Assembly (NCBI GenBank): GCA_025362575.1 | Contig: JANYIQ010000223.1 | Coordinates: forward strand, 1 to 57,591 | Length of the DNA: 57,591 nt | Direction of reading: 5' to 3' | Source: Bacteroidia bacterium | Lineage (GTDB): Bacteria > Bacteroidota > Bacteroidia > B-17B0 > Aurantibacillaceae | In this document: in pieces, positions 1 to 57,591 of the stretch | How the letters are laid out: the number at the start of each line of letters is the position of its first letter | Position numbering within the stretch: the stretch's first letter is position 1 | Made by a program: the position numbers and the translations under genes | Notes under the pieces: model-generated | Seen by the model: only the letters and a program-made list of their open reading frames with translations | The model's database searches: none | Told to the model about the DNA's origin: nothing

Positions 1-587
1 CTACCTAAACGGATTTTTTTTATCCTTTTCATATATTCTTGCACCAGTTGTTTTCTGCACTTTGTTAATTGTTCAGAAGACACACTAAGAGCCTGAATTT
101 TCGCATTAGCAATAAAAACTGCCATGGGATTTATATCCGTACCGACAGCAGATATTTTTTCATGAGCAGCTTCAACCAGAGTTGTTCCGCTTCCACAAAA
201 CGGATCAAGCACTTTATGATTTTCGTTAATCCCATAAATGTTGAAAAGCGCTTTTACTATTTGAGGATTAAATTTGCCTTTGTATTCATGTAAACCATGT
301 ACTGAATATCGAGTGTTTTGCCTTTTAGTTTTTGTTTTGTGTTCCGGCCCGTTTTCAAAATGATATTGATGGGTTCTAATGGTAAGTTTTTCGATTTCAG
401 CATGTGAAAAATACACTAGCTTTTTTATAGCTTCCTTGTTTTTGAATCCTGATACCGAAACCACATTATTTAGTTCAACGATAGAGTTTGGCTGTAAGAG
501 AGATTTAATTTCTCTTAAGGCAAATCTTTTTTCATAAGGAAAAAATTTATAATTATGGTAAAATAAACTTAGTTCTTTTGGTTTCAT
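1..587 (-). CDS. DNA methyltransferase (N4-cytosine/N6-adenine type), N-terminal part, cut by window edge
   Basis: The reading frame starts at an ATG at 585-587 and stays open to the left edge, giving about 195 residues. It contains an H-E-Y-K-G-K-F-N-P segment followed by DPFCGSGTTLVEA, the SAM-binding motif I of amino-methyltransferases, and a G-T-D-I-N-P motif II. The catalytic S/D-PPY motif must lie beyond the edge. The start is only 3 nt after the stop of the neighbouring methyltransferase, so both are probably one operon. Two methyltransferases in tandem are common in type II systems with asymmetric recognition sites, where each enzyme modifies one strand. That reading is an inference, because no restriction endonuclease is visible. 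Confidence 0.85.
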   Translation of the reverse strand, partial: MKPKELSLFYHNYKFFPYEKRFALREIKSLLQPNSIVELNNVVSVSGFKNKEAIKKLVYFSHAEIEKLTIRTHQYHFENGPEHKTKTKRQNTRYSVHGLHEYKGKFNPQIVKALFNIYGINENHKVLDPFCGSGTTLVEAAHEKISAVGTDINPMAVFIANAKIQALSVSSEQLTKCRKQLVQEYMKRIKKIRLG

Positions 588-590
588 ACC

Positions 591-1712
591 TTACTTCTGT
601 AAAATTATAATAAATTCTTCTTTAATTCTTGCGTGTGACAAGTTGAACGACTTCCTGCTCGAATTGATATTTCTTGCGATAGTTTTAAGATGCCTAAAAC
701 CATTATTTTCTCCCGCCTCTTTCACTAGAACCTCATTTTTAATAATTCTCCCGTGAATTTTTGATCTTCCCATTACAAAACAAACATAAGCTTCATCACA
801 ACAAACATTATGTAAATTAGAAAACAATTCGTCCAGTTGAATAATAAAATCTTTTTCTGTTTGATGATTCTTTTTAAAATAGTGTGCCCTAGCGCCTATC
901 TCTTGATTTTTTACCTCAATAGGATCGTATCCAAGCCACCACATTCTGTACTTATGATACAACCAATATTCATATGCGTTAGGATATGGAGGGGATGTAA
1001 TTACCAACCCAACTTTTTTTGATAAATCGTCTTTGTTCAATTCCAAAGAGTTTTTATTAAGAACTTTAACTGTTGCTTTATATTCTTGTGACGATTTAGC
1101 TTTTACTAATTTTTCAGCGGTTTGTAAAAAGAGAGAGTACACATCATTCCGTTCATGACTTTTAGAAATAGCCGCATATCTTGTGTCACTTTCCTGATTA
1201 GAAACTTTTACAATAATACTTGAAATACAAAATTTAAGTGCGTCTTGTAAATCAGAGCTATCAATTACCTTAACTTCCTTTGTTAACCTAGTAAGCGCTT
1301 CCTGAATGTCCTTTTTGAACCAATGATCAAGATTTGGAATAAGCGGAATTTTTATTTTACTTTTAGAAATGCTACATTTTTTTGCAATTTTTTTTGCAAT
1401 CAAAATAAAATTGTCCGGTAGTTTTTGTGTTTTAACTCTTGATAATAAACAAGCTATTGGATTTAAATCTACTCCAACAGATGGAATTCCTTTTTTTTGA
1501 GCCTCTAAAAGAGTAACCCCACTACCACAAAATGGATCTAAAATAATACTCTTTGGCGGAAGAGGAATATTTTCTATTAATCCTCTTGGAATATTAGATA
1601 TAAATTTTGCAGGATAGGGATGAATAGAATGAATACTTTCCGACTTGGAATCAATGAAATCCCAATCCAGTTCACTCAACAAATCCTCAACATCGGTTTC
1701 GTAAGCAATCAT
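591..1712 (-). CDS. DNA methyltransferase, SPPY type (probably N4-cytosine or N6-adenine)
   Basis: A 373-residue protein. An H-P-Y-P-A-K-F segment near residue 32 precedes motif I DPFCGSGVTLLEA (about 60-72) and a G-V-D-L-N-P motif II. The catalytic motif IV T-S-P-P-Y-P-N lies near residue 240, so motif I comes before motif IV. SPPY is most common in N4-cytosine enzymes but does not settle the specificity. The family resembles TRM11-like/site-specific methylases found in restriction-modification loci. The start overlaps the stop of the upstream XRE gene by 4 nt, which implies translational coupling, and a second methyltransferase follows 3 nt after its stop. Confidence 0.9.
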   Translation of the reverse strand: MIAYETDVEDLLSELDWDFIDSKSESIHSIHPYPAKFISNIPRGLIENIPLPPKSIILDPFCGSGVTLLEAQKKGIPSVGVDLNPIACLLSRVKTQKLPDNFILIAKKIAKKCSISKSKIKIPLIPNLDHWFKKDIQEALTRLTKEVKVIDSSDLQDALKFCISSIIVKVSNQESDTRYAAISKSHERNDVYSLFLQTAEKLVKAKSSQEYKATVKVLNKNSLELNKDDLSKKVGLVITSPPYPNAYEYWLYHKYRMWWLGYDPIEVKNQEIGARAHYFKKNHQTEKDFIIQLDELFSNLHNVCCDEAYVCFVMGRSKIHGRIIKNEVLVKEAGENNGFRHLKTIARNINSSRKSFNLSHARIKEEFIIILQK

Positions 1713-2014
1713 ACTTTCTTTTTAATTTTTAAGAATCTGATTTTTTGTTCGGCTACACTTAATATTTTATAATGATTCTTTTCTTCAACCAATTCATAAG
1801 CTACCTTATCACTAAGCCACGCTATCATCAATTTTTCTTCCTCGATTTTATAAAATCTGGCGAATTTTTGAACCTGCTCCTTTGTTGGCTTTCTTTCGCC
1901 TCTTTCGAATTTGCTAATAATCGCTTGGTCAATATCCATTTTAGCAGCCACCTGCCTTAGAAATAATCCATTCGATTCACGAAAACGCTTTATAATTTCA
2001 CCAAATGAGTCCAT
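1709..2014 (-). CDS. XRE-family helix-turn-helix controller of the restriction-modification operon
   Basis: The ATG at 2012-2014 gives 101 residues starting MDSFGEIIKR. A longer frame from 2077 exists, but it would add residues unlike the family and would place the start upstream of the likely promoter. The N-terminal 65 residues form a classic XRE domain (L-R-Q-V-A-A-K-M-D-I-D then I-S-K-F-E-R-G-E-R-K-P), followed by a basic tail. Small XRE proteins with this arrangement act as controller proteins that time methylase and endonuclease expression. Here it is the first gene of the operon, with a palindrome just upstream that could be its own operator. Confidence 0.85.
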   Translation of the reverse strand: MDSFGEIIKRFRESNGLFLRQVAAKMDIDQAIISKFERGERKPTKEQVQKFARFYKIEEEKLMIAWLSDKVAYELVEEKNHYKILSVAEQKIRFLKIKKKV

Positions 2015-2028
2015 TGGACAATGTTTGT

Positions 2029-2051
2029 TTTGACAATATAGGTCAAATATA
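2029..2051 (-). promoter_or_regulatory. Promoter with overlapping palindromic operator for the XRE-methyltransferase operon
   Basis: On the minus strand a perfect Bacteroidota -7 element TATATTTG (2044-2051) is followed by the palindrome TTTGAC-N7-GTCAAA (2029-2047). The first half-site includes the TTTG of the promoter. A related GACAAT direct repeat lies at 2017-2022 and 2032-2037. The ATG of the XRE gene starts 15 nt downstream of the palindrome. A dimer bound here would cover the promoter, so autorepression is the simple reading. No clear -33 element is seen. Confidence 0.55.
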
Positions 2052-2172
2052 GTGAATGAAAAACGCGGTTTAACCATTTTTGAATAAAGTTTTCCACGAA
2101 GAGAAATTCTATTCTAAATTATTAAGAAAAGTCTTGATTTGATTGATTTTCAACAATAGTAAAGCTTGTGTT

Positions 2173-2967
2173 TTATTTTTCCCATATAACGCTTATTGAA
2201 TAGTTATATGATTTGACAAATAAGCAATACTCGTAAAACCTACTATCTTCTTCATCCCTATACTTCGGTTTAAACCAATCGAACTTCCAGATCTGCTGCT
2301 CCAGTTCGTCGTTGACATAGATTTTTTTAGTTGTAAAGAGTTCATTGGCTACACTTCCATCCGGCGGTGGTTGATCTTTTTGAAACAAAGAAAAATATTG
2401 CCAGTCTTCAGAATACTTAAACCATTTCATCTTATTGTCTTTACAATAAACGATAAAAACAGGATGATTCCCTCGTTTAACGAATTTCAATATTGCTGCT
2501 GTTTTACTTACCTTGAATCTTTTCGCTAAATGCTCAATTACTTTTGGACCAAATTTCTTACCCTCACATTCTTTATAAAAAGCTTCTGTTGGCATTAAAA
2601 ATTCGGAAGCAAATTCATTGGCCTCTATTTCATGCGGCCCACCCTGATACCAATTTAGCATATCTGCTTCTGTATCAGAAAATATTGGTTTAAGTGTACG
2701 ATGCATTTCGTAATGCCCCAACTCGTGGGCAGCAGCGAATCGTTTTTTTGCTTCAAACTCTATGTTAGAATTTATCGTGATAATCGAACGATTATCTAAT
2801 GAAACAATTTCCCCTTCTTTTCCGATTAATGGTTTTTCTTCATAAAATGCCTTTCTACCCATTATGATCTTACTCATTGGATAATCGGCAGGATCGTCTA
2901 AGCCACATTCTTCAAGAACTTTTCTCGCGACCTGCTCTGACTTTGAAAAATTAAGGTTTACCGCCAT
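2173..2967 (-). CDS. ImmA/IrrE-family metallopeptidase
   Basis: A 264-residue protein. The zinc-peptidase motif A-H-E-L-G-H-Y-E-M-H lies near residue 81, and a second acidic segment E-A-N-E-F-A-S-E-F-L-M-P near residue 115 provides the third ligand region. This is the pattern of ImmA/IrrE (COG2856) peptidases, which cleave XRE-type repressors in mobile elements (ImmA of ICEBs1) or DdrO in Deinococcus. The gene overlaps the upstream coiled-coil gene by 17 nt, so they are one operon with the sigma-like gene. The natural substrate is unknown. It could be the XRE protein at 1709-2014 or a partner in its own operon. Confidence 0.88.
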   Translation of the reverse strand: MAVNLNFSKSEQVARKVLEECGLDDPADYPMSKIIMGRKAFYEEKPLIGKEGEIVSLDNRSIITINSNIEFEAKKRFAAAHELGHYEMHRTLKPIFSDTEADMLNWYQGGPHEIEANEFASEFLMPTEAFYKECEGKKFGPKVIEHLAKRFKVSKTAAILKFVKRGNHPVFIVYCKDNKMKWFKYSEDWQYFSLFQKDQPPPDGSVANELFTTKKIYVNDELEQQIWKFDWFKPKYRDEEDSRFYEYCLFVKSYNYSISVIWEK

Positions 2968-3358
2968 TATTTTTTAAGGCTAATAACTTCAAGGTATAAT
3001 GCTTCACAAGGATATTTTTTTCATCTTCTCTCGACAGTGTTTCCACGTTTCTGAAATTTACCATCAATTCCTCCTCTTTAACCACTTTGGCAAATGAGTA
3101 ACCCTCCACTCCCATGAGTTCATTTACCAAAGCTTCTGCTTCCTTTTCAAAATCATTTGCAGAATCCATCTCCAAACTAATTTTCTGAGCATTAAGTTCC
3201 ATCTGCAACTTTTTAATTTTCTTTTGTGTTTCAGAAACAATGACATCCGCGTTTAACCCCTGTGAAGAAAGGTATTCTCTTGACTTTTCTTCGTCAGAAC
3301 TATTATGTTCAATCACGGACATAGCTAATCTGATAAACTCGGTTTTGCTTTTTTGCAT
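2951..3358 (-). CDS. Small coiled-coil protein of unknown function, in operon with ImmA
   Basis: A 135-residue, highly charged protein that I do not recognise. Residues about 38-80 (S-E-T-Q-K-K-I-K-K-L-Q-M-E-L-N-A-Q-K) have the heptad pattern and charge of a coiled coil. There is no membrane segment or signal peptide, so it should be cytoplasmic. It lies 11 nt downstream of the sigma-like gene and overlaps the metallopeptidase gene by 17 nt. This suggests it is translated with them and may be an adaptor, inhibitor or substrate of the peptidase. That role is inferred from position only. Confidence 0.7.
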   Translation of the reverse strand: MQKSKTEFIRLAMSVIEHNSSDEEKSREYLSSQGLNADVIVSETQKKIKKLQMELNAQKISLEMDSANDFEKEAEALVNELMGVEGYSFAKVVKEEELMVNFRNVETLSREDEKNILVKHYTLKLLALKNNGGKP

Positions 3359-3369
3359 GTGTTTTTGTT

Positions 3370-4005
3370 TTACGGTGTTTTTTTTAAGTCGTATTTTTTT
3401 GGTTTTTCTATTTCGTATTTTTTTGCGATATTATTTAGTAGGGTCGTTAGCCGACGAAATCCGTTATTATAATCCTTAGCAGAAATGTTAAACTCATTCA
3501 TTACATCCATTGGCTTCATCCCCAATACGCGAAGACCTAGATAAATGTTTTCCAAAATCGGTTCTTTCGCAACTTCGGTTTCAATTTCTGTTAAAATATT
3601 TTTAAAATCAACCTCTTGATCCAAAAATACTTCGGCTTGAGGCACAATTAAATCTGAGTAGCTGGAAATTGAATCTTCTTCCTCATGATAATCAACCGTT
3701 ACTTCACTAGCAACACCGGTTCTGTTCTCGGAAGAGCGAAGGTCATTAATTACAAGGGATTTTATTAAATTATATTTTAAGTACTTTTCTAATGTGCCTC
3801 GTGAAGGTTCGAATTTTTCAGGATTTTCTAAATATTTCTTTATTGCTTCAAAAACATAGTCTTGCGCCTCTTTACCGGCGTTAAAGACTTGGGTTTCTGG
3901 GCCTCGGAACCAACCGCGGCCCTTCACCAATTGTAATGTAAACGCCGTTAGGCGTAATATCATTTTATCATCTATAGGGCTTTCTTCAGGTACCTGTTTA
4001 TCCAT
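3370..4005 (-). CDS. Sigma-70-like (ECF-like) regulator
   Basis: A 211-residue protein. Residues about 45-95 (K-E-A-Q-D-Y-V-F-E-A-I-K-K-Y ... F-E-P-S-R-G-T-L-E-K-Y-L) look like sigma region 2. The C-terminal 50 residues (V-L-G-M-K-P-M-D-V-M-N-E-F-N-I-S ... F-R-R-L-T-T-L-L) look like a region-4 helix-turn-helix. The domains are linked by an acidic stretch, and the match to well-studied ECF factors is loose. It is the first gene of the sigma-like/coiled-coil/ImmA operon and is divergent from the ubiquitin-like operon across 144 bp, so it is the best candidate regulator of that operon. DNA binding and promoter recognition are inferred. Confidence 0.65.
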   Translation of the reverse strand: MDKQVPEESPIDDKMILRLTAFTLQLVKGRGWFRGPETQVFNAGKEAQDYVFEAIKKYLENPEKFEPSRGTLEKYLKYNLIKSLVINDLRSSENRTGVASEVTVDYHEEEDSISSYSDLIVPQAEVFLDQEVDFKNILTEIETEVAKEPILENIYLGLRVLGMKPMDVMNEFNISAKDYNNGFRRLTTLLNNIAKKYEIEKPKKYDLKKTP

Positions 4006-4015
4006 TTTAAGCTAT

Positions 4016-4139
4016 TTACATACCTATATATGGTAGCAAGTTAGTGTTTTTTGCAGGTGGTTAAAAAAAATATTTTCACCGCTTTTTTTACCCCTTAACT
4101 GCAAAACGTAAGTGCAAACAACCATTTATAGGTATAAAA
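4016..4139. promoter_or_regulatory. Symmetric divergent regulatory region between sigma-like and ubiquitin-like operons
   Basis: Two 18-bp arms face each other, 4016-4033 and 4122-4139, and match at 15 of 18 positions as an inverted repeat with a shared perfect core ATACCTATA/TATAGGTAT. Each arm lies 10-11 bp from the start codon of the gene on its side. Inside lies a second inverted pair TTTTGCAG (4049-4056) and CTGCAAAA (4099-4106), and then GGTG/CACC around an A/T-rich centre. The layout suggests that one protein controls both operons through matching operators. No standard TAnnTTTG element stands out, which would fit an alternative sigma factor. Confidence 0.5.
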
Positions 4140-4149
4140 CAAATAAAAA

Positions 4150-4686
4150 ATGAAAAAAGAAGAAACAGCGCAAGGCGCAAATGAAGTAATTGACTTAGCA
4201 GCTCACACAAAGTCAGACAAAAAGCCTCCAGTGGGGAAAAAATACGAGGTTATCGTTGACGGTGAAAAATACGTTTTCGATCATCACGTGGTAACAGGTA
4301 AAGAGGTGCTTGATAAAGCTGGAAAAATTCCCGCGGAATGCCACAGTCTTTATTTAAAACTTAAACACTGCGACTTTGAGCTTATAAAGCTGCACGATAA
4401 GGTAGATCTTATCGAAAAGGGAGTTGAACACTTTATAACGAAACCTCCTTTGGTTTACCATTACTTCGTAGATGACGAGCCGGAAACTACCGAAGAAAAG
4501 GAGCTAACTCCTAACCAAATCCTAGAACTTGCCGGGATAACTCCGGTGAGCGATTACTACTTGGTTCAAATTCTCTCGGACGGTACGCAGATCTCATACA
4601 AAGATTCGCCGACCACGCCAATCAAAATGAAGTGCCCAGCGATGAAGTTCGTGTCTGTTTTTCGCGGTGAAACTCCTGTATCATAA
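4150..4686 (+). CDS. Multi-ubiquitin-domain protein (two tandem beta-grasp Ubl domains)
   Basis: A 178-residue protein with no signal peptide. After a charged leader, residues about 29-97 form one beta-grasp unit (K-Y-E-V-I-V-D-G-E-K-Y-V-F ... D-L-I-E-K-G-V-E-H-F). Residues about 101-174 form a second (Y-H-Y-F-V-D-D-E-P ... F-V-S-V-F-R-G). This two-unit layout matches the prokaryotic multi-ubiquitin family (Pfam Multi_ubiq). The C-terminus ends R-G-E-T-P-V-S instead of the Gly-Gly of eukaryotic ubiquitin. It is first in an operon with E2-like and E1-like genes and is the presumed protein modifier. Whether it is trimmed before conjugation cannot be told from sequence. Confidence 0.85.
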   Translation: MKKEETAQGANEVIDLAAHTKSDKKPPVGKKYEVIVDGEKYVFDHHVVTGKEVLDKAGKIPAECHSLYLKLKHCDFELIKLHDKVDLIEKGVEHFITKPPLVYHYFVDDEPETTEEKELTPNQILELAGITPVSDYYLVQILSDGTQISYKDSPTTPIKMKCPAMKFVSVFRGETPVS

Positions 4687-4695
4687 AACATAGTT

Positions 4696-5061
4696 ATGGC
4701 AAAATCAGATTTTATAGCACAACTGCAAGCTCTTAACTATAAAGTTCAAGAGCTTGCGGCTGATTTTGTACTGGTAGAGTACAAAATCCCCGTCGGAAAA
4801 TTTCAAGGCCAATGCGTTTCGATGGCGTTTCAGGTTCACGATAGTTTTCCAATGACTCCGCCTCCTGGTCCGCACTTCAGTCCTCAGCTCTTACCAATAA
4901 CTGGTGGCGGTGGCGCACATCCATTTGGTGCTATTCACAACAGCGCACTAGGCGCTAGTTGGGAATATTGGAGCAGACCTTTTAAAGATTGGAACCGAAC
5001 CGATAAGACCGCAAGAACTTACCTTGCTCACATAAAAAACCTTTTAGCAACTATTCCATGA
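4696..5061 (+). CDS. E2-like ubiquitin-conjugating-fold protein (prokaryotic E2 family E type)
   Basis: A 121-residue protein. The core fits the E2 (UBC) fold: F-Q-V strand, a P-P-P-G-P-H-F segment (55-61), then H75-P-F-G as the counterpart of the E2 HPN motif, and W-E-Y-W-S-R-P after it. The only cysteine is C40, in an early strand. The region after H-P, where an E2 normally has its thioester cysteine, has Ser83 and Ser88 instead. It sits between the multi-ubiquitin and JAB-E1 genes and overlaps the latter by 4 nt (ATGA). It probably receives the Ubl from the E1 partner, by a non-cysteine route or as a non-catalytic scaffold. Confidence 0.82.
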   Translation: MAKSDFIAQLQALNYKVQELAADFVLVEYKIPVGKFQGQCVSMAFQVHDSFPMTPPPGPHFSPQLLPITGGGGAHPFGAIHNSALGASWEYWSRPFKDWNRTDKTARTYLAHIKNLLATIP

Positions 5062-6485
5062 ACATATACAGCGTAGTAATTCGGGACGATCACCACAAAA
5101 GCCTTATCGAGCACCTTGTAAGGTTAGACGAGCAGGAAGATTTGTGCTTTGCTACCTACGTGCCGAGCACAGGCTTGAATAGACTCAGCGGCATTATAAC
5201 CAAAGTGATCCTTCCAAAAAAAGGCGAGCGCCGTGTGCATGGAAATGTAGGATTTCTGCCCTCCTACCTTGAGCGGGTTTTACGGATCGCAAGTGAAAGA
5301 AAAGAAGGAGTTGCTTTTTTACATTCACATCCTTGGCCGGGATGGCAACGAATGAGTAGCGATGATATTGTTGCAGAAAACAGAATGGCTCCTGCGGTAA
5401 TGGCGACAACGGGACTGCCCTTGTTGGGTTTGACGACAGGCAACGACGGATCATGGAGCGCGCGTTTCTGGACAAAGGATGATTCCATCAAACGAAAGTA
5501 TAACCGGCAATGGTGCGAAACGGTCCGTGTGATCGGGAAAAGTTTAAAGATCACTTTTAATGATGATTTACTGCCTGCAAGTTTTGATAAAGGCAAACAG
5601 CTTCGTACTATTTCAGCGTGGGGAGAAAAAACACAAGAGGATTTGTCAAGGATAAGAGTTGGTATTGTTGGATTAGGTAGTGTTGGAAGTATTGTCGCAG
5701 AAATTTTGAGTAGAACCGGAATCTCTAACTTTACATTGATTGACTTCGATGGCGTGGAAGAAAAAAACCTTGATCGTTTAACGAACGTTTTTAAGAAAGA
5801 TATTGGAAGAAGTAAAGTGGATGCGATTTACGATGCGATTAAGCGTAGCGGTACTTCACCAAAAATCAAAATAAAAAAAATTGAATACAGTGTTTGTGAA
5901 AAAGAAGGTTTTAAAGCAGCACTTGATTGTGATTTACTTTTTAGCTGTGTCGATAGACCTTGGCCGCGAGAGGTTCTAAATTTTATTGCTTATTCGCACA
6001 TGATTCCAGTTATTGACGGAGGGATCATGGTGCGTACTAATAAAAGGAATACCGCAATCGTTGGCGCAGATTGGAAAGCCCAGACCGTTGGTTACAAGAG
6101 AGCTTGCCTTGAATGCTTAGGTCAATACAAAACGGAAAACGCCGCATTGGAGAAATCGGGTTTGCTCGACGATCCTTCGTACGTTAACGATTTACCGAAC
6201 GCAGCTTTTGTTAACGCTCATGAAAATGTTTTTGTTTTCAGTTCACATTTAGCGTCGTTAGAGGTTTTACAAATGCTTAGTTTGCTTATAGCACCTTCAG
6301 GTATAAGTGATGTTGGTCAACAGATGCACCATTTCGTTACCGGAACAATGGAAACACAAAGCTCACAGGCTTGTCATAATCACTGCTTTTTTCCAACAAT
6401 CATTGGTGTTGGAGATGTTTCTTCTGTGATACCTTATGGAAGCCATAAGATTGCGGAGGAAAGCAGAGAAAGTAGAAGAGAATAA
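5058..6485 (+). CDS. JAB deubiquitinase-like / ThiF-type E1 fusion protein
   Basis: A 475-residue two-domain protein. Residues about 1-165 form a JAB/JAMM domain with H89-S-H91-P and S100-S-D-D103, the metal-binding signature of Ubl-removing or Ubl-trimming peptidases. Residues about 190-475 form a ThiF/E1 adenylation domain with G205-L-G-S-V-G210 and D-F-D-G-V-E-E-K-N-L-D-R (229-240). Cysteine pairs C350/C353 and C439/C443 can form the structural zinc site. No cysteine lies between these pairs, where ThiF, MoeB and eukaryotic E1s carry the thioester cysteine. The fusion places activation and trimming or removal of the Ubl in one polypeptide. It ends the three-gene operon. Confidence 0.87.
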   Translation: MNIYSVVIRDDHHKSLIEHLVRLDEQEDLCFATYVPSTGLNRLSGIITKVILPKKGERRVHGNVGFLPSYLERVLRIASERKEGVAFLHSHPWPGWQRMSSDDIVAENRMAPAVMATTGLPLLGLTTGNDGSWSARFWTKDDSIKRKYNRQWCETVRVIGKSLKITFNDDLLPASFDKGKQLRTISAWGEKTQEDLSRIRVGIVGLGSVGSIVAEILSRTGISNFTLIDFDGVEEKNLDRLTNVFKKDIGRSKVDAIYDAIKRSGTSPKIKIKKIEYSVCEKEGFKAALDCDLLFSCVDRPWPREVLNFIAYSHMIPVIDGGIMVRTNKRNTAIVGADWKAQTVGYKRACLECLGQYKTENAALEKSGLLDDPSYVNDLPNAAFVNAHENVFVFSSHLASLEVLQMLSLLIAPSGISDVGQQMHHFVTGTMETQSSQACHNHCFFPTIIGVGDVSSVIPYGSHKIAEESRESRRE

Positions 6486-6500
6486 GCGCGATACAGTTCT

Positions 6501-6620
6501 GAGGTGCATGAGGTGTGGGAGGTGATTTTTGATAATATTTTTTTTTGCAATCACAAAAACAAAGTTTGAAGTGCGAAAAGTGTATGGCTTTTGTAACACC
6601 TCTCGCACCACTTACACCTC
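6501..6620. repeat. Inverted arrays of AGGTG boxes around an AT-rich core (possible element origin)
   Basis: A 24-bp block at 6501-6524 holds three boxes (GAGGTG, AGGTG, GAGGTG) about one helical turn apart. A block at 6597-6620 holds the same arrangement in inverted orientation, matching at 19 of 24 positions. The 72 bp between them are AT-rich with a run of T. It lies in the gap between the convergent E1 and primase genes, directly beside the primase-helicase module. This is the look of an iteron-type origin, but a long-stem bidirectional transcript end is also possible. Confidence 0.4.
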
Positions 6621-6621
6621 G

Positions 6622-7548
6622 CTAACCTGTATCCATTTCGCGTTTCAGATATTCTGCCCACTCATACCTTATAAGAAAGTCGGCCAAGTCGAGTCCTTGT
6701 TCGCGTTCATCTTCCGTTGCTATATGTTCCAACATATCTGATGTTATTATCACAATGTTTTTCAGCTTTTTTCTCATGTTGTGTGCCTTCTCGCTCCATA
6801 GTTCAAACTTTCCCAAGTCCGGCCAAAGGATTATATAGCGATTCTCCAGTACCTTTATTTTATCGTTAGTAAGGCCAGTGGCGCCACCACAAGCTAACCA
6901 GATGTAATCCGGATTATATGCCGCTGCGATTAGGGCCGATTTTTCACTCTCAAGGATGCAAACTTTTCGATCAGGAAACGTTGCCAACAGATGCTCTCCA
7001 AAAAAACATTGTCTAAGTTCGAAATCTTTTTTTCCTTGAAGTCGACTTACCCACATAACTGGAGGCATGTTTGTTTTAACTCTGCCACAGTTAATTTGCA
7101 AGAAACAATTTTCATCATGACGCATTGCATACTGCATGATCTTTCCGTTCCTGATTTTTCCTTCAATATCAATTTGCCAAAAAACAGTAGCACCTTTCCA
7201 AAACCAAGAAGTGCCAATTTTATATTGTTGCTTTATTGCTTCTGCGGTATTGTCGTCTGTCAATTTTTTAATGAATCGGAAAAGAACATTTTGATTATAA
7301 CTACCCAAACTTTGCTGTAGTACCCTTGGGTCAATAAAAGAAGTTGCTTTTATCATGAGAGTTATTTTTCTCTCTTTCCAATTCTCAACAACCTTAGCAG
7401 AATCCGGCGAAAAAATTTTATCACAACCGAAACAATAACCTTTATCTGTGTAACCAACGAAGGGGCTAAACTTTCCATCTCCATTAGACTTGCCGCAGGG
7501 GCAATGTTTTACGCCCCTGCGATCAAGATTAAATTTTAGCTTACTCAT
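6622..7548 (-). CDS. Zinc-finger/toprim primase-like protein
   Basis: A 308-residue protein starting MSKLKFNLDR at 7546-7548. An upstream extension in the same frame would only read through the end of the helicase gene. The N-terminus has C-P-C-G ... Y-C-F-G-C, a CHC2-like zinc-binding site like that of DnaG-type primases. The middle holds a toprim-like segment with C-I-L-E-S-E-K-S-A-L and A-C-G-G-A-T-G-L. The layout resembles DUF6371-type proteins of Bacteroidota mobile elements. It overlaps the stop of the primase-helicase gene by 8 nt, so the pair probably works together in replication of the excised element. Confidence 0.75.
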   Translation of the reverse strand: MSKLKFNLDRRGVKHCPCGKSNGDGKFSPFVGYTDKGYCFGCDKIFSPDSAKVVENWKERKITLMIKATSFIDPRVLQQSLGSYNQNVLFRFIKKLTDDNTAEAIKQQYKIGTSWFWKGATVFWQIDIEGKIRNGKIMQYAMRHDENCFLQINCGRVKTNMPPVMWVSRLQGKKDFELRQCFFGEHLLATFPDRKVCILESEKSALIAAAYNPDYIWLACGGATGLTNDKIKVLENRYIILWPDLGKFELWSEKAHNMRKKLKNIVIITSDMLEHIATEDEREQGLDLADFLIRYEWAEYLKREMDTG

Positions 7549-9097
7549 TTTCAAGAAGTGATGAAAGTGATGAAAGTGATGGTATAGGAGAAGCGTCTTT
7601 TTCCAATTCAGGCACTTTCTTTTCGATAAACGCAACAAGCCCGATATTTCGTTTTTCAATTCTTACGTTAAGACCTCTAAGACGCTTTACGAAGTTTCCA
7701 TGACTGAGTGGCTTGTAGCGGAACTCCTTGCAGAATTCGCCGTATTCGCTACCTATGTTTTTTACAGAGATGTATCTCTCAAAACATTCTTCATAATTAC
7801 ATTCGTCTAGAAACATTTTTACGTTGTCGGATTCAGCTTTGTATTTGGCCAATTCTTTCTGTACGGCGTCGCAAAAGGTGAAACCTTTCTGAGTAAGCAA
7901 ACGGTTTAACCCTTCAAGCACCCAGTTGAATATTCCTGATAGTTCTCCAGCAGCGATTATTTTTTGCGCCAGTTCTTTGTCCTGTTCTTTTTCCGGTATA
8001 GTAACATTGAAAGGAATTATAATAAATCTGCGAAAGTAAGCGTGTGTGTGTTCAACGTTTTTCGGAAGAGTATTACAGTTGAAAGCAAATTTGCAATAGT
8101 TGGTAACTCTTATAGGCGCACCGTATATTGGTCTGGCCATTACAGGTTCGCCGGATGCTAGTTGCTTGAATAAATCCGCTTCAAGTTCGCCGGAAATTTC
8201 AGAAGCATAATTGAGCAACTTATTACCTATAGTAGCTAAACTATAACTGTTCTTGTTCATCAGATTCTGTAAAGAGTAACTACTCACATTGGATTGACCT
8301 AAGAGCGAGTTCATAAGATCGTAAAAAACACTCTTTCCGTTTGCGCCTTCTCCGTAAAGCATCAAAGCCTTTTCAAGTTTCAGCGTTCCTGTTTTTACGA
8401 AAACTGAAGCGAAAAATTCTGCTAATACTTTCTGACACGCGATGTCCGGTTGAACTCGATTAAGAAACGTTTCAAACATCGGAGCCTTTGCATCTGGGTT
8501 GTAATCGAAATTCAATTGATAAGTTAAAAAATCCTTTTTGTCAAATCCTCTCAACCTACTTTCCTTTGAGGTAAATTCAAACGTGCCATTTTTTAAATTG
8601 ATTAACACACAAGAATTACTTTGTTCCGGGCTAGGAAGAATTGCCTGTGTCATGAACTGCTGCATGAGACCTTTTCTGTAAGCGTGAAACATTGCTGTAA
8701 ACTTGCCAACACCTAATTTCCTAGCGGCGTCGCCAAGGAAAGATTGAATTTCATCTTTTTCCATTACATCCCAATACTGTGAGTTGTAGTTAAAAAGAGA
8801 ACCGTTATTGATACACAAAGCCCAATGATTTCTAAGAGCTGCTTCTTGGACTTTCTCAACCGTTATTATTTGTGTGTGCTTACTTAGTAATTTTTCGTTC
8901 GCTCCTAAATTAGCCTCAGCAAAAAAATCGACTGGGTTTAATTCCTCAAGCAACAGAGAAAGTATTTTTTTATGGTGCACCAATTTAATTGCTGCACTTG
9001 GTTCTGTTGGATTGGCAATGCTGTCACCCCCATTCAAAACTTTTTCTATTTCTTCCTTCAAGTCTTTTATCGGAAGTTTTTTTTTAATTTTTGTCAT
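7541..9097 (-). CDS. P4-type primase/D5-like helicase of the mobile element
   Basis: A 518-residue protein. A D5-N-like region precedes a superfamily 3-type helicase ATPase with Walker A L-Y-G-E-G-A-N-G-K-S near residue 250 and a sensor segment C-K-F-A-F-N-C-N-T-L-P. This matches the DNA primase/helicase of phage P4 and related satellites and ICEs, which unwinds the origin of the element. The extreme C-terminus has a short S-L-S-S-L-S-S-L-L repeat coded by a GTGATGAAA-type nucleotide repeat. It is transcribed with the zinc-finger/toprim gene. Confidence 0.85.
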   Translation of the reverse strand: MTKIKKKLPIKDLKEEIEKVLNGGDSIANPTEPSAAIKLVHHKKILSLLLEELNPVDFFAEANLGANEKLLSKHTQIITVEKVQEAALRNHWALCINNGSLFNYNSQYWDVMEKDEIQSFLGDAARKLGVGKFTAMFHAYRKGLMQQFMTQAILPSPEQSNSCVLINLKNGTFEFTSKESRLRGFDKKDFLTYQLNFDYNPDAKAPMFETFLNRVQPDIACQKVLAEFFASVFVKTGTLKLEKALMLYGEGANGKSVFYDLMNSLLGQSNVSSYSLQNLMNKNSYSLATIGNKLLNYASEISGELEADLFKQLASGEPVMARPIYGAPIRVTNYCKFAFNCNTLPKNVEHTHAYFRRFIIIPFNVTIPEKEQDKELAQKIIAAGELSGIFNWVLEGLNRLLTQKGFTFCDAVQKELAKYKAESDNVKMFLDECNYEECFERYISVKNIGSEYGEFCKEFRYKPLSHGNFVKRLRGLNVRIEKRNIGLVAFIEKKVPELEKDASPIPSLSSLSSLLENE

Positions 9098-9149
9098 TTT
9101 TTTGAATTTTAATTATTAGTAATATTTTAATTGTGTGAAAGAGTACGGT

Positions 9150-9473
9150 TTATGTCATAGCCCCCCTTTCTCTTGAATGTTTGAGTGATTTAACTTTATT
9201 CAAACTATTTTCTACTTCATTGCGCTTATATCTTACGCGAGAAGAAATTCTGTATGAGGGGATGATTCCTCGTTTTGCCCAAAGAGCAAGAGTCGGTAAG
9301 CTCACGCCTAAAATATTGGCGGCTTCTTTTCTGGTTATATAATCTGTGCTTACTTTTTCCTGCGGTAAAACATGTTGCTTCAATTCGGAAGCAATGATTT
9401 CGCGAATAAGTTTTTCTAAAACATTAAGCGGAATTGAGGATAGTAATATGTCGTTCGAATTCATAAGACACAT
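9150..9473 (-). CDS. Excisionase-type helix-turn-helix DNA-binding protein (copy 1)
   Basis: A 107-residue protein. Residues about 46-90 form a MerR-like winged helix of the excisionase family: Y-I-T-R-K-E-A-A-N-I-L-G-V-S-L-P-T-L-A-L-W-A-K-R-G, then Y-R-I-S-S-R-V-R-Y-K-R. The C-terminus carries V-K-S-L-K-H-S-R, shared with the second HTH protein at 10520-10828. Such proteins act as recombination directionality factors or activate replication genes of Bacteroidota elements. An alternative start lies at 9464. It precedes the primase-helicase on the same strand by 52 nt. Confidence 0.82.
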   Translation of the reverse strand: MCLMNSNDILLSSIPLNVLEKLIREIIASELKQHVLPQEKVSTDYITRKEAANILGVSLPTLALWAKRGIIPSYRISSRVRYKRNEVENSLNKVKSLKHSRERGAMT

Positions 9474-9636
9474 ACAACTTTTTACCCTCGCGGATGCATC
9501 CTGATAATCAGTTAGTTAACGAAACAGAAGGGTGAAATTCTTCTGGCGGGACTCCTTTTTAGGGCTTTGACCAAAATAAATGGACGCCATTTTTTATTAA
9601 AAAAAGGAGGATGTTTTTGGGAAATAAATGACAGAG

Positions 9637-9873
9637 TTAGGTTAAATCCATAGAAATACATTCCATCAGAGGAACGCCTTTCTCCCTTTTCATCTCACTT
9701 AGAATTTTTTTTCTTCGCGCATCAGTTTCTTCTTTGCTTTCTTCCTTAACAAGAATTTTTTCTATTTTCGGAATATGCTTTTTGTTTTCGTTAACATTAG
9801 AAGGATTGGAAGTAGATTCTTCAGGATCATTAGGAACAAATATTATTTCTTGGATTTTGGGTATTTTTTTCAT
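9637..9873 (-). CDS. Small charged protein of unknown function
   Basis: A 78-residue protein rich in Lys and Glu with no membrane segment. Two short segments repeat the pattern I-P-K-I-x-x-I (I-P-K-I-Q-E-I near the N-terminus and I-P-K-I-E-K-I in the middle), so it may be two copies of a small peptide motif. I do not recognise a family. It begins 7 nt after the stop of the 212-residue gene and lies between the two HTH genes. Gene status rests on position and operon spacing. Confidence 0.5.
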   Translation of the reverse strand: MKKIPKIQEIIFVPNDPEESTSNPSNVNENKKHIPKIEKILVKEESKEETDARRKKILSEMKREKGVPLMECISMDLT

Positions 9874-9880
9874 TCATTAT

Positions 9881-10519
9881 CTATTCTTCTATGTTCAACA
9901 TTATACTTCTGCTCCTCACCAGATTGTCCGACTTTGTTCCTGTTAAATTTGCACCATCATACAAAATATTGGTCATCATTTTGAAAAGGGGGGGATGTTC
10001 CAATTGTATATCATGCCCACCCCACTCAAATTTAGACAAGTCAAGATTTTTAGCGTGGGTGCCGAAAGTCATAACACCGCCTACACTTCGTTCAACGAGA
10101 ATGATGTTTTTCTTAAATGCGTTCAAATCACAGGATTGGATATTTAAATTGTGTTCAGGAAACAACAAATTGGCAGAACCTTGATTTACACTTTTGAGTC
10201 TTGTGTGCAAGGGGTCTTCAAAAGCGACCTTTATAGTTCTGCGCCTCTTTCTATTAATCCAAATCTCGATACTAGCGATTTCATCCAAGAGTAAACCGAA
10301 GTATGAAAATTCGTTGTTCAAATTATACAATGAATTCAAATTAGGCTCTTGTAAAAGGCGAAAGAAATCTGCGTCTAATAAAGCAAGTTCAAGTGGAGAG
10401 CGAAGTGTTTTTGCTACAGCCTCCATTTTTTTCTGCACTTCTATTGTGATTCGGTGTCCTGTAACGAGGCAACTATTTCCTATTAAAACTATTCTTATTT
10501 GGTCAAAGTTCTCCTCCAA
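9881..10519 (-). CDS. Unrecognised protein of the mobile element
   Basis: A 212-residue protein with mixed alpha/beta character, no signal peptide and no membrane helices. I see no catalytic motif. An I-E-I-W-I-N-R-K-R-R-R-T-I-K-V basic patch could bind nucleic acid. The start directly abuts the stop of the HTH gene at 10520, so the two are probably translationally coupled. It sits in the recombination/replication control segment of the island. No function is assigned. Confidence 0.65.
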   Translation of the reverse strand: MEENFDQIRIVLIGNSCLVTGHRITIEVQKKMEAVAKTLRSPLELALLDADFFRLLQEPNLNSLYNLNNEFSYFGLLLDEIASIEIWINRKRRRTIKVAFEDPLHTRLKSVNQGSANLLFPEHNLNIQSCDLNAFKKNIILVERSVGGVMTFGTHAKNLDLSKFEWGGHDIQLEHPPLFKMMTNILYDGANLTGTKSDNLVRSRSIMLNIEE

Positions 10520-10828
10520 TTAAATTTGATTTCTTGAATGCTTTAAACTTTTTACTTCGCGCAAACAACCTAATACTTCATTTTTTTTAAGTCTAACTAC
10601 TGACCCCAGTCTATAAGAAACAACTGTCCCCCGTTTACAGAATTTGTTGAGAGTTCCTAAACTAACATGAAGTAATTTGGCTGCTTCTTGCCGGGTTATT
10701 AGTGCATCCTCTTCTATGGGGGGCGGTATTGCTTTTTGAAATTCTGCCTTGATACATGCTTTGATTATGTTTTCCAATTCCCCCATTGGAATTGGAAATA
10801 AAACTATTCTTTGTTGAGGTTCTTTCAT
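10520..10828 (-). CDS. Excisionase-type helix-turn-helix DNA-binding protein (copy 2)
   Basis: A 102-residue protein paralogous to that at 9150-9473. The HTH core is A-L-I-T-R-Q-E-A-A-K-L-L-H-V-S-L-G-T-L followed by C-K-R-G-T-V-V-S-Y-R-L-G, and it shares the C-terminal E-V-K-S-L-K-H-S-R. It lies 11 nt downstream of the integrase gene, the usual place for an excisionase of a tyrosine integrase. Having two related HTH proteins allows one to direct excision and the other to control replication or transcription, as in Bacteroides elements. That split is an inference. Confidence 0.82.
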   Translation of the reverse strand: MKEPQQRIVLFPIPMGELENIIKACIKAEFQKAIPPPIEEDALITRQEAAKLLHVSLGTLNKFCKRGTVVSYRLGSVVRLKKNEVLGCLREVKSLKHSRNQI

Positions 10829-10839
10829 TAATTTTTAAG

Positions 10840-12132
10840 TTATGCCGACTCTAATTCTTTTTTGCGCCAAATATTCTCCAAAAGTTTTGCATCTTCAAAA
10901 TTCGTGGTCTTAAGATATTGAAGGAATACTTTTTCGGATTTATGAGCCGTTAATTTCATTATCAATAAAGAACTAACGCCTTTTTTAAAAAGATTTGTAG
11001 CAAAAGATCTTCGGGCTGTGTGGACGGTAATCAACTCATACTTCTTCTTGTTTGTTGTGACAAGTCTACCGCCCCGCGTAATGTTTGTTTGTATTACTTC
11101 ATGCAAACTTTCAACACGCTTACCAACCTCCTTCAAATACCGATTCATTTGCCCGTTTGATAATGCCGGAGGCAAAGAGTTTGAAAACATGATATATTTA
11201 CTCATTACTTCTTTTACCATCTGGTGCATTGGTATAACCACTATTTGTCCCGTCTTTTGCGTTTTGATTTCAATTTTATTGCCTTTTATGTTTTCTGGTA
11301 AAATGTTCGTCAAGTCGGAGAAACGCAAACCCGTCCAACACCCAACGATAAACAAATCTCTTACTCGTTCAAGTCTTTTACAATCCGACAAATCCATATA
11401 AAACATTTCTTCAAGTTCTTTTTCATTTAAGTAGATACTATAAGTTTGTTCTGATAAAACTCGAAACCTTTTGTTTCTGAAAGTTAGATTAGAATTCAAT
11501 TCCCTATCAGTTGCCTCATTTAAAAACATTTTTAAAGTCTTCGTATAACGGCCAACACTACTATTGCATAAAACCAATTTTCGGCTGAGAAAATCTATCC
11601 AGTTATCATAAAACTCCAAATCAATGGTTTCAAAATCTATTCGCTTGTTATAATAACTTTGAAATTCTTTTAATCTTCGTAGTGTATTTCGGTAAATTCT
11701 TATTGTGCCTTTGGCGAGTTTTTTTCCTGTATCTCTATTGAGTCTATTCTTCTCCGACTCTTGAATGAACGATTCAATAAACTCGAAAAAATTTAAACTT
11801 CTTTTTAAGGGCGCATCTCTGAGTTTGTGATCTAATAATTCTTTTAGTTCCTGTGGCTGAGGTGTTCTGTCATTGTCGTTCATAAATTGTCTGAAGGCAG
11901 AGCGAGCTGTTGATTCTATGTGATTAAGCCTAGTGTTAAACTCAGGATGTCCCACATAAGAAGATTTGATCCTTTGGAAGTTCTTTTTGCTTTTGTCGTT
12001 CTCGAAATATTGCGGACGCACTTTTTCTAATGTCGAATACATCAGTTTTTTATTACCCCACCGAATAATAAGATTAATCGGGGTCTCTTCTTTTGTGTTT
12101 ACGCGTCTTAAATTGAAGTTGTAGTTTACCAT
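10840..12132 (-). CDS. Tyrosine site-specific integrase
   Basis: A 430-residue protein with a phage-integrase SAM-like core-binding domain (about 100-210) and a catalytic domain at the C-terminus. The conserved residues are visible: the first Arg in T-G-L-R-F-S-D-L, the H-T-A-R-R box, the later His in T-A-H-K-S, and the nucleophilic Tyr in L-Q-Y-L-K. Size and architecture fit Bacteroidota ICE integrases. It is the rightmost gene of the island and begins about 280 bp from the probable attachment core, with three short direct repeats in between that may be its binding sites. Confidence 0.93.
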   Translation of the reverse strand: MVNYNFNLRRVNTKEETPINLIIRWGNKKLMYSTLEKVRPQYFENDKSKKNFQRIKSSYVGHPEFNTRLNHIESTARSAFRQFMNDNDRTPQPQELKELLDHKLRDAPLKRSLNFFEFIESFIQESEKNRLNRDTGKKLAKGTIRIYRNTLRRLKEFQSYYNKRIDFETIDLEFYDNWIDFLSRKLVLCNSSVGRYTKTLKMFLNEATDRELNSNLTFRNKRFRVLSEQTYSIYLNEKELEEMFYMDLSDCKRLERVRDLFIVGCWTGLRFSDLTNILPENIKGNKIEIKTQKTGQIVVIPMHQMVKEVMSKYIMFSNSLPPALSNGQMNRYLKEVGKRVESLHEVIQTNITRGGRLVTTNKKKYELITVHTARRSFATNLFKKGVSSLLIMKLTAHKSEKVFLQYLKTTNFEDAKLLENIWRKKELESA

Positions 12133-12220
12133 GATTTATGTTTTTTGAAATTTTACTATCACCAGCCGGACCAAACTTTGGATATATGACAAACCGGCAA
12201 AAAAAGACCTCTTTTTTAAC

Positions 12221-12241
12221 AAAAAAGCCCGAATCGGGCTT
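12221..12241 (-). terminator. Rho-independent terminator upstream of the integrase
   Basis: On the minus strand a stem AAGCCC/GGGCTT with a 5-nt loop is followed by a run of T. It would stop transcripts entering from the chromosome before they reach the integrase gene. No gene to its right on this strand obviously needs it, so insulation of the integrase is the likely role. Confidence 0.6.
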
Positions 12242-12370
12242 AAATGGGGTTGAAAAATTGAATATGCATCCGACATCGGTCAGGGCGTCGGTATATTTTT
12301 CCCTTACTTTCTTGGGGACTTGTAATCGCTCTGGTATCAGTCTGACAGCCTTACATGTGGAGAAAAGTGT

Positions 12371-12400
12371 TCGGGAAAATTCGGGAAAGTGAGGGAAAAT
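12371..12400. repeat. Three exact-period 10-bp direct repeats next to the attachment site
   Basis: Three consecutive 10-mers, TCGGGAAAAT, TCGGGAAAGT and GAGGGAAAAT, follow with no gap and share GGGAAA. A 10-bp period puts each unit on the same face of the helix. They end 11 bp from the att-like core, which is the position expected for integrase or excisionase arm sites. Confidence 0.5.
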
Positions 12401-12411
12401 GTCCCTAGTTT

Positions 12412-12424
12412 CCAGCGGGATCAC
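12412..12424 (+). other. Probable right attachment site: tRNA 3'-end-like sequence
   Basis: CCAGCGGGATCAC reads like the end of a T-arm plus the 3' strand of a tRNA acceptor stem. The sequence to its left does not complete a tRNA, so this would be the duplicated 3' end left by integration, with the intact tRNA at the far (left) end of the island. It lies close to the integrase gene, and a strong terminator hairpin follows it, as expected behind a tRNA. The tRNA identity and the exact crossover are not resolved. Confidence 0.4.
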
Positions 12425-12433
12425 TGGTAAGAC

Positions 12434-12465
12434 AAAAGCCTTAGCGCCATAGCGCTAAGGCTTTT
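12434..12465. terminator. Strong hairpin terminator (14-bp perfect stem)
   Basis: AAAAGCCTTAGCGC pairs with GCGCTAAGGCTTTT across a 4-nt loop, followed on the plus strand by T residues. It can act in both directions. Its place just after the tRNA-like sequence suggests it is the original terminator of the tRNA transcript. Confidence 0.75.
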
Positions 12466-12467
12466 TT

Positions 12468-12810
12468 GTTTACCTGAAGCGCCGAAAGCGGAGCTTTCGT
12501 AAGCTGAGGGTAAACAAAAAAGCGGAACCGCGACAGCGGGGCCAAGCTTTTTGTTTTGCAACCCGGATAGCTGGGATCAGCGATAGCTAATCCTTTACAA
12601 GCCCATATTTTACTAGTACTCCCAACAAACCAGCGGAGCCGCGATAGCGGAACCAAGCTTTTGTTTTGCAACCCGGATAAGCCGGCATCAGCGATAGCTA
12701 ATCCTTTACAAGCCCTGATTTTACTGATACTCCAATCGAAAAAGCGGAACCGCGACAGCGGGGCCAAGCTTTTGTTTTGCAACCCGGATAGCTGGGATCA
12801 GCGATAGTTA
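12468..12810. repeat. Inverted repeat followed by three copies of a 111-bp tandem repeat
   Basis: An imperfect inverted repeat (GTTTACC at 12468 to GGTAAAC ending at 12515) is followed by tandem units beginning at 12521, 12632 and 12743. The last is partial and fades near 12810. The period is exactly 111 bp, so the minus strand stays open as a false 113-residue frame of repeated text. Each unit carries internal inverted pairs (such as AGCGGAACCGC) typical of dispersed intergenic repeats in Bacteroidota. I regard it as non-coding. Confidence 0.8.
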
Positions 12811-12963
12811 TCCATAAAAGTCCCCGATAATCTATAGATAACTGACTGTTAGTGCTTTAACAAGCAAATAAATATACTTCACCCTTTAAGAACCCCACAA
12901 TTGCGCATATTTTAAGTCTTTTAAATTTAATTTATTGCTTAAGTTTGAGCTATAAATCTATCC

Positions 12964-13779
12964 TTGGAGCCCTATTTAGCCTATATCTTCTTCGCACTTA
13001 TCGGTCTGGTTCTGGGCTTAATTGGCGGCGGAGGCTCCATTCTCGGGGTTCCTGTACTGATCTACATTTTACATTATCCTGTTGATGTAGCTACAGGATA
13101 TTCTTTGTTCATTGTAGGAATAACCTCCTTTATAGGGGCTTTTGCTTTCATTAAAAGAGGCGATATTAGTCTTGAATCACTCATTCAGTTCGCCGTTCCT
13201 TCGCTTATCACCGTTTTTTGCGTTCGAAAATATTTAATTCCGCGGCTTCCGGCTGTTTTTTTCAACATCGGAGGCTTTGAAGTAAGCGAACAAATGGTAA
13301 TTATGACTGTTTTCTCGATCCTGATTCTTTCTTCTTCATTTAGCATGATCCGAAAAAACAAAACAAACACCAAGGCAGACATTATGTGGGCTGAGTTCTC
13401 AAGAACACCCATTCGTAAATATTTTGTTTTGGTTTTAGCAGTTTTGGTTGGATTTTTATCAGGCTTTGTTGGTGTAGGCGGAGGAATTATCATTATTCCC
13501 GTTCTTTGCTTCTTTCTGAGAGTTCCCATGAAAAAAGCAGTTGGAACTTCCTTAAGCATAATTGCCCTTAACTCACTTATTGGTTTTACGGGTACCATTA
13601 GCCATCTTTCTATCGACTGGCGCTTTTTGCTAAGCGTTTCGGCATTCTGCGTGGTTGGAATACTTGGTGGAAATGCAATTTCAGGCAAAATTTCATCTAA
13701 TAAACTTAAGCCCGCCTTTGGATGGTTTACCCTAATAGTTGGTATCTTTGTTATAGTAAAAGAGTTTTTATTCAAATAA
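12964..13779 (+). CDS. Sulfite exporter TauE/SafE-family membrane protein
   Basis: A 271-residue integral membrane protein with about eight hydrophobic segments. It has the two glycine-rich inverted motifs of the family: G-L-I-G-G-G-G-S-I-L-G-V-P near the N-terminus and G-F-V-G-V-G-G-G-I-I-I-I-P-V in the second half. The family moves sulfite or other sulfur oxyanions across the inner membrane. The start codon is TTG at 12964; no in-frame ATG exists before the upstream stop at 12946. The MBL-rhodanese gene follows after 7 nt, so the two form a sulfur-handling operon. Confidence 0.88.
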   Translation: MEPYLAYIFFALIGLVLGLIGGGGSILGVPVLIYILHYPVDVATGYSLFIVGITSFIGAFAFIKRGDISLESLIQFAVPSLITVFCVRKYLIPRLPAVFFNIGGFEVSEQMVIMTVFSILILSSSFSMIRKNKTNTKADIMWAEFSRTPIRKYFVLVLAVLVGFLSGFVGVGGGIIIIPVLCFFLRVPMKKAVGTSLSIIALNSLIGFTGTISHLSIDWRFLLSVSAFCVVGILGGNAISGKISSNKLKPAFGWFTLIVGIFVIVKEFLFK

Positions 13780-13786
13780 TCTCCAC

Positions 13787-15190
13787 ATGCAAATAGAACA
13801 AATTTATACCGGTTGTTTAGCACAAGGCGCCTACTACATAAAGTCGGAAGGAGAAGCTGCCATTATCGATCCTTTGCGCGAAACCACACCATACACTTCA
13901 AGAGCAGAAAAAGACGGCGTTAAAATAAAATATATTTTCGAAACACATTTTCATGCCGATTTCGTTTCAGGTCATGTTGATCTTGCAAAAAAAACCGGCG
14001 CTGAAATTGTTTTTGGTCCAAATGCCAATACAACTTACAAAAGTCATGTTGCAAAAGACGGAGAAGAATTCAAGATCGGAAAACTCACCATTAAAGTTTT
14101 ACATACACCCGGACATACTTTAGAATCGACTACATTTTTATTGTTAGACGAAAACAAAAAACCTTACTGCATTTTTAGCGGCGATACTTTATTCATTGGT
14201 GACGTTGGCCGTCCTGATCTAGCCATTAAAAGCAATCTTACACAGGAAGATCTTGCCGGAATGCTTTATGATTCATTGCAAACAAAAATAAAAACCTTAC
14301 CTAACGATGTTATCGTTTATCCCGCTCACGGCGCAGGTTCTGCCTGCGGTAAAAGCATGAGCAAGGAAACCTTTGATACATTAGGAAGTCAGAAAGAAAA
14401 AAATTATGCTTTGGTAATGAATTCAAGAGAAGAATTCATAAAAGAATTAACTACCGGAATTTTACCACCGCCACAATATTTTGCGAAAAATGCGATGCTA
14501 AACAAAACCGGTTATGCACCCATTGATGAAGTGATGCATAAAGGTAATCGTGCTTTAAAAGCAAATGAAGTTGAAGACCTGGTTAACGAACATAATGCAT
14601 TGCTGTTAGACGTACGTAAGCCTCAAGAATTTGCAAAAGAACACATTCCTAATTCCATTTTTATTGGAATCGACGGTCAGTTTGCTCCCTGGGTTGGCGC
14701 TCTTATTACAGACATTAAACAGCCGATCATAATAGTGGCTACTGATGGAAGAGTTGATGAAACGATCTTACGCTTAAGCCGTGTTGGTTACGACAATTGC
14801 TTAGGCTTTGTAGAAGGGGGTTTAGATGGTTGGAAGAACGCAAACAAACAAACTGCAAGTATTACTTCTATTCCTGCAGCCGAGTTTGCCAAAAAAGTGA
14901 ACAGCGATGTGATCACTATTTTTGATGTGAGAAAACCCGGCGAATATAATTCACAGCATATAAAAGATGTTCCGAACATGCCGCTTGATTTTATCAATGA
15001 CTGGACAAAAACGGTTGACAAATCAAAGGAATATTACATTCATTGTGCCGGAGGATACAGAAGCATGATCGCCGCTTCGATCTTAAAAGCAAGAGGTTTT
15101 GAAAAATTAGTTGATGTTGCCGGAGGTTTTTCTGAAATTCAAAAAACAGATGTTCCACTGACTTGCGAAACAACTTGTTCTAAATCTTAA
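13787..15190 (+). CDS. MBL-fold hydrolase with two rhodanese domains (persulfide dioxygenase-like)
   Basis: A 467-residue protein. An N-terminal metallo-beta-lactamase domain has T-H-F-H-A-D-F-V-S-G-H, the HxHxDH-type metal site of ETHE1/BigR-operon persulfide dioxygenases. Two rhodanese domains follow. The first (about 255-350) has V-A-T-D-G-R where the catalytic Cys loop should be, so it is probably inactive. The second (about 365-460) has H-C-A-G-G-Y-R with the active Cys. The product likely oxidises glutathione-type persulfides to sulfite, which the upstream TauE-like protein could export. Its stop overlaps that of the convergent acyltransferase gene. Confidence 0.87.
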   Translation: MQIEQIYTGCLAQGAYYIKSEGEAAIIDPLRETTPYTSRAEKDGVKIKYIFETHFHADFVSGHVDLAKKTGAEIVFGPNANTTYKSHVAKDGEEFKIGKLTIKVLHTPGHTLESTTFLLLDENKKPYCIFSGDTLFIGDVGRPDLAIKSNLTQEDLAGMLYDSLQTKIKTLPNDVIVYPAHGAGSACGKSMSKETFDTLGSQKEKNYALVMNSREEFIKELTTGILPPPQYFAKNAMLNKTGYAPIDEVMHKGNRALKANEVEDLVNEHNALLLDVRKPQEFAKEHIPNSIFIGIDGQFAPWVGALITDIKQPIIIVATDGRVDETILRLSRVGYDNCLGFVEGGLDGWKNANKQTASITSIPAAEFAKKVNSDVITIFDVRKPGEYNSQHIKDVPNMPLDFINDWTKTVDKSKEYYIHCAGGYRSMIAASILKARGFEKLVDVAGGFSEIQKTDVPLTCETTCSKS

Positions 15191-16443
15191 TCCGCTTCCA
15201 CTTCTTTAAATGGATCTCTTGGGATCCAGTCTGCAGGCTGCAAAAACTGAATGAAGGGTTTCAATACTACTTTCGAGATCGTGTTTTGCGGGCGGATATA
15301 ACAGGTTAAAGCATGCGCCTTTGCTCCCATGGTGCTTTTAATTTCACTTGCAGTTCTTCCAAGATTCACATAGCGTTTGCCTTTTGCAATAGCCATATCA
15401 ATATAATTGCAGAGCACATTTTGATATAACTTGTATTCTTTATTCAATTCGTAATCGAATCCGATGTAATGTGCTTCAAGATAATTATCAGGCGTAAAAA
15501 AACCGGAACTGAAGGCCACCAGTTTCTTATCCAGATAAAACGCAGTCAAATAAAATTCCTCGTTGAATCCTTTTTTACAGCTCACAAAATAATTTTGAGG
15601 AAGCTTCACTATTTTAAATTTAGCTTTTTCATAAACCTGTTCATACAAAGCATAAATTGAACCGTTTTCTTTTTCGAGTTCTTTCAAACTCAATTCTTTT
15701 ATCTCAAGGGTTTCGGCAATTTTTAAAACCTGCTTTGCGCGATTGCGGTATTTTTTTGAGAAATGAGAAATAAAATCATTTATGGTCGCGGCTTTCGCAG
15801 GAATGTCAACGATCATGTTTGGTTCCACATTGAACTGGACGAATTTTTCGCTGCTTAAGAAACACTTTCTTGAATTCACAGCTACAGGAGTGTAAAAATC
15901 CTTTGCCAGTATCGCCGAAATTTTGCCGCTCAATTTTTCTCTACTGCCGATCTTATCAATTACTTTTTCAACCAATTCAAACGACCTTTCCTTACTGATA
16001 TCGGACTGAAATAAGAAAGCATGTTCACCGCTCACAATATTATTGCCGCAGGTAAGTAAACGCATCAGGATCTCTTTTTCGTTTTCGTAAATGTATTTTT
16101 CGAACAGTTTTGTTTGCTTAGACTCTAAACTCTGGATCTGATCTTCCAGTAAATTCCCGAATGTTTTGGCTTCAAAATCGATGATCTGGAAGTAAACAAT
16201 TCCCAAAGGAATTTTATTCCTATAAATAATTACATAAATAGCCCTGAAAGAAGTGCTGTCGATCTCTTCAAGGATCTTGAGATACTCCAATTTCAAAAAC
16301 AGATTCCTGTTCTTTAAAATTTCATTCCATTCTGCTTGAACAACAGTATCTGCACTTTCAAATATGGAGAAAGTATACCCTTTTTCAAGGGGTAAATTGG
16401 GCTTAAGTCCTTCCTTACCTTTTATACTTTCACTAAAAAACAT
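15187..16443 (-). CDS. GNAT-like acyltransferase (BioF2/FemAB-like), cytoplasmic
   Basis: A 418-residue protein without signal peptide. The C-terminal half (about 210-370) looks like the acetyltransferase-6/FemAB-type GNAT fold: F-S-K-K-Y-R-N-R-A-K-Q-V-L-K, then Y-L-D-K-K-L-V-A-F-S-S-G-F and Y-V-N-L-G-R-T-A-S-E-I-K. The N-terminal half is not recognised. Proteins of this type transfer acyl or aminoacyl groups, but the substrate is open. It is convergent with the MBL-rhodanese gene and lies 34 bp downstream of cysC on the same strand. Confidence 0.65.
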   Translation of the reverse strand: MFFSESIKGKEGLKPNLPLEKGYTFSIFESADTVVQAEWNEILKNRNLFLKLEYLKILEEIDSTSFRAIYVIIYRNKIPLGIVYFQIIDFEAKTFGNLLEDQIQSLESKQTKLFEKYIYENEKEILMRLLTCGNNIVSGEHAFLFQSDISKERSFELVEKVIDKIGSREKLSGKISAILAKDFYTPVAVNSRKCFLSSEKFVQFNVEPNMIVDIPAKAATINDFISHFSKKYRNRAKQVLKIAETLEIKELSLKELEKENGSIYALYEQVYEKAKFKIVKLPQNYFVSCKKGFNEEFYLTAFYLDKKLVAFSSGFFTPDNYLEAHYIGFDYELNKEYKLYQNVLCNYIDMAIAKGKRYVNLGRTASEIKSTMGAKAHALTCYIRPQNTISKVVLKPFIQFLQPADWIPRDPFKEVEAD

Positions 16444-16477
16444 CTTCTAAAAATACTAATAAGGCTTAAACAGAGAC

Positions 16478-17002
16478 TTATAAATTTCTTAAAAAAGCAT
16501 AAAGCGCTTCAACGCTCTCACTCTCAGTTTGATTTCGGGTATCGATCTCAAAGGCAATATCCTCAGGCACATCAAAAGGCGCGCTGATACCGGTAAAATT
16601 TTTTATCTCGCCGCTTGCAGCCTTTTTATACAATCCTTTAACATCGCGGTCTCTGCAGGTATTTAAAGGCGTTGAGATGTGAATAAGTTTGAATTTTTCG
16701 GAAATGATCTTTCGGGCAACGTCTCTTACAGCGTTTGTAGGCGTAATTAAACTGCAGATCACCACAAAATTATTATGACACATGATCTTGGCAAGTTCAG
16801 CTGTTCGTCTTATGTTTTCTAAACGATCCTCCTCAGAAAAGCCAAGATTTGAGTTCAATCCGCTCCTGAGCGAATCTCCGTCGAGAACCTCACACAAAAC
16901 TCCCTCGTTCTGAAGTTTCCGCTCTAAAGCGTAGGCTATGGTTGATTTTCCGGCGCCCGATAGGCCCGTCATCCATAATACTGTTGGCTTAATTTGATGC
17001 AT
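16478..17002 (-). CDS. cysC: Adenylyl-sulfate kinase
   Basis: A 174-residue protein of normal family length. It has the P-loop G-L-S-G-A-G-K-S-T-I near residue 14, the D-G-D-S-L-R-S-G-L segment, and the F-V-V-I-C-S-L-I-T-P strand typical of APS kinase. It phosphorylates adenylyl sulfate to PAPS, for sulfate assimilation or sulfation. The genes for ATP sulfurylase and PAPS reductase are not in the window. It is divergent from deoC and shares a strand with the acyltransferase gene, which might be co-transcribed. Confidence 0.93.
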   Translation of the reverse strand: MHQIKPTVLWMTGLSGAGKSTIAYALERKLQNEGVLCEVLDGDSLRSGLNSNLGFSEEDRLENIRRTAELAKIMCHNNFVVICSLITPTNAVRDVARKIISEKFKLIHISTPLNTCRDRDVKGLYKKAASGEIKNFTGISAPFDVPEDIAFEIDTRNQTESESVEALYAFLRNL

Positions 17003-17060
17003 AATTATTCAATAAATTTAAGCTTATTGAAGCAAAAAAAGAATTATTTTTATAGGGATT

Positions 17061-17951
17061 ATGAATTTTAATAACACCGTGCTTATTGATCAGGTTGGCG
17101 TTGAAGAACGTGTAGCACGTTTTAATACAAGAAGCTTAAAAAAAGATACCAAACTACGCGGTTTAAAATTAGCGCTGAGTATGATCGATCTTACCACACT
17201 GGAAGGCAAAGATACCGACGGCAAAGTAAAACAAATGTGTTATAAAGCCATGCATCCTGCCGATGACATTAAAGATCTGCCAAGCGTTGCAGCAGTTTGT
17301 GTTTACCCAAACTTTGTAAAAGTGGCCAAAAAAGCTTTAGAACATTCAAAAGTAAAAGTAGCATCCGTTGCAACAGCTTTTCCAAGCGGCAATTCTACCC
17401 CGGAAGTAAAAATTGCAGATACAAAACTGGCAGTTGATGATGGCGCCGACGAAGTTGACATGGTGATCAGTCGCGGTGAATTTTTAAAAGGCAATTACAA
17501 TTTTGTTTTTGATGAAATTGCTGCCATTAAAAATGCTTGTGGAAATGCAAGACTGAAAGTTATCTTAGAAACAGGCGAATTATCTACTTTAGATAACGTT
17601 CGCAAAGCATCTGAAATTGCTATTTTAGCCGGAGCCGATTTCATCAAAACATCAACCGGAAAAATTCAACCGGCAGCAACCATGCCGGTAACATTAGTGA
17701 TGCTTCAGGCAATTAATGATCATTATCTTAAAACCGGAAAAATGATCGGCATGAAACCTGCCGGAGGAATTTCAACTGCAAAATCAGCGTTACAATATTT
17801 AGTAATGTTAAACGAAACGCTTGGAAGCAAGTGGATGAACAATGAATGGTTTCGTTTTGGAGCAAGCAGTTTAGCTAATGATATTATTTTACAATTGGGT
17901 AAAGAAGAACGAGGGGTTTATTATAGTAAAGATTATGTGAGCATTGACTAG
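17061..17951 (+). CDS. deoC: Deoxyribose-phosphate aldolase
   Basis: A 296-residue TIM-barrel enzyme, longer than the classic 220-260 residues because of an N-terminal extension. The Schiff-base segment A-D-F-I-K-T-S-T-G-K is present near residue 195, and D-E-V-D-M-V-I and K-V-I-L-E-T-G-E-L earlier. It splits 2-deoxyribose 5-phosphate into glyceraldehyde 3-phosphate and acetaldehyde. An aldehyde dehydrogenase gene that could oxidise the acetaldehyde follows on the same strand, separated by a GxxExxY gene with flanking repeats. Confidence 0.95.
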   Translation: MNFNNTVLIDQVGVEERVARFNTRSLKKDTKLRGLKLALSMIDLTTLEGKDTDGKVKQMCYKAMHPADDIKDLPSVAAVCVYPNFVKVAKKALEHSKVKVASVATAFPSGNSTPEVKIADTKLAVDDGADEVDMVISRGEFLKGNYNFVFDEIAAIKNACGNARLKVILETGELSTLDNVRKASEIAILAGADFIKTSTGKIQPAATMPVTLVMLQAINDHYLKTGKMIGMKPAGGISTAKSALQYLVMLNETLGSKWMNNEWFRFGASSLANDIILQLGKEERGVYYSKDYVSID

Positions 17952-17955
17952 TGTA

Positions 17956-18522
17956 GCCACTAATTACACGAATAAGCACAAATATTATAAATAACGAAGC
18001 CACTAATAGCACTAATAAGCAGAAATGTTATAAATGAATAATTTAAATGAGCTAGAATTTGACCGAATTGAGGATCCATTAGAAATTTATGGGTTAAATA
18101 ATCTTGTGTATAAAGATGAAGTTTATAAGATAATTTCTTGTTGTTTTGAGGTTCACAATACTCTTGGGAAAGGACTCTTAGAAGCTGTTTATAAGGATGC
18201 CCTAATGGTTGAATTTAAACTAAAAGGAATTGATTTTGAAAGAGAAAAGAAATATAAGATTAATTATAAAGGAATTACTCTTCCTCACTCCTATTTAGCA
18301 GATTTTGTAATTGAAGACAAAATAATTCTAGAGATAAAAGCTCAAAATGGACTTGCGGAAGATCATTATAAACAAATAATTAATTATTTAGCACTTTCAA
18401 AATGCAAATTAGGGTTGCTTGTAAATTTTTGCGAGAACAAATTAATATTTAAAAGAATAGTATTATAAACAGAACAAATTAATTTCATTAACCATTAGTG
18501 ATTTATTAGTGTAATTAGTGGC
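17956..18522. repeat. Inverted repeats flanking the GxxExxY gene
   Basis: A 20-bp sequence starting GCCACTAATTACAC at 17956-17975 recurs inverted at 18503-18522 with 19 of 20 matches. A second, diverged direct copy lies at 17999-18018. Together they bracket the GxxExxY gene between deoC and the aldehyde dehydrogenase gene. The arrangement looks like a small insertion unit or a mobile repeat pair carrying a gene. Confidence 0.7.
18034..18468 (+). CDS. GxxExxY family protein (PD-(D/E)XK nuclease-like fold)
   Basis: A 144-residue protein with the family signature G-K-G-L-L-E-A-V-Y near residue 50. It also has the A-D-F-V-I-E ... I-L-E-I-K-A-Q segment that resembles a PD-(D/E)XK nuclease core (D then E-x-K). 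The family is known from ribosomal intervening sequences and repeat-flanked loci, and its biochemical role is unsettled. Local base composition is more AT-rich than in the flanking genes. It is bracketed by inverted repeats, so it was probably inserted between deoC and the dehydrogenase gene. Confidence 0.85.
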   Translation: MNNLNELEFDRIEDPLEIYGLNNLVYKDEVYKIISCCFEVHNTLGKGLLEAVYKDALMVEFKLKGIDFEREKKYKINYKGITLPHSYLADFVIEDKIILEIKAQNGLAEDHYKQIINYLALSKCKLGLLVNFCENKLIFKRIVL

Positions 18523-18531
18523 AAAAAAAGA

Positions 18532-19995
18532 ATGGAAACAACAGATTGGAAATACGCGGCTGCACCGGAAAGCACCGACCACATAAAATTGAAAAATCGT
18601 TATGATCTGTTCATCAATGGAGAGTTTGTAAAACCAAACTCCAAAAAATATTTTGCTACGATCAATCCTGCTACCGAAGAAAAATTAGCAGACGTTGCCG
18701 ACGCCAATGAAAAAGATGTTGACCTTGCCGTAAACGCTGCCAAGAATGCTTACGATAAGGTGTGGAAAAAAATGCCGGCAAAAGAACGCGCAAAATATAT
18801 TTTCAGAATTGCGCGCTTAATGCAGGAACGTGCGCGCGAGTTTTCGGTGATCGAAACCATGAACGGCGGCAAGCCTATTCGCGAAAGCCGCGACATTGAC
18901 GTGCCTTTAGCAGCGAATCACTTTTTCTATTACGCCGGCTGGGCCGACAAATTAGATTATGCTTTTCCAAACCTGTCTACCGGCAAGGCAGGCAAAAAAC
19001 CAGAATCACTTGGTGTAGCCGGACAGATCATTCCCTGGAATTTTCCTTTACTAATGGCTGCCTGGAAAATTGCTCCGGCTTTAGCTACAGGAAATACAGT
19101 TGTTTTAAAGCCCGCCGAAACCACGCCACTCACTGCCTTAAAATTAGCGGAATTAATTCAGGAAAGTGGTTTACCGGATGGTGTGGTGAATATCATTACA
19201 GGATTTGGCAAAACAGGTGCTGCTTTGGTCAATCATCCAAAAGTAAGTAAGGTTGCTTTTACAGGAAGTACGGATGTAGGAAAACTTATTCAGAAATCTT
19301 TAGCCGGCACCAACAAAAAAATAACATTAGAACTAGGTGGTAAAGCTGCCAATATCGTTTTTGATGATGCACCAATTGATCAGGCTGTTGAAGGAATTGT
19401 GAACGGAATATTTTTTAATCAGGGGCATGTTTGCTGCGCCGGCTCACGTTTATTCGTTCAGGAAAATGTAGCGGATATTGTTATCGCCAAATTAAAACAA
19501 CGCCTTGAAACTTTAATTGTTGGAAATCCTTTAGATAAAAACACAGACATAGGCGCCATCAATTCAAAAGAACAACTGGATAAAATAAATTCTTACATAA
19601 AAATAGGCATTGATGAAGGTGCCGAAATATATCAAAGCAAATGTTCGGTTCCAACAAAAGGTTTTTTCTGCAAGCCCACTTTATTCTTACATACTTCACA
19701 ATCGCACCGTATTGTGCAGGAAGAAATTTTTGGTCCGGTTTTAGCGATACAAACCTTCAGAACTATCGAGGAAGTGATCGAAAAAGCTAATAACATTCCT
19801 TACGGCTTAAGCGCCGGAGTTTGGACTGATAAAGGTTCCAAAATATTTAACCTCACCACCAAGCTAAGAGCCGGTGTAGTTTGGGCCAACACATATAATA
19901 AATTTGATCCTGCTTCGCCGTTTGGAGGCTACAAAGAAAGTGGCTTTGGTAGAGAAGGTGGCTTACACGGTTTAATGCCCTACCTGAACTTATAA
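18532..19995 (+). CDS. NAD(P)-dependent aldehyde dehydrogenase
   Basis: A 487-residue protein of normal family length. Visible landmarks are P-W-N-F-P (cofactor region), F-T-G-S-T-D-V-G (Rossmann turn), E-L-G-G-K-A (catalytic Glu) and G-H-V-C-C-A-G-S-R (catalytic Cys). Its neighbour deoC yields acetaldehyde, so oxidation of acetaldehyde to acetate in deoxynucleoside breakdown is the likely role, although the substrate cannot be read from sequence. The holA start is 3 nt after its stop. Confidence 0.9.
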   Translation: METTDWKYAAAPESTDHIKLKNRYDLFINGEFVKPNSKKYFATINPATEEKLADVADANEKDVDLAVNAAKNAYDKVWKKMPAKERAKYIFRIARLMQERAREFSVIETMNGGKPIRESRDIDVPLAANHFFYYAGWADKLDYAFPNLSTGKAGKKPESLGVAGQIIPWNFPLLMAAWKIAPALATGNTVVLKPAETTPLTALKLAELIQESGLPDGVVNIITGFGKTGAALVNHPKVSKVAFTGSTDVGKLIQKSLAGTNKKITLELGGKAANIVFDDAPIDQAVEGIVNGIFFNQGHVCCAGSRLFVQENVADIVIAKLKQRLETLIVGNPLDKNTDIGAINSKEQLDKINSYIKIGIDEGAEIYQSKCSVPTKGFFCKPTLFLHTSQSHRIVQEEIFGPVLAIQTFRTIEEVIEKANNIPYGLSAGVWTDKGSKIFNLTTKLRAGVVWANTYNKFDPASPFGGYKESGFGREGGLHGLMPYLNL

Positions 19996-19998
19996 TTT

Positions 19999-21069
19999 AT
20001 GTCGAAAGAAGTTAGTCAGATATTACTCGACATAAATCGTCGCATTTTGAAGCCCATATATTTTTTATGTGGTGAAGAAGCGTATTACATTGATGTAATC
20101 TCCGACAAAATTGAAACTTCAGTTTTAGACGAAAGCGAGAGAGAATTCAATCAAACCGTTGTATACGGAAAAGACACTGACCTTGGAAGCATTTTGGGTT
20201 TAGCCAAACAATTTCCAATGATGAGTGATTATCAGGTGGTAATTGTAAAAGAAGCACAGAACATTAAAGAACTTAACAAAAGTGCCGGTGATGATGAAGA
20301 GAGAGAATCAAAAGCAAAAGCTCCTGCTAACAATGCTTCAGCACAGCTTTTGCATTACATTCAAAACCCGCAGCCAACAACCGTTTTGGTGTTTTGTTAT
20401 AAATACAAAACGCTTGATAAACGCGGTGCCATTGCAAAAGCCATACAAAAACACGCTGTTTACTTTGAATCGAAAGCCTTGTATGAAAACCAGATCCCGG
20501 AATGGATCAATACTTACGTTAAGGAAATAAAACACAGCATTAATCCAAAAGCTTCTTTTTTACTGGCCGAATTTTTAGGAAATGATCTTTCAAAAATTGC
20601 CAACGAAATAAACAAGCTGATCATTAATTTAAAACCCGGCAGCGAAATTACGGCTGAGCTGGTTCAGGATAACATTGGGATCAGCAAAGATTATAATGTG
20701 TTTGAGTTGCAGGACGCTCTTGCTAAAAAAGATATTTTAAAAGCCAATCGCATTGTCAATTATTTTTCAGCCAACGAAAAAGATCATCCTGCCGTAATGG
20801 TATTAAGTTTACTTTTCAGCTATTTCACTAAAGTATTACGCTATCATTTTTTGCAGGATAAAAGTAAATTCAAGGCCGCAGCAGCTTTGGGGGTTAATCC
20901 CTTTTTTGTTGACGGTTACGCAAGAGCAGCAGGAAATTACAACACGGGCAAGCTCAAGGATATTTTTTCCTGCTTAAAAGAATATGATCTTAAAGTGAAA
21001 GGCGTTGACAATCCAAGTGTATCCAGTGGTGAGCTACTAAAAGAACTGGTCTTTAAGATACTCCACTAA
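19999..21069 (+). CDS. holA: DNA polymerase III subunit delta
   Basis: A 356-residue protein. The N-terminal Y-F-L-C-G-E-E-A-Y-Y-I-D segment and the later Q-F-P-M-M-S-D-Y-Q-V-V-I-V-K-E-A match the AAA+-like delta subunit, which opens the sliding clamp within the clamp loader. Delta carries no true Walker A, as here. An insertion rich in charged residues lies near 100. It is convergent with the S41 protease gene, with stops only a few bases apart. Confidence 0.92.
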   Translation: MSKEVSQILLDINRRILKPIYFLCGEEAYYIDVISDKIETSVLDESEREFNQTVVYGKDTDLGSILGLAKQFPMMSDYQVVIVKEAQNIKELNKSAGDDEERESKAKAPANNASAQLLHYIQNPQPTTVLVFCYKYKTLDKRGAIAKAIQKHAVYFESKALYENQIPEWINTYVKEIKHSINPKASFLLAEFLGNDLSKIANEINKLIINLKPGSEITAELVQDNIGISKDYNVFELQDALAKKDILKANRIVNYFSANEKDHPAVMVLSLLFSYFTKVLRYHFLQDKSKFKAAAALGVNPFFVDGYARAAGNYNTGKLKDIFSCLKEYDLKVKGVDNPSVSSGELLKELVFKILH

Positions 21070-21072
21070 AAT

Positions 21073-22770
21073 TTAAAAACGCTTGGCAGGATTGAAAGGC
21101 TTGCTGGGTTTATCAATGGTAGTTAAGATGCTTTTTACCTTAGCTTCATCCAATAACAGATCCATTGCCAATTTTATTTCTGAATCATTCTTCAGGCTCT
21201 GTTCAATTCTTCCGTTCTGATAATAATAACGCGAAACAATTTCCTCTTCTAAGAATTGTTTTATTTCGGATTTAAACTTGGTAAGATCATCTTTTTTATC
21301 GGCCTGCATTTTTGCCACCAAAGCCTCATATTCTTTTTTAATGTCGTTGAAATATTTTTCTTTCACCGCATCTTTCCTTAGATCTTCAAGGGCATCTTCG
21401 CTCTCGGTTTTATAAGTGTAGTCCTTATCCTTAAGATAAGCCACAAAATCGCTAAATTCAGAATCAGACAGCTGAAAATCCTTTGTAGCCGAGATCTGTG
21501 GATGTTTCAAAACATACTGAGTACTATAATTAAAAATATGGTTCTTGTTTAATAAGGCGAGTAAAATGTTGCCCAATTTTTTGTCTTCTGTTTTTACATC
21601 GGGTAAAATACCTGCGCCATCGTAAACAATTCGACCGTGTTTGGTTTTAAAAGCAGTGATCAATGAATCAGGTACTTTTTCAACTCTTCCATCTCCATCT
21701 TTATGCGTGTAATCTAAAGCCTGAACACAACGGCCACTAGGAATATAATATTTTGCAACCGTAACTTTCAATTTACCATTGTAAGCAAGGTCGCGGGTTT
21801 GCTGCACTAATCCTTTGCCATACGAACGATGCCCGACCAAAACAGCTCTGTCAAAATCCTGTAAAGCACCTGCAACAATTTCGGATGCTGATGCAGAATT
21901 CTCATCGATTAAAACCACTAAAGGCACCTGAATGTCTACCGGATTATAAACAGCAGGATAAGGCCTGTCCCACTCTTTTACTTTTCCCTTTGTAAAAACC
22001 ACTTCGTTTCCTTTATCGGTAAATAAATTCACAATGTTAACGGCTTCCTGCAATAAACCACCTGGGTTACCGCGCAGATCAAGAATAATGGACTTACAAT
22101 TTTTTTCTTTCAGTTTCACAAGGGCCTCTTTTACTTGTCCTGAGCAATTCTCTGTAAAGCTGGTTAATTTGATGTAACCGCAAGTTGGGTTACTAAGAAC
22201 GCCGTAATATGGCACTGCTTTTACTCTGATCTCCTCGCGCATCAAACTTATTTCTACAGGAGTTGTTTGACCAGGATGAATTACTTTTAATTTTATTGGA
22301 GAGCCTGCCTGACCTTTTAAAAGCGGACGAACATCATCTGACTTTTTACCTTTAACACCGCTTCCGTTCACTTCAACAATTTCATCGCCTGATTTAATGC
22401 CATTACGTTGCGCCGAAAATCCTTCATAAGGATCCACCACAATAATCTTACCATCAATATCTGTAACCAAAGCGCCAATGCCGCCATATTCGCCTGTGGT
22501 GGTGTACATAAAATCTTCTATGTCATTTTCTGTAATATAAATCGTGTAAGGATCAAGTGACTCCAGCATGCCATCGATGGCGGTTTTCATTAATTGTCCC
22601 GGTTTTGTTTCATCAACGTAGGATTCATTCAAAACAAGATAAAGATTATTGAAAATATCAAGATTTTTAGAAACTTCGAACAGATCGGTCTTAACGAAAC
22701 TAAATGACAGAACGGCCGTTAAAACAACCGTTACTATTAGCGTTGATCTTCTAGTAAAAAACTTTTTCAT
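21073..22770 (-). CDS. S41-family carboxyl-terminal processing protease
   Basis: A 565-residue protein with an N-terminal signal-anchor (about 10-28). A PDZ domain follows (about 90-170, G-I-K-S-G-D-E-I-V-E-V-N-G), then the S41 catalytic domain. The catalytic Ser lies in E-N-S-A-S-A-S-E-I and the Lys in S-Y-G-K-G-L-V-Q. The C-terminal region is long and charged, as in Bacteroidota Prc/CtpA-like enzymes. It probably acts in the periplasm on C-termini of envelope proteins. The rnpA gene lies 61 bp upstream on the same strand. Confidence 0.93.
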   Translation of the reverse strand: MKKFFTRRSTLIVTVVLTAVLSFSFVKTDLFEVSKNLDIFNNLYLVLNESYVDETKPGQLMKTAIDGMLESLDPYTIYITENDIEDFMYTTTGEYGGIGALVTDIDGKIIVVDPYEGFSAQRNGIKSGDEIVEVNGSGVKGKKSDDVRPLLKGQAGSPIKLKVIHPGQTTPVEISLMREEIRVKAVPYYGVLSNPTCGYIKLTSFTENCSGQVKEALVKLKEKNCKSIILDLRGNPGGLLQEAVNIVNLFTDKGNEVVFTKGKVKEWDRPYPAVYNPVDIQVPLVVLIDENSASASEIVAGALQDFDRAVLVGHRSYGKGLVQQTRDLAYNGKLKVTVAKYYIPSGRCVQALDYTHKDGDGRVEKVPDSLITAFKTKHGRIVYDGAGILPDVKTEDKKLGNILLALLNKNHIFNYSTQYVLKHPQISATKDFQLSDSEFSDFVAYLKDKDYTYKTESEDALEDLRKDAVKEKYFNDIKKEYEALVAKMQADKKDDLTKFKSEIKQFLEEEIVSRYYYQNGRIEQSLKNDSEIKLAMDLLLDEAKVKSILTTIDKPSKPFNPAKRF

Positions 22771-22831
22771 CGATGATTTTTTATTTACTCGCTGAGTAAT
22801 TCTATTGGTATTAAAATTACTGAAATTTCTT

Positions 22832-23227
22832 CTAATCTGTGTTCTTTGAAGTCATTTCTTGTGTTAAAACACCCAAAAGCTTAGTGAGTGATGCATTAAT
22901 GAGGGAATATGGCTCTTCTTTATTTCCAATGTACAGGAAGGCGAGATTCAGTCCGAATTCATTTTGCTTTAAACCGGTATAAAAGTCCGATTTTGAAACC
23001 CGATAAGCTTCACGCATCCTTCTTTTTAATTTATTGCGATCATGTGCTTTCTTAAACTTGCGTTTCGGGACAACAAACATGGCCTTTATGGGGCTTCCTG
23101 CCTGAACATCGCCTTTAAGGTAAATTAGTTTAACAGGATAAGTTGTTTTAGGGCTACCCTTTGCAAATAGCCATTCCATTTGCTTTTTACTGCAAAGCCT
23201 TTCGTTCTTATGGAATGTGTTCTTCAA
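22832..23227 (-). CDS. rnpA: Ribonuclease P protein component
   Basis: A 131-residue basic protein. The RNR signature H-D-R-N-K-L-K-R-R-M-R-E-A-Y-R lies near residue 60, and the N-terminal E-R-L-C-S-K-K-Q ... L-F-A-K-G segment is typical. It assists the RNase P RNA in 5' maturation of tRNAs. The usual neighbour rpmH is not next to it here. The S41 protease gene follows downstream. Confidence 0.93.
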   Translation of the reverse strand: MKNTFHKNERLCSKKQMEWLFAKGSPKTTYPVKLIYLKGDVQAGSPIKAMFVVPKRKFKKAHDRNKLKRRMREAYRVSKSDFYTGLKQNEFGLNLAFLYIGNKEEPYSLINASLTKLLGVLTQEMTSKNTD

Positions 23228-23327
23228 ACAGATTAATTTCCGGTAAATATACGCTTAGTACTTAAGGATTTATAATGTTAGGGGGATTGGGTTTATTTTT
23301 TTACTTTTACGGCATAATAAAAAAATT

Positions 23328-23483
23328 ATGGGAAAAGGAGATCAACGTTCAAAACGCGGAAAAATCCACATCGGATCATTCGGGGTAACCCGCAAACGCA
23401 AAAAAAAGGTAACTGCTGCAGCTGCGAAATCAGCGCCTAAAAAGGCAAGCGCAAAAAAGGCGGCTAAAAAAGCAGCCAAATAA
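23328..23483 (+). CDS. 30S ribosomal protein Thx-like small protein
   Basis: A 51-residue, very basic protein starting MGKGDQRSKRGKIHIGSFG, the conserved core of the bacterial Thx family, followed by a Lys/Ala-rich tail. In Thermus, Thx fills a cavity in the 30S head. The start has a normal spacing from an upstream AT-rich promoter-like region, and a strong terminator follows the stop directly. The gene stands alone on the plus strand between rnpA and the Bax-inhibitor-like gene. Confidence 0.9.
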   Translation: MGKGDQRSKRGKIHIGSFGVTRKRKKKVTAAAAKSAPKKASAKKAAKKAAK

Positions 23484-23486
23484 AAA

Positions 23487-23519
23487 AGAGCCGCCCATAA
23501 TTGGAGCGGCTCTTTTTTT
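23487..23519 (+). terminator. Rho-independent terminator after thx
   Basis: The stem AGAGCCGC/GCGGCTCT with an 11-nt loop is followed by seven T on the plus strand and preceded by a run of A, so it can also end the minus-strand transcript of the Bax-inhibitor-like gene. Confidence 0.85.
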
Positions 23520-23546
23520 GATCTTCTTTTACAAGAAGTCTAAGTT

Positions 23547-24281
23547 TTAATCTTTTCTGCCGCCGAATAAACGAAGCAGGTATAAAAAGATGTTGATGAA
23601 ATCCAGATAAAGAGTTAATGCTCCCATGATCGCCATTTTCTTAAATGGTGTACTTCCATCATCTTCGTTAGAAAGATTTTTGATCTTCTGAACATCGTAA
23701 GCAGTTAAGCCTGTGAAAATGATCACGCCTAAAATACTGCAGATATAACTCATGGTATCGCTATGCGTGAACATGTTGATCAATGAGGCTATAACAATAC
23801 CAATTAAACCGATCATTAATAAACTTCCCATTTTGGTAAGGTCTGTTTTAGTAGTGTAACCGGCAATTGCCATTACAGCGAACAATGCAACTGAGCTTAA
23901 GAATACATTGATGATAGAACCTAAATTGTAAACGATAAAGATAAAGCTTAAGCTGATCCCGTTTACTGCTGCATAAGCTAAGAACACGCCGATCAAAGCA
24001 GGATACGATAATTTATTAAAGCCAAAAGACATTAATAGAACGAAACCTAATGGCGCAAACATTACCACCCAGGCTAAAGTTGACATTTGAACACCTGTTT
24101 CTGTTTCTGTAAAAAGTAAACGTAACAGATCCGGAACAAATGCGAACATTAAAGACGAAGCTGTGGTCATAGCTAAAGCTAATGTCATCCATGAAAATAC
24201 TGAGCGCAATAAAGTTGTTTGATTTACAATTGTAGCATCCTGAATATTATTAATATTGGTGCTTCTGAAGTTGTTATCCAT
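23547..24281 (-). CDS. Bax inhibitor-1/YccA-family membrane protein
   Basis: A 244-residue protein starting MDNNFRSTN at 24279-24281. A longer frame from 24308 would begin at the promoter, so it is rejected. Seven hydrophobic segments fill residues about 30-240, and the C-terminal motif L-T-A-Y-D-V-Q-K-I-K and the final D-F-I-N-I-F segment are family marks. Members of this family act as pH-sensitive calcium leak channels or modulators of membrane proteases (YccA on FtsH). Which role applies here is unknown. A perfect promoter lies just upstream. Confidence 0.9.
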   Translation of the reverse strand: MDNNFRSTNINNIQDATIVNQTTLLRSVFSWMTLALAMTTASSLMFAFVPDLLRLLFTETETGVQMSTLAWVVMFAPLGFVLLMSFGFNKLSYPALIGVFLAYAAVNGISLSFIFIVYNLGSIINVFLSSVALFAVMAIAGYTTKTDLTKMGSLLMIGLIGIVIASLINMFTHSDTMSYICSILGVIIFTGLTAYDVQKIKNLSNEDDGSTPFKKMAIMGALTLYLDFINIFLYLLRLFGGRKD

Positions 24282-24305
24282 TTTGTTGTTTTTAAAATTA
24301 CACTT

Positions 24306-24336
24306 CAAATGTACGGATTTTAAAAGGTTTTGTCAA
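24306..24336 (-). promoter_or_regulatory. Promoter of the Bax-inhibitor-1-like gene
   Basis: On the minus strand TTGAC (24332-24336) is followed after suitable spacing (20 nt from TTG) by TACATTTG (24306-24313), a perfect TAnnTTTG Bacteroidota -7 element. Transcription should begin near 24300, which sets the start codon at 24281. The upstream element overlaps the stop codon of the OmpA-like gene. Confidence 0.75.
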
Positions 24337-25535
24337 TATTCGAGTACAAGCACCTCTACCCTTCGGTTTTGCTCCTGCTGAGCTTCTGAAGCATTTTCCC
24401 AATCCGGAAACAGCATTTCCTTGCATCCTTTACCAAGTGTTTTAATTCGTTCGGCCTTTATACCTTTTGAAACCAGAAACCCTTTTATTCTTTCAGCCCT
24501 TTGCTCCGAAAGCACCTGCACGCCTTGTAAACAGCCGTTTGTGTGTCCCTCGATCTGAATAATAAGACTCTTGTTTCGATGCATTAGTTTATATAAATTA
24601 TTAATGGAAGGTACAGCCGCAGGAATATATTGCGGAGAACCGCCCAAAAAATTGATGGTTCCAATGGGATGCCGCGCGCCTTTACGAAGCTGCGGCAAAA
24701 TTGTTTTAATGTTTTTTAACGTTCCTGTGTCTTTCAAAAACACGTTTTTAGAATACGTGAAAGAGCTGTCGTTGTAAAAATTTAACACATAATTGACCTT
24801 TGCCCTTAAATGCGTATTGATCTCGTATGTTCCATCGCTTTTGCTTTTGGCAAGTTCCACAGTATCGCCTTTGGCATTGGTTAATGCAATATCTGCCATA
24901 ACCGGAATGTTTTTTTCGTTGGTGATCACACCTTTTATCTGAACAGGTTCTTCAAAGTAAAACTGAATAGTGTGCCCATCGCCATTATCATAAACGTTAT
25001 CGAGTACCAGATAATAAACCTCGCCTTTGTTTACTATTAATTCTTTTACAAAGGCATCACCTATTCCTTCTTTCACCAATTCCTTTTTGCCCTTGTATCC
25101 CATTCCGGTCTTTCCTTCTATGTCTTCCTTATCTCTTGAAATGCAAGCCCGAACCGGCTTTACCTTATGTTTAATATCCCTGCAAAAACTCGAATCATTA
25201 TCCGCTTTGAACAGCATAAAATCATAATCATCATCTTTTTTAGTTGGAATGATATTAAAACATAGATGCCCCGAAGCATTCATTTTTAACTTGTACCAGG
25301 CACTGTGATGTTCTTTTTCAAAAGCAAATTTTGTGCGGAGCAAATGTTCACTGATCTCCTGTTTATTTCCTTCATTTTTTGGAGAAATGGTTGGCCCGAT
25401 CTTAGTTGTACTGCCAACAACAACCGATCTTGCGGTTTCGCAATCGCAAAATACCGTGTCTAATTTTACCTTTTGAGCAAAAACAGAACAGGAAATAAAT
25501 ATGAGAAACAGAAACCTCACAGGTTTATAATGCAA
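24333..25535 (-). CDS. OmpA-family outer-membrane protein
   Basis: A 400-residue protein with a signal peptide ending S-V-F-A-Q near residue 21. The middle contains a repeat-free beta-rich region and a carboxypeptidase-regulatory-like segment (V-I-T-N-E-K-N-I-P-V-M-A-D-I). The C-terminal 110 residues form an OmpA peptidoglycan-binding domain with I-E-G-H-T-N-G and S-E-Q-R-A-E-R-I ... R-R-V-E-V-L-V. It likely links the outer membrane to peptidoglycan. It does not appear to be in an operon with its neighbours. Confidence 0.88.
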   Translation of the reverse strand: MHYKPVRFLFLIFISCSVFAQKVKLDTVFCDCETARSVVVGSTTKIGPTISPKNEGNKQEISEHLLRTKFAFEKEHHSAWYKLKMNASGHLCFNIIPTKKDDDYDFMLFKADNDSSFCRDIKHKVKPVRACISRDKEDIEGKTGMGYKGKKELVKEGIGDAFVKELIVNKGEVYYLVLDNVYDNGDGHTIQFYFEEPVQIKGVITNEKNIPVMADIALTNAKGDTVELAKSKSDGTYEINTHLRAKVNYVLNFYNDSSFTYSKNVFLKDTGTLKNIKTILPQLRKGARHPIGTINFLGGSPQYIPAAVPSINNLYKLMHRNKSLIIQIEGHTNGCLQGVQVLSEQRAERIKGFLVSKGIKAERIKTLGKGCKEMLFPDWENASEAQQEQNRRVEVLVLEY

Positions 25536-25569
25536 TTAAACAGATTAGTGACAAAAAAACACGAATAAA

Positions 25570-25607
25570 AAACCCCGTCATCGTGAGCTATACGAACGAC
25601 AGGGTTT
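25570..25607 (-). terminator. Terminator after odhB
   Basis: AAACCC-C-GTC pairs with GAC-A-GGGTTT with one mismatch, and a T-run follows on the minus strand. It closes the odhA-odhB transcript. Confidence 0.75.
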
Positions 25608-25624
25608 CTATTTAAAATCTAAAC

Positions 25625-26878
25625 TTACAATCCCAATAAGATCTCTTCCGGATTCTTGCCTCCAAACAACATTTTGTTCGGATTCTCAAGCATTTCTTTC
25701 ACTTTTACAAGGAAACCAACGCTCTCTCTTCCATCAATGATTCGGTGATCGTAGCTTAATGCCACATACATCATCGGGCGAATTTTTACCTCTCCGTTAA
25801 TCGCCATTGGTCTTTCCACAACATTGTGCATTCCTAAAATTGCGCTTTGCGGCGGATTGATAATTGGCGTACTCATCATGCTTCCAAAAACTCCGCCATT
25901 CGTAATTGTAAATGTTCCGCCTTCCATATCAGGAATGGTTAATTTTCCATCGCGGGCTTTTATGGCAAGATCCTTAATTCCTAATTCAATTTGAGCTAAA
26001 CTCATCAATTCTGCATTACGTAAAACAGGAACCATTAATCCTTTTGGTGCGCTCACTGCAATTCCAATATCGCAATATTTGTTGTATACGATCTCTTCTC
26101 CATCGATCATTCCGTTCACAGCAGGATAATGATACAATGCTTCGGTAACCGCTTTTGTAAAGAAACTCATGAAACCAATATTGCTTCCGTAAACCTCCTT
26201 GAATTTATCTTTGTATTTGGCACGGATCGCGTAAATGGCGCTCATATCAACTTCGTTAAAGGTAGTTAACATTGCTGTTTCGTTCTTAACCGCTACCAAA
26301 CGCTTGGCGACAACTTTACGAAGATTGGTCATTTTAACGCGATCTTTATCTCTTCCGCCTTTCCAGCTATTGCTTAATACTTCTGTAGCTGTTGGCAAAC
26401 CGTTAGATAATGCCGCCAAAACATCTTGTTTGGTAATTCTGCCGTCTTTACCGGTTCCATTTAATTGATTTGGCTTAATGTTATTTTCGGCCATTAATTT
26501 TGTCGCAGCCGGACTTGTAGTTCCTGTAGCATAACCGGAGGTTGAGCTTGTCGAAACCGGTGTTTCCACTTTTTTCTCTTCTTTCTTTGCTTCAACCTTC
26601 GCTTCTGCTTTTGGAGTTTTTGCTTTTGCCTCAGGTTTGAAAGACGTATCTATTTTTAAAACTACTTGTCCGACTTTTACTGTATCGCCTTCGGCAGCCA
26701 ATAATTCGATCTTGCCGGATTCTTCAGCATTCAAGGTTAAGGTTGCTTTGTCTGAATCAATTTCAGCAAGCACTTCATCTTTTTCAACTACATCACCTGT
26801 TTGTTTTACCCAGCGTGCAATTATAACTTCTGTGATCGATTCACCCGGACTTGGAACTTTTAATTCTACTATTGCCAT
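25625..26878 (-). CDS. odhB: 2-oxoglutarate dehydrogenase E2 (dihydrolipoyl succinyltransferase)
   Basis: A 417-residue protein. One N-terminal lipoyl domain carries the D-S-D-K-A-T-L lipoylation site (Lys near 44). A Pro/Ala/Lys-rich linker, a peripheral-subunit-binding domain (about 122-155) and the catalytic domain with D-H-R-I-I-D-G-R-E follow. It moves the succinyl group to CoA. It lies 63 bp downstream of odhA on the same strand, the usual operon for the 2-oxoglutarate dehydrogenase complex. Confidence 0.96.
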
Positions 26879-26941
26879 ATTTTTAATTTTGAATTGGTGA
26901 GTTGTGAGTTGGTGAATTTACCAACACAAAACTTAATTTTT

Positions 26942-29665
26942 TTATTTTACTAAAACTTTCGTGAAAACTGAACTCATTATTTCTTCATTCTCTGCAGCGT
27001 GACGTTTTGCAAAGCCGGTTGCAGGCGAAGCGGCTGCATGTCTTCCAATGTATTTCAGATTCAAGGGACGAACTGCATACATAACGTGTTTCCACGGACC
27101 AGCATTTTCAGTTTCTTCCTGAACCCACATGAAATCTTTTGCGTTAGAATATTTTTTTAAAATAGCCTGAACCTGTTTTAAAGGGAAAGGATACAATTGT
27201 TCGATACGAATAAATGCAACATCATCTGCTTTTTCTTTTTCTCTGCGTTCGATCAGATCGTAATATATCTTACCACAGCAAAATGCCAATCGTGTTACTT
27301 TTTTTGCATCTGCTGCTTCATCGTCCAATACTTCTTTGAAACCACCCGTAGTGAAGTCTTTCAATTTACTTACACAAGAAGGATATCTCAATAATTTTTT
27401 CGGAGTAAAACAGATCAATGGTTTACGGAAATCGTGTTTCAACTGACGGCGAATGGCGTGAAATTGCTGAGCCGGAGTTGTTGCATTAATAATGTACATG
27501 TTATTATCAGCACACAACTGCAAGAAACGTTCCATTCGCGCCGAAGAGTGTTCTGGGCCCTGACCTTCATAACCGTGCGGAAGCAATATCACCAGACCGT
27601 TCCAGCGTTTCCATTTATTTTCAGCCGAACACAAGTATTGATCAATGATGATTTGTGCACCATTAAAGAAATCGCCAAACTGCGCTTCCCAAATGGTTAA
27701 TATATTTGGTGACGCAAACGCGTAACCGTATTCAAATCCAAGAACACCGTATTCACTCAACAAAGAATTGAAAATTCTCAGATCGCCTTTTGCACCAATG
27801 TTATTCAATGGAGTATATTCCTCTTCACTATCTTCAATTTTTACAACAGCATGGCGGTGCGAAAACGTTCCGCGCTCAACATCTTGACCGCTAAAACGCA
27901 CCGGAAAACCTTCCGACATCAGCGTTGCATAGGCCAAAAGTTCTCCCATTGCCCAATCGTAATTATCGTTGGCGATCATGTTCTTTCGATCATCGAACAC
28001 TTTTAAGATCTTATTGAAGAATTTTTTATCCTTTGGTAACTCAGTTGTTTTTTTAGCTAGATCTAAGAATAACTTTTCTTTTACTGAAGTATCCGGAGAC
28101 GATTCAAAATCGGTGTCTTTTGGAATGTGAACACCTTTCCATGAACCCTCCAAGAATGAAGTGACCTTGGTAGTTTCGGTTTTACGGGCCTCATCTAAAT
28201 TGCTATCGAGTTCAGCTTTCAATTTACTTTCAATTTCTTTTGCCTCTGCAAATAAGCTCGCATCATCCGTTTCCAGTTTTTTTACATAAATGTCTTTTGG
28301 ATTTGGATGTGCGGCAATGGCCTTGTATAACACGGGTTGAGTGAAACGAGGTTCATCACCTTCGTTATGCCCGTATTTACGGTAACACAAAACATCAATG
28401 AAAACGTCGCGATGAAAGGTTTGACGGAATTCCATTGCCAGTTTTGAAATGAAACACAAAGCTTCAACATCATCACCATTCACGTGAAACACCGGTGATA
28501 GAACAACTTTAGCAACATCCGTACAATAGGTGGATGAACGTGCATCCAAAAAGTTAGTGGTAAATCCGATCTGATTATTTACAATGAAATGAACTGTTCC
28601 GCCGGTTTTATAGGCTTCGAGCTGACTCATTTGAAGTACTTCGTAAACAATGCCCTGGCCTGCAATGGCGGCATCGCCGTGCATTAAAATAGGACAAACT
28701 TTAGAAAAATCGCCTTTGTGAAGGTTATCTATTTTTGCACGCGCAATTCCTTCTACAACGGGATTCACTGTTTCCAAATGCGAAGGATTTGGCGTTAAGC
28801 TCATGTGAACTTTTTTACCATCCGCCGTCACTTGATCAGATGAATAACCCATGTGATATTTTACGTCACCATCAAATAACGAATCTTCGCTTGGTCTTCC
28901 TTCAAACTCAGTAAAAACATCTTTGTACGTTTTGTGCATGATGTTAGTAAGGATATTCAATCGCCCGCGATGCGGCATACCGATCACATAATCTTCAATA
29001 CCCAAATTAATACCATGATTGATAAGCGCATTAAGTGCCGGTATCAGTGTTTCTCCACCTTCTAAAGAAAACCGTTTTTGCCCAACGAATTTAGTGTGCA
29101 AATAATTTTCAAACACAACCGCTTGTGTTAACTTTTCGAGTATAACACGTTTTTCATCTTTGGAAAAACTTGGTGTGTTGCGGCTTTTTTCCATGCGTTC
29201 CTGCAGCCATTTGATCACCTGTGGTTCGCGCACAAACATATATTCGGCACCAATACTCTGGCAATAGGTTTGTTCAAGGTGCGCAATAATATCTTTTAAT
29301 TTTGCAGCGCCTATTCCGATCTCATTTCCCGCCTGAAAAACGGTTTCAAGATCTTTTTCGCTTAAACCGAAATTCACAAGATCCAATGTTGGCTCATAAG
29401 TTCTTCGTGTACGAACCGGATTGGTTTTGGTGAATAAATGGCCACGCTGACGATATCCTGCTATTAAGCCGATTACTTTAAATTCTTTAGAAACGTTCTC
29501 TGGAATTGCCCCGCCATCGGAACTATAATTACTGCTTGCAAATTCAAAGCCTTTAAAAAAATCTCTCCACGAAGCGTCAACAGAGTTTACGTCCTGTAAA
29601 TAGTGCTGATACAAGCTTTCAATGGCCGTAATATCACTGGTTCCTATGTATGAAAATTTGTCCAT
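26942..29665 (-). CDS. odhA: 2-oxoglutarate dehydrogenase E1
   Basis: A 907-residue, thiamine-diphosphate-dependent E1 enzyme of normal family length. The N-terminus has the short E2-binding helix (Y-I-G-T-S-D-I-T-A-I-E-S-L-Y-Q-H-Y), then the catalytic core with G-M-P-H-R-G-R-L-N-I-L, H-G-D-A-A-I-A-G-Q-G and the pyrimidine-binding half with G-Q-D-V-E-R-G-T-F-S-H-R. It decarboxylates 2-oxoglutarate in the TCA cycle. A promoter-like element lies just upstream and odhB follows. Confidence 0.97.
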   Translation of the reverse strand: MDKFSYIGTSDITAIESLYQHYLQDVNSVDASWRDFFKGFEFASSNYSSDGGAIPENVSKEFKVIGLIAGYRQRGHLFTKTNPVRTRRTYEPTLDLVNFGLSEKDLETVFQAGNEIGIGAAKLKDIIAHLEQTYCQSIGAEYMFVREPQVIKWLQERMEKSRNTPSFSKDEKRVILEKLTQAVVFENYLHTKFVGQKRFSLEGGETLIPALNALINHGINLGIEDYVIGMPHRGRLNILTNIMHKTYKDVFTEFEGRPSEDSLFDGDVKYHMGYSSDQVTADGKKVHMSLTPNPSHLETVNPVVEGIARAKIDNLHKGDFSKVCPILMHGDAAIAGQGIVYEVLQMSQLEAYKTGGTVHFIVNNQIGFTTNFLDARSSTYCTDVAKVVLSPVFHVNGDDVEALCFISKLAMEFRQTFHRDVFIDVLCYRKYGHNEGDEPRFTQPVLYKAIAAHPNPKDIYVKKLETDDASLFAEAKEIESKLKAELDSNLDEARKTETTKVTSFLEGSWKGVHIPKDTDFESSPDTSVKEKLFLDLAKKTTELPKDKKFFNKILKVFDDRKNMIANDNYDWAMGELLAYATLMSEGFPVRFSGQDVERGTFSHRHAVVKIEDSEEEYTPLNNIGAKGDLRIFNSLLSEYGVLGFEYGYAFASPNILTIWEAQFGDFFNGAQIIIDQYLCSAENKWKRWNGLVILLPHGYEGQGPEHSSARMERFLQLCADNNMYIINATTPAQQFHAIRRQLKHDFRKPLICFTPKKLLRYPSCVSKLKDFTTGGFKEVLDDEAADAKKVTRLAFCCGKIYYDLIERREKEKADDVAFIRIEQLYPFPLKQVQAILKKYSNAKDFMWVQEETENAGPWKHVMYAVRPLNLKYIGRHAAASPATGFAKRHAAENEEIMSSVFTKVLVK

Positions 29666-29687
29666 TATTATTTGATTAAGTAGCTAA

Positions 29688-29695
29688 CAAAAATA
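29688..29695 (-). promoter_or_regulatory. -7 promoter element of odhA
   Basis: On the minus strand TATTTTTG fits TAnnTTTG and ends 23 bp before the odhA start codon. No clear -33 box is visible at the expected distance. Confidence 0.5.
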
Positions 29696-29704
29696 GCAAT
29701 TTTA

Positions 29705-30127
29705 ATGGATTTTCGCTTAATTTGTATTGTGAAGCAAAGCTTATTTTTTATACTGTTTTTTTGTACTGTTTTTTCCGGGATTTCTCAGGAAAATCCTAAC
29801 TCCCAGCAGCTTCAAACTTCATTAAAAGTTAAGCAGTTGATCGATAAAAAATCCTCCTATAATCGTCTTAATAGCGGAGAATACGATGGTTATCGCATTA
29901 AGATCCATTTTGGAGCTGACAGGGTCAAGGCACGAGAAATAAAAAATAAATTTCAGGTTAAATTTTCTGATATTATCGCTTACGAAGATTACCAGCAACC
30001 TAACTTTGTAATTAATGTGGGCGATTTCAGAACGAAATTAGAGGCTTTTGAAGCCATGAAAAAAATACAGATCGAATTTCCTGAGTGTTTTATTGTGAAA
30101 AGCAAAATAAAACCAATGCGTCTTTAA
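29705..30127 (+). CDS. SPOR-domain-containing exported protein
   Basis: A 140-residue protein with an N-terminal signal peptide ending near F-S-G-I-S-Q (about 28). The rest is a single SPOR-like repeat domain (about 63-135: Y-R-I-K-I-H-F-G ... F-V-I-N-V-G-D-F-R-T-K-L-E-A). SPOR domains bind denuded septal peptidoglycan strands, so a periplasmic or outer-membrane-associated role in cell wall or division is likely. It is divergent from odhA and 47 bp before the oxidoreductase gene. Confidence 0.8.
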   Translation: MDFRLICIVKQSLFFILFFCTVFSGISQENPNSQQLQTSLKVKQLIDKKSSYNRLNSGEYDGYRIKIHFGADRVKAREIKNKFQVKFSDIIAYEDYQQPNFVINVGDFRTKLEAFEAMKKIQIEFPECFIVKSKIKPMRL

Positions 30128-30174
30128 AAATTTAATTTCATTTTAATGCTCAGTCAAATCCACATTTACTTTAG

Positions 30175-31713
30175 ATGAAAGTTAGCATTATAGGAGCGGG
30201 CATGTCGGGTTTGTGCGCAGGATGTTACCTGCAAATGAATGGCTTTGAAACTGAAATTTTCGAAAAACATTTTATTCCCGGAGGTTTATGCACCAGCTGG
30301 CATAAGAACGGATACACCATCGACGGATGTATCCACTGGATATTAGGAAGTGATGAAGGAAGTTCTTTTCATAAAATGTGGTCGGAAATTCTTGACATGA
30401 AAAAAGTGGAGTTCGTAAATCACGAAGTCCGTTTGGAAATGGAAGTGAAAACCAATTTCAATAAATACGGAAATAAGGTTTTTAAACTTTATACTAATTT
30501 AGATCAGCTTCATAAGTACTTGCTGGATCTTGCCCCGGAAGATGCAAAACCCATCAATGAACTCATCAAATCGATGCGCGTGATGCAGAAATTCGATCTA
30601 CCTCCGGTTATGGATGATCTGCCATTCTTTGAAGCAATGATCCGCGGCATAAAAATGACAAAATATCTGGAATTCTTATACTGGTTCCTGAAATTAAAGA
30701 ACGAGACCAATTATACATTCGCTAAAAAATTAAAAAACAAATTTTTAAGAGAAAGTTTCGAATTGCTTTACGATGGCAACGAAGTAAATATTCTGGTGAT
30801 CACTATGCCGCTTTCTTGCTTCGATAAAAAAAGTGCCGGTTATCCTGTTGGCGGTTCTTTGGAGTTCGCTAAAAAGATCGAGCAGAAATATTTAGAATTG
30901 GGCGGGAAAATTCATTACAAAACACCGGTTAAAAAAATCATCGTTGAAGATGGTGTTGCAAAAGGATTGATCGTTCGCAACGATGTAAAACATGATTCAG
31001 ATATCATCATTTCGGCTGCCGACTGGCACTACACGGTGTTTGAGGCCCTCGAAGGAAAATTCGTGAATCAGCATATGATCGATCTTAAAGACTTAAAAAA
31101 ATTAGAAGTGTTTTATTCGGTAGTACATTTAGGTTTCGGAATTGCAGCTGAGTTAAAAGATCAGCCGCATTTTTCACGTTTTCCATTAAATGAAGTTTTA
31201 GAATTACCGGATGGAACTATTTACGACCGACTCGAAGTGCACGTTTACAATTACGACCCCACCATGGCTCCGAAAGGAAAATCGGCCGTAGTAGTTAGTT
31301 TTTATACCAAGAAAGGTGATTGGTGGATCGACCTTCGTAAAAATGATAGACCAAAATACCGTGAAGTAAAAAAACAATTCACCGCAAAAATTGCGGAGCT
31401 CTTAAAAAAACGCATTCCTAACATTGATGATAAAATTGAGATGAGTGATATGGCAACTCCTGCCACCGTTTATCGTTACACCAATAACTGGAAAGGAAGC
31501 ACACAAGGCTGGTTGCCAGGAGAAAATCTTTTGGCCGCAAGCCCTGTTAATTTTACCTTGCCCGGCTTAAAGAATTTTTATAATTCGAGTCACTGGAACC
31601 AACCGGGCGGCGGTTTACCCATTGCCCTTAAAACAGGAAGGGATATAGCCAAACTGATCTGCAAGCAAAACAAAAAAATATTCACCACTCCGCGACTTAA
31701 AGCCAAAGCATAA
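30175..31713 (+). CDS. CrtI/retinol-saturase-like FAD-dependent oxidoreductase
   Basis: A 512-residue protein. The N-terminus has the dinucleotide-binding motif V-S-I-I-G-A-G-M-S-G-L and the E-K-H-F-I-P-G-G-L-C segment of the phytoene desaturase/isomerase family. The C-terminus has the second family motif with N-S-S-H-W-N-Q-P-G-G-G-L. Members of this family reduce, saturate or isomerise polyenes. The next gene starts 1 nt after its stop. It opens a four-gene cluster with a C45 hydrolase, a PaaK-like ligase and a PlsC-like acyltransferase, so a polyene- or lipid-linked product is likely. Confidence 0.85.
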   Translation: MKVSIIGAGMSGLCAGCYLQMNGFETEIFEKHFIPGGLCTSWHKNGYTIDGCIHWILGSDEGSSFHKMWSEILDMKKVEFVNHEVRLEMEVKTNFNKYGNKVFKLYTNLDQLHKYLLDLAPEDAKPINELIKSMRVMQKFDLPPVMDDLPFFEAMIRGIKMTKYLEFLYWFLKLKNETNYTFAKKLKNKFLRESFELLYDGNEVNILVITMPLSCFDKKSAGYPVGGSLEFAKKIEQKYLELGGKIHYKTPVKKIIVEDGVAKGLIVRNDVKHDSDIIISAADWHYTVFEALEGKFVNQHMIDLKDLKKLEVFYSVVHLGFGIAAELKDQPHFSRFPLNEVLELPDGTIYDRLEVHVYNYDPTMAPKGKSAVVVSFYTKKGDWWIDLRKNDRPKYREVKKQFTAKIAELLKKRIPNIDDKIEMSDMATPATVYRYTNNWKGSTQGWLPGENLLAASPVNFTLPGLKNFYNSSHWNQPGGGLPIALKTGRDIAKLICKQNKKIFTTPRLKAKA

Positions 31714-31714
31714 G

Positions 31715-33418
31715 ATGTTCAGAATACTCATACGGTTTATACGTCGCAGCGTTCTGGTATTACTGGTTCTACTGGCCACATTCGCTATTTACTTCGTTAT
31801 TGCGGTTCAGATAAAAGAGCCCGTAATTGCAGACAGATCGCCTTTGCAATGGAAGCGTGAAGAGATAACACCTTACTTTTTCAAAGTAAAAAATAACTGG
31901 TTAAAGAAAAGTGAAAGCGGCATCTGGGAATTGTATGTTGAAGGAGATGGTTTTGAACGCGGCGCTGCTAATGGAATTTTAACCAAAGAACTTCATGCTT
32001 TTCAGGAAGACGCTTTTGTAAATCAGATAAAAATTTTGGTGCCGGATCTGAATTATCTGAAATTTTTAAAATATTTCGTAGGGTACTTTAACAGACATTT
32101 ACCGGATAACATCATTGAAGAATACCAACAGGAAATTTACGGCATTTCCCAATTTGCGAGTGATAAATACGATTTCATTGCCTCCAAATACCATCGCATT
32201 TTGAATTACCACGGCGCACACGATATTGGACACGCGCTTGCTGATAAGAATATGACCGTTGGCTGTACCTCTTTTAGTGTTTGGAATAAAAAAAGTGCGG
32301 ATGGAAAATTACTGGTTGGAAGAAACTTTGATTTTTACAGCGGCGATGATTTTGCAAAAAATAAAATTGTTCAGTTCACGAATCCAAAAACAGGTTACAA
32401 ATTTGCCACTGTAACCTGGGCAGGCTTTATTGGCGCAGCGAGTGGGATGAACGAAAAAGGAATTACGGTCACCATTAATGCTGCTAAAAGTGAGATCCCA
32501 ACCGATGTGGCTACTCCGATCGCTTTGCTGGCAAGAGAAATTTTGCAATATGCAAAGAACATTAACGAAGCCATTGAGATCGTAAAAAAACGCAAGGTCT
32601 TTGTATCCGAAAGTATTTTAGTAGGAAGTTCTTCCGATAATAAAACCGTGAGCATCGAAAAAACACCTTCACAAATGGATGTTTACGAAGTTGAGAATAC
32701 CGATCAGATCATTTGTCCGAATCATTATCAAGGATCACTGTTTCAGCACGACCTAACTAATTTAAATAACAGAATAGAAAGCTCTTCTTTGTTCAGGCAG
32801 GTGCGTTTAAAAGAATTGCTTGGCAAGAATGATACGATCAATTACACAATTGCCGCACAAATTTTACGCAATCAAAAAGGAATCAACAATAAGAATATTG
32901 GTTTGGGTAATGAGAAAGCCCTGAATCAATTGATCGCACATCATTCCGTAATTTTTAAACCGAAAGACCGTTTAATGTGGGTTTCGGCAAATCCTTATCA
33001 GTGCGGGAAATTTGTTTGCTACGATCTGAATAAAGTATTTTCTAACGCGAAAGAACTGAATGAACAGAAAGAGATCTACGAAACGCAATTGACCATTCCC
33101 GCTGATGAGTTCTTAAAAACAGAAGGTTATAAAAACTTTGTCCTATTTAAAGAGCTTAAACACTACATTCACTTTATAACCAAAGCTCCGGGAGATCTGC
33201 AGCTTCCTAAAAAACTCGAAGACGCTTTCATTGCGTGCAATACTCAGAGTTATTTCATGTGGCAAATATTAGGCGATTATCATAGATCCAAAAAAAACTA
33301 TGATCTGGCTATTAAATATTATCAAACCGCTTTACAAAAAGAAATTGCTACTTTAAAAGAAAAAAAACAGATCGAAGAAAGTTTATCGGATTGCAAAAAC
33401 TCTCATGAAGCAGAATAA
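31715..33418 (+). CDS. C45-family Ntn hydrolase/acyltransferase with membrane anchor and TPR-like tail
   Basis: A 567-residue protein. A hydrophobic N-terminal segment (about 12-33) suggests membrane anchoring or export. The Ntn hydrolase core follows, with Cys184 in V-G-C-T-S-F-S as probable autocatalytic nucleophile. G-R-N-F-D-F, G-M-N-E-K-G and C-P-N-H-Y are further marks of C45 acyltransferases. The last 60 residues (L-G-D-Y-H-R-S-K-K-N-Y-D-L-A-I-K-Y-Y) form a TPR-like repeat. Possible reactions are amide hydrolysis or acyl transfer on a lipid. Confidence 0.82.
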   Translation: MFRILIRFIRRSVLVLLVLLATFAIYFVIAVQIKEPVIADRSPLQWKREEITPYFFKVKNNWLKKSESGIWELYVEGDGFERGAANGILTKELHAFQEDAFVNQIKILVPDLNYLKFLKYFVGYFNRHLPDNIIEEYQQEIYGISQFASDKYDFIASKYHRILNYHGAHDIGHALADKNMTVGCTSFSVWNKKSADGKLLVGRNFDFYSGDDFAKNKIVQFTNPKTGYKFATVTWAGFIGAASGMNEKGITVTINAAKSEIPTDVATPIALLAREILQYAKNINEAIEIVKKRKVFVSESILVGSSSDNKTVSIEKTPSQMDVYEVENTDQIICPNHYQGSLFQHDLTNLNNRIESSSLFRQVRLKELLGKNDTINYTIAAQILRNQKGINNKNIGLGNEKALNQLIAHHSVIFKPKDRLMWVSANPYQCGKFVCYDLNKVFSNAKELNEQKEIYETQLTIPADEFLKTEGYKNFVLFKELKHYIHFITKAPGDLQLPKKLEDAFIACNTQSYFMWQILGDYHRSKKNYDLAIKYYQTALQKEIATLKEKKQIEESLSDCKNSHEAE

Positions 33419-33447
33419 ATACACTTCATGATAAAATAGAATTAAAA

Positions 33448-34746
33448 ATGGCAGATATTCCTGAAATAGAAAAAAGACCGGCGCAAGACATTAAAAGCTT
33501 CCAGGAAACAAAATTGAAAGAACTTTTGAAATACGCGAATGCGAACTCCCCATTCTATAAAAAGCTATTTGAATCTAATAAAATAGATCTTAACCAAATT
33601 TCTTCTTTGGAAGATCTGAAGCAAATTCCGGTAACAACCAAAGACGATCTTAATAAACATAATTTCGATTTTATTTGTGTTCCCAAAGAAAAGATCATTG
33701 ATTACGTTACCAGCAGCGGTACCCTTGGCGATCCTGTAACTTTTGCTTTAACCAATAATGATCTGGAGCGTTTAGCTTATAACGAAAATATTTCGCTGGC
33801 CTGTACCGGAGCAAATAAAAATGATGTGTTTCAATTAATGACCACACTCGACCGCCGTTTTATGGCTGGCCTTGCCTACTTCATGGGTATAAAGCAAATG
33901 GGTGCAGGCGTGGTAAGAGTGGGTAATGGCATGCCTGAATTTCAGTGGGACACTATAAAACGATTACAGCCAACAATTGCAATTGCGGTACCTTCTTTCA
34001 TTCTTAAACTGATAGAATTTGCAGAGCAAAATAAAATTGATTACAAAAATTGCTCGGTCAAAAAAATCGTTTGCATAGGTGAAGCCATTCGCAATGAAGA
34101 TTTTTCGCTGAACACTTTAGGAAAACGTATTCACGATCTCTGGGATGTGCAATTATTCAGCACTTATGCATCAACCGAAATGAGTGCGGCTTTTACAGAA
34201 TGTGAATTTGGTGTTGGCGGTCATCACCACCCGGAATTGTTGATAATTGAATTACTCGACGATAACAACCAGCCGGTAAAAGCCGGAGAAGCCGGAGAGC
34301 TCACTGTAACTACACTTGGCTTGGAAGGCATGCCTTTACTGCGTTTTAAAACCGGCGACATCTGTTATGCCCACAACGAGCCTTGTAAATGCGGAAGGAA
34401 TACTATGCGTTTAAGTCCGATCATTGGCCGCAAACAGCACATGATAAAATTCAAGGGTACAACTTTATATCCTCCATCTTTATATGATGTTTTAAATGAG
34501 GTGAATTATATTCAGAATTATATTATTGAAGTTTATACGAATGATATCGGTACTGACGAAATAACCATCAGCATTGGAAGTACTAACCCACCTGCCAATT
34601 ACGAAAAAGAATTGAAAGACCATTTCAGAGCCAAATTAAGAGTTGCGCCAACCATTAAATTGAGTAGTCCTGAAAGCATTACCAAATTACAGTTCCCGGA
34701 AATGAGCCGAAAAGCCATAACTTTTATAGACCGAAGAACAAAATGA
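33448..34746 (+). CDS. PaaK-like adenylate-forming acid-CoA ligase
   Basis: A 432-residue protein of the phenylacetate-CoA ligase type. The phosphate-binding loop Y-V-T-S-S-G-T-L-G-D-P lies near residue 88, the A-S-T-E-M motif near 244, and a C-K-C-G-R-N-T segment near 311. The C-terminal domain includes I-G-R-K-Q-H-M-I-K. It activates an aromatic or fatty acid as an adenylate and joins it to CoA or a carrier. It is the third gene of the lipid-like cluster. The substrate is unknown. Confidence 0.88.
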   Translation: MADIPEIEKRPAQDIKSFQETKLKELLKYANANSPFYKKLFESNKIDLNQISSLEDLKQIPVTTKDDLNKHNFDFICVPKEKIIDYVTSSGTLGDPVTFALTNNDLERLAYNENISLACTGANKNDVFQLMTTLDRRFMAGLAYFMGIKQMGAGVVRVGNGMPEFQWDTIKRLQPTIAIAVPSFILKLIEFAEQNKIDYKNCSVKKIVCIGEAIRNEDFSLNTLGKRIHDLWDVQLFSTYASTEMSAAFTECEFGVGGHHHPELLIIELLDDNNQPVKAGEAGELTVTTLGLEGMPLLRFKTGDICYAHNEPCKCGRNTMRLSPIIGRKQHMIKFKGTTLYPPSLYDVLNEVNYIQNYIIEVYTNDIGTDEITISIGSTNPPANYEKELKDHFRAKLRVAPTIKLSSPESITKLQFPEMSRKAITFIDRRTK

Positions 34747-34808
34747 AGATTTTAGCCTCATATAAAATTAAAGTTTACTATCTTGAACCCTTTAATATTC
34801 TATAGCTC

Positions 34809-35999
34809 ATGATGAAACTTTTTAAATCCGAACCGGCAACGAAAATGAGCGACTTTGCCAAGGAGTTTGACTTTGAAAGTCTGCGGCCCTATTACGATAA
34901 TGAAGTAAAGCCTGCCATGGCACGAATTGCAGCAGATCCTTTGTATTTTAAACTGATGGCTTATTTATACGGTGAGATCAGTAAAGAAGAGGCCGTAAAA
35001 AAAGCAGAACGTATTAATTCGATCTACGATTTCCAAACCGATTACATGTCTCACGCCATCTGGACGATCGTAAACAGAACATCAACAGGATTAAGCTGGA
35101 GCGGAGCTGAGAACTTAGACAAAGACAAATCTTATTTATTTGTTGCCAATCATCGCGATATTTTACTGGACAGCGCCATGCTTCAGATCATTCTGGAGGC
35201 TGAAGAGTTTTCCACTTCCGAAATTACCTTTGGCTCTAATTTAATGGGTCAGGGATTTATAACTGATTTCGGAAAAATGAACCGTATGTTCAAAGTAAAA
35301 CGCGAAGGCACGGTAAAAGAATTATACGATATTTCGCGACAATTAAGCGCATACATTCGCCACACCATACTTGACAAAAAAGCAAGTGTTTGGATCGCCC
35401 AAAGAAACGGAAGAACAAAAGATGGTTATGATCAAACGCAGACCGGTTTACTGAAGATGGCGAACATGAGCGGCGGCGGCGATTTCGTGAAAAATTTTAC
35501 CGAATTGGGCATTGTGCCTGTTACGGTAAGTTATGAATACGAGCCTTGCGATGCCTTAAAAGTTCAGGAGTTGTATCTATCTACTTTACACAGCAAATAT
35601 ATTAAAGCGCCCGGCGAAGACCTTAACAGCATTATCACAGGAATTAATCAGCCAAAGGGGAAGATTCATCTTGCTTTCGGAAAACCGATAAAAGAAGAGC
35701 TTGTTGAAATAAACAAGGTGAATAATGAGAACGAAAAAATAAAAGTATTAGCTGCCTGCATTGATACTCATATTTACAAAGACTATAAACTGAACGGCGT
35801 TAATTACATTGCTTACGACATTTTGCATGAAACCAATGTTTTTGAATCGAATTATAATTCCACTGAAAAAGAAAATTTCATCAAGTACATTAATGATCAT
35901 ATTTCTCAATTAAAAGGAGAGCCTGATGTTTTAGCCAACATCTTTCATAAAATGTATGCTGCTCCGGTGGCCAATAAGTTAGCCTTGGAGAAATTTTAA
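34809..35999 (+). CDS. Glycerol-phosphate-acyltransferase-type (PlsC-like) protein
   Basis: A 396-residue protein. The acyltransferase region has F-V-A-N-H-R-D-I-L-L-D, related to the NHX4D motif but with five residues between His and Asp. It is followed by a substrate-binding stretch K-R-E-G-T-V-K-E and W-I-A-Q-R-N-G-R-T-K-D-G, typical of a large Bacteroidota family. There is no obvious membrane helix. It ends the cluster before a strong terminator. Acyl transfer to a lipid head group is likely, the exact acceptor unknown. Confidence 0.8.
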   Translation: MMKLFKSEPATKMSDFAKEFDFESLRPYYDNEVKPAMARIAADPLYFKLMAYLYGEISKEEAVKKAERINSIYDFQTDYMSHAIWTIVNRTSTGLSWSGAENLDKDKSYLFVANHRDILLDSAMLQIILEAEEFSTSEITFGSNLMGQGFITDFGKMNRMFKVKREGTVKELYDISRQLSAYIRHTILDKKASVWIAQRNGRTKDGYDQTQTGLLKMANMSGGGDFVKNFTELGIVPVTVSYEYEPCDALKVQELYLSTLHSKYIKAPGEDLNSIITGINQPKGKIHLAFGKPIKEELVEINKVNNENEKIKVLAACIDTHIYKDYKLNGVNYIAYDILHETNVFESNYNSTEKENFIKYINDHISQLKGEPDVLANIFHKMYAAPVANKLALEKF

Positions 36000-36006
36000 T
36001 GGAATA

Positions 36007-36042
36007 AAAAAAGCCTCATTAGATCTTAATGAGGCTTTTTTT
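36007..36042 (+). terminator. Strong bidirectional terminator
   Basis: A 15-bp perfect stem AAAAAAGCCTCATTA with its complement, a 5-nt loop and flanking A and T runs. It ends the acyltransferase cluster on the plus strand and the convergent secreted-protein gene on the minus strand. Confidence 0.9.
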
Positions 36043-36054
36043 AATGCATGAATT

Positions 36055-37722
36055 TTATTCGAATTTTATTTTCGCAAATCGGTCCTTTCCTCTGTCTTCG
36101 GTATAAACATAAATTTCATTGTCTTTTCCCTGAACAAATATCTCACAATCGCTTGGGGGAATAAATTGAACATTTCGTTCTTGAATTGGAGCAAAACAAT
36201 AATCCTCATTTTTCATTAGCACCACACGATTGGTAACTTTACCATCTCCTAAAGAAACGACATTACAAACAAAATTAGAACCATGGATGCCCTTCACTGA
36301 TTTCAGGTCGCTCGGTTCAAAATCAGCTTTAGCATAACGCTCAATGTTTTTTGGATGATCGTCATTTAAAATGTAGAGATTCTTAGATGTTGCAACTGCT
36401 ATGTACTGCTTAAAAACGTGGGCAATACTTCCAAGCATCATTTCGTTGCGAAGCGGTGCATTTCTGATCCATTCAAACTCTCCCTTAGAATTCAATTTTG
36501 CAATGATAACATCCATATACTCGTAGTGCCAGTTACCATTGTTTCCGGTCATAGACCCATAACTACCACTATTATTGTTTTGTACATACTGCTCGCGGTA
36601 CTGCTCGCCAATGTAATAGGTTGCATCACCAACCGGTAAAATATAATCCAATTTATATTTAAAATATCTTGATCTTCTTGCATTAGATTCCAGATCGGTT
36701 AACATTTTATCATCAAAGAATTTAAATGTTTTTGCAGCAACCGTATTAGTTGTTGTATTGATCTTGAAACTAAAAATTCCACACTTAACAAGGTCACGCC
36801 CTTTTCTTTCAATTACATCCTTAATGAAACCACCCATAACAATTTCATTTGCTCCTGTTTTCGAGAACTCAATATCACTCACTAAATAATCATCATCAAA
36901 AGTCAGCTCCAATTGTTTCTCGGTTTGATCAGCTGCATTTAAAGTAAATAAATTCAAACGGTAGCGTTTTTCTTTTTCGGTAGCGGTCTTTGCTAATCCG
37001 TTGTATCCCCAAAACAAATTATCTTTTTCATCCAATAACAAGCCTAAGAAACCCACGCCCTCTGCTTCTGAATTAATTCCGGTACCAAACAATATATTTG
37101 AGGCAATAGCCCCTGCACTCGTTCCGTTACTGTGTAATTTCTGGTTCACCCGTTTGGTCCAAAGTTTTTTCATGCCAACTGCATCGATCAAAATAAAATC
37201 GGTTTTGTAGGCGTCTTTTTTATCTGCTTTATGGCTCGCTTTAATAACAAACTTAGTCTGACTTGCATTTGGAATAATATCAAAATCAACAAACTCATAA
37301 TGATCTGAACTGATCACTACTATTTCTTTCAGATCGTTCGAAACAACACCGGTTGAAGAAACTGTTTGATAAAACAAGGTCATTTTGTCGGCCTTTTTAT
37401 CATACTCTCGTCTGAAAATGAAAACATTTCCTGAAGCGTACTCTACATCTTCAATTTTTGTCTGTCCTTCTTCACTTAAATTAACTTCTTTCGAAAACTC
37501 CGGTTTAAGTGAACTCTTGCTGTACTTCTCAATAAAGAAAGAGGTCCCTTTTCCCTTACTTCTGATTCGATAAGTATAATAGCTTTGGTCGTCGCCATTT
37601 AACATGCGATTCATTTTATTGTCGCGATCATTCTCAAGTTCCGGGCCATTCGTAAGAACGGCTTGTGAAAAAGCTGACATACTTATGCACATCAAAGCCA
37701 ATAAGGTCAATTTTAGTTTCAT
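36055..37722 (-). CDS. Secreted protein of unknown function
   Basis: A 555-residue protein with a clear signal peptide (M-K-L-K-L-T-L-L-A-L ending S-A-F-S-Q near 20). The rest is beta-rich with recurring strand pairs, such as segments ending in F-D-D and K-T-K, and no recognised catalytic motif. It could be a beta-propeller-like protein of the periplasm or cell surface. I do not recognise a named family. It is convergent with the acyltransferase gene and divergent from the next secreted protein. Confidence 0.7.
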   Translation of the reverse strand: MKLKLTLLALMCISMSAFSQAVLTNGPELENDRDNKMNRMLNGDDQSYYTYRIRSKGKGTSFFIEKYSKSSLKPEFSKEVNLSEEGQTKIEDVEYASGNVFIFRREYDKKADKMTLFYQTVSSTGVVSNDLKEIVVISSDHYEFVDFDIIPNASQTKFVIKASHKADKKDAYKTDFILIDAVGMKKLWTKRVNQKLHSNGTSAGAIASNILFGTGINSEAEGVGFLGLLLDEKDNLFWGYNGLAKTATEKEKRYRLNLFTLNAADQTEKQLELTFDDDYLVSDIEFSKTGANEIVMGGFIKDVIERKGRDLVKCGIFSFKINTTTNTVAAKTFKFFDDKMLTDLESNARRSRYFKYKLDYILPVGDATYYIGEQYREQYVQNNNSGSYGSMTGNNGNWHYEYMDVIIAKLNSKGEFEWIRNAPLRNEMMLGSIAHVFKQYIAVATSKNLYILNDDHPKNIERYAKADFEPSDLKSVKGIHGSNFVCNVVSLGDGKVTNRVVLMKNEDYCFAPIQERNVQFIPPSDCEIFVQGKDNEIYVYTEDRGKDRFAKIKFE

Positions 37723-37841
37723 GATTTTATTTTTTAATTAATAGTTTGGTTTTTCAACACAATAAATATACTGTTTTTCTTATACCAAACATTTAAATTG
37801 CTTAAAATTCATCCAAATAGTGATTATTTGAATAGCTTTTC

Positions 37842-37849
37842 TATTTTTG
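37842..37849 (+). promoter_or_regulatory. -7 promoter element of the secreted protein at 37873
   Basis: TATTTTTG fits TAnnTTTG. A transcription start near 37856 would lie after an earlier possible start codon at 37798 and before the ATG at 37873, so it supports the shorter gene. Confidence 0.5.
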
Positions 37850-37872
37850 TAATGACTAAAAAATCAAACGCC

Positions 37873-38685
37873 ATGAAAAAACTGTTTTTCGCGCTCTTTT
37901 TTACAACTACATTATTTTCAATTGCCCAAGATAAAAAAGCAGTTGATCCAAAATACATCTATTGGTATAAAGAAACCTCTTTAGAAACTGATGATTATAA
38001 GATCTATATTGTAGATGCACAGAATGGAGAAAATTATGCGAAATTCAGGATCCGAATATTTAACAAAACCAACGACTATTTGATCTTTAAGCCTTCAGAA
38101 TGTTCATTTCTAATTGGCAGTCAGGATCTGTCTTCAAAGGACAAACAGATCATTGTGCCGCCAAACGACGAAGCCGGTAAAGTAATTGATGCCAAAGGCA
38201 AAAGCTGCCAGGTTGATAAATACACTTTCGAGATTAAAACGTATTATAAAATCGCAAACAATTCGCCGGGCATCGCAGCTGAAGATTTTATTTTACCTCC
38301 CAGTAAAAATGATTTTGTGGCAGGACCTTTTAACTGCAAGCACATTGACAATAAATTAAAAACAGATAAAAGCACGATCAAGTTTGGCTGTACCTATCAG
38401 GGCGATGGCATTGGCATCATTGATTCTTATAAATGTTCTGCCGTTATGCCAAATGGCAAAGACAATGCCAATGCAAGACATTACGAACCCGCTCTTTTGG
38501 AAAAAGGCAAATATGAAGACTTTGTTGTTGAGATAAAAGAGCTTGCAGGATCGGGTGACATGCAGAAAAAAGGTTTCAAAATAAAATGGAACGAAACTTT
38601 TAAAGATTCTAAACTTAGTTCATTAAAAGGAAGTAAGATCGATCTTGAAATAGATACTCCAAAAACTATTGAGAAGAATAAATAG
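37873..38685 (+). CDS. Secreted protein of unknown function
   Basis: A 270-residue protein starting MKKLFFALFF at 37873, with a signal peptide ending F-S-I-A-Q. A 25-residue upstream extension would lie before the promoter and spoil the signal peptide, so it is rejected. The mature part is beta-rich with four spaced cysteines, some of which could pair in the periplasm. I do not recognise the family. It is convergent with the split M48 gene, with stops almost touching. Confidence 0.75.
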   Translation: MKKLFFALFFTTTLFSIAQDKKAVDPKYIYWYKETSLETDDYKIYIVDAQNGENYAKFRIRIFNKTNDYLIFKPSECSFLIGSQDLSSKDKQIIVPPNDEAGKVIDAKGKSCQVDKYTFEIKTYYKIANNSPGIAAEDFILPPSKNDFVAGPFNCKHIDNKLKTDKSTIKFGCTYQGDGIGIIDSYKCSAVMPNGKDNANARHYEPALLEKGKYEDFVVEIKELAGSGDMQKKGFKIKWNETFKDSKLSSLKGSKIDLEIDTPKTIEKNK

Positions 38686-38686
38686 T

Positions 38687-40096
38687 TTATTTCTTTCTTT
38701 TGTTTTTTACATCTTCGGCAAGGGATTGCGACATGCGATATATTTCATTCGCCAGAGCCTGAGGTGCAAAGTCCAGTTTACCAACTCTTTTTACATAGTG
38801 CTGATTAACGTATACTGCATCCTCCACATCAATGTAATAATTGGCCACTTCAATGTGTTTGCTGGAGCCTAAAGGAATTGGAACATAACTTACACTTACT
38901 GTAGAAGCTACTTCGCCAAGATACATATCTAAAAATAGAATTTTACCCAAATGATTTTTTCTCAGGAAGGGAATGATCTCAGGATTAATAAAAGCAGCTC
39001 TCATCTCAAGTGTTTTATACATATCGTAATTTATATTCTTTCGGTCTCTATAAAATTTATTTACATCGTCCTGTTTGATGGCAAACTGTTTCAGATTGTC
39101 AAGAAAATCATAAAGCATTCTTCTGTCGATCAAGCTTAGCTTTCTGAAATCCATTACATAAAAAGGATAGCGACATGTTGATTCAAGACTCTTTACCATT
39201 TCACTGTACAGATTATTCTCATTCAGATCCGCTTTCCAGAAAACGGTTGCTGACTTTTCATAATCCAGGTCCAAAGGAATAACGGCAACATCCGATTCAA
39301 CCACTTTATTATTAAGCGCCTTAATGATATCGTTATACGCATTGAGGTCAATATTCTTTGAATTGATAAATCCAACAGCTGTATCAGGCTTCATCATTTT
39401 TTTTACGAAATTCACAGAGCTTTGACCGAGCATTTCCTGACGTTTCACAAAATATTCCAGCGCTTCCGAGTAAGTTGCGAATTCAATGGTGTCGCTTCGT
39501 GTTAAGCAGTTAGAAGGTAATTTATTGATCTGGACCTTATCATTATTCAATAACAGATACTCATATTGATAGCTAATCGTTTTGCCTATTTCAGAACTCA
39601 TTATCTTCGGCATTTTTTTACTTAAACTTACTTTTGCCAGTTTGTTATTGGGAATGAATTTTTCGTATAGATTATATTCATTAGTAATAAAATTATTATC
39701 TGATTCCTGGGGTTTAACCAATAAGTATCTTCTTACTGACTCATTCAAATAAAATAAATAAAACTCATCGTTTGGGTCAAACAAAAGTTGTTCGTAACAC
39801 CTTTCGATCACTGATCTGAAATCAAGGTTTCTCAAATTCAAAAAAATGCATTCGTCGATCGCCTGTTTTTTTACTTTCCAAAAAAGTGATTCGCTGATCA
39901 AAAAATTCTTACGGCCGCTGCTGTCAGTTTTTTTAAATTCATTTTCGGCGTGAATAAGCCGATCTTGTGTAGCCGGATGCGTACGATTGTATACAAAAGT
40001 AACATGGCCCTTTTCTCTTGCTCTTTTCTTTTCTTCTTCCAAAACATGTTTGAAATCGCTGACTGCGGCTCCCATATTATATCGAGAAGCTCTCAT
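38687..40096 (-). pseudogene. C-terminal part of a split M48-type metalloprotease
   Basis: A 469-residue frame beginning M-R-A-S-R-Y-N-M-G-A-A, with no signal peptide. The first 60 residues (V-T-F-V-Y-N-R-T-H-P-A-T-Q-D-R-L-I-H-A-E) match the stretch that normally follows the third zinc ligand in secreted M48 proteases (T-H-P then R-I). The rest is a long unrecognised extension. It overlaps the upstream frame by 4 nt (ATGA) and continues its sense directly, so the two are one gene split by a frameshift or two coupled genes. Confidence 0.7.
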
Positions 40097-40758
40097 GCAG
40101 TTAATACTAATGTTTCAGCCTCCGTTTCATTTTCACGGGAGTTAGAATAATAATCAGAGTTAGCACTCATAGCCACTAAACCGGAGCCGGGATAACGGAT
40201 GAGCCTTGCCATATTTATTTTATCCTTTACTTCACAATGTTTCATGAAGTTCTTATAACTGTGCTGACTTTTATAATGTCCGAATTCGTGTCCAATAGTT
40301 GAAGCCAACTCGGCTTCTGAATTAGCAGCGGCGATCAATCCGGCAAATATGTAGATCTTGCCATCCTCAAACATGAATGCGTTATTTTCTTCATTCCTAA
40401 CGATCTGTACTTCATTATTCTTTTTCCAGTCCTTCCCCAGAGCTTCCTTAATAACCGCGTTCAGGTATTGAGCGGCTTCATTCCAATTTTTGTATACAGC
40501 ACCGGCTGAAGCCATGTTCTCTTCATCTTCCAAAATAACTTTTACGTAATCGTTCAACCAGGTCTTGTTTTCGAAAAGCGGATCGTACTTTTTGTACAGA
40601 GTGTCTCTTCTGATCCTTATTACTGCAGTGTCAGGTTTATACTGCTCATTCGAATAGGCCACGAATTTGTGAATGGCTTGTTGCGAAAACAAAGGCATTC
40701 CCATAAACAGAAAAAACACCTGAAGCCAAATTTTAATTATGGATAGAGTTTTTTCCAA
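40093..40758 (-). pseudogene. N-terminal part of a split M48-type metalloprotease with zinc site
   Basis: A 221-residue frame with a signal peptide ending P-L-F-S-Q near 26. The catalytic motif I-G-H-E-F-G-H-Y lies near residue 160, and the third zinc ligand region E-N-E-T-E-A-E-T near 210. The frame ends A-stop just after that, where M48 proteases continue for many residues. The remainder of the domain is present in the next frame. The catalytic residues are all here, so a truncated product may still fold partly. No slippery heptamer is seen at the junction. Confidence 0.75.
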
Positions 40759-40782
40759 TAAATTATATCAATTTTTTGAGAA

Positions 40783-42219
40783 CTATTTTTTGAATTCCTC
40801 AACATCTTTTGCCAAGCTTAAAAGATCTGCCTCAGCAAAAGCCTTACCCATAATTTGCAAACCAATTGGCAAGCCATTACTGTGCAAACCATTTGGTACC
40901 GATATAGCAGGAATACCAACAATGTTAGCCTGAACAGTGAAGATGTCTTCTAAATACATTTTGATCGGGTCCTGACTGTTCTTTCCAAACTCAAACGCTG
41001 TGCCCGGAGTGCTTGGAGTGATAATGAAATCGTATGACTTAAAAATTTCGTTTGTTTTTTCCTGAAGAAGTTTTCTCACTTTTTGTCCTTTGCTATAATA
41101 AGCATCATAGTAACCTGCACTCAGCACAAAAGTTCCAAGCATAATTCTGCGTTTTACTTCCTTACCAAAACCTTCGCTGCGCGATCTCTTATAAGTACTT
41201 TCAAGGTCAGTAACGTTCTTGCTTCTATAACCATAATGCACACCATCAAAGCGCGATAAGTTAGAAGACGCTTCAGCAGTTGTAAGCACATAATATACCG
41301 GTACTAAATAATCCAGATAAGGAAAGTCAACTGCTTCAACCGTATGACCTGCTGTTTTCAATTTTTCGAGTGCAGCAACTGTTTTTTGTTTTACTTCAGG
41401 GTCGAGACCCTTAGCCTCAATGCAATCCTTTAAATACGCGATCTTATATTTCTTGGGATTTGGTTTAGAAAGTGCGTCATAATAATGCTCTACTTCCTTT
41501 TTGGCCATAGTGCCGTCAAACTCATCTACCCCCGAAATAATTTCGAAAATCAATGCAGTGTCTTCAACTGTTTTTGTAAGCGGTCCGATCTGATCGAAGG
41601 ATGAAGCATAGGCGATCAATCCCCAGCGCGATACACGGCCATACGTAGGTTTAAAACCAACGATCCCGCAAAACGAAGCCGGTTGACGAATAGAGCCACC
41701 CGTATCCGAACCCAATGTAACATGACAAAGATCGGCAGCAACCACTGCAGCCGCACCGCCCGATGAACCACCGGGAACAAATTTCTCATTCAATGGATTC
41801 AATACATTTCCGTAAGCAGAATTTTCGTTACTGCTGCCCATTGCAAATTCATCGCAATTACAACGGCCAATAATTATGGCATCTTCTGCCAGTAATTTTT
41901 CGACAACTGTTGCAGAATATAATGATTCGAAACTTTCCAGAATTTTTGATGAGGCTGAAACCTTATGACCTTTGTAACAAATATTATCTTTTAATCCTAC
42001 AATAACACCGGCAAGTTTACCCGCCGTTTTAGAAGCAATTTTTGCATCCACTTCTTTTGCTTTTTGCAAAGCACTCTCTTTGAACACTTCTAAAAAAGCA
42101 TTTAAATTTTTGCGGGTCTCAATTCGCGCCAGGTTTTCTTCAACCAATTTTACGCAGGTAGTTTTACCGGCACGCAGATCGTTTTGTAAATTATGTATAG
42201 TGGAGAATTGGTAGGGCAT
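40783..42219 (-). CDS. gatA: Glu-tRNA(Gln)/Asp-tRNA(Asn) amidotransferase subunit A
   Basis: A 478-residue amidase-signature protein of normal length. The Ser-cisSer-Lys triad is visible: V-G-L-K-D-N-I (Lys near 77), the G-S-S-N-E-N-S-A-Y and G-G-S-S-G-G segment, and the nucleophile in L-G-S-D-T-G-G-S-I-R-Q-P. It releases ammonia from glutamine to make Gln-tRNA or Asn-tRNA. gatB and gatC are not nearby. tatA lies 64 bp upstream on the same strand. Confidence 0.95.
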   Translation of the reverse strand: MPYQFSTIHNLQNDLRAGKTTCVKLVEENLARIETRKNLNAFLEVFKESALQKAKEVDAKIASKTAGKLAGVIVGLKDNICYKGHKVSASSKILESFESLYSATVVEKLLAEDAIIIGRCNCDEFAMGSSNENSAYGNVLNPLNEKFVPGGSSGGAAAVVAADLCHVTLGSDTGGSIRQPASFCGIVGFKPTYGRVSRWGLIAYASSFDQIGPLTKTVEDTALIFEIISGVDEFDGTMAKKEVEHYYDALSKPNPKKYKIAYLKDCIEAKGLDPEVKQKTVAALEKLKTAGHTVEAVDFPYLDYLVPVYYVLTTAEASSNLSRFDGVHYGYRSKNVTDLESTYKRSRSEGFGKEVKRRIMLGTFVLSAGYYDAYYSKGQKVRKLLQEKTNEIFKSYDFIITPSTPGTAFEFGKNSQDPIKMYLEDIFTVQANIVGIPAISVPNGLHSNGLPIGLQIMGKAFAEADLLSLAKDVEEFKK

Positions 42220-42235
42220 AATACTTAAAATAAGA

Positions 42236-42265
42236 AAAGCGTCACTCTTTTAAGAATGACGCTTT
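42236..42265 (-). terminator. Hairpin between tatA and gatA
   Basis: AAAGCGTCA pairs with TGACGCTTT across a 12-nt loop. Only a short T run follows on the minus strand, so termination of tatA may be partial and gatA could be read through. Confidence 0.55.
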
Positions 42266-42283
42266 AAAGATAAAATTTTCAAA

Positions 42284-42475
42284 TTATTTTTTATCAGATT
42301 CTGTAGAATCTACACCTTTAGAAGCGTCTTTAAAATCTTTCATTCCACGGCCTAAACCTTTCATAAGTTCCGGGATTTTTTTACCGCCAAACATTAGTAG
42401 AACGATAACAAGAATAATGATGATCTCCGGGGCACCTAAGCCGCCTAATATTCCAAGTATAATAGCTTGTGTCAT
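42284..42475 (-). CDS. tatA: Twin-arginine translocase subunit TatA/TatE
   Basis: A 63-residue protein. A single N-terminal hydrophobic helix is followed by the F-G-G-K-K-I-P-E-L hinge and the amphipathic helix [11 protein letters not shown], which define TatA. It oligomerises to pass folded proteins across the inner membrane. A Tat-type signal peptide is found on the S66 peptidase encoded at 43137-44168. The promoter element lies just upstream. Confidence 0.93.
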
Positions 42476-42493
42476 GTTTTATAATTTAAGCCT

Positions 42494-42501
42494 CAAAGGT
42501 A
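42494..42501 (-). promoter_or_regulatory. -7 promoter element of tatA
   Basis: On the minus strand TACCTTTG fits TAnnTTTG exactly and ends 18 bp before the tatA start. No -33 box is clear. Confidence 0.55.
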
Positions 42502-42604
42502 ATAAAAAATTTGGTTTGCAGATACGGTCAAATTATCGTAAAATTGAGCTAAAAATCACCCTATTAGGCTTATTTTAGCCTGAAAAAGCTGAAAAAACTC
42601 AAAA

Positions 42605-43009
42605 ATGCTGAAAAAAGTAGAACATATAGGTATCGCGGTAAAGAATCTTAATAACGCCAATTCTTTATTCGCCAAATTATTTGGCAAAGATCATTACAAA
42701 ATTGAAAAAGTTGAAAGCGAGGGAGTAAGCACCAGTTTTTTCATGCTGGGAGAAACCAAAATAGAATTACTGGAAGCTACCACTGAAACAAGCGCTATTT
42801 CAAAATTCATTGAGAAAAAAGGAGAAGGCATACATCACATTGCTTATGAAGTAGATGATATTTATGCTGAGATAGAACGTTTGAAAAAAGAGGGTTTCGA
42901 AATAATTAATGCCGAACCAAAAGCCGGGGCAGACAACAAGCTCATTTGTTTTTTGCATCCTAAAAGCACGAATGGAATTTTGGTGGAGTTGTGCCAGGAA
43001 AAAAAATAA
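42605..43009 (+). CDS. mce: Methylmalonyl-CoA epimerase
   Basis: A 134-residue VOC-fold protein of normal length. It has the K-V-E-H-I-G-I-A-V N-terminal strand with a metal-binding His, K-I-E-L-L-E-A-T, the G-E-G-I-H-H-I-A-Y segment and a terminal G-I-L-V-E-L metal Glu. It interconverts the (R)- and (S)-methylmalonyl-CoA forms of the propionate/succinate pathway. The mutase genes are not in the window. Confidence 0.93.
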   Translation: MLKKVEHIGIAVKNLNNANSLFAKLFGKDHYKIEKVESEGVSTSFFMLGETKIELLEATTETSAISKFIEKKGEGIHHIAYEVDDIYAEIERLKKEGFEIINAEPKAGADNKLICFLHPKSTNGILVELCQEKK

Positions 43010-43023
43010 AATATTTCGCGCAG

Positions 43024-43131
43024 TCACGACGCGTCGTGATCGCAGATGAATGCGCGGATTTTCGCTGAAAAATATTAAAACATAAATCTGCGGAAATCTG
43101 CGTTTTAATCCGCAGTCATCTGCTTGAAACC
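43024..43131. repeat. Palindromic intergenic repeat with CGCAGAT units
   Basis: A perfect 16-bp palindrome TCACGACGCGTCGTGA (43024-43039) is followed by several short units built from GCAGAT, ATCTGCGG and ATCTGCG in both orientations up to about 43125. The units resemble the inverted repeat at 55390-55469. This is a REP-like dispersed repeat in the gap before the S66 peptidase gene. Confidence 0.65.
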
Positions 43132-43136
43132 AAAAG

Positions 43137-44168
43137 ATGGACAGTCGTCGTAAATTCATAAAAACAGCAGGATTAGTTGCCGGTGGGTTATTATTAGATT
43201 CTCAATTATCCATAGCAAACATACATCCTACTCCCGGAAAAATTCGCATTAAGCCAAAACGTTTAAGTAAAGGCGATACCATTGCCATAACCTCGCCGGC
43301 AGGGGCTGTGTGGGATGAGAAACAAATTGAGATCTTCTCCAACATTTTAAAAGATTTTGGGTTTAATATTGTTTTAGGGAAAACGCTGACTGAAAAATTC
43401 GGCTACTTTGCGGGTACCGATGAATTCAGAGCAAAAGAACTCAATGATCTTTTTGCCGACCCAAACATAAAAGGTATTTTTTGCATGAAAGGCGGCTGGG
43501 GCAGTGCCAGACTGTTAGACAAACTAGATTACGAAATAATTTCAAAAAACCCTAAGGTCTTAGTGGGTTTTAGCGACATCACTACTTTACTAATAAGCAT
43601 TTTTGCCAAAACAGGATTAGTTACTTTTCACGGCCCTGTAGGTAATTCGGGCTGGAACGAATTCACATCCTTTATGTTTAAGAACGTAATTATGGATGCG
43701 GCAGAAACAGCGTTTATGATCGGTCCGGATGTGAATGATATGCCGTATACCATTAATCCCGGCAAAGCAACAGGAATTTTAATGGGAGGCAACTTAACAG
43801 TTGTTGCTTCTTTAATGGGCTCATTGTATTTGCCTGATTGGAAAAATAAAATTCTATTCTTAGAAGAAACCAAGGAAGAACCGTACAGCATTGATAGAAT
43901 GTTAACGCAATTAAAATTAGCCGGTGTGTTAGGCAACATTAGTGGTTTTGTTTTTGGAAAATGTGTAAAATGTGATGCAGAAGAACCCAATAAAGCATTT
44001 AAATTCATGGAGGTTTTGGAACAACACATTAAACCACTTGGTATCCCGGCCTTTTATGGCGCCATGACCGGCCACATAGAAAATAAACTAACCATTCCTT
44101 TGGGTATTGAGGCTACTATTAACGCCGATAAGGGTACCTGGTATTTGAATGAGGCTGCGGTGGTTTGA
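43137..44168 (+). CDS. S66-family LD-carboxypeptidase-like protein with Tat signal
   Basis: A 343-residue protein. The N-terminus S-R-R-K-F-I-K-T-A-G followed by a hydrophobic stretch is a Tat signal peptide. The catalytic triad candidates of S66 enzymes are present: the nucleophile in V-G-F-S-D-I-T, Glu in F-L-E-E-T-K-E-E and His in M-T-G-H-I-E-N. The family cleaves L,D bonds in peptidoglycan tetrapeptides (LdcA) or microcin-type conjugates. Export by Tat would place it in the periplasm. That is unusual for LdcA, which is cytoplasmic. Confidence 0.88.
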   Translation: MDSRRKFIKTAGLVAGGLLLDSQLSIANIHPTPGKIRIKPKRLSKGDTIAITSPAGAVWDEKQIEIFSNILKDFGFNIVLGKTLTEKFGYFAGTDEFRAKELNDLFADPNIKGIFCMKGGWGSARLLDKLDYEIISKNPKVLVGFSDITTLLISIFAKTGLVTFHGPVGNSGWNEFTSFMFKNVIMDAAETAFMIGPDVNDMPYTINPGKATGILMGGNLTVVASLMGSLYLPDWKNKILFLEETKEEPYSIDRMLTQLKLAGVLGNISGFVFGKCVKCDAEEPNKAFKFMEVLEQHIKPLGIPAFYGAMTGHIENKLTIPLGIEATINADKGTWYLNEAAVV

Positions 44169-44175
44169 TTTTTTT

Positions 44176-45123
44176 CTAAGAATCCTCCATTCCTAAATGA
44201 ACAAGCGCATCGCCTTGATTAACTACAGGCTGATTATTTGTTCCTACAATATAACCATCATTTGGTGCCAGAATTTTATTTTCCACATTTCCGAAAGGAT
44301 TACAAATTACTCCAAGCAGATCTCCTTTACTTACAAAAGCCCCATTCCTAACATTCATATGAAATAAGCCACTTGCGCCGGCTCTAAGCCATGTGTCTTT
44401 CTTTATTTTAACAGAAGGATTGTCGGGTACTTCAACATCAACCATGTTATAACTTTTCATTAAACGAAAACAGCCCTGAACACCTTCGTTAATGGCATGA
44501 TAATCGAAGCGCATGCTTTCTCCGCCTTCGTAAACCAAGATCGGTTTTCCTTTTTTCGCAGCCTCTTTTCTGAAAGTACCATCGCGATATGTGCTGTCAA
44601 TAATTAAGGGCGGCGAAAATTTTTCAGCCAGCGCAACATTATCCGGAAATTCAAATACACAACGTAATTGCGGCGAGTTACTTATTTTAGCTCCTCCGGT
44701 ATGAAAATCCACTCCAAAATCAATGAGTGGAATTATGTGCTTCATAAGATCGTATGCAATTCGGCTTCCAAACGAACCATTTTTTGTTCCGGGAAAACAA
44801 CGGTTTAGATCGCGACCATCCGGAAGATCTCTGCTTCCAAATAAAAACGAGACACTATTAATAACCGGAATAGCAATTACACTTCCGCATTTCAAATGAC
44901 TGATCTCTTCACGCGTGATCACCTTCCGTATGATCTCAATTCCATTTGTTTCTTCGCCATGCATACCGGCAGAAAGCAAAAGGGTTGGTCCGGGTTTATT
45001 GCTTCTGAAGACAAACACCGGAATTTCGATGTTGGTTTTTGTATGCAAAGGATAAGAGTTAAGCAAGATCTGTTTGTTCTCACCAACTTTAACGGTTTGT
45101 TTATTAATTACAAAGTCTGACAT
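44176..45123 (-). CDS. Succinylglutamate desuccinylase/aspartoacylase-family protein
   Basis: A 315-residue zinc carboxypeptidase-fold enzyme. S-A-G-M-H-G-E-E-T-N-G (His and Glu zinc ligands near 54-57) and the later V-D-F-H-T-G-G segment are typical. The C-terminal part resembles a biotinyl-lipoyl-like barrel (L-A-P-N-D-G-Y-I-V-G). COG3608-type members often sit beside RimK-type ligases and COG4067 proteins, as in this cluster. The substrate is unknown but is probably an N-acylated amino acid or peptide tag. Confidence 0.87.
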   Translation of the reverse strand: MSDFVINKQTVKVGENKQILLNSYPLHTKTNIEIPVFVFRSNKPGPTLLLSAGMHGEETNGIEIIRKVITREEISHLKCGSVIAIPVINSVSFLFGSRDLPDGRDLNRCFPGTKNGSFGSRIAYDLMKHIIPLIDFGVDFHTGGAKISNSPQLRCVFEFPDNVALAEKFSPPLIIDSTYRDGTFRKEAAKKGKPILVYEGGESMRFDYHAINEGVQGCFRLMKSYNMVDVEVPDNPSVKIKKDTWLRAGASGLFHMNVRNGAFVSKGDLLGVICNPFGNVENKILAPNDGYIVGTNNQPVVNQGDALVHLGMEDS

Positions 45124-45125
45124 AA

Positions 45126-45698
45126 TTATACATTTTCTTCGGTAGCAATTTCTTTCTTCCTATAAACCAGAAAATAAAAAATTACGAAGCTTATTATTGG
45201 GAAAATAGCATCAAGATATTCGAAATGATCAAGTATCAGTGGTCCGGACTGTACCGTATTTCCATCATGTGTCAATGGATCGAGGTAAATTAATTTTGCA
45301 TCTCTGTATCCGGCAACAATGGAGTGAACCAAGGTGATGATCATCATCCAGAATAAATGAAAGGAATATTTTTTCAGGATCTTAAAGTAGATGAATGGCA
45401 TGATCAAACTACAACTGAATTCAACCAGATTCTCTAAGATCAAGAAATGATCGCGGTTAAAATTCTCTTTTCCTGTTATGCCTCTGTAACCGATGAACAT
45501 CAATGCCGAAGCTGAACCGCACACAAAGAAATAAGTAATGAATGCCGGAAAAAAAGTGAGCCAGAAAGGCGCAAACTTTTTTATTAGGCGCATCCACGTC
45601 CCGCTGAAATCATATTTCTTTTTGAGTAATAAAAACGTGACAAGCAAAGCAACTGCCACAATAAAAAAAGGAATATCTAAACTGAAGCTGGTATTCAT
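45126..45698 (-). CDS. Integral membrane protein of unknown function
   Basis: A 190-residue protein with five to six hydrophobic segments and short charged loops. The start overlaps the stop of the small upstream membrane protein gene by 4 nt, and its stop is 2 nt before the start of the desuccinylase-like gene on the same strand, so the cluster reads as one operon. I do not recognise a family. Confidence 0.7.
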   Translation of the reverse strand: MNTSFSLDIPFFIVAVALLVTFLLLKKKYDFSGTWMRLIKKFAPFWLTFFPAFITYFFVCGSASALMFIGYRGITGKENFNRDHFLILENLVEFSCSLIMPFIYFKILKKYSFHLFWMMIITLVHSIVAGYRDAKLIYLDPLTHDGNTVQSGPLILDHFEYLDAIFPIISFVIFYFLVYRKKEIATEENV

Positions 45699-45883
45699 TT
45701 TCCGGGCATTTTAGCATAATGAAAAATGATACTTGCCAGGAATAATGCCGGAAACACATATTTTGCGATGGTTGCAATGCCATTAGCATCTTCGCCATAC
45801 AACATGATCAAAAGAGCAGCAACAACAAGAATACAAATTACAAAGGGAATGTAAACGAATAAAATATTTAAAAAGGTTTTCAA
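45695..45883 (-). CDS. Small membrane protein of unknown function
   Basis: About 62 residues with two hydrophobic segments (I-L-F-V-Y-I-P-F-V-I-C-I-L-V-V and Y-V-F-P-A-L-F-L-A-S-I-I). I chose the TTG at 45881-45883, just after the rimK stop, because the longer frame would start at another TTG at 45928 and overlap rimK by 44 nt. Its stop overlaps the next membrane protein gene by 4 nt. The start is uncertain. Confidence 0.55.
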   Translation of the reverse strand: MKTFLNILFVYIPFVICILVVAALLIMLYGEDANGIATIAKYVFPALFLASIIFHYAKMPGK

Positions 45884-45884
45884 T

Positions 45885-46775
45885 CTATTGTCCCGGAATA
45901 TTAAATTCGTTGCGTTCAACGTACTCAATTATTTTTCCGGCGATGTCGACGCCTGTGGCACCTTCAATGCCTTCCAACCCCGGCGAAGAATTTACTTCCA
46001 TTACCAGCGGGCCTCTTTCACTCTGTAAAAGATCTACGCCTGCAATACCAAGTCCTAATTTTTTTACAGATTTAATGGCAGTGGCTCGTTCATCGGCACT
46101 TAATTGAATGACTGATGCTGAACCGCCTCGATGTAAATTACTCCTGAACTCTCCTTCTTTTGCCTGACGTTTCATGGCACCAACTATTTGCCCATCTACA
46201 ATGAACACGCGTATATCTGCACCTTTTGCTTCTTTAATGAATTCCTGAACCAATAAACTCGCGTTCAATTTTAAAAATGCCTCAATTACAGAGGTTGCCG
46301 CTTTTTGATTTTCCGCCAAAATTACACCAATACCTTGTGTGCCTTCTAATAATTTCACAACGCAAGGCGCACCTCCAATAGATGCAATAACATTATCAAT
46401 ATCTTTTGGTTGATTACAAAAAGCAGTTTTCGGCATTCCTAAACCGGCGCGCGCCAATATTTGCAGACTGCGTAATTTATCGCGCGAACGCACCAAGGCC
46501 TGCGATTCAACAGCGGTAAATATTTTCATCATCTCGAACTGGCGTACAACCGCTGAACCGTAAAATGTAGCAGAGGCTCCAATGCGCGGAATAACGGCAT
46601 TAACACCTGTCACTTCCTTTCCGCCATAATAAATATGCGGACGGCCCTGTTCAATTACCAGAACGCATTTCATGTGATCTAATAATAAAGCTTCGTGACC
46701 GCGCTGCTCGACTGCTTCGATCAGTCGTTTTGTGGAGTAGAGATTTTTGTTGCGGGATAAAATAGCAATTTTCAT
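45885..46775 (-). CDS. rimK: RimK-family ATP-grasp glutamate ligase
   Basis: A 296-residue ATP-grasp enzyme of normal length. It shows the [12 protein letters not shown] nucleotide loop, V-Q-E-F-I-K-E-A and the metal site [11 protein letters not shown]. RimK adds glutamates to the C-terminus of ribosomal protein S6, but relatives make other poly-glutamate tags. Its neighbours, a COG4067-like protein upstream and a desuccinylase-like gene downstream, suggest a peptide-tag maker and remover set. Confidence 0.9.
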
Positions 46776-46818
46776 CGATATGGTTTTTTGAGGTGCGGAA
46801 TTCTATTTCTAAATATAA

Positions 46819-47271
46819 TTATTTTTTTACTTTAATGGCTTTTGTGTGAATTTTATTTACGTCAACAATAAACTTTCCCTTTATTAAACGTCTCCCAATT
46901 AAAACCGGATAGCGCATGCTTTCGCGGTCGCTCAATGAAATTGTTGTACGTATGTTTTTGCGTTCTAAACGAACCAATGTTTTTATCACATACCGTTCTT
47001 CCATTTCTCCGAAAGAGTTCTTTATTTTTTTTTTCGTAAATTTTTCGAACTGATGAACCTTCTGAGAATATTCGGGATGCGATTCGTCTAACAATACAAA
47101 ATGCAAAACCGGCTTTCCGTTAATGGTCTTAAGAATAATATCTTTGCAGTGTATGGAAGAAGTATAAGCGCCGGTATCTATTTTTGCCTCCAGATTGAAC
47201 AGGGCGAGTTCAGGAAAATCAACAAATTCCCTTCGTCCGATGATTCGTATTTTATTATCTGCTTTTTGCAT
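46819..47271 (-). CDS. RimB/COG4067-type retropepsin-like protein
   Basis: A 150-residue protein. The segment E-A-K-I-D-T-G-A-Y-T-S-S-I-H-C has the DTGA motif of the retropepsin-like, zinc-associated family that travels with RimK. The C-terminal segment S-D-R-E-S-M-R-Y-P-V-L-I-G-R-R-L is also characteristic. It likely cuts or regulates RimK-made peptide tags. The rimK gene begins 43 bp downstream on the same strand. Confidence 0.85.
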   Translation of the reverse strand: MQKADNKIRIIGRREFVDFPELALFNLEAKIDTGAYTSSIHCKDIILKTINGKPVLHFVLLDESHPEYSQKVHQFEKFTKKKIKNSFGEMEERYVIKTLVRLERKNIRTTISLSDRESMRYPVLIGRRLIKGKFIVDVNKIHTKAIKVKK

Positions 47272-47323
47272 TAATTCTGCTTCGCCTATGAGGCATCAAT
47301 TTACAAAAATTTATTAAATACTT

Positions 47324-47377
47324 AGGAATTTATTCCAACGGATTAAAACCCGCAGGAATTTATTCCAACGGGTTAAA
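47324..47377. repeat. Direct repeat at the end of the FAD oxidoreductase gene
   Basis: Two 24-bp copies of a sequence beginning AGGAATTTATTCCAACGG (47324-47347 and 47354-47377) differ by one base. The second includes the stop codon and last codons of the oxidoreductase gene. It looks like a tandem duplication of the gene end. Confidence 0.7.
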
Positions 47378-48409
47378 CCGCATCACATCCACCTCAGCAT
47401 TAAGACTGTTTTTATTTGTTAAATAGCCGAGCATGTATTCGGCAAAAAACGGAGCCAGCATTACTCCCTTAGTTCCCAATCCGTTAAAAACATAAATATT
47501 GTCATATTTGGGATGCTTGCCTAACAAGGGTCTCCGGTCAATAACCGAAGGCCTTACCCCTGCCTCATGTGAAATGATCTTGTAATTGCAGTTTATTATC
47601 TTCTTGAGTTTAGCTTCCAGATCTTCTTTTCCACCTTGAGTTGGATCATCACTTAGGTCTTCCCAATTATAGGTAGCCCCGACTTTAAATTGATTAGAAT
47701 TCAAATTCATAACGAATGCATTTTTGTTAATGATATCGTCACCTATTCTCAGATCATCAGCTTCAATCGTTAAGGTTTCGCCTTTTGCCGGTTTTAAAGG
47801 AATATATTTGAAAAAAGGGTTATGCTTTATCAAATGACCTTCACAAAAAATAATGCTGGAAGCCCTTATGGTTTTATAATGTAGAGTTTCCGATACTTTC
47901 AATTCAGAATGATCGAATTTCTCGTCAAGATAAGATCCGTTCTGCATTAAGAAATTACGGGTATGGTCCAGAAACGTTTTTACATCAAGATTTCCGGATC
48001 GTTTAACTTTCGAATAGCCGAATTCATTTTGCTTAATGCTTTGGTACGAAATTGTTTTGTGGATTATTTTATCAAGATAATTCTCTAATTCTCCGTTTGT
48101 TTTTTTTTGCCAGAGGATTATTTCCTGTTCTTCCGAAAATAATTTTACTATGTTTCGTTCGGTAACGAGTTTGCAATTCCACCTTTCTTCCTGAGATTTA
48201 TAAAACCTTAGCATTTCTGGAAGCACCTCATCGAGCATCCAGCTTTTGGTGAGACGTTTAAAAACAACGGGGTTATAAATGCCGGCGGCAATTTTTGAGC
48301 AGTTCGACAGCTCAGGCTTATCAATTACCTTAACTGTAAAATTGTGTTCAATAAGTTTTAAAGCTAAAACACTTCCGGCCAATCCTTGCCCAACAACTAT
48401 AAAATCAAT
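47360..48409 (-). CDS. FAD-dependent oxidoreductase (DAO family) with non-standard start
   Basis: About 349 residues. The FAD-binding G-Q-G-L-A-G motif and its preceding strand D-F-I-V-V lie before the first usual start codon, a TTG at 48382 inside the motif. The family normally starts just before the motif, so I place the start at ATT 48407-48409. Later marks are G-V-R-P-S-V-I-D-R-R-P and G-L-G-T-K-G. It oxidises an amine, probably an amino acid, but the substrate is unknown. The secreted-protein gene ends 5 bp upstream. Confidence 0.75.
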   Translation of the reverse strand: MDFIVVGQGLAGSVLALKLIEHNFTVKVIDKPELSNCSKIAAGIYNPVVFKRLTKSWMLDEVLPEMLRFYKSQEERWNCKLVTERNIVKLFSEEQEIILWQKKTNGELENYLDKIIHKTISYQSIKQNEFGYSKVKRSGNLDVKTFLDHTRNFLMQNGSYLDEKFDHSELKVSETLHYKTIRASSIIFCEGHLIKHNPFFKYIPLKPAKGETLTIEADDLRIGDDIINKNAFVMNLNSNQFKVGATYNWEDLSDDPTQGGKEDLEAKLKKIINCNYKIISHEAGVRPSVIDRRPLLGKHPKYDNIYVFNGLGTKGVMLAPFFAEYMLGYLTNKNSLNAEVDVMRFNPLE

Positions 48410-48414
48410 AGGTT

Positions 48415-49026
48415 TTATGATTTTTTCTGTTTTGGCATTTTTTTGAAACCACGATAAGCGCCTCTGTATGCGCCCGAAAAATAGATCACGATCTTTAACC
48501 CTCCCATTTGCTGAGCTCTTGTGAAATCTCCAAACAATTCGGCGCCAATACCGACATCGTATTTCGCTTTATAGATAGCTTGAACACAAACGTACCCGCC
48601 AACACCTCCCGAAACAACTGCATATGGCACACCTGCGGTATCCAGATGACCGACAACAAATTTAGAAAGAGAGGGGCCTGCAAAAAAAGCAAGATTCAAT
48701 TGTTCTTTTTCTATCCTATACCCCATGCAAACATGGCCCTGAACATTATTATTATCCAGAAAATTATTTCCACTCATCATTGCACCGATCTGAAAATAAT
48801 TTCTTTGCAGATGAAACTGAAAATCAGCCCCCACTACTTTCTGGTCTTTTGATCGCACACTTGAATACAAAGGACCGCCGCCTAAAGTAATGTAATTATT
48901 GTATTTACGATAGCGCTTGTCATCATAAACAATTTCCTCTTTTCGATTGTAAGGCAAGGTATCTTTCTGCGCATGACAAAACTCAGCGCAAAGGACCAAA
49001 AATATGAATATTCCTTTTTTCAACAC
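48415..49026 (-). CDS. Small secreted or outer-membrane-type protein of unknown function
   Basis: A 203-residue protein. A GTG start at 49024-49026 gives a signal peptide ending E-F-C-H-A-Q near 20. The mature part is glycine-rich with alternating hydrophobic residues (Y-I-T-L-G-G-G-P-L-Y-S-S), as in small outer-membrane beta-barrels, and ends in a basic tail. It lies directly upstream of the FAD oxidoreductase gene on the same strand. No family name is recognised. Confidence 0.7.
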   Translation of the reverse strand: MLKKGIFIFLVLCAEFCHAQKDTLPYNRKEEIVYDDKRYRKYNNYITLGGGPLYSSVRSKDQKVVGADFQFHLQRNYFQIGAMMSGNNFLDNNNVQGHVCMGYRIEKEQLNLAFFAGPSLSKFVVGHLDTAGVPYAVVSGGVGGYVCVQAIYKAKYDVGIGAELFGDFTRAQQMGGLKIVIYFSGAYRGAYRGFKKMPKQKKS

Positions 49027-49077
49027 TGCTAATTTACATACAAACCTTTAGAAACCATTACAATTATTTCGCGATTT

Positions 49078-52000
49078 TTAGAAGAAAGCCCTCACCTGAG
49101 CGCCGCCAATATGAACTATTTTCGATGTTCCCGATTTACGACCATCGTAATTAACACTTATCTGAATGTATCCTGTCAAATTCCTTTGGTAACTTATGCT
49201 CCAGGTATAGTTGTAACCTGGGCTCAGGGCATTGAGCATTTCATAAGCAACAGGTGAATTCTGCACATCATTATAGGTTATGGTTAAAAAATCGCCACGC
49301 ACATTAAAACTTCCCTTTTCGGTTTGATTGTATTTCATTTCCAAAGCATAATCGCTGATCAGGGTTTTTTGAAAACCACCTTCAATGATGTTTTGTTTTT
49401 GAGTGTATTTGTAAATGGCACTTAAACGAAAAGCTGTGCTTGGCTGAAAACTGAGTTTTTGCTCGAGGTCGTAAAATTCGATCTTGTAATTACGAGTTGA
49501 GAAAAATTGAGACCCATATGTTTTCAATCCGGTTGAATTATTGCTGTTAAAACTCCAGCTCTTTAGAAAATTTACGCGCCACCTGAATTCGTGCGCAAAA
49601 TTATCGCGCGAATCAAAACCATTCACTAAGAGTTGCTTGTTCTTTGTATTCAAAAAAGAATAATCAGCGCCGAAAACACTAGCCGATTGATTAAAGAATA
49701 AACTCTGCCGCAAAGCATAATTGGTAGACAGCAAAGTTGTATCAATCACTTTACTCGACAAAAAATCGGCATTAAAGAACTGATCGTTATCGTAAGTTTT
49801 ATTATCAACACGATAAACTGTTTGCGTTGCAAATCTTCCGATAAATTTTCCGAACCCTTTTGCCTCTTCCTTCAATAAAGCCACGGGGCGCAAATTGAAT
49901 GAGAAACTCAATTGATTTTGCAGCACTTTTACATACTGGTTCGTTGGCGTATAAACTCTTATATATCTTGCCTGATCGGGAAACTGTGCGGTTTCAAATT
50001 CATTCAATTCTTTAATGCCGTTGCTGTTATAATCGTTCCAGGCATATTGTCCCTGGCCGGCTGCCACTTCAATATAATAAAATTCCTTTTTGTTCTCTAA
50101 ACCATAACCGGTTTCGTAAAACAATGTTGAAGTAATGAAACCTTTAAATAATCTTGGACTATACTCTACCCTGCTCAACATGGCGTTATCGGGTTTTAAG
50201 ACATTACTCACCACATTCTTTAAATGCAATTCACGGTATGTAAATAAAAAAGTTATCGGATGATTTTTTATGCTGTAAATGTTCAGCATCATCCCAACGT
50301 TCTGCGCATAAGTGCTGTCTTTTATTTCGTTGCTGTAGGCTTGTTTATCCCTTCGCTCGCGATAAAATAATTTAATTCGGTTCTTGGTGGTATCGGCATT
50401 GGTAATATTGGCCTCCCATTCCCAGAACTGATAGGTTCTTGGAAGTAAGCTATTTGTTAATACGGAAGTGAACTGATTGTTCTCAAACTCATCCAGCAAG
50501 GTTGCTTTTATTTTTCCAAAGCCCTGAGAAATTTTACTTTTGTGACGATAGAATTTAGAATTAATGGGATTGTTGGTCGTTGTTAAATATGAACCATTGT
50601 ATTCTGAAAGGAATTTATTCTTTGCATAACGGCCTGATACTTGCTGTTTGTAGCCTGTAAAATAATTACCTTCCAGAAAGGTGCTGAATCCATAGCTGAT
50701 CTTATACCGATTTTCCTTTTCAAACCCTGCTTCTGCAAAAGCAATGTGCTGATCGCTGCTGATCGCATCAACATAAGGACGATTCCAGTCGCGCTGAAAT
50801 TCAATGGATCGAAAGCGTTCGATCTGATTAAAATTTTTCTGCAAATATTCATAATTAAGATTATAGAATATTTTAGCAGGATGCTTTTCGGCTGTATCGT
50901 TCTTCAAATAGGTTTGATTCAAACTTTTCAATTTATAACCCGAGCCTTCATCATCGTTATTGTTATACGGACTGAACGTATTGATGTCATTTCTCGTATA
51001 AACTCCTTCCATAATTAAATTATGATTCTTATTAAAAGCATAATCGAAACCGCCGGTAGCCATTTGATTTTGTTTTGGCGCAACCATTGGAATTACGGGC
51101 TCAAAATTACCTTGTGGAATGCCGCCAACAGGCGCCACCCATTTATAAACTTTACCATTTGCCGTAGAGGTTACCTGAACATAATTTCCATTATTTACGC
51201 CAACGTTCGAAAACTTAAGCCTGTATTTGGCACTGTCGGGATTGGTTGAATACACAAACACATTTTTGTAAATAACACTACTAACGGTCGAATCTTTTCT
51301 CCAGTAAAAAACATCGCTGTTATTAAAAGTTGCAAGTTCAACACCACTATAATATGCCTTGCTCAACGTATCGCCAATGTTATAAAGTATCTGCTTTTGA
51401 TCTTGCGTTAAAATTTGCTGCAAGGGTTTGTTCTTATTATCCTGCTCACTGTAAAAATTTCCAAATACTTTTAATTTTCCCACTTCCACTTCTTCGCCCG
51501 TAAAAAATAAAGAGCGTCCGTAATTTCGTTCAGCGTATTGAAACTCGGCTACAATTCGTTTGTCTTTTGTAATGATCTGTTTAGCAGTAAAGGTCAATTC
51601 ACCCGTATTATAATCAATGATGTAATCGTTTTCCTGGCCACGTTGCATTAATCTTCCATCGATGTAAATTTTTTCTGTTCCCGATAAAACAATGATGAAA
51701 GGCTCGTTATTGGCTCCTACCAAGCGGTAAGGCCCTTGATTATTCTCTTTTCCAAAAATTACATCGCGCGCAAACTTACCTTTTGAAACCGCTGCAGCAA
51801 CCTGTGTTCTGAAAATGATCGGTTTTCTATTAGTGCTGTCAATGTAGGTATTAGCCATATAAGCACCTTGCGCCCGCTTATAAAAATTCATGAAGTAACT
51901 GTTGCTTGGTCGTGATAACTGATAATCGCCCACAATTAATTTAGTGCTTTGATTAGAAAGCTGAATGAAAACTTTATCAAATTGCTGAAGTTGCGCCGTT

Positions 52001-52572
52001 GTTCCATCCGGCTGAAAAGGAATGTTATTATCTGTGGCAGCCATCACCATATCAATTTCCGGAGTCAGCTTTCCGCTTACCTGTAAATTCAAATTGGAGT
52101 TAACGATCACATCCTGATTATTTCCAAATGTAATACCACGACTGATACTTCCATTCTTACTCAATCCATCGTTCATGAAAAAATTATTGGTACTGGTATT
52201 CTCATTAAATTTTATACTGAATGGGTTATCCGGCCGCGAAAGATCATTAGTAACAATATTTGGATCTTTATGAAAATGTGTTTTCTCGAAATTATGAGGA
52301 AAAGTTTTGTACTTCACGATAACACTGTCCGGTCGCTTCGTTCCTTTTTCAAAAATGATAGCGTGTAAACGGTAATCAATAGAATATTTAACCGAATCTG
52401 AATTAATGCCAGGTAAAATAAGAGTGCCGGGAACCAGGCTTAAAGTGTCTAAAAATAAAGTATCCGACTGAGGTTTAAATTTTTTTGAATAGGAGTTTGA
52501 ATTTACCTGCGAAATGGCTTGTTCCGCCCAAAAGCAGAAAAACAATAAAACTCCCAATTGCAGTGTTCTCAC
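49078..52572 (-). CDS. Large outer-membrane beta-barrel-type protein of unknown function
   Basis: About 1164 residues. I chose the GTG at 52570-52572 because it gives a compact signal peptide (R-T-L-Q-L-G-V-L-L-F-F ending A-I-S-Q), while the upstream ATG at 52638 adds 22 residues with their own hydrophobic patch. The mature protein has long beta-rich stretches with alternating aromatic residues and ends in an aromatic (A-F-F), typical of outer-membrane barrels. An N-terminal region includes I-V-G-D-Y-Q-L-S-R-P. Its role is unknown. Confidence 0.7.
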   Translation of the reverse strand: MRTLQLGVLLFFCFWAEQAISQVNSNSYSKKFKPQSDTLFLDTLSLVPGTLILPGINSDSVKYSIDYRLHAIIFEKGTKRPDSVIVKYKTFPHNFEKTHFHKDPNIVTNDLSRPDNPFSIKFNENTSTNNFFMNDGLSKNGSISRGITFGNNQDVIVNSNLNLQVSGKLTPEIDMVMAATDNNIPFQPDGTTAQLQQFDKVFIQLSNQSTKLIVGDYQLSRPSNSYFMNFYKRAQGAYMANTYIDSTNRKPIIFRTQVAAAVSKGKFARDVIFGKENNQGPYRLVGANNEPFIIVLSGTEKIYIDGRLMQRGQENDYIIDYNTGELTFTAKQIITKDKRIVAEFQYAERNYGRSLFFTGEEVEVGKLKVFGNFYSEQDNKNKPLQQILTQDQKQILYNIGDTLSKAYYSGVELATFNNSDVFYWRKDSTVSSVIYKNVFVYSTNPDSAKYRLKFSNVGVNNGNYVQVTSTANGKVYKWVAPVGGIPQGNFEPVIPMVAPKQNQMATGGFDYAFNKNHNLIMEGVYTRNDINTFSPYNNNDDEGSGYKLKSLNQTYLKNDTAEKHPAKIFYNLNYEYLQKNFNQIERFRSIEFQRDWNRPYVDAISSDQHIAFAEAGFEKENRYKISYGFSTFLEGNYFTGYKQQVSGRYAKNKFLSEYNGSYLTTTNNPINSKFYRHKSKISQGFGKIKATLLDEFENNQFTSVLTNSLLPRTYQFWEWEANITNADTTKNRIKLFYRERRDKQAYSNEIKDSTYAQNVGMMLNIYSIKNHPITFLFTYRELHLKNVVSNVLKPDNAMLSRVEYSPRLFKGFITSTLFYETGYGLENKKEFYYIEVAAGQGQYAWNDYNSNGIKELNEFETAQFPDQARYIRVYTPTNQYVKVLQNQLSFSFNLRPVALLKEEAKGFGKFIGRFATQTVYRVDNKTYDNDQFFNADFLSSKVIDTTLLSTNYALRQSLFFNQSASVFGADYSFLNTKNKQLLVNGFDSRDNFAHEFRWRVNFLKSWSFNSNNSTGLKTYGSQFFSTRNYKIEFYDLEQKLSFQPSTAFRLSAIYKYTQKQNIIEGGFQKTLISDYALEMKYNQTEKGSFNVRGDFLTITYNDVQNSPVAYEMLNALSPGYNYTWSISYQRNLTGYIQISVNYDGRKSGTSKIVHIGGAQVRAFF

Positions 52573-52680
52573 AATAATAATAACGGTTTTTAAAGATAAG
52601 AATTGTGCGCTGATACTATAATATGAAATAAGAATCACTGAAAAATTGAGTATTTTTCGGCTTTAAAAACTTTCAGAATT

Positions 52681-53448
52681 ATGCCTCGTGTGATCACCTA
52701 TAATTTAAATGGAATAAGGGCCGCTATGAGCAAAGGCCTGATCGACTGGATGAGCTCGGCCCAGCCAGACATACTGTGTTTGCAGGAAATTAAAGCCACT
52801 CCTGAGCAAGTTGGCGTTTTTGAATTCGAAGAACATGGCTACCATCACTACTGGTATCCTGCACAAAAAAAGGGATACAGCGGCGTTGCCATTTTTAGCA
52901 AGATAAAACCTGATAATGTGGTTTATGGATGTGGCATACCTGAATATGATTTCGAAGGAAGGGTTATTCGCGCCGATTATGGCGATGTGTCTGTTCTAAG
53001 CGTTTATCACCCTAGCGGAAGCAGCGGAGATGAGCGCCAGGCCTTTAAAATGAAGTGGTTAGGCGATTTTCAGAACTATATTGACGAGCTTAAAAAAACA
53101 CGTAAAAAGCTCATTATTTCAGGTGATTACAATATCTGTCATAAGGCGATCGACATTCATAACCCAAAATCGAACGCCAATACATCGGGCTTTTTACCTG
53201 AAGAGCGCGAATGGATGGAACAATTCATTAATTCGGGTTTTATTGATGCTTTTCGATACTTTAACCAGGAGCCGCATCAGTATAGCTGGTGGAGTTACAG
53301 AGCCGGTTCGAGGGGTAAAAATTTGGGGTGGCGCATTGATTATAACTTAGTTACGAAAAATCTGGAAAAAGGCCTGAAGCGCTCGGTAATTCTACCGGAT
53401 GCAATGCATAGCGATCATTGTCCTGTCCTTTTGGATATCGAGTTTTGA
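52681..53448 (+). CDS. xth: Exodeoxyribonuclease III / AP endonuclease
   Basis: A 255-residue endonuclease/exonuclease/phosphatase-fold enzyme of normal length. It has N-L-N-G-I-R-A-A, the metal Glu in L-Q-E-I-K-A, the G-D-Y-N-I-C-H and final S-D-H-C-P-V motifs. It repairs abasic sites in DNA. It is divergent from the large outer-membrane-protein gene and stands alone. Confidence 0.95.
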   Translation: MPRVITYNLNGIRAAMSKGLIDWMSSAQPDILCLQEIKATPEQVGVFEFEEHGYHHYWYPAQKKGYSGVAIFSKIKPDNVVYGCGIPEYDFEGRVIRADYGDVSVLSVYHPSGSSGDERQAFKMKWLGDFQNYIDELKKTRKKLIISGDYNICHKAIDIHNPKSNANTSGFLPEEREWMEQFINSGFIDAFRYFNQEPHQYSWWSYRAGSRGKNLGWRIDYNLVTKNLEKGLKRSVILPDAMHSDHCPVLLDIEF

Positions 53449-53517
53449 GGCCTATCCCCTGAATTGCGCGAAAAAAAAATTTATTCCTAAAATATTAGTT
53501 TTTTTTAGTGAAAAGTA

Positions 53518-53525
53518 TAACTTTG
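53518..53525 (+). promoter_or_regulatory. -7 promoter element of the substrate-binding protein gene
   Basis: TAACTTTG fits TAnnTTTG and ends 28 bp before the ATG at 53554. The upstream T-rich stretch may serve as the -33 region. Confidence 0.6.
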
Positions 53526-53553
53526 TGGGTCTAACTATTAGCATATTGTTCTT

Positions 53554-55320
53554 ATGAATAAATTTATAGGTGCCATCATATATTCGGCCATGACCATTGG
53601 GCTTTTAAGCTCGTGCGGTGGCGACGATAAAAACAAAGACCACGGATCATCAGAAGCTCCGGGTGGTGTATATTTAGGTGGCATTATGCGCTTAAATGAA
53701 GTTGAGAACATTAAAAGTCTTAACCCTATTTCAATTAACGACGTGGTTAGTTATCACTTAGCCGCGCAGGTTTATGAAGGATTAGTAAAATATAATCAGG
53801 TAGACTTATCTTTGATGCCTGGTCTTGCAACCAGATGGGAGATCAGCGAAGATCAAACTGAGTATACTTTTCATTTACGCAGTGGCGTAAAGTTTCATGA
53901 TGACCCTTGTTTTCCTGAAGGAAAAGGGAGAGTTCTTAACGCTAACGACGTTAAGAATTGTTTCGATATTCTTTGTTCAAGCAGTGCTGCAAATAACACT
54001 TATGATATTACATTCAAGGATCGTGTTGCCGGCGCTAACGAAAGTTTCGAAGCATCTAAATCCGGTAAAAAATTAGCCGTTTCAGGAATTAAGGTTTCTA
54101 ACGATTCTACTATCAGCATCAAACTGATCAACAAAGATGCCAGCTTCTTATATATTTTAGCGATGCCCGGATGTTTCATTTATCCACAGGAAGCTCTATC
54201 AAAATATGGCACCGAGATGCGTGTAAAAACTGTTGGTACCGGACCGTTTGCTATGGAAACCGTAAAAGAAGGAGAAGTTATCATTGCCAAGAAAAATCCT
54301 AACTATTGGGGTGTTGATGCCAATGGAAATAAACTTCCTTATTTGGATGGCATTAAATGGACATTCATTCGTGAAAAGAAATCTGAAGTGTTGGAATTCA
54401 AAGGCGGAAAGATCGATATGATCTATCGTATACCTGTTGAAATGTTCCATGAATTAATGGGTGATCTTGAAAAAGCAAAAGACAATAAATCTGAATTCAT
54501 AATTTTAAATTCACCGGCATTAAACACCAATTACTTTGGATTTAATTGTCAGAGTGCTACATTCTCGAAAAAAGAAGTTCGCTTAGCATTTAACTATGCC
54601 ATCGACCGTCAGAAAATAGCAGTGTTTACAATTCAGGGAGAAGGAGAAGCTGCAGATTATGGTTTCGTTCCTTATAACGAAGCTTTTGAAAAAGCAGGTT
54701 ACAACTACAAAAATTTGAAAGGGTTCACGTATGATCCTGAAAAAGCGAAGGATTTGATGAAAAAAGCAGGTTACCCTGAAGGAAAAGGTTTCCCTAAATT
54801 AACACTTGAAATTAATGCTGGTGGTGGTGATAGAAATATATTAGTTGCTGAAGTGGTACAAAAAATGCTGAAAGAGAACTTAAATATTGATGTTGAGATT
54901 AATACTGTTCCGTTTGCAGAACACGTTGAGAACATGCAGTCTGCTAAAACAGATTTCTACCGTGCCGCTTGGGTTGCTGATTATCCGGATCCTGAAACTT
55001 TCTTAACTATGTTCTATGGAAAACACGTTCCTAAATCAATGGGCGACAAAGCCTATATGAACTACGGACGTTATGTAAACCCTCGTTTCGATTCATTGTT
55101 CATGGCTGCTCGTCTTATTGGTGATAAAGCCAAACGTTACGAAATGCTTCTTCAGGCTGAGCAATTGCTTTTAGACGATGCACCTTTAATGCCAATATTC
55201 TACGACGAGAACTTCCGTTTAGAGCAGTTGAACGTTCGTAACTTACCTGAGAACTTAATGAACTATTTCGACTTAACTACAACTTATCTGATCCCATTAG
55301 ATAAGATGAAGAAGAAATAA
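53554..55320 (+). CDS. Peptide/nickel-type ABC transporter substrate-binding lipoprotein
   Basis: A 588-residue protein with a lipobox L-L-S-S-C (lipidated Cys near 21) and an acidic linker after it. The rest is the SBP_bac_5 fold, with Y-H-L-A-A-Q-V-Y-E-G-L and V-G-T-G-P-F-A-M-E-T and other family segments. It captures peptides or similar ligands in the periplasm. No permease or ATPase genes adjoin it. A promoter and a terminator bracket it, so it is a single-gene unit. Confidence 0.92.
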   Translation: MNKFIGAIIYSAMTIGLLSSCGGDDKNKDHGSSEAPGGVYLGGIMRLNEVENIKSLNPISINDVVSYHLAAQVYEGLVKYNQVDLSLMPGLATRWEISEDQTEYTFHLRSGVKFHDDPCFPEGKGRVLNANDVKNCFDILCSSSAANNTYDITFKDRVAGANESFEASKSGKKLAVSGIKVSNDSTISIKLINKDASFLYILAMPGCFIYPQEALSKYGTEMRVKTVGTGPFAMETVKEGEVIIAKKNPNYWGVDANGNKLPYLDGIKWTFIREKKSEVLEFKGGKIDMIYRIPVEMFHELMGDLEKAKDNKSEFIILNSPALNTNYFGFNCQSATFSKKEVRLAFNYAIDRQKIAVFTIQGEGEAADYGFVPYNEAFEKAGYNYKNLKGFTYDPEKAKDLMKKAGYPEGKGFPKLTLEINAGGGDRNILVAEVVQKMLKENLNIDVEINTVPFAEHVENMQSAKTDFYRAAWVADYPDPETFLTMFYGKHVPKSMGDKAYMNYGRYVNPRFDSLFMAARLIGDKAKRYEMLLQAEQLLLDDAPLMPIFYDENFRLEQLNVRNLPENLMNYFDLTTTYLIPLDKMKKK

Positions 55321-55341
55321 TTCTTTATAATGACATTTTTT

Positions 55342-55373
55342 AAAAGCCCTTCTTGTTTCAAGAGGGGTTTTTT
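55342..55373 (+). terminator. Terminator after the substrate-binding protein gene
   Basis: AAAAGCCC..CTTG pairs with CAAG..GGGgTTTT with a few mismatches and a 3-nt loop, followed by T residues. Confidence 0.75.
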
Positions 55374-55389
55374 GTTTAGAAGCTTTTCG

Positions 55390-55469
55390 TTTCACGCAGA
55401 TCTTCGCAAATTTTCATTCAGACTTCCGCAGATGGTTAATACATTCATTCTGCGAAAATCTGCGTGAAA
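55390..55469. repeat. Inverted repeat of a CACGCAGAT-type sequence
   Basis: TTTCACGCAGATCTTCGCA (55390-55408) and its inverted partner at 55451-55469 match at 18 of 19 bases, with a further CGCAGAT unit between. It shares the GCAGAT/ATCTGCG vocabulary of the repeat at 43024-43131 and looks like a dispersed intergenic repeat family. Confidence 0.7.
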
Positions 55470-55527
55470 TTGCCTCTAAAAATGCTTTCTCTTGTCGGTT
55501 ATTCTTTTTAAATTTATGTATTCGTAA

Positions 55528-56199
55528 ATGAGCCTTTCAAAACACATAATAATTGTTGCCGGTGGTACAGGAACCCGAATGAATAGCGAAATTCCCAAGC
55601 AGTTCATTGAGGTGAATGGCAAGCCTATAATTGTTTATACCATTCAAAAATTCATCGACTATGATAAAGACATCAACATTATCATTGTTTCACATAAAGA
55701 TCATCTGGAACAATTAAATAAACTCTTAGCTCAGTATTTCCCTAAACAAAAAATTGAAACCTGTATTGGTGGTTCAGCCCGATTCAATTCGGTTAAAAAT
55801 GGTTTAAGTCTTCTTAAAAATGAAAGCGGTGTGGTTGGCATTCACGATGCGGCACGCCCATTTGTGAGCGTAAATACCATAAAAAACGTTTTTGAAACTG
55901 CTGAGCAAAAAGGAAATGCCATTCCTGTAATAAGGGTGAACGAAAGCATACGTCAAATTGAGAACGGAGAAAGCAAAGCCGTAAACCGCAACCAATTCAA
56001 TATCGTTCAAACGCCGCAATGTTTTAAATTAGATCTTATTCAAAAAGCATTTGAACAAAATTATAATGAATCGTTTACTGATGATGCCACCGTTTTAGAA
56101 AGCATTGGAGAAAAAATAAATTTAACAGAAGGTAATTCTGAGAATATCAAAATAACAACTCCGTCCGATCTCATCATTACACAAGCACTTCTAAAATGA
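55528..56199 (+). CDS. ispD: 2-C-methyl-D-erythritol 4-phosphate cytidylyltransferase
   Basis: A 223-residue nucleotidyltransferase of normal length. The N-terminal V-A-G-G-T-G-T-R-M and P-K-Q-F motif, the V-G-I-H-D-A-A-R-P segment and the Q-T-P-Q-C-F segment are typical. It makes CDP-methylerythritol in the MEP isoprenoid pathway. The next gene overlaps its stop by 4 nt (ATGA), so the two are translated together. Confidence 0.93.
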   Translation: MSLSKHIIIVAGGTGTRMNSEIPKQFIEVNGKPIIVYTIQKFIDYDKDINIIIVSHKDHLEQLNKLLAQYFPKQKIETCIGGSARFNSVKNGLSLLKNESGVVGIHDAARPFVSVNTIKNVFETAEQKGNAIPVIRVNESIRQIENGESKAVNRNQFNIVQTPQCFKLDLIQKAFEQNYNESFTDDATVLESIGEKINLTEGNSENIKITTPSDLIITQALLK

Positions 56200-57591
56200 A
56201 TACCGAAGACATAGCCGATGTTTTAGAGATCACCTCTAAGCTAATGGATCTTCACGAAGAAAATCCATTTAAGGTACGGGCCATGGCAAGTGCGGCTTAC
56301 AATCTCGGTAAAATGCGTATTGACCTTCATGGTAAAACCAAAGAAGAAATTGAACAACTCGAAGGCGTTGGCAAAGGCATTACTGCTAAAATAACAGAAC
56401 TACTGGAAACCGGCACCACTCAAGAGTTTGAAGATCTCAAAAACAAAACACCATTAGGTGTTATTGAGATGCTAAGCATAAAAGGTCTTGGGCCAAAAAA
56501 AGTGAGGCAGCTGTGGAAAGAATTAGATGTTGAAAGTGTTGGCGAATTATTATACGCTTGCAACGAAAACCGTTTGGTTGATCTGAAAGGTTTCGGACAA
56601 AAAACTCAAGATAGCATACGGCAAAATATTGAATTCAAAATAAGCAATACCGGCAAAGCCCATTATGCAGGCATTGAAAAAGAAGCTCTGGAAACCGTAA
56701 AGTGGTTGCAGAACGGAACCTTATTTAAAAATGTTTCTTTAACAGGAGAAGTAAGAAGAAAATGTGAGATCATTACCAAAATAGAAGTGCTGGCTGCCAC
56801 TGACCACATTGACAAAGTAAAAACCATTTTAACCGAAAAAGCCGGATACAGTGAAGACGAAGAAATTGAAAATGCTTTTGTTTCGGGTGGAGAAAGTTTC
56901 AAAAAAATAATTTATTTATGCGAACCCGAAAATTTCTATAAAGAACTTTTCTTGACTACAGGTTCCGAGAATTTCATTCAGGATTTTCTGGAAATTGAAA
57001 TTGAAAACCCCGAAAGTGAAGAAGAGATCTTCGGGTCGTTGAATCTTCATTTTGTTGAACCCGAATTAAGGGAATCTGAAACGATCTTAAAATTGGCCGA
57101 AGAAAATAAGATCCCAACCCTAATAGAATTCACCGATCTAAAAGGCAGTTTACATAACCACAGCACCTACAGCGATGGCATGAACACTCTTGAAGAAATG
57201 GCGGTGCGTTGCAAAGAGTTAGGTTACGAGTATTTTGGAATTTGTGACCACTCGCAAACAGCGGTTTACGCGCAAGGTTTAAAACCTGAAAAAGTTTTAT
57301 TACAGCAAAAAGAGATTGATAAACTCAATTCAAAACTAGCTCCCTTCAAAATTTTCAAAGGCATTGAAAGTGATATTTTAAATGATGGTCGCTTGGATTA
57401 CGACGAAGCCATTTTAAAAACTTTTGATTTTGTAGTTGCTTCCGTTCACTCCAATTTAAAAATGGATGAAGAAAAAGCAACACAGCGTTTATTAAAGGCC
57501 ATCGAAAATCCTTACACTACAATGCTGGGTCACCCAACCGGGCGTTTGCTTTTAGCGCGACCCGGCTACCCAATTGATCACAAAAAAATAA
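56196..57591 (+). CDS. polX: PolX-family DNA polymerase/PHP protein, C-terminus cut by window edge
   Basis: The frame runs from the ATG at 56196 to the window edge, about 465 residues. Helix-hairpin-helix segments (E-G-V-G-K-G-I-T-A-K-I, I-K-G-L-G-P-K-K-V) and a pol-beta-like palm occur in order, then a PHP domain with L-H-N-H-S-T-Y-S-D-G and C-D-H-S-Q. In the palm, the usual G-D-I-D metal pair reads T-K-I-E after G-E-V-R-R, so polymerase activity is doubtful. The PHP nuclease motifs look intact. It overlaps ispD by 4 nt. Confidence 0.88.
   Translation, partial: MNTEDIADVLEITSKLMDLHEENPFKVRAMASAAYNLGKMRIDLHGKTKEEIEQLEGVGKGITAKITELLETGTTQEFEDLKNKTPLGVIEMLSIKGLGPKKVRQLWKELDVESVGELLYACNENRLVDLKGFGQKTQDSIRQNIEFKISNTGKAHYAGIEKEALETVKWLQNGTLFKNVSLTGEVRRKCEIITKIEVLAATDHIDKVKTILTEKAGYSEDEEIENAFVSGGESFKKIIYLCEPENFYKELFLTTGSENFIQDFLEIEIENPESEEEIFGSLNLHFVEPELRESETILKLAEENKIPTLIEFTDLKGSLHNHSTYSDGMNTLEEMAVRCKELGYEYFGICDHSQTAVYAQGLKPEKVLLQQKEIDKLNSKLAPFKIFKGIESDILNDGRLDYDEAILKTFDFVVASVHSNLKMDEEKATQRLLKAIENPYTTMLGHPTGRLLLARPGYPIDHKKI

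Follow-up and report, generated by a model that had tools for sequence, protein, structure and literature searches.

Bub operons are the described bacterial systems closest to the locus presented here. According to the literature, 544 of them have been catalogued, DNA-damage controllers are common upstream (219 of the 544 carry CapW or CapH+CapP), and, as of 2026, protection against phages had not been demonstrated for them (PMC13373217). Cleavage of CapH, a transcription regulator, by CapP is activated by ssDNA (PMC10904395; PMC13373217). A precedent for the use of a protease, an anti-sigma factor and a sigma factor in immunity is Calp of type III CRISPR (PMC12751052). Bub structures are also available in the PDB (9ea4 series), and the class can no longer be called sparsely studied, as it had been in an initial sequence-only reading of this locus.

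The window, i.e., the whole stretch of DNA analysed, is an entire contig of 57,591 bp from a Bacteroidota genome of 4.32 Mb. The three genes that the sequence-only reading had described as a ubiquitin-like conjugation operon on an integrative element were confirmed as ORFs at 4150–6485 on the + strand. A divergent sig-sml-capP cassette, overlooked in that reading, is part of the same module and is the most specific clue to its function; the paired promoter-like sites between the two operons were likewise absent from it. The features of the locus are as follows:

2173..2967, − strand: CapP, metalloprotease of the M78/ImmA-IrrE family (264 aa, HELGH motif intact)
2951..3358, − strand: SML, small protein of 135 aa, all-helical; proposed to be an anti-sigma factor and the substrate of CapP
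3370..4005, − strand: SIG, sigma factor of the ECF type (211 aa, with domains for regions 2 and 4)
4020..4056, − strand: proposed SIG promoter of the sig-sml-capP operon, CTGCAAAA-N14-ACCATATATAGGTAT, an exact bipartite match
4099..4135, + strand: proposed SIG promoter of the Bub operon, CTGCAAAA-N14-ACCATTTATAGGTAT, same spacing, opposite direction
4150..4686, + strand: BubA-like multi-ubiquitin protein (Multi_ubiq; 178 aa, two beta-grasp domains)
4696..5061, + strand: E2-like protein of Prok-E2 family E (Prok-E2_E; 121 aa)
5058..6485, + strand: JAB-E1 fusion, BubCD-like (475 aa, JAMM peptidase domain and ThiF/E1 adenylation domain)
7541..9097, − strand: P4-family D5 primase/helicase of the island (TIGR01613, 1.3e-50; PHROG DNA primase, 1.5e-86)
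10840..12132, − strand: tyrosine integrase of the island (Phage_integrase, 3.7e-10; PHROG integrase, 3.6e-29)

The presence of an integrative element was borne out by the genes found at 6.6–12.1 kb, which encode a DUF6371 protein, the P4-family primase, two excisionase-like HTH proteins and the tyrosine integrase. Synteny with five congeners begins only at about 12.93 kb, and nothing to the left of this point matches them. Because the contig starts inside the island, its left end is missing. No attL/attR direct repeat of at least 12 bp was found between positions 1–2500 and 12100–13000. Searches of the window for tRNAs and Rfam RNAs found none. A number of short repeats, some inverted and others direct, lie at 12438–12800, after the integrase and before the core genes, and may mark an island boundary. 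Beside CapP, at 591–2077, an XRE HTH protein and a type II-like DNA methyltransferase gene have the look of a restriction-modification control arrangement, and the start of the contig seemingly truncates another coding sequence, perhaps that of a second methyltransferase.

Comparison with Pfam placed the products of the three + strand genes in the following families: Multi_ubiq, matched in two stretches (1.3e-17), Prok-E2_E (1.8e-6; 28.2 bits against a curated cut-off of 25) and ThiF (8.1e-30). The frames are as tight as had been described, with a gap of 9 bp between the Ubl and E2 genes and an overlap of 4 bp between those of E2 and E1. Pfam JAB models give no match at the N-terminus of the third protein; its JAB part is recognizable from a JAMM signature that is complete and invariant in eight orthologues (E27, H89-S-H91, S100, D103), as well as from the alignment to Citrobacter BubCD, which extends from the JAB region into that of E1. 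Given that the GxGSVG nucleotide loop is also invariant across the eight orthologues, both active sites of the fusion look intact. Citrobacter BubCD is the best solved relative of this protein (7.9e-21), and the operon is therefore of the Bub type.

The C-terminus of the window Ubl protein is V-S, and all six aligned proteins end in V-S or V-A, not G-G. In the E2 alignment, G34 and S93-R94 are the sole invariant residues. A cysteine census revealed that this family has no conserved cysteine and that the orthologues in loci L001 and L016 lack Cys altogether, which makes a canonical thioester relay via E2 unlikely. The E2 profile matches the E2 of the Rhizobium Bub operon at 4e-6, and no chain was found with it in the PDB.

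On a Citrobacter plasmid, a gene for a 362-aa protein combining Multi_ubiq and Prok-E2_E is followed by genes for a JAB-E1 protein and a DUF6527 protein, and the Rhizobium operon has the order HTH and ImmA/IrrE, Ubl, E2, E1, DUF6527. Based on the families common to these operons and the window, the trio belongs to the Bub class: it comprises a Multi_ubiq modifier, a Prok-E2_E protein with no conserved cysteine and a JAMM-ThiF fusion. DUF6527 was found neither beside the trio nor anywhere in the 4.32 Mb genome, and the trio was thus classed as a Bub-like variant and not as a canonical Bub operon, the canonical form being taken here from the Citrobacter and Rhizobium operons, although DUF6527 may not be definitional for the family. 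The trio represents a known kind of operon in variant form, with a conjugation activity that is predicted from family membership.

The trio is conserved as a unit, contrary to the outcome that the sequence-only reading had named as refuting it, orthologues whose neighbours do not preserve the trio. Without DUF6527, it also occurs in the Bacteroidota loci L001 (71% E1 identity) and L083 (64%), and on plasmids of Mycobacterium, Clavibacter, Rhodococcus, Nocardioides and Pseudarthrobacter (E1 identity, 37–41%). Two actinobacterial Bub-like trios (L019, 3831–8470; L016, 8684–9361) have a sigma factor nearby, and in Nocardioides genes for a sigma factor, a 222-aa protein and ImmA/IrrE lie directly upstream of the trio and codirectional with it, which points to a parallel pairing of sigma factor and protease in another phylum. 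No support was obtained for a phage origin of the trio: relatives of E1 or CapP were not found in viral contigs, nor was any of the Ubl protein in phage records.

The sig-sml-capP operon lies 144 bp from the Bub operon on the opposite strand, and its frames overlap or nearly abut, the SML gene overlapping the CapP gene by 17 bp. Judged by sequence comparison, the identity of CapP is unambiguous (PADLOC capP, 7.9e-66; Peptidase_M78, 1.9e-19); its closest solved match is the PDB structure of CapP, 7t5t (6.7e-17). SIG was modelled by AF2 with a pLDDT of 77.7. The top 15 Foldseek matches of this model consist of sigma-factor chains, ECF for the most part, and one RNAP-subunit model, with SigH, SigE, SigL, RpoE, SigK and AlgU among the top chains (probability ~1; best E-value, 7.5e-3); a different placement of the two domains keeps their overall TM-scores low. 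The SIG family profile matches SigW in the PDB at 1.8e-7 over both region 2 and region 4. Six of the 23 family members match Sigma70_r2, at 2.4e-6 in the best case; the window SIG by itself gives 0.025. Based on the modelled structure and the family profile, SIG is an ECF-type sigma factor, and it is predicted to direct RNA polymerase.

SML always sits between SIG and CapP. Its AF2 model (pLDDT 76) is all-helical. A fold search of the PDB gave no significant match, none to anti-sigma folds and no convincingly similar chain, and Pfam detected no domain and no HTH; the PADLOC capH model scores 0.0085 against it. The N-terminal module of SML is fused to an M78 protease in L025 and to an SNF2 helicase in L030. 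The 544-aa fusion of L025 (7818–9452) continues after the protease into a C-terminal region that is macrodomain-like by eye, and adjoins a DUF7002 protein that matches DarT weakly. That of L030 (4891–7080) stands beside a GHKL ATPase in a sigma partner architecture without CapP. A marginal match to SML (0.0097) was obtained in L027, where a Panacea-like C-terminus had been read by eye; Pfam gives no match to it, and this label was rejected.

All six genes recur in L001, a Chitinophagaceae MAG, where the flanking relaxase, coupling-protein and integrase genes are unlike those of the window; the six genes therefore travel as a module. For the cassette itself, CapP was sampled in 395 Bacteroidota genomes with its neighbours disregarded, and the best 26 loci were fetched; in 22 of these 26, a sigma factor and a small protein are encoded upstream of CapP on the same strand. 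Since the SIG and SML profiles were built from most of the sampled loci, the evidence lies in the constant gene order and mutual similarity and not in E-values; L087, which is outside the training sets, still matches.

Including the window, 23 cassettes were compared with respect to what they face: CBASS (6), Ubl conjugation or related operons (9), a 228-aa family (5) and other genes (3), which puts CBASS or Ubl operons opposite 15 of the 23. Among 70 divergent proteins scanned, ThiF was found 10 times, Multi_ubiq 9, SMODS 6, DncV 5, and DUF6791, DUF6527 and Prok-JAB 4 times each; none of these families reaches two in a control of 70 proteins on the far (downstream) side of the same CapP genes. 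The model that seeded the sample is named after CBASS, a possible source of bias. A Pontibacter plasmid carries sig-sml-capP (CapP 68% identical) opposite a Ubl-E1-DUF6527 operon, followed by umuD/umuC, and a Chryseobacterium plasmid carries a subtype of the cassette opposite a Pycsar operon. An independent search that started only from the sigma protein likewise reached a Ubl operon in L025 and, in L027, a CD-NTase-like gene (SMODS, 0.0022). Many other immune operons of bacteria lie opposite this three-gene switch, which may activate them upon DNA damage.

The recurrent family of about 228 aa (MAELKxKxxGKxSGxxGD...), which has no Pfam match, is encoded divergently from sigma/small/CapP cassettes in L071 (9094–9783), L077 (8904–9599), L096 (10345–11028), L099 (5172–5858) and L114 (2747–3430), and a further copy is found in L094 (4042–4743). 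These are candidate immune or stress genes; a first label, DUF6266, had no Pfam support and was dropped. In L028 (2392–6834), the cassette is divergent from Tn7-like transposition genes (TnsA-like, TniB).

The 144-bp region between the two operons contains two identical back-to-back copies of CTGCAAAA-N14-ACCATWTATAGGTAT, one toward each operon. They face outward, are 42 bp apart edge to edge, and each has a spacer of 14 bp. This bipartite element was spotted by eye before testing. Its two copies are the sole matches to the pattern in the window (none in 100 shuffles) and, in a slightly shorter form with up to two mismatches, the sole matches in the 4.3 Mb genome, where the reversed-pattern control gave none. 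The sigma profile matches nine other places in the same genome. The simplest reading is that one dedicated sigma factor drives both operons, with the two sites as candidate promoters.

In L001, the corresponding arm CCAACATATA is present in both directions (p = 0.01), and the same layout with locus-specific letters was seen by eye in L015, L026, L070, L075, L086, L092 and L072. Post hoc, 9 of 30 sigma loci were found to have a symmetric intergenic region (z ≥ 5), compared with none of about 34 divergent pairs that served as controls. The window itself fails the palindrome test for the whole intergenic region; its outward arms pass (p = 0.02). With a strict regular expression for the promoter, only 3 of 15 type-A loci were recovered, against an expectation of 0.08 and none among 33 controls. 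Both of these tests gave a weaker signal than the pattern seen by eye and, given an element found in that way and this rate of recovery, its occurrence across subfamilies in general is no more than suggestive.

Taken as a whole, the locus is somewhat better read than not as a six-gene mobile module, in which an inducible Bub-type conjugation operon is joined to its own sigma/SML/CapP switch. With a sigma factor in the place of CapH, the most economical model makes SML both the anti-sigma factor and the substrate of CapP. SIG would recognise just two promoters, those of its own operon and of the Bub operon, and would be kept inactive by SML. Upon accumulation of ssDNA, CapP would be activated and cleave SML, and the freed SIG would fire both promoters, resulting in autoamplified induction of the conjugation operon. 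The anti-sigma role of SML, its cleavage by CapP, the ssDNA trigger and an output in anti-phage or stress defence are all inferred. The chemistry of the trio is predicted by analogy with Bub, to which its families assign it: the ThiF domain would adenylate the C-terminus of the multi-Ubl protein, the E2-like protein would hand the Ubl to targets without a cysteine thioester, and the JAB domain could trim or deconjugate. Bub conjugation involves Ser-oxyester chemistry, a point that carries no weight as evidence here.

Two other arrangements of the switch were considered. SIG may itself be a CapH-like repressor, a degenerate sigma-like protein that occupies the divergent promoters until it is destroyed by CapP. 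All described CapP partners are repressors (PMC13373217), and outward symmetric sites could be operators, a strong intergenic palindrome being present in the same 9 of 30 SIG loci. This arrangement is nevertheless improbable, as the family profile matches SigW over regions 2 and 4, the top matches of the model are ECF sigma factors, the bipartite, outward-facing sites 42 bp apart resemble promoters and not one dimer operator, and the constant SML gene would be left without a role. It is less probable still that CapP has its genuine CapH counterpart in the XRE protein encoded downstream (1709–2077, − strand), SIG and SML serving another role. This protein scores better than SML against PADLOC capH (7.5e-9 vs. 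0.0085), and its gene follows capP by about 95 bp on the same strand. However, it overlaps the DNA methyltransferase gene (591–1712) by 4 bp, like a restriction-modification control protein, and in L001 and L015, both of which keep sig-sml-capP, what lies downstream of CapP is not XRE but conjugation genes and umuD, respectively.

As to the output, a tentative alternative of some substance is that the module gives the element a general response to DNA damage or stress, or a maintenance device, and is not anti-phage. The umuD/umuC genes that follow the Pontibacter copy would fit such a role, as would the Bub operons' lack of demonstrated anti-phage activity (PMC13373217) and the cassettes that face non-immune or unknown genes (five the 228-aa family, one Tn7-like); against it, the divergent partners include the known anti-phage systems CBASS, which is frequent, and Pycsar. 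That the trio belongs to a sulfur-carrier or cofactor pathway of the ThiF/MoeB kind is barely credible: the E1 domain is of the ThiF family and MoeB matches the fusion at 7.4e-14, but BubCD is the better structural relative, Multi_ubiq, Prok-E2_E and the JAMM domain share one operon, the location is mobile, and thiamine or molybdopterin genes are not adjacent.

The inducible six-gene module is the preferred reading, and the divergent sigma/SML/CapP operon is the more novel part of the locus. The literature search, with subscription journals outside its scope, yielded no description of a sigma-type CapP cassette, which makes its novelty probable, not certain. Immune controllers described to date (CapW, CapH+CapP, CapK+CapS) act by derepression. 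A protease switch gated by a sigma factor would bring in activation of transcription and autoamplification and, if true, would provide one inducible input module common to CBASS, Pycsar and ubiquitin-like systems of Bacteroidota. As the cassette marks candidate immune operons, such as those of the 228-aa family, it is usable for their discovery. The chances are about even that it represents a fourth, activator-type class of DNA-damage controller, widespread in Bacteroidota, in which CapP, a small anti-sigma factor and a private ECF-like sigma factor would act through twin promoters on themselves and any linked immune operon (Bub, Bil-like, CBASS or Pycsar), the fusions of the SML N-terminus (M78, SNF2) pointing to a modular sigma-gated input layer.

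Compared with the enterobacterial form of Bub (Citrobacter BubCD, 9ea4 series), the window has in common Multi_ubiq, a Prok-E2_E protein without conserved Cys and the JAB-E1 fusion; its E1 is only about 27% identical, and its controller is of the sigma type, in place of CapH, CapW or CapK+CapS. The likeness to Bil (BilABCD) lies in the Ubl protein, which BilA (PDB 8u38) matches at 7e-7. In Bil systems, JAB and E1 are separate proteins (BilD and BilC), whereas the two are fused in the window. No CD-NTase gene is present in the trio operon, which sets it apart from CBASS Cap2-Cap3. With CalpL/CalpT/CalpS, the Lon protease, anti-sigma factor and sigma factor of type III CRISPR, the window shares the proposed logic of a signal-activated protease that destroys an anti-sigma factor and thereby releases a sigma factor in the setting of immunity; the protease is M78, probably triggered by ssDNA, where Calp has Lon-SAVED and cA4, SML has no convincing counterpart among PDB chains, and the sigma factor would target the neighbouring defence operon. 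CapH+CapP resembles the window in an orthologous CapP with HExxH, encoded adjacent to and divergently from an immune operon. In place of an HTH CapH partner, the window has an ECF-like sigma factor and a helical small protein, and its switch is predicted to activate rather than derepress, whereas CapH, CapS and CapW repress.
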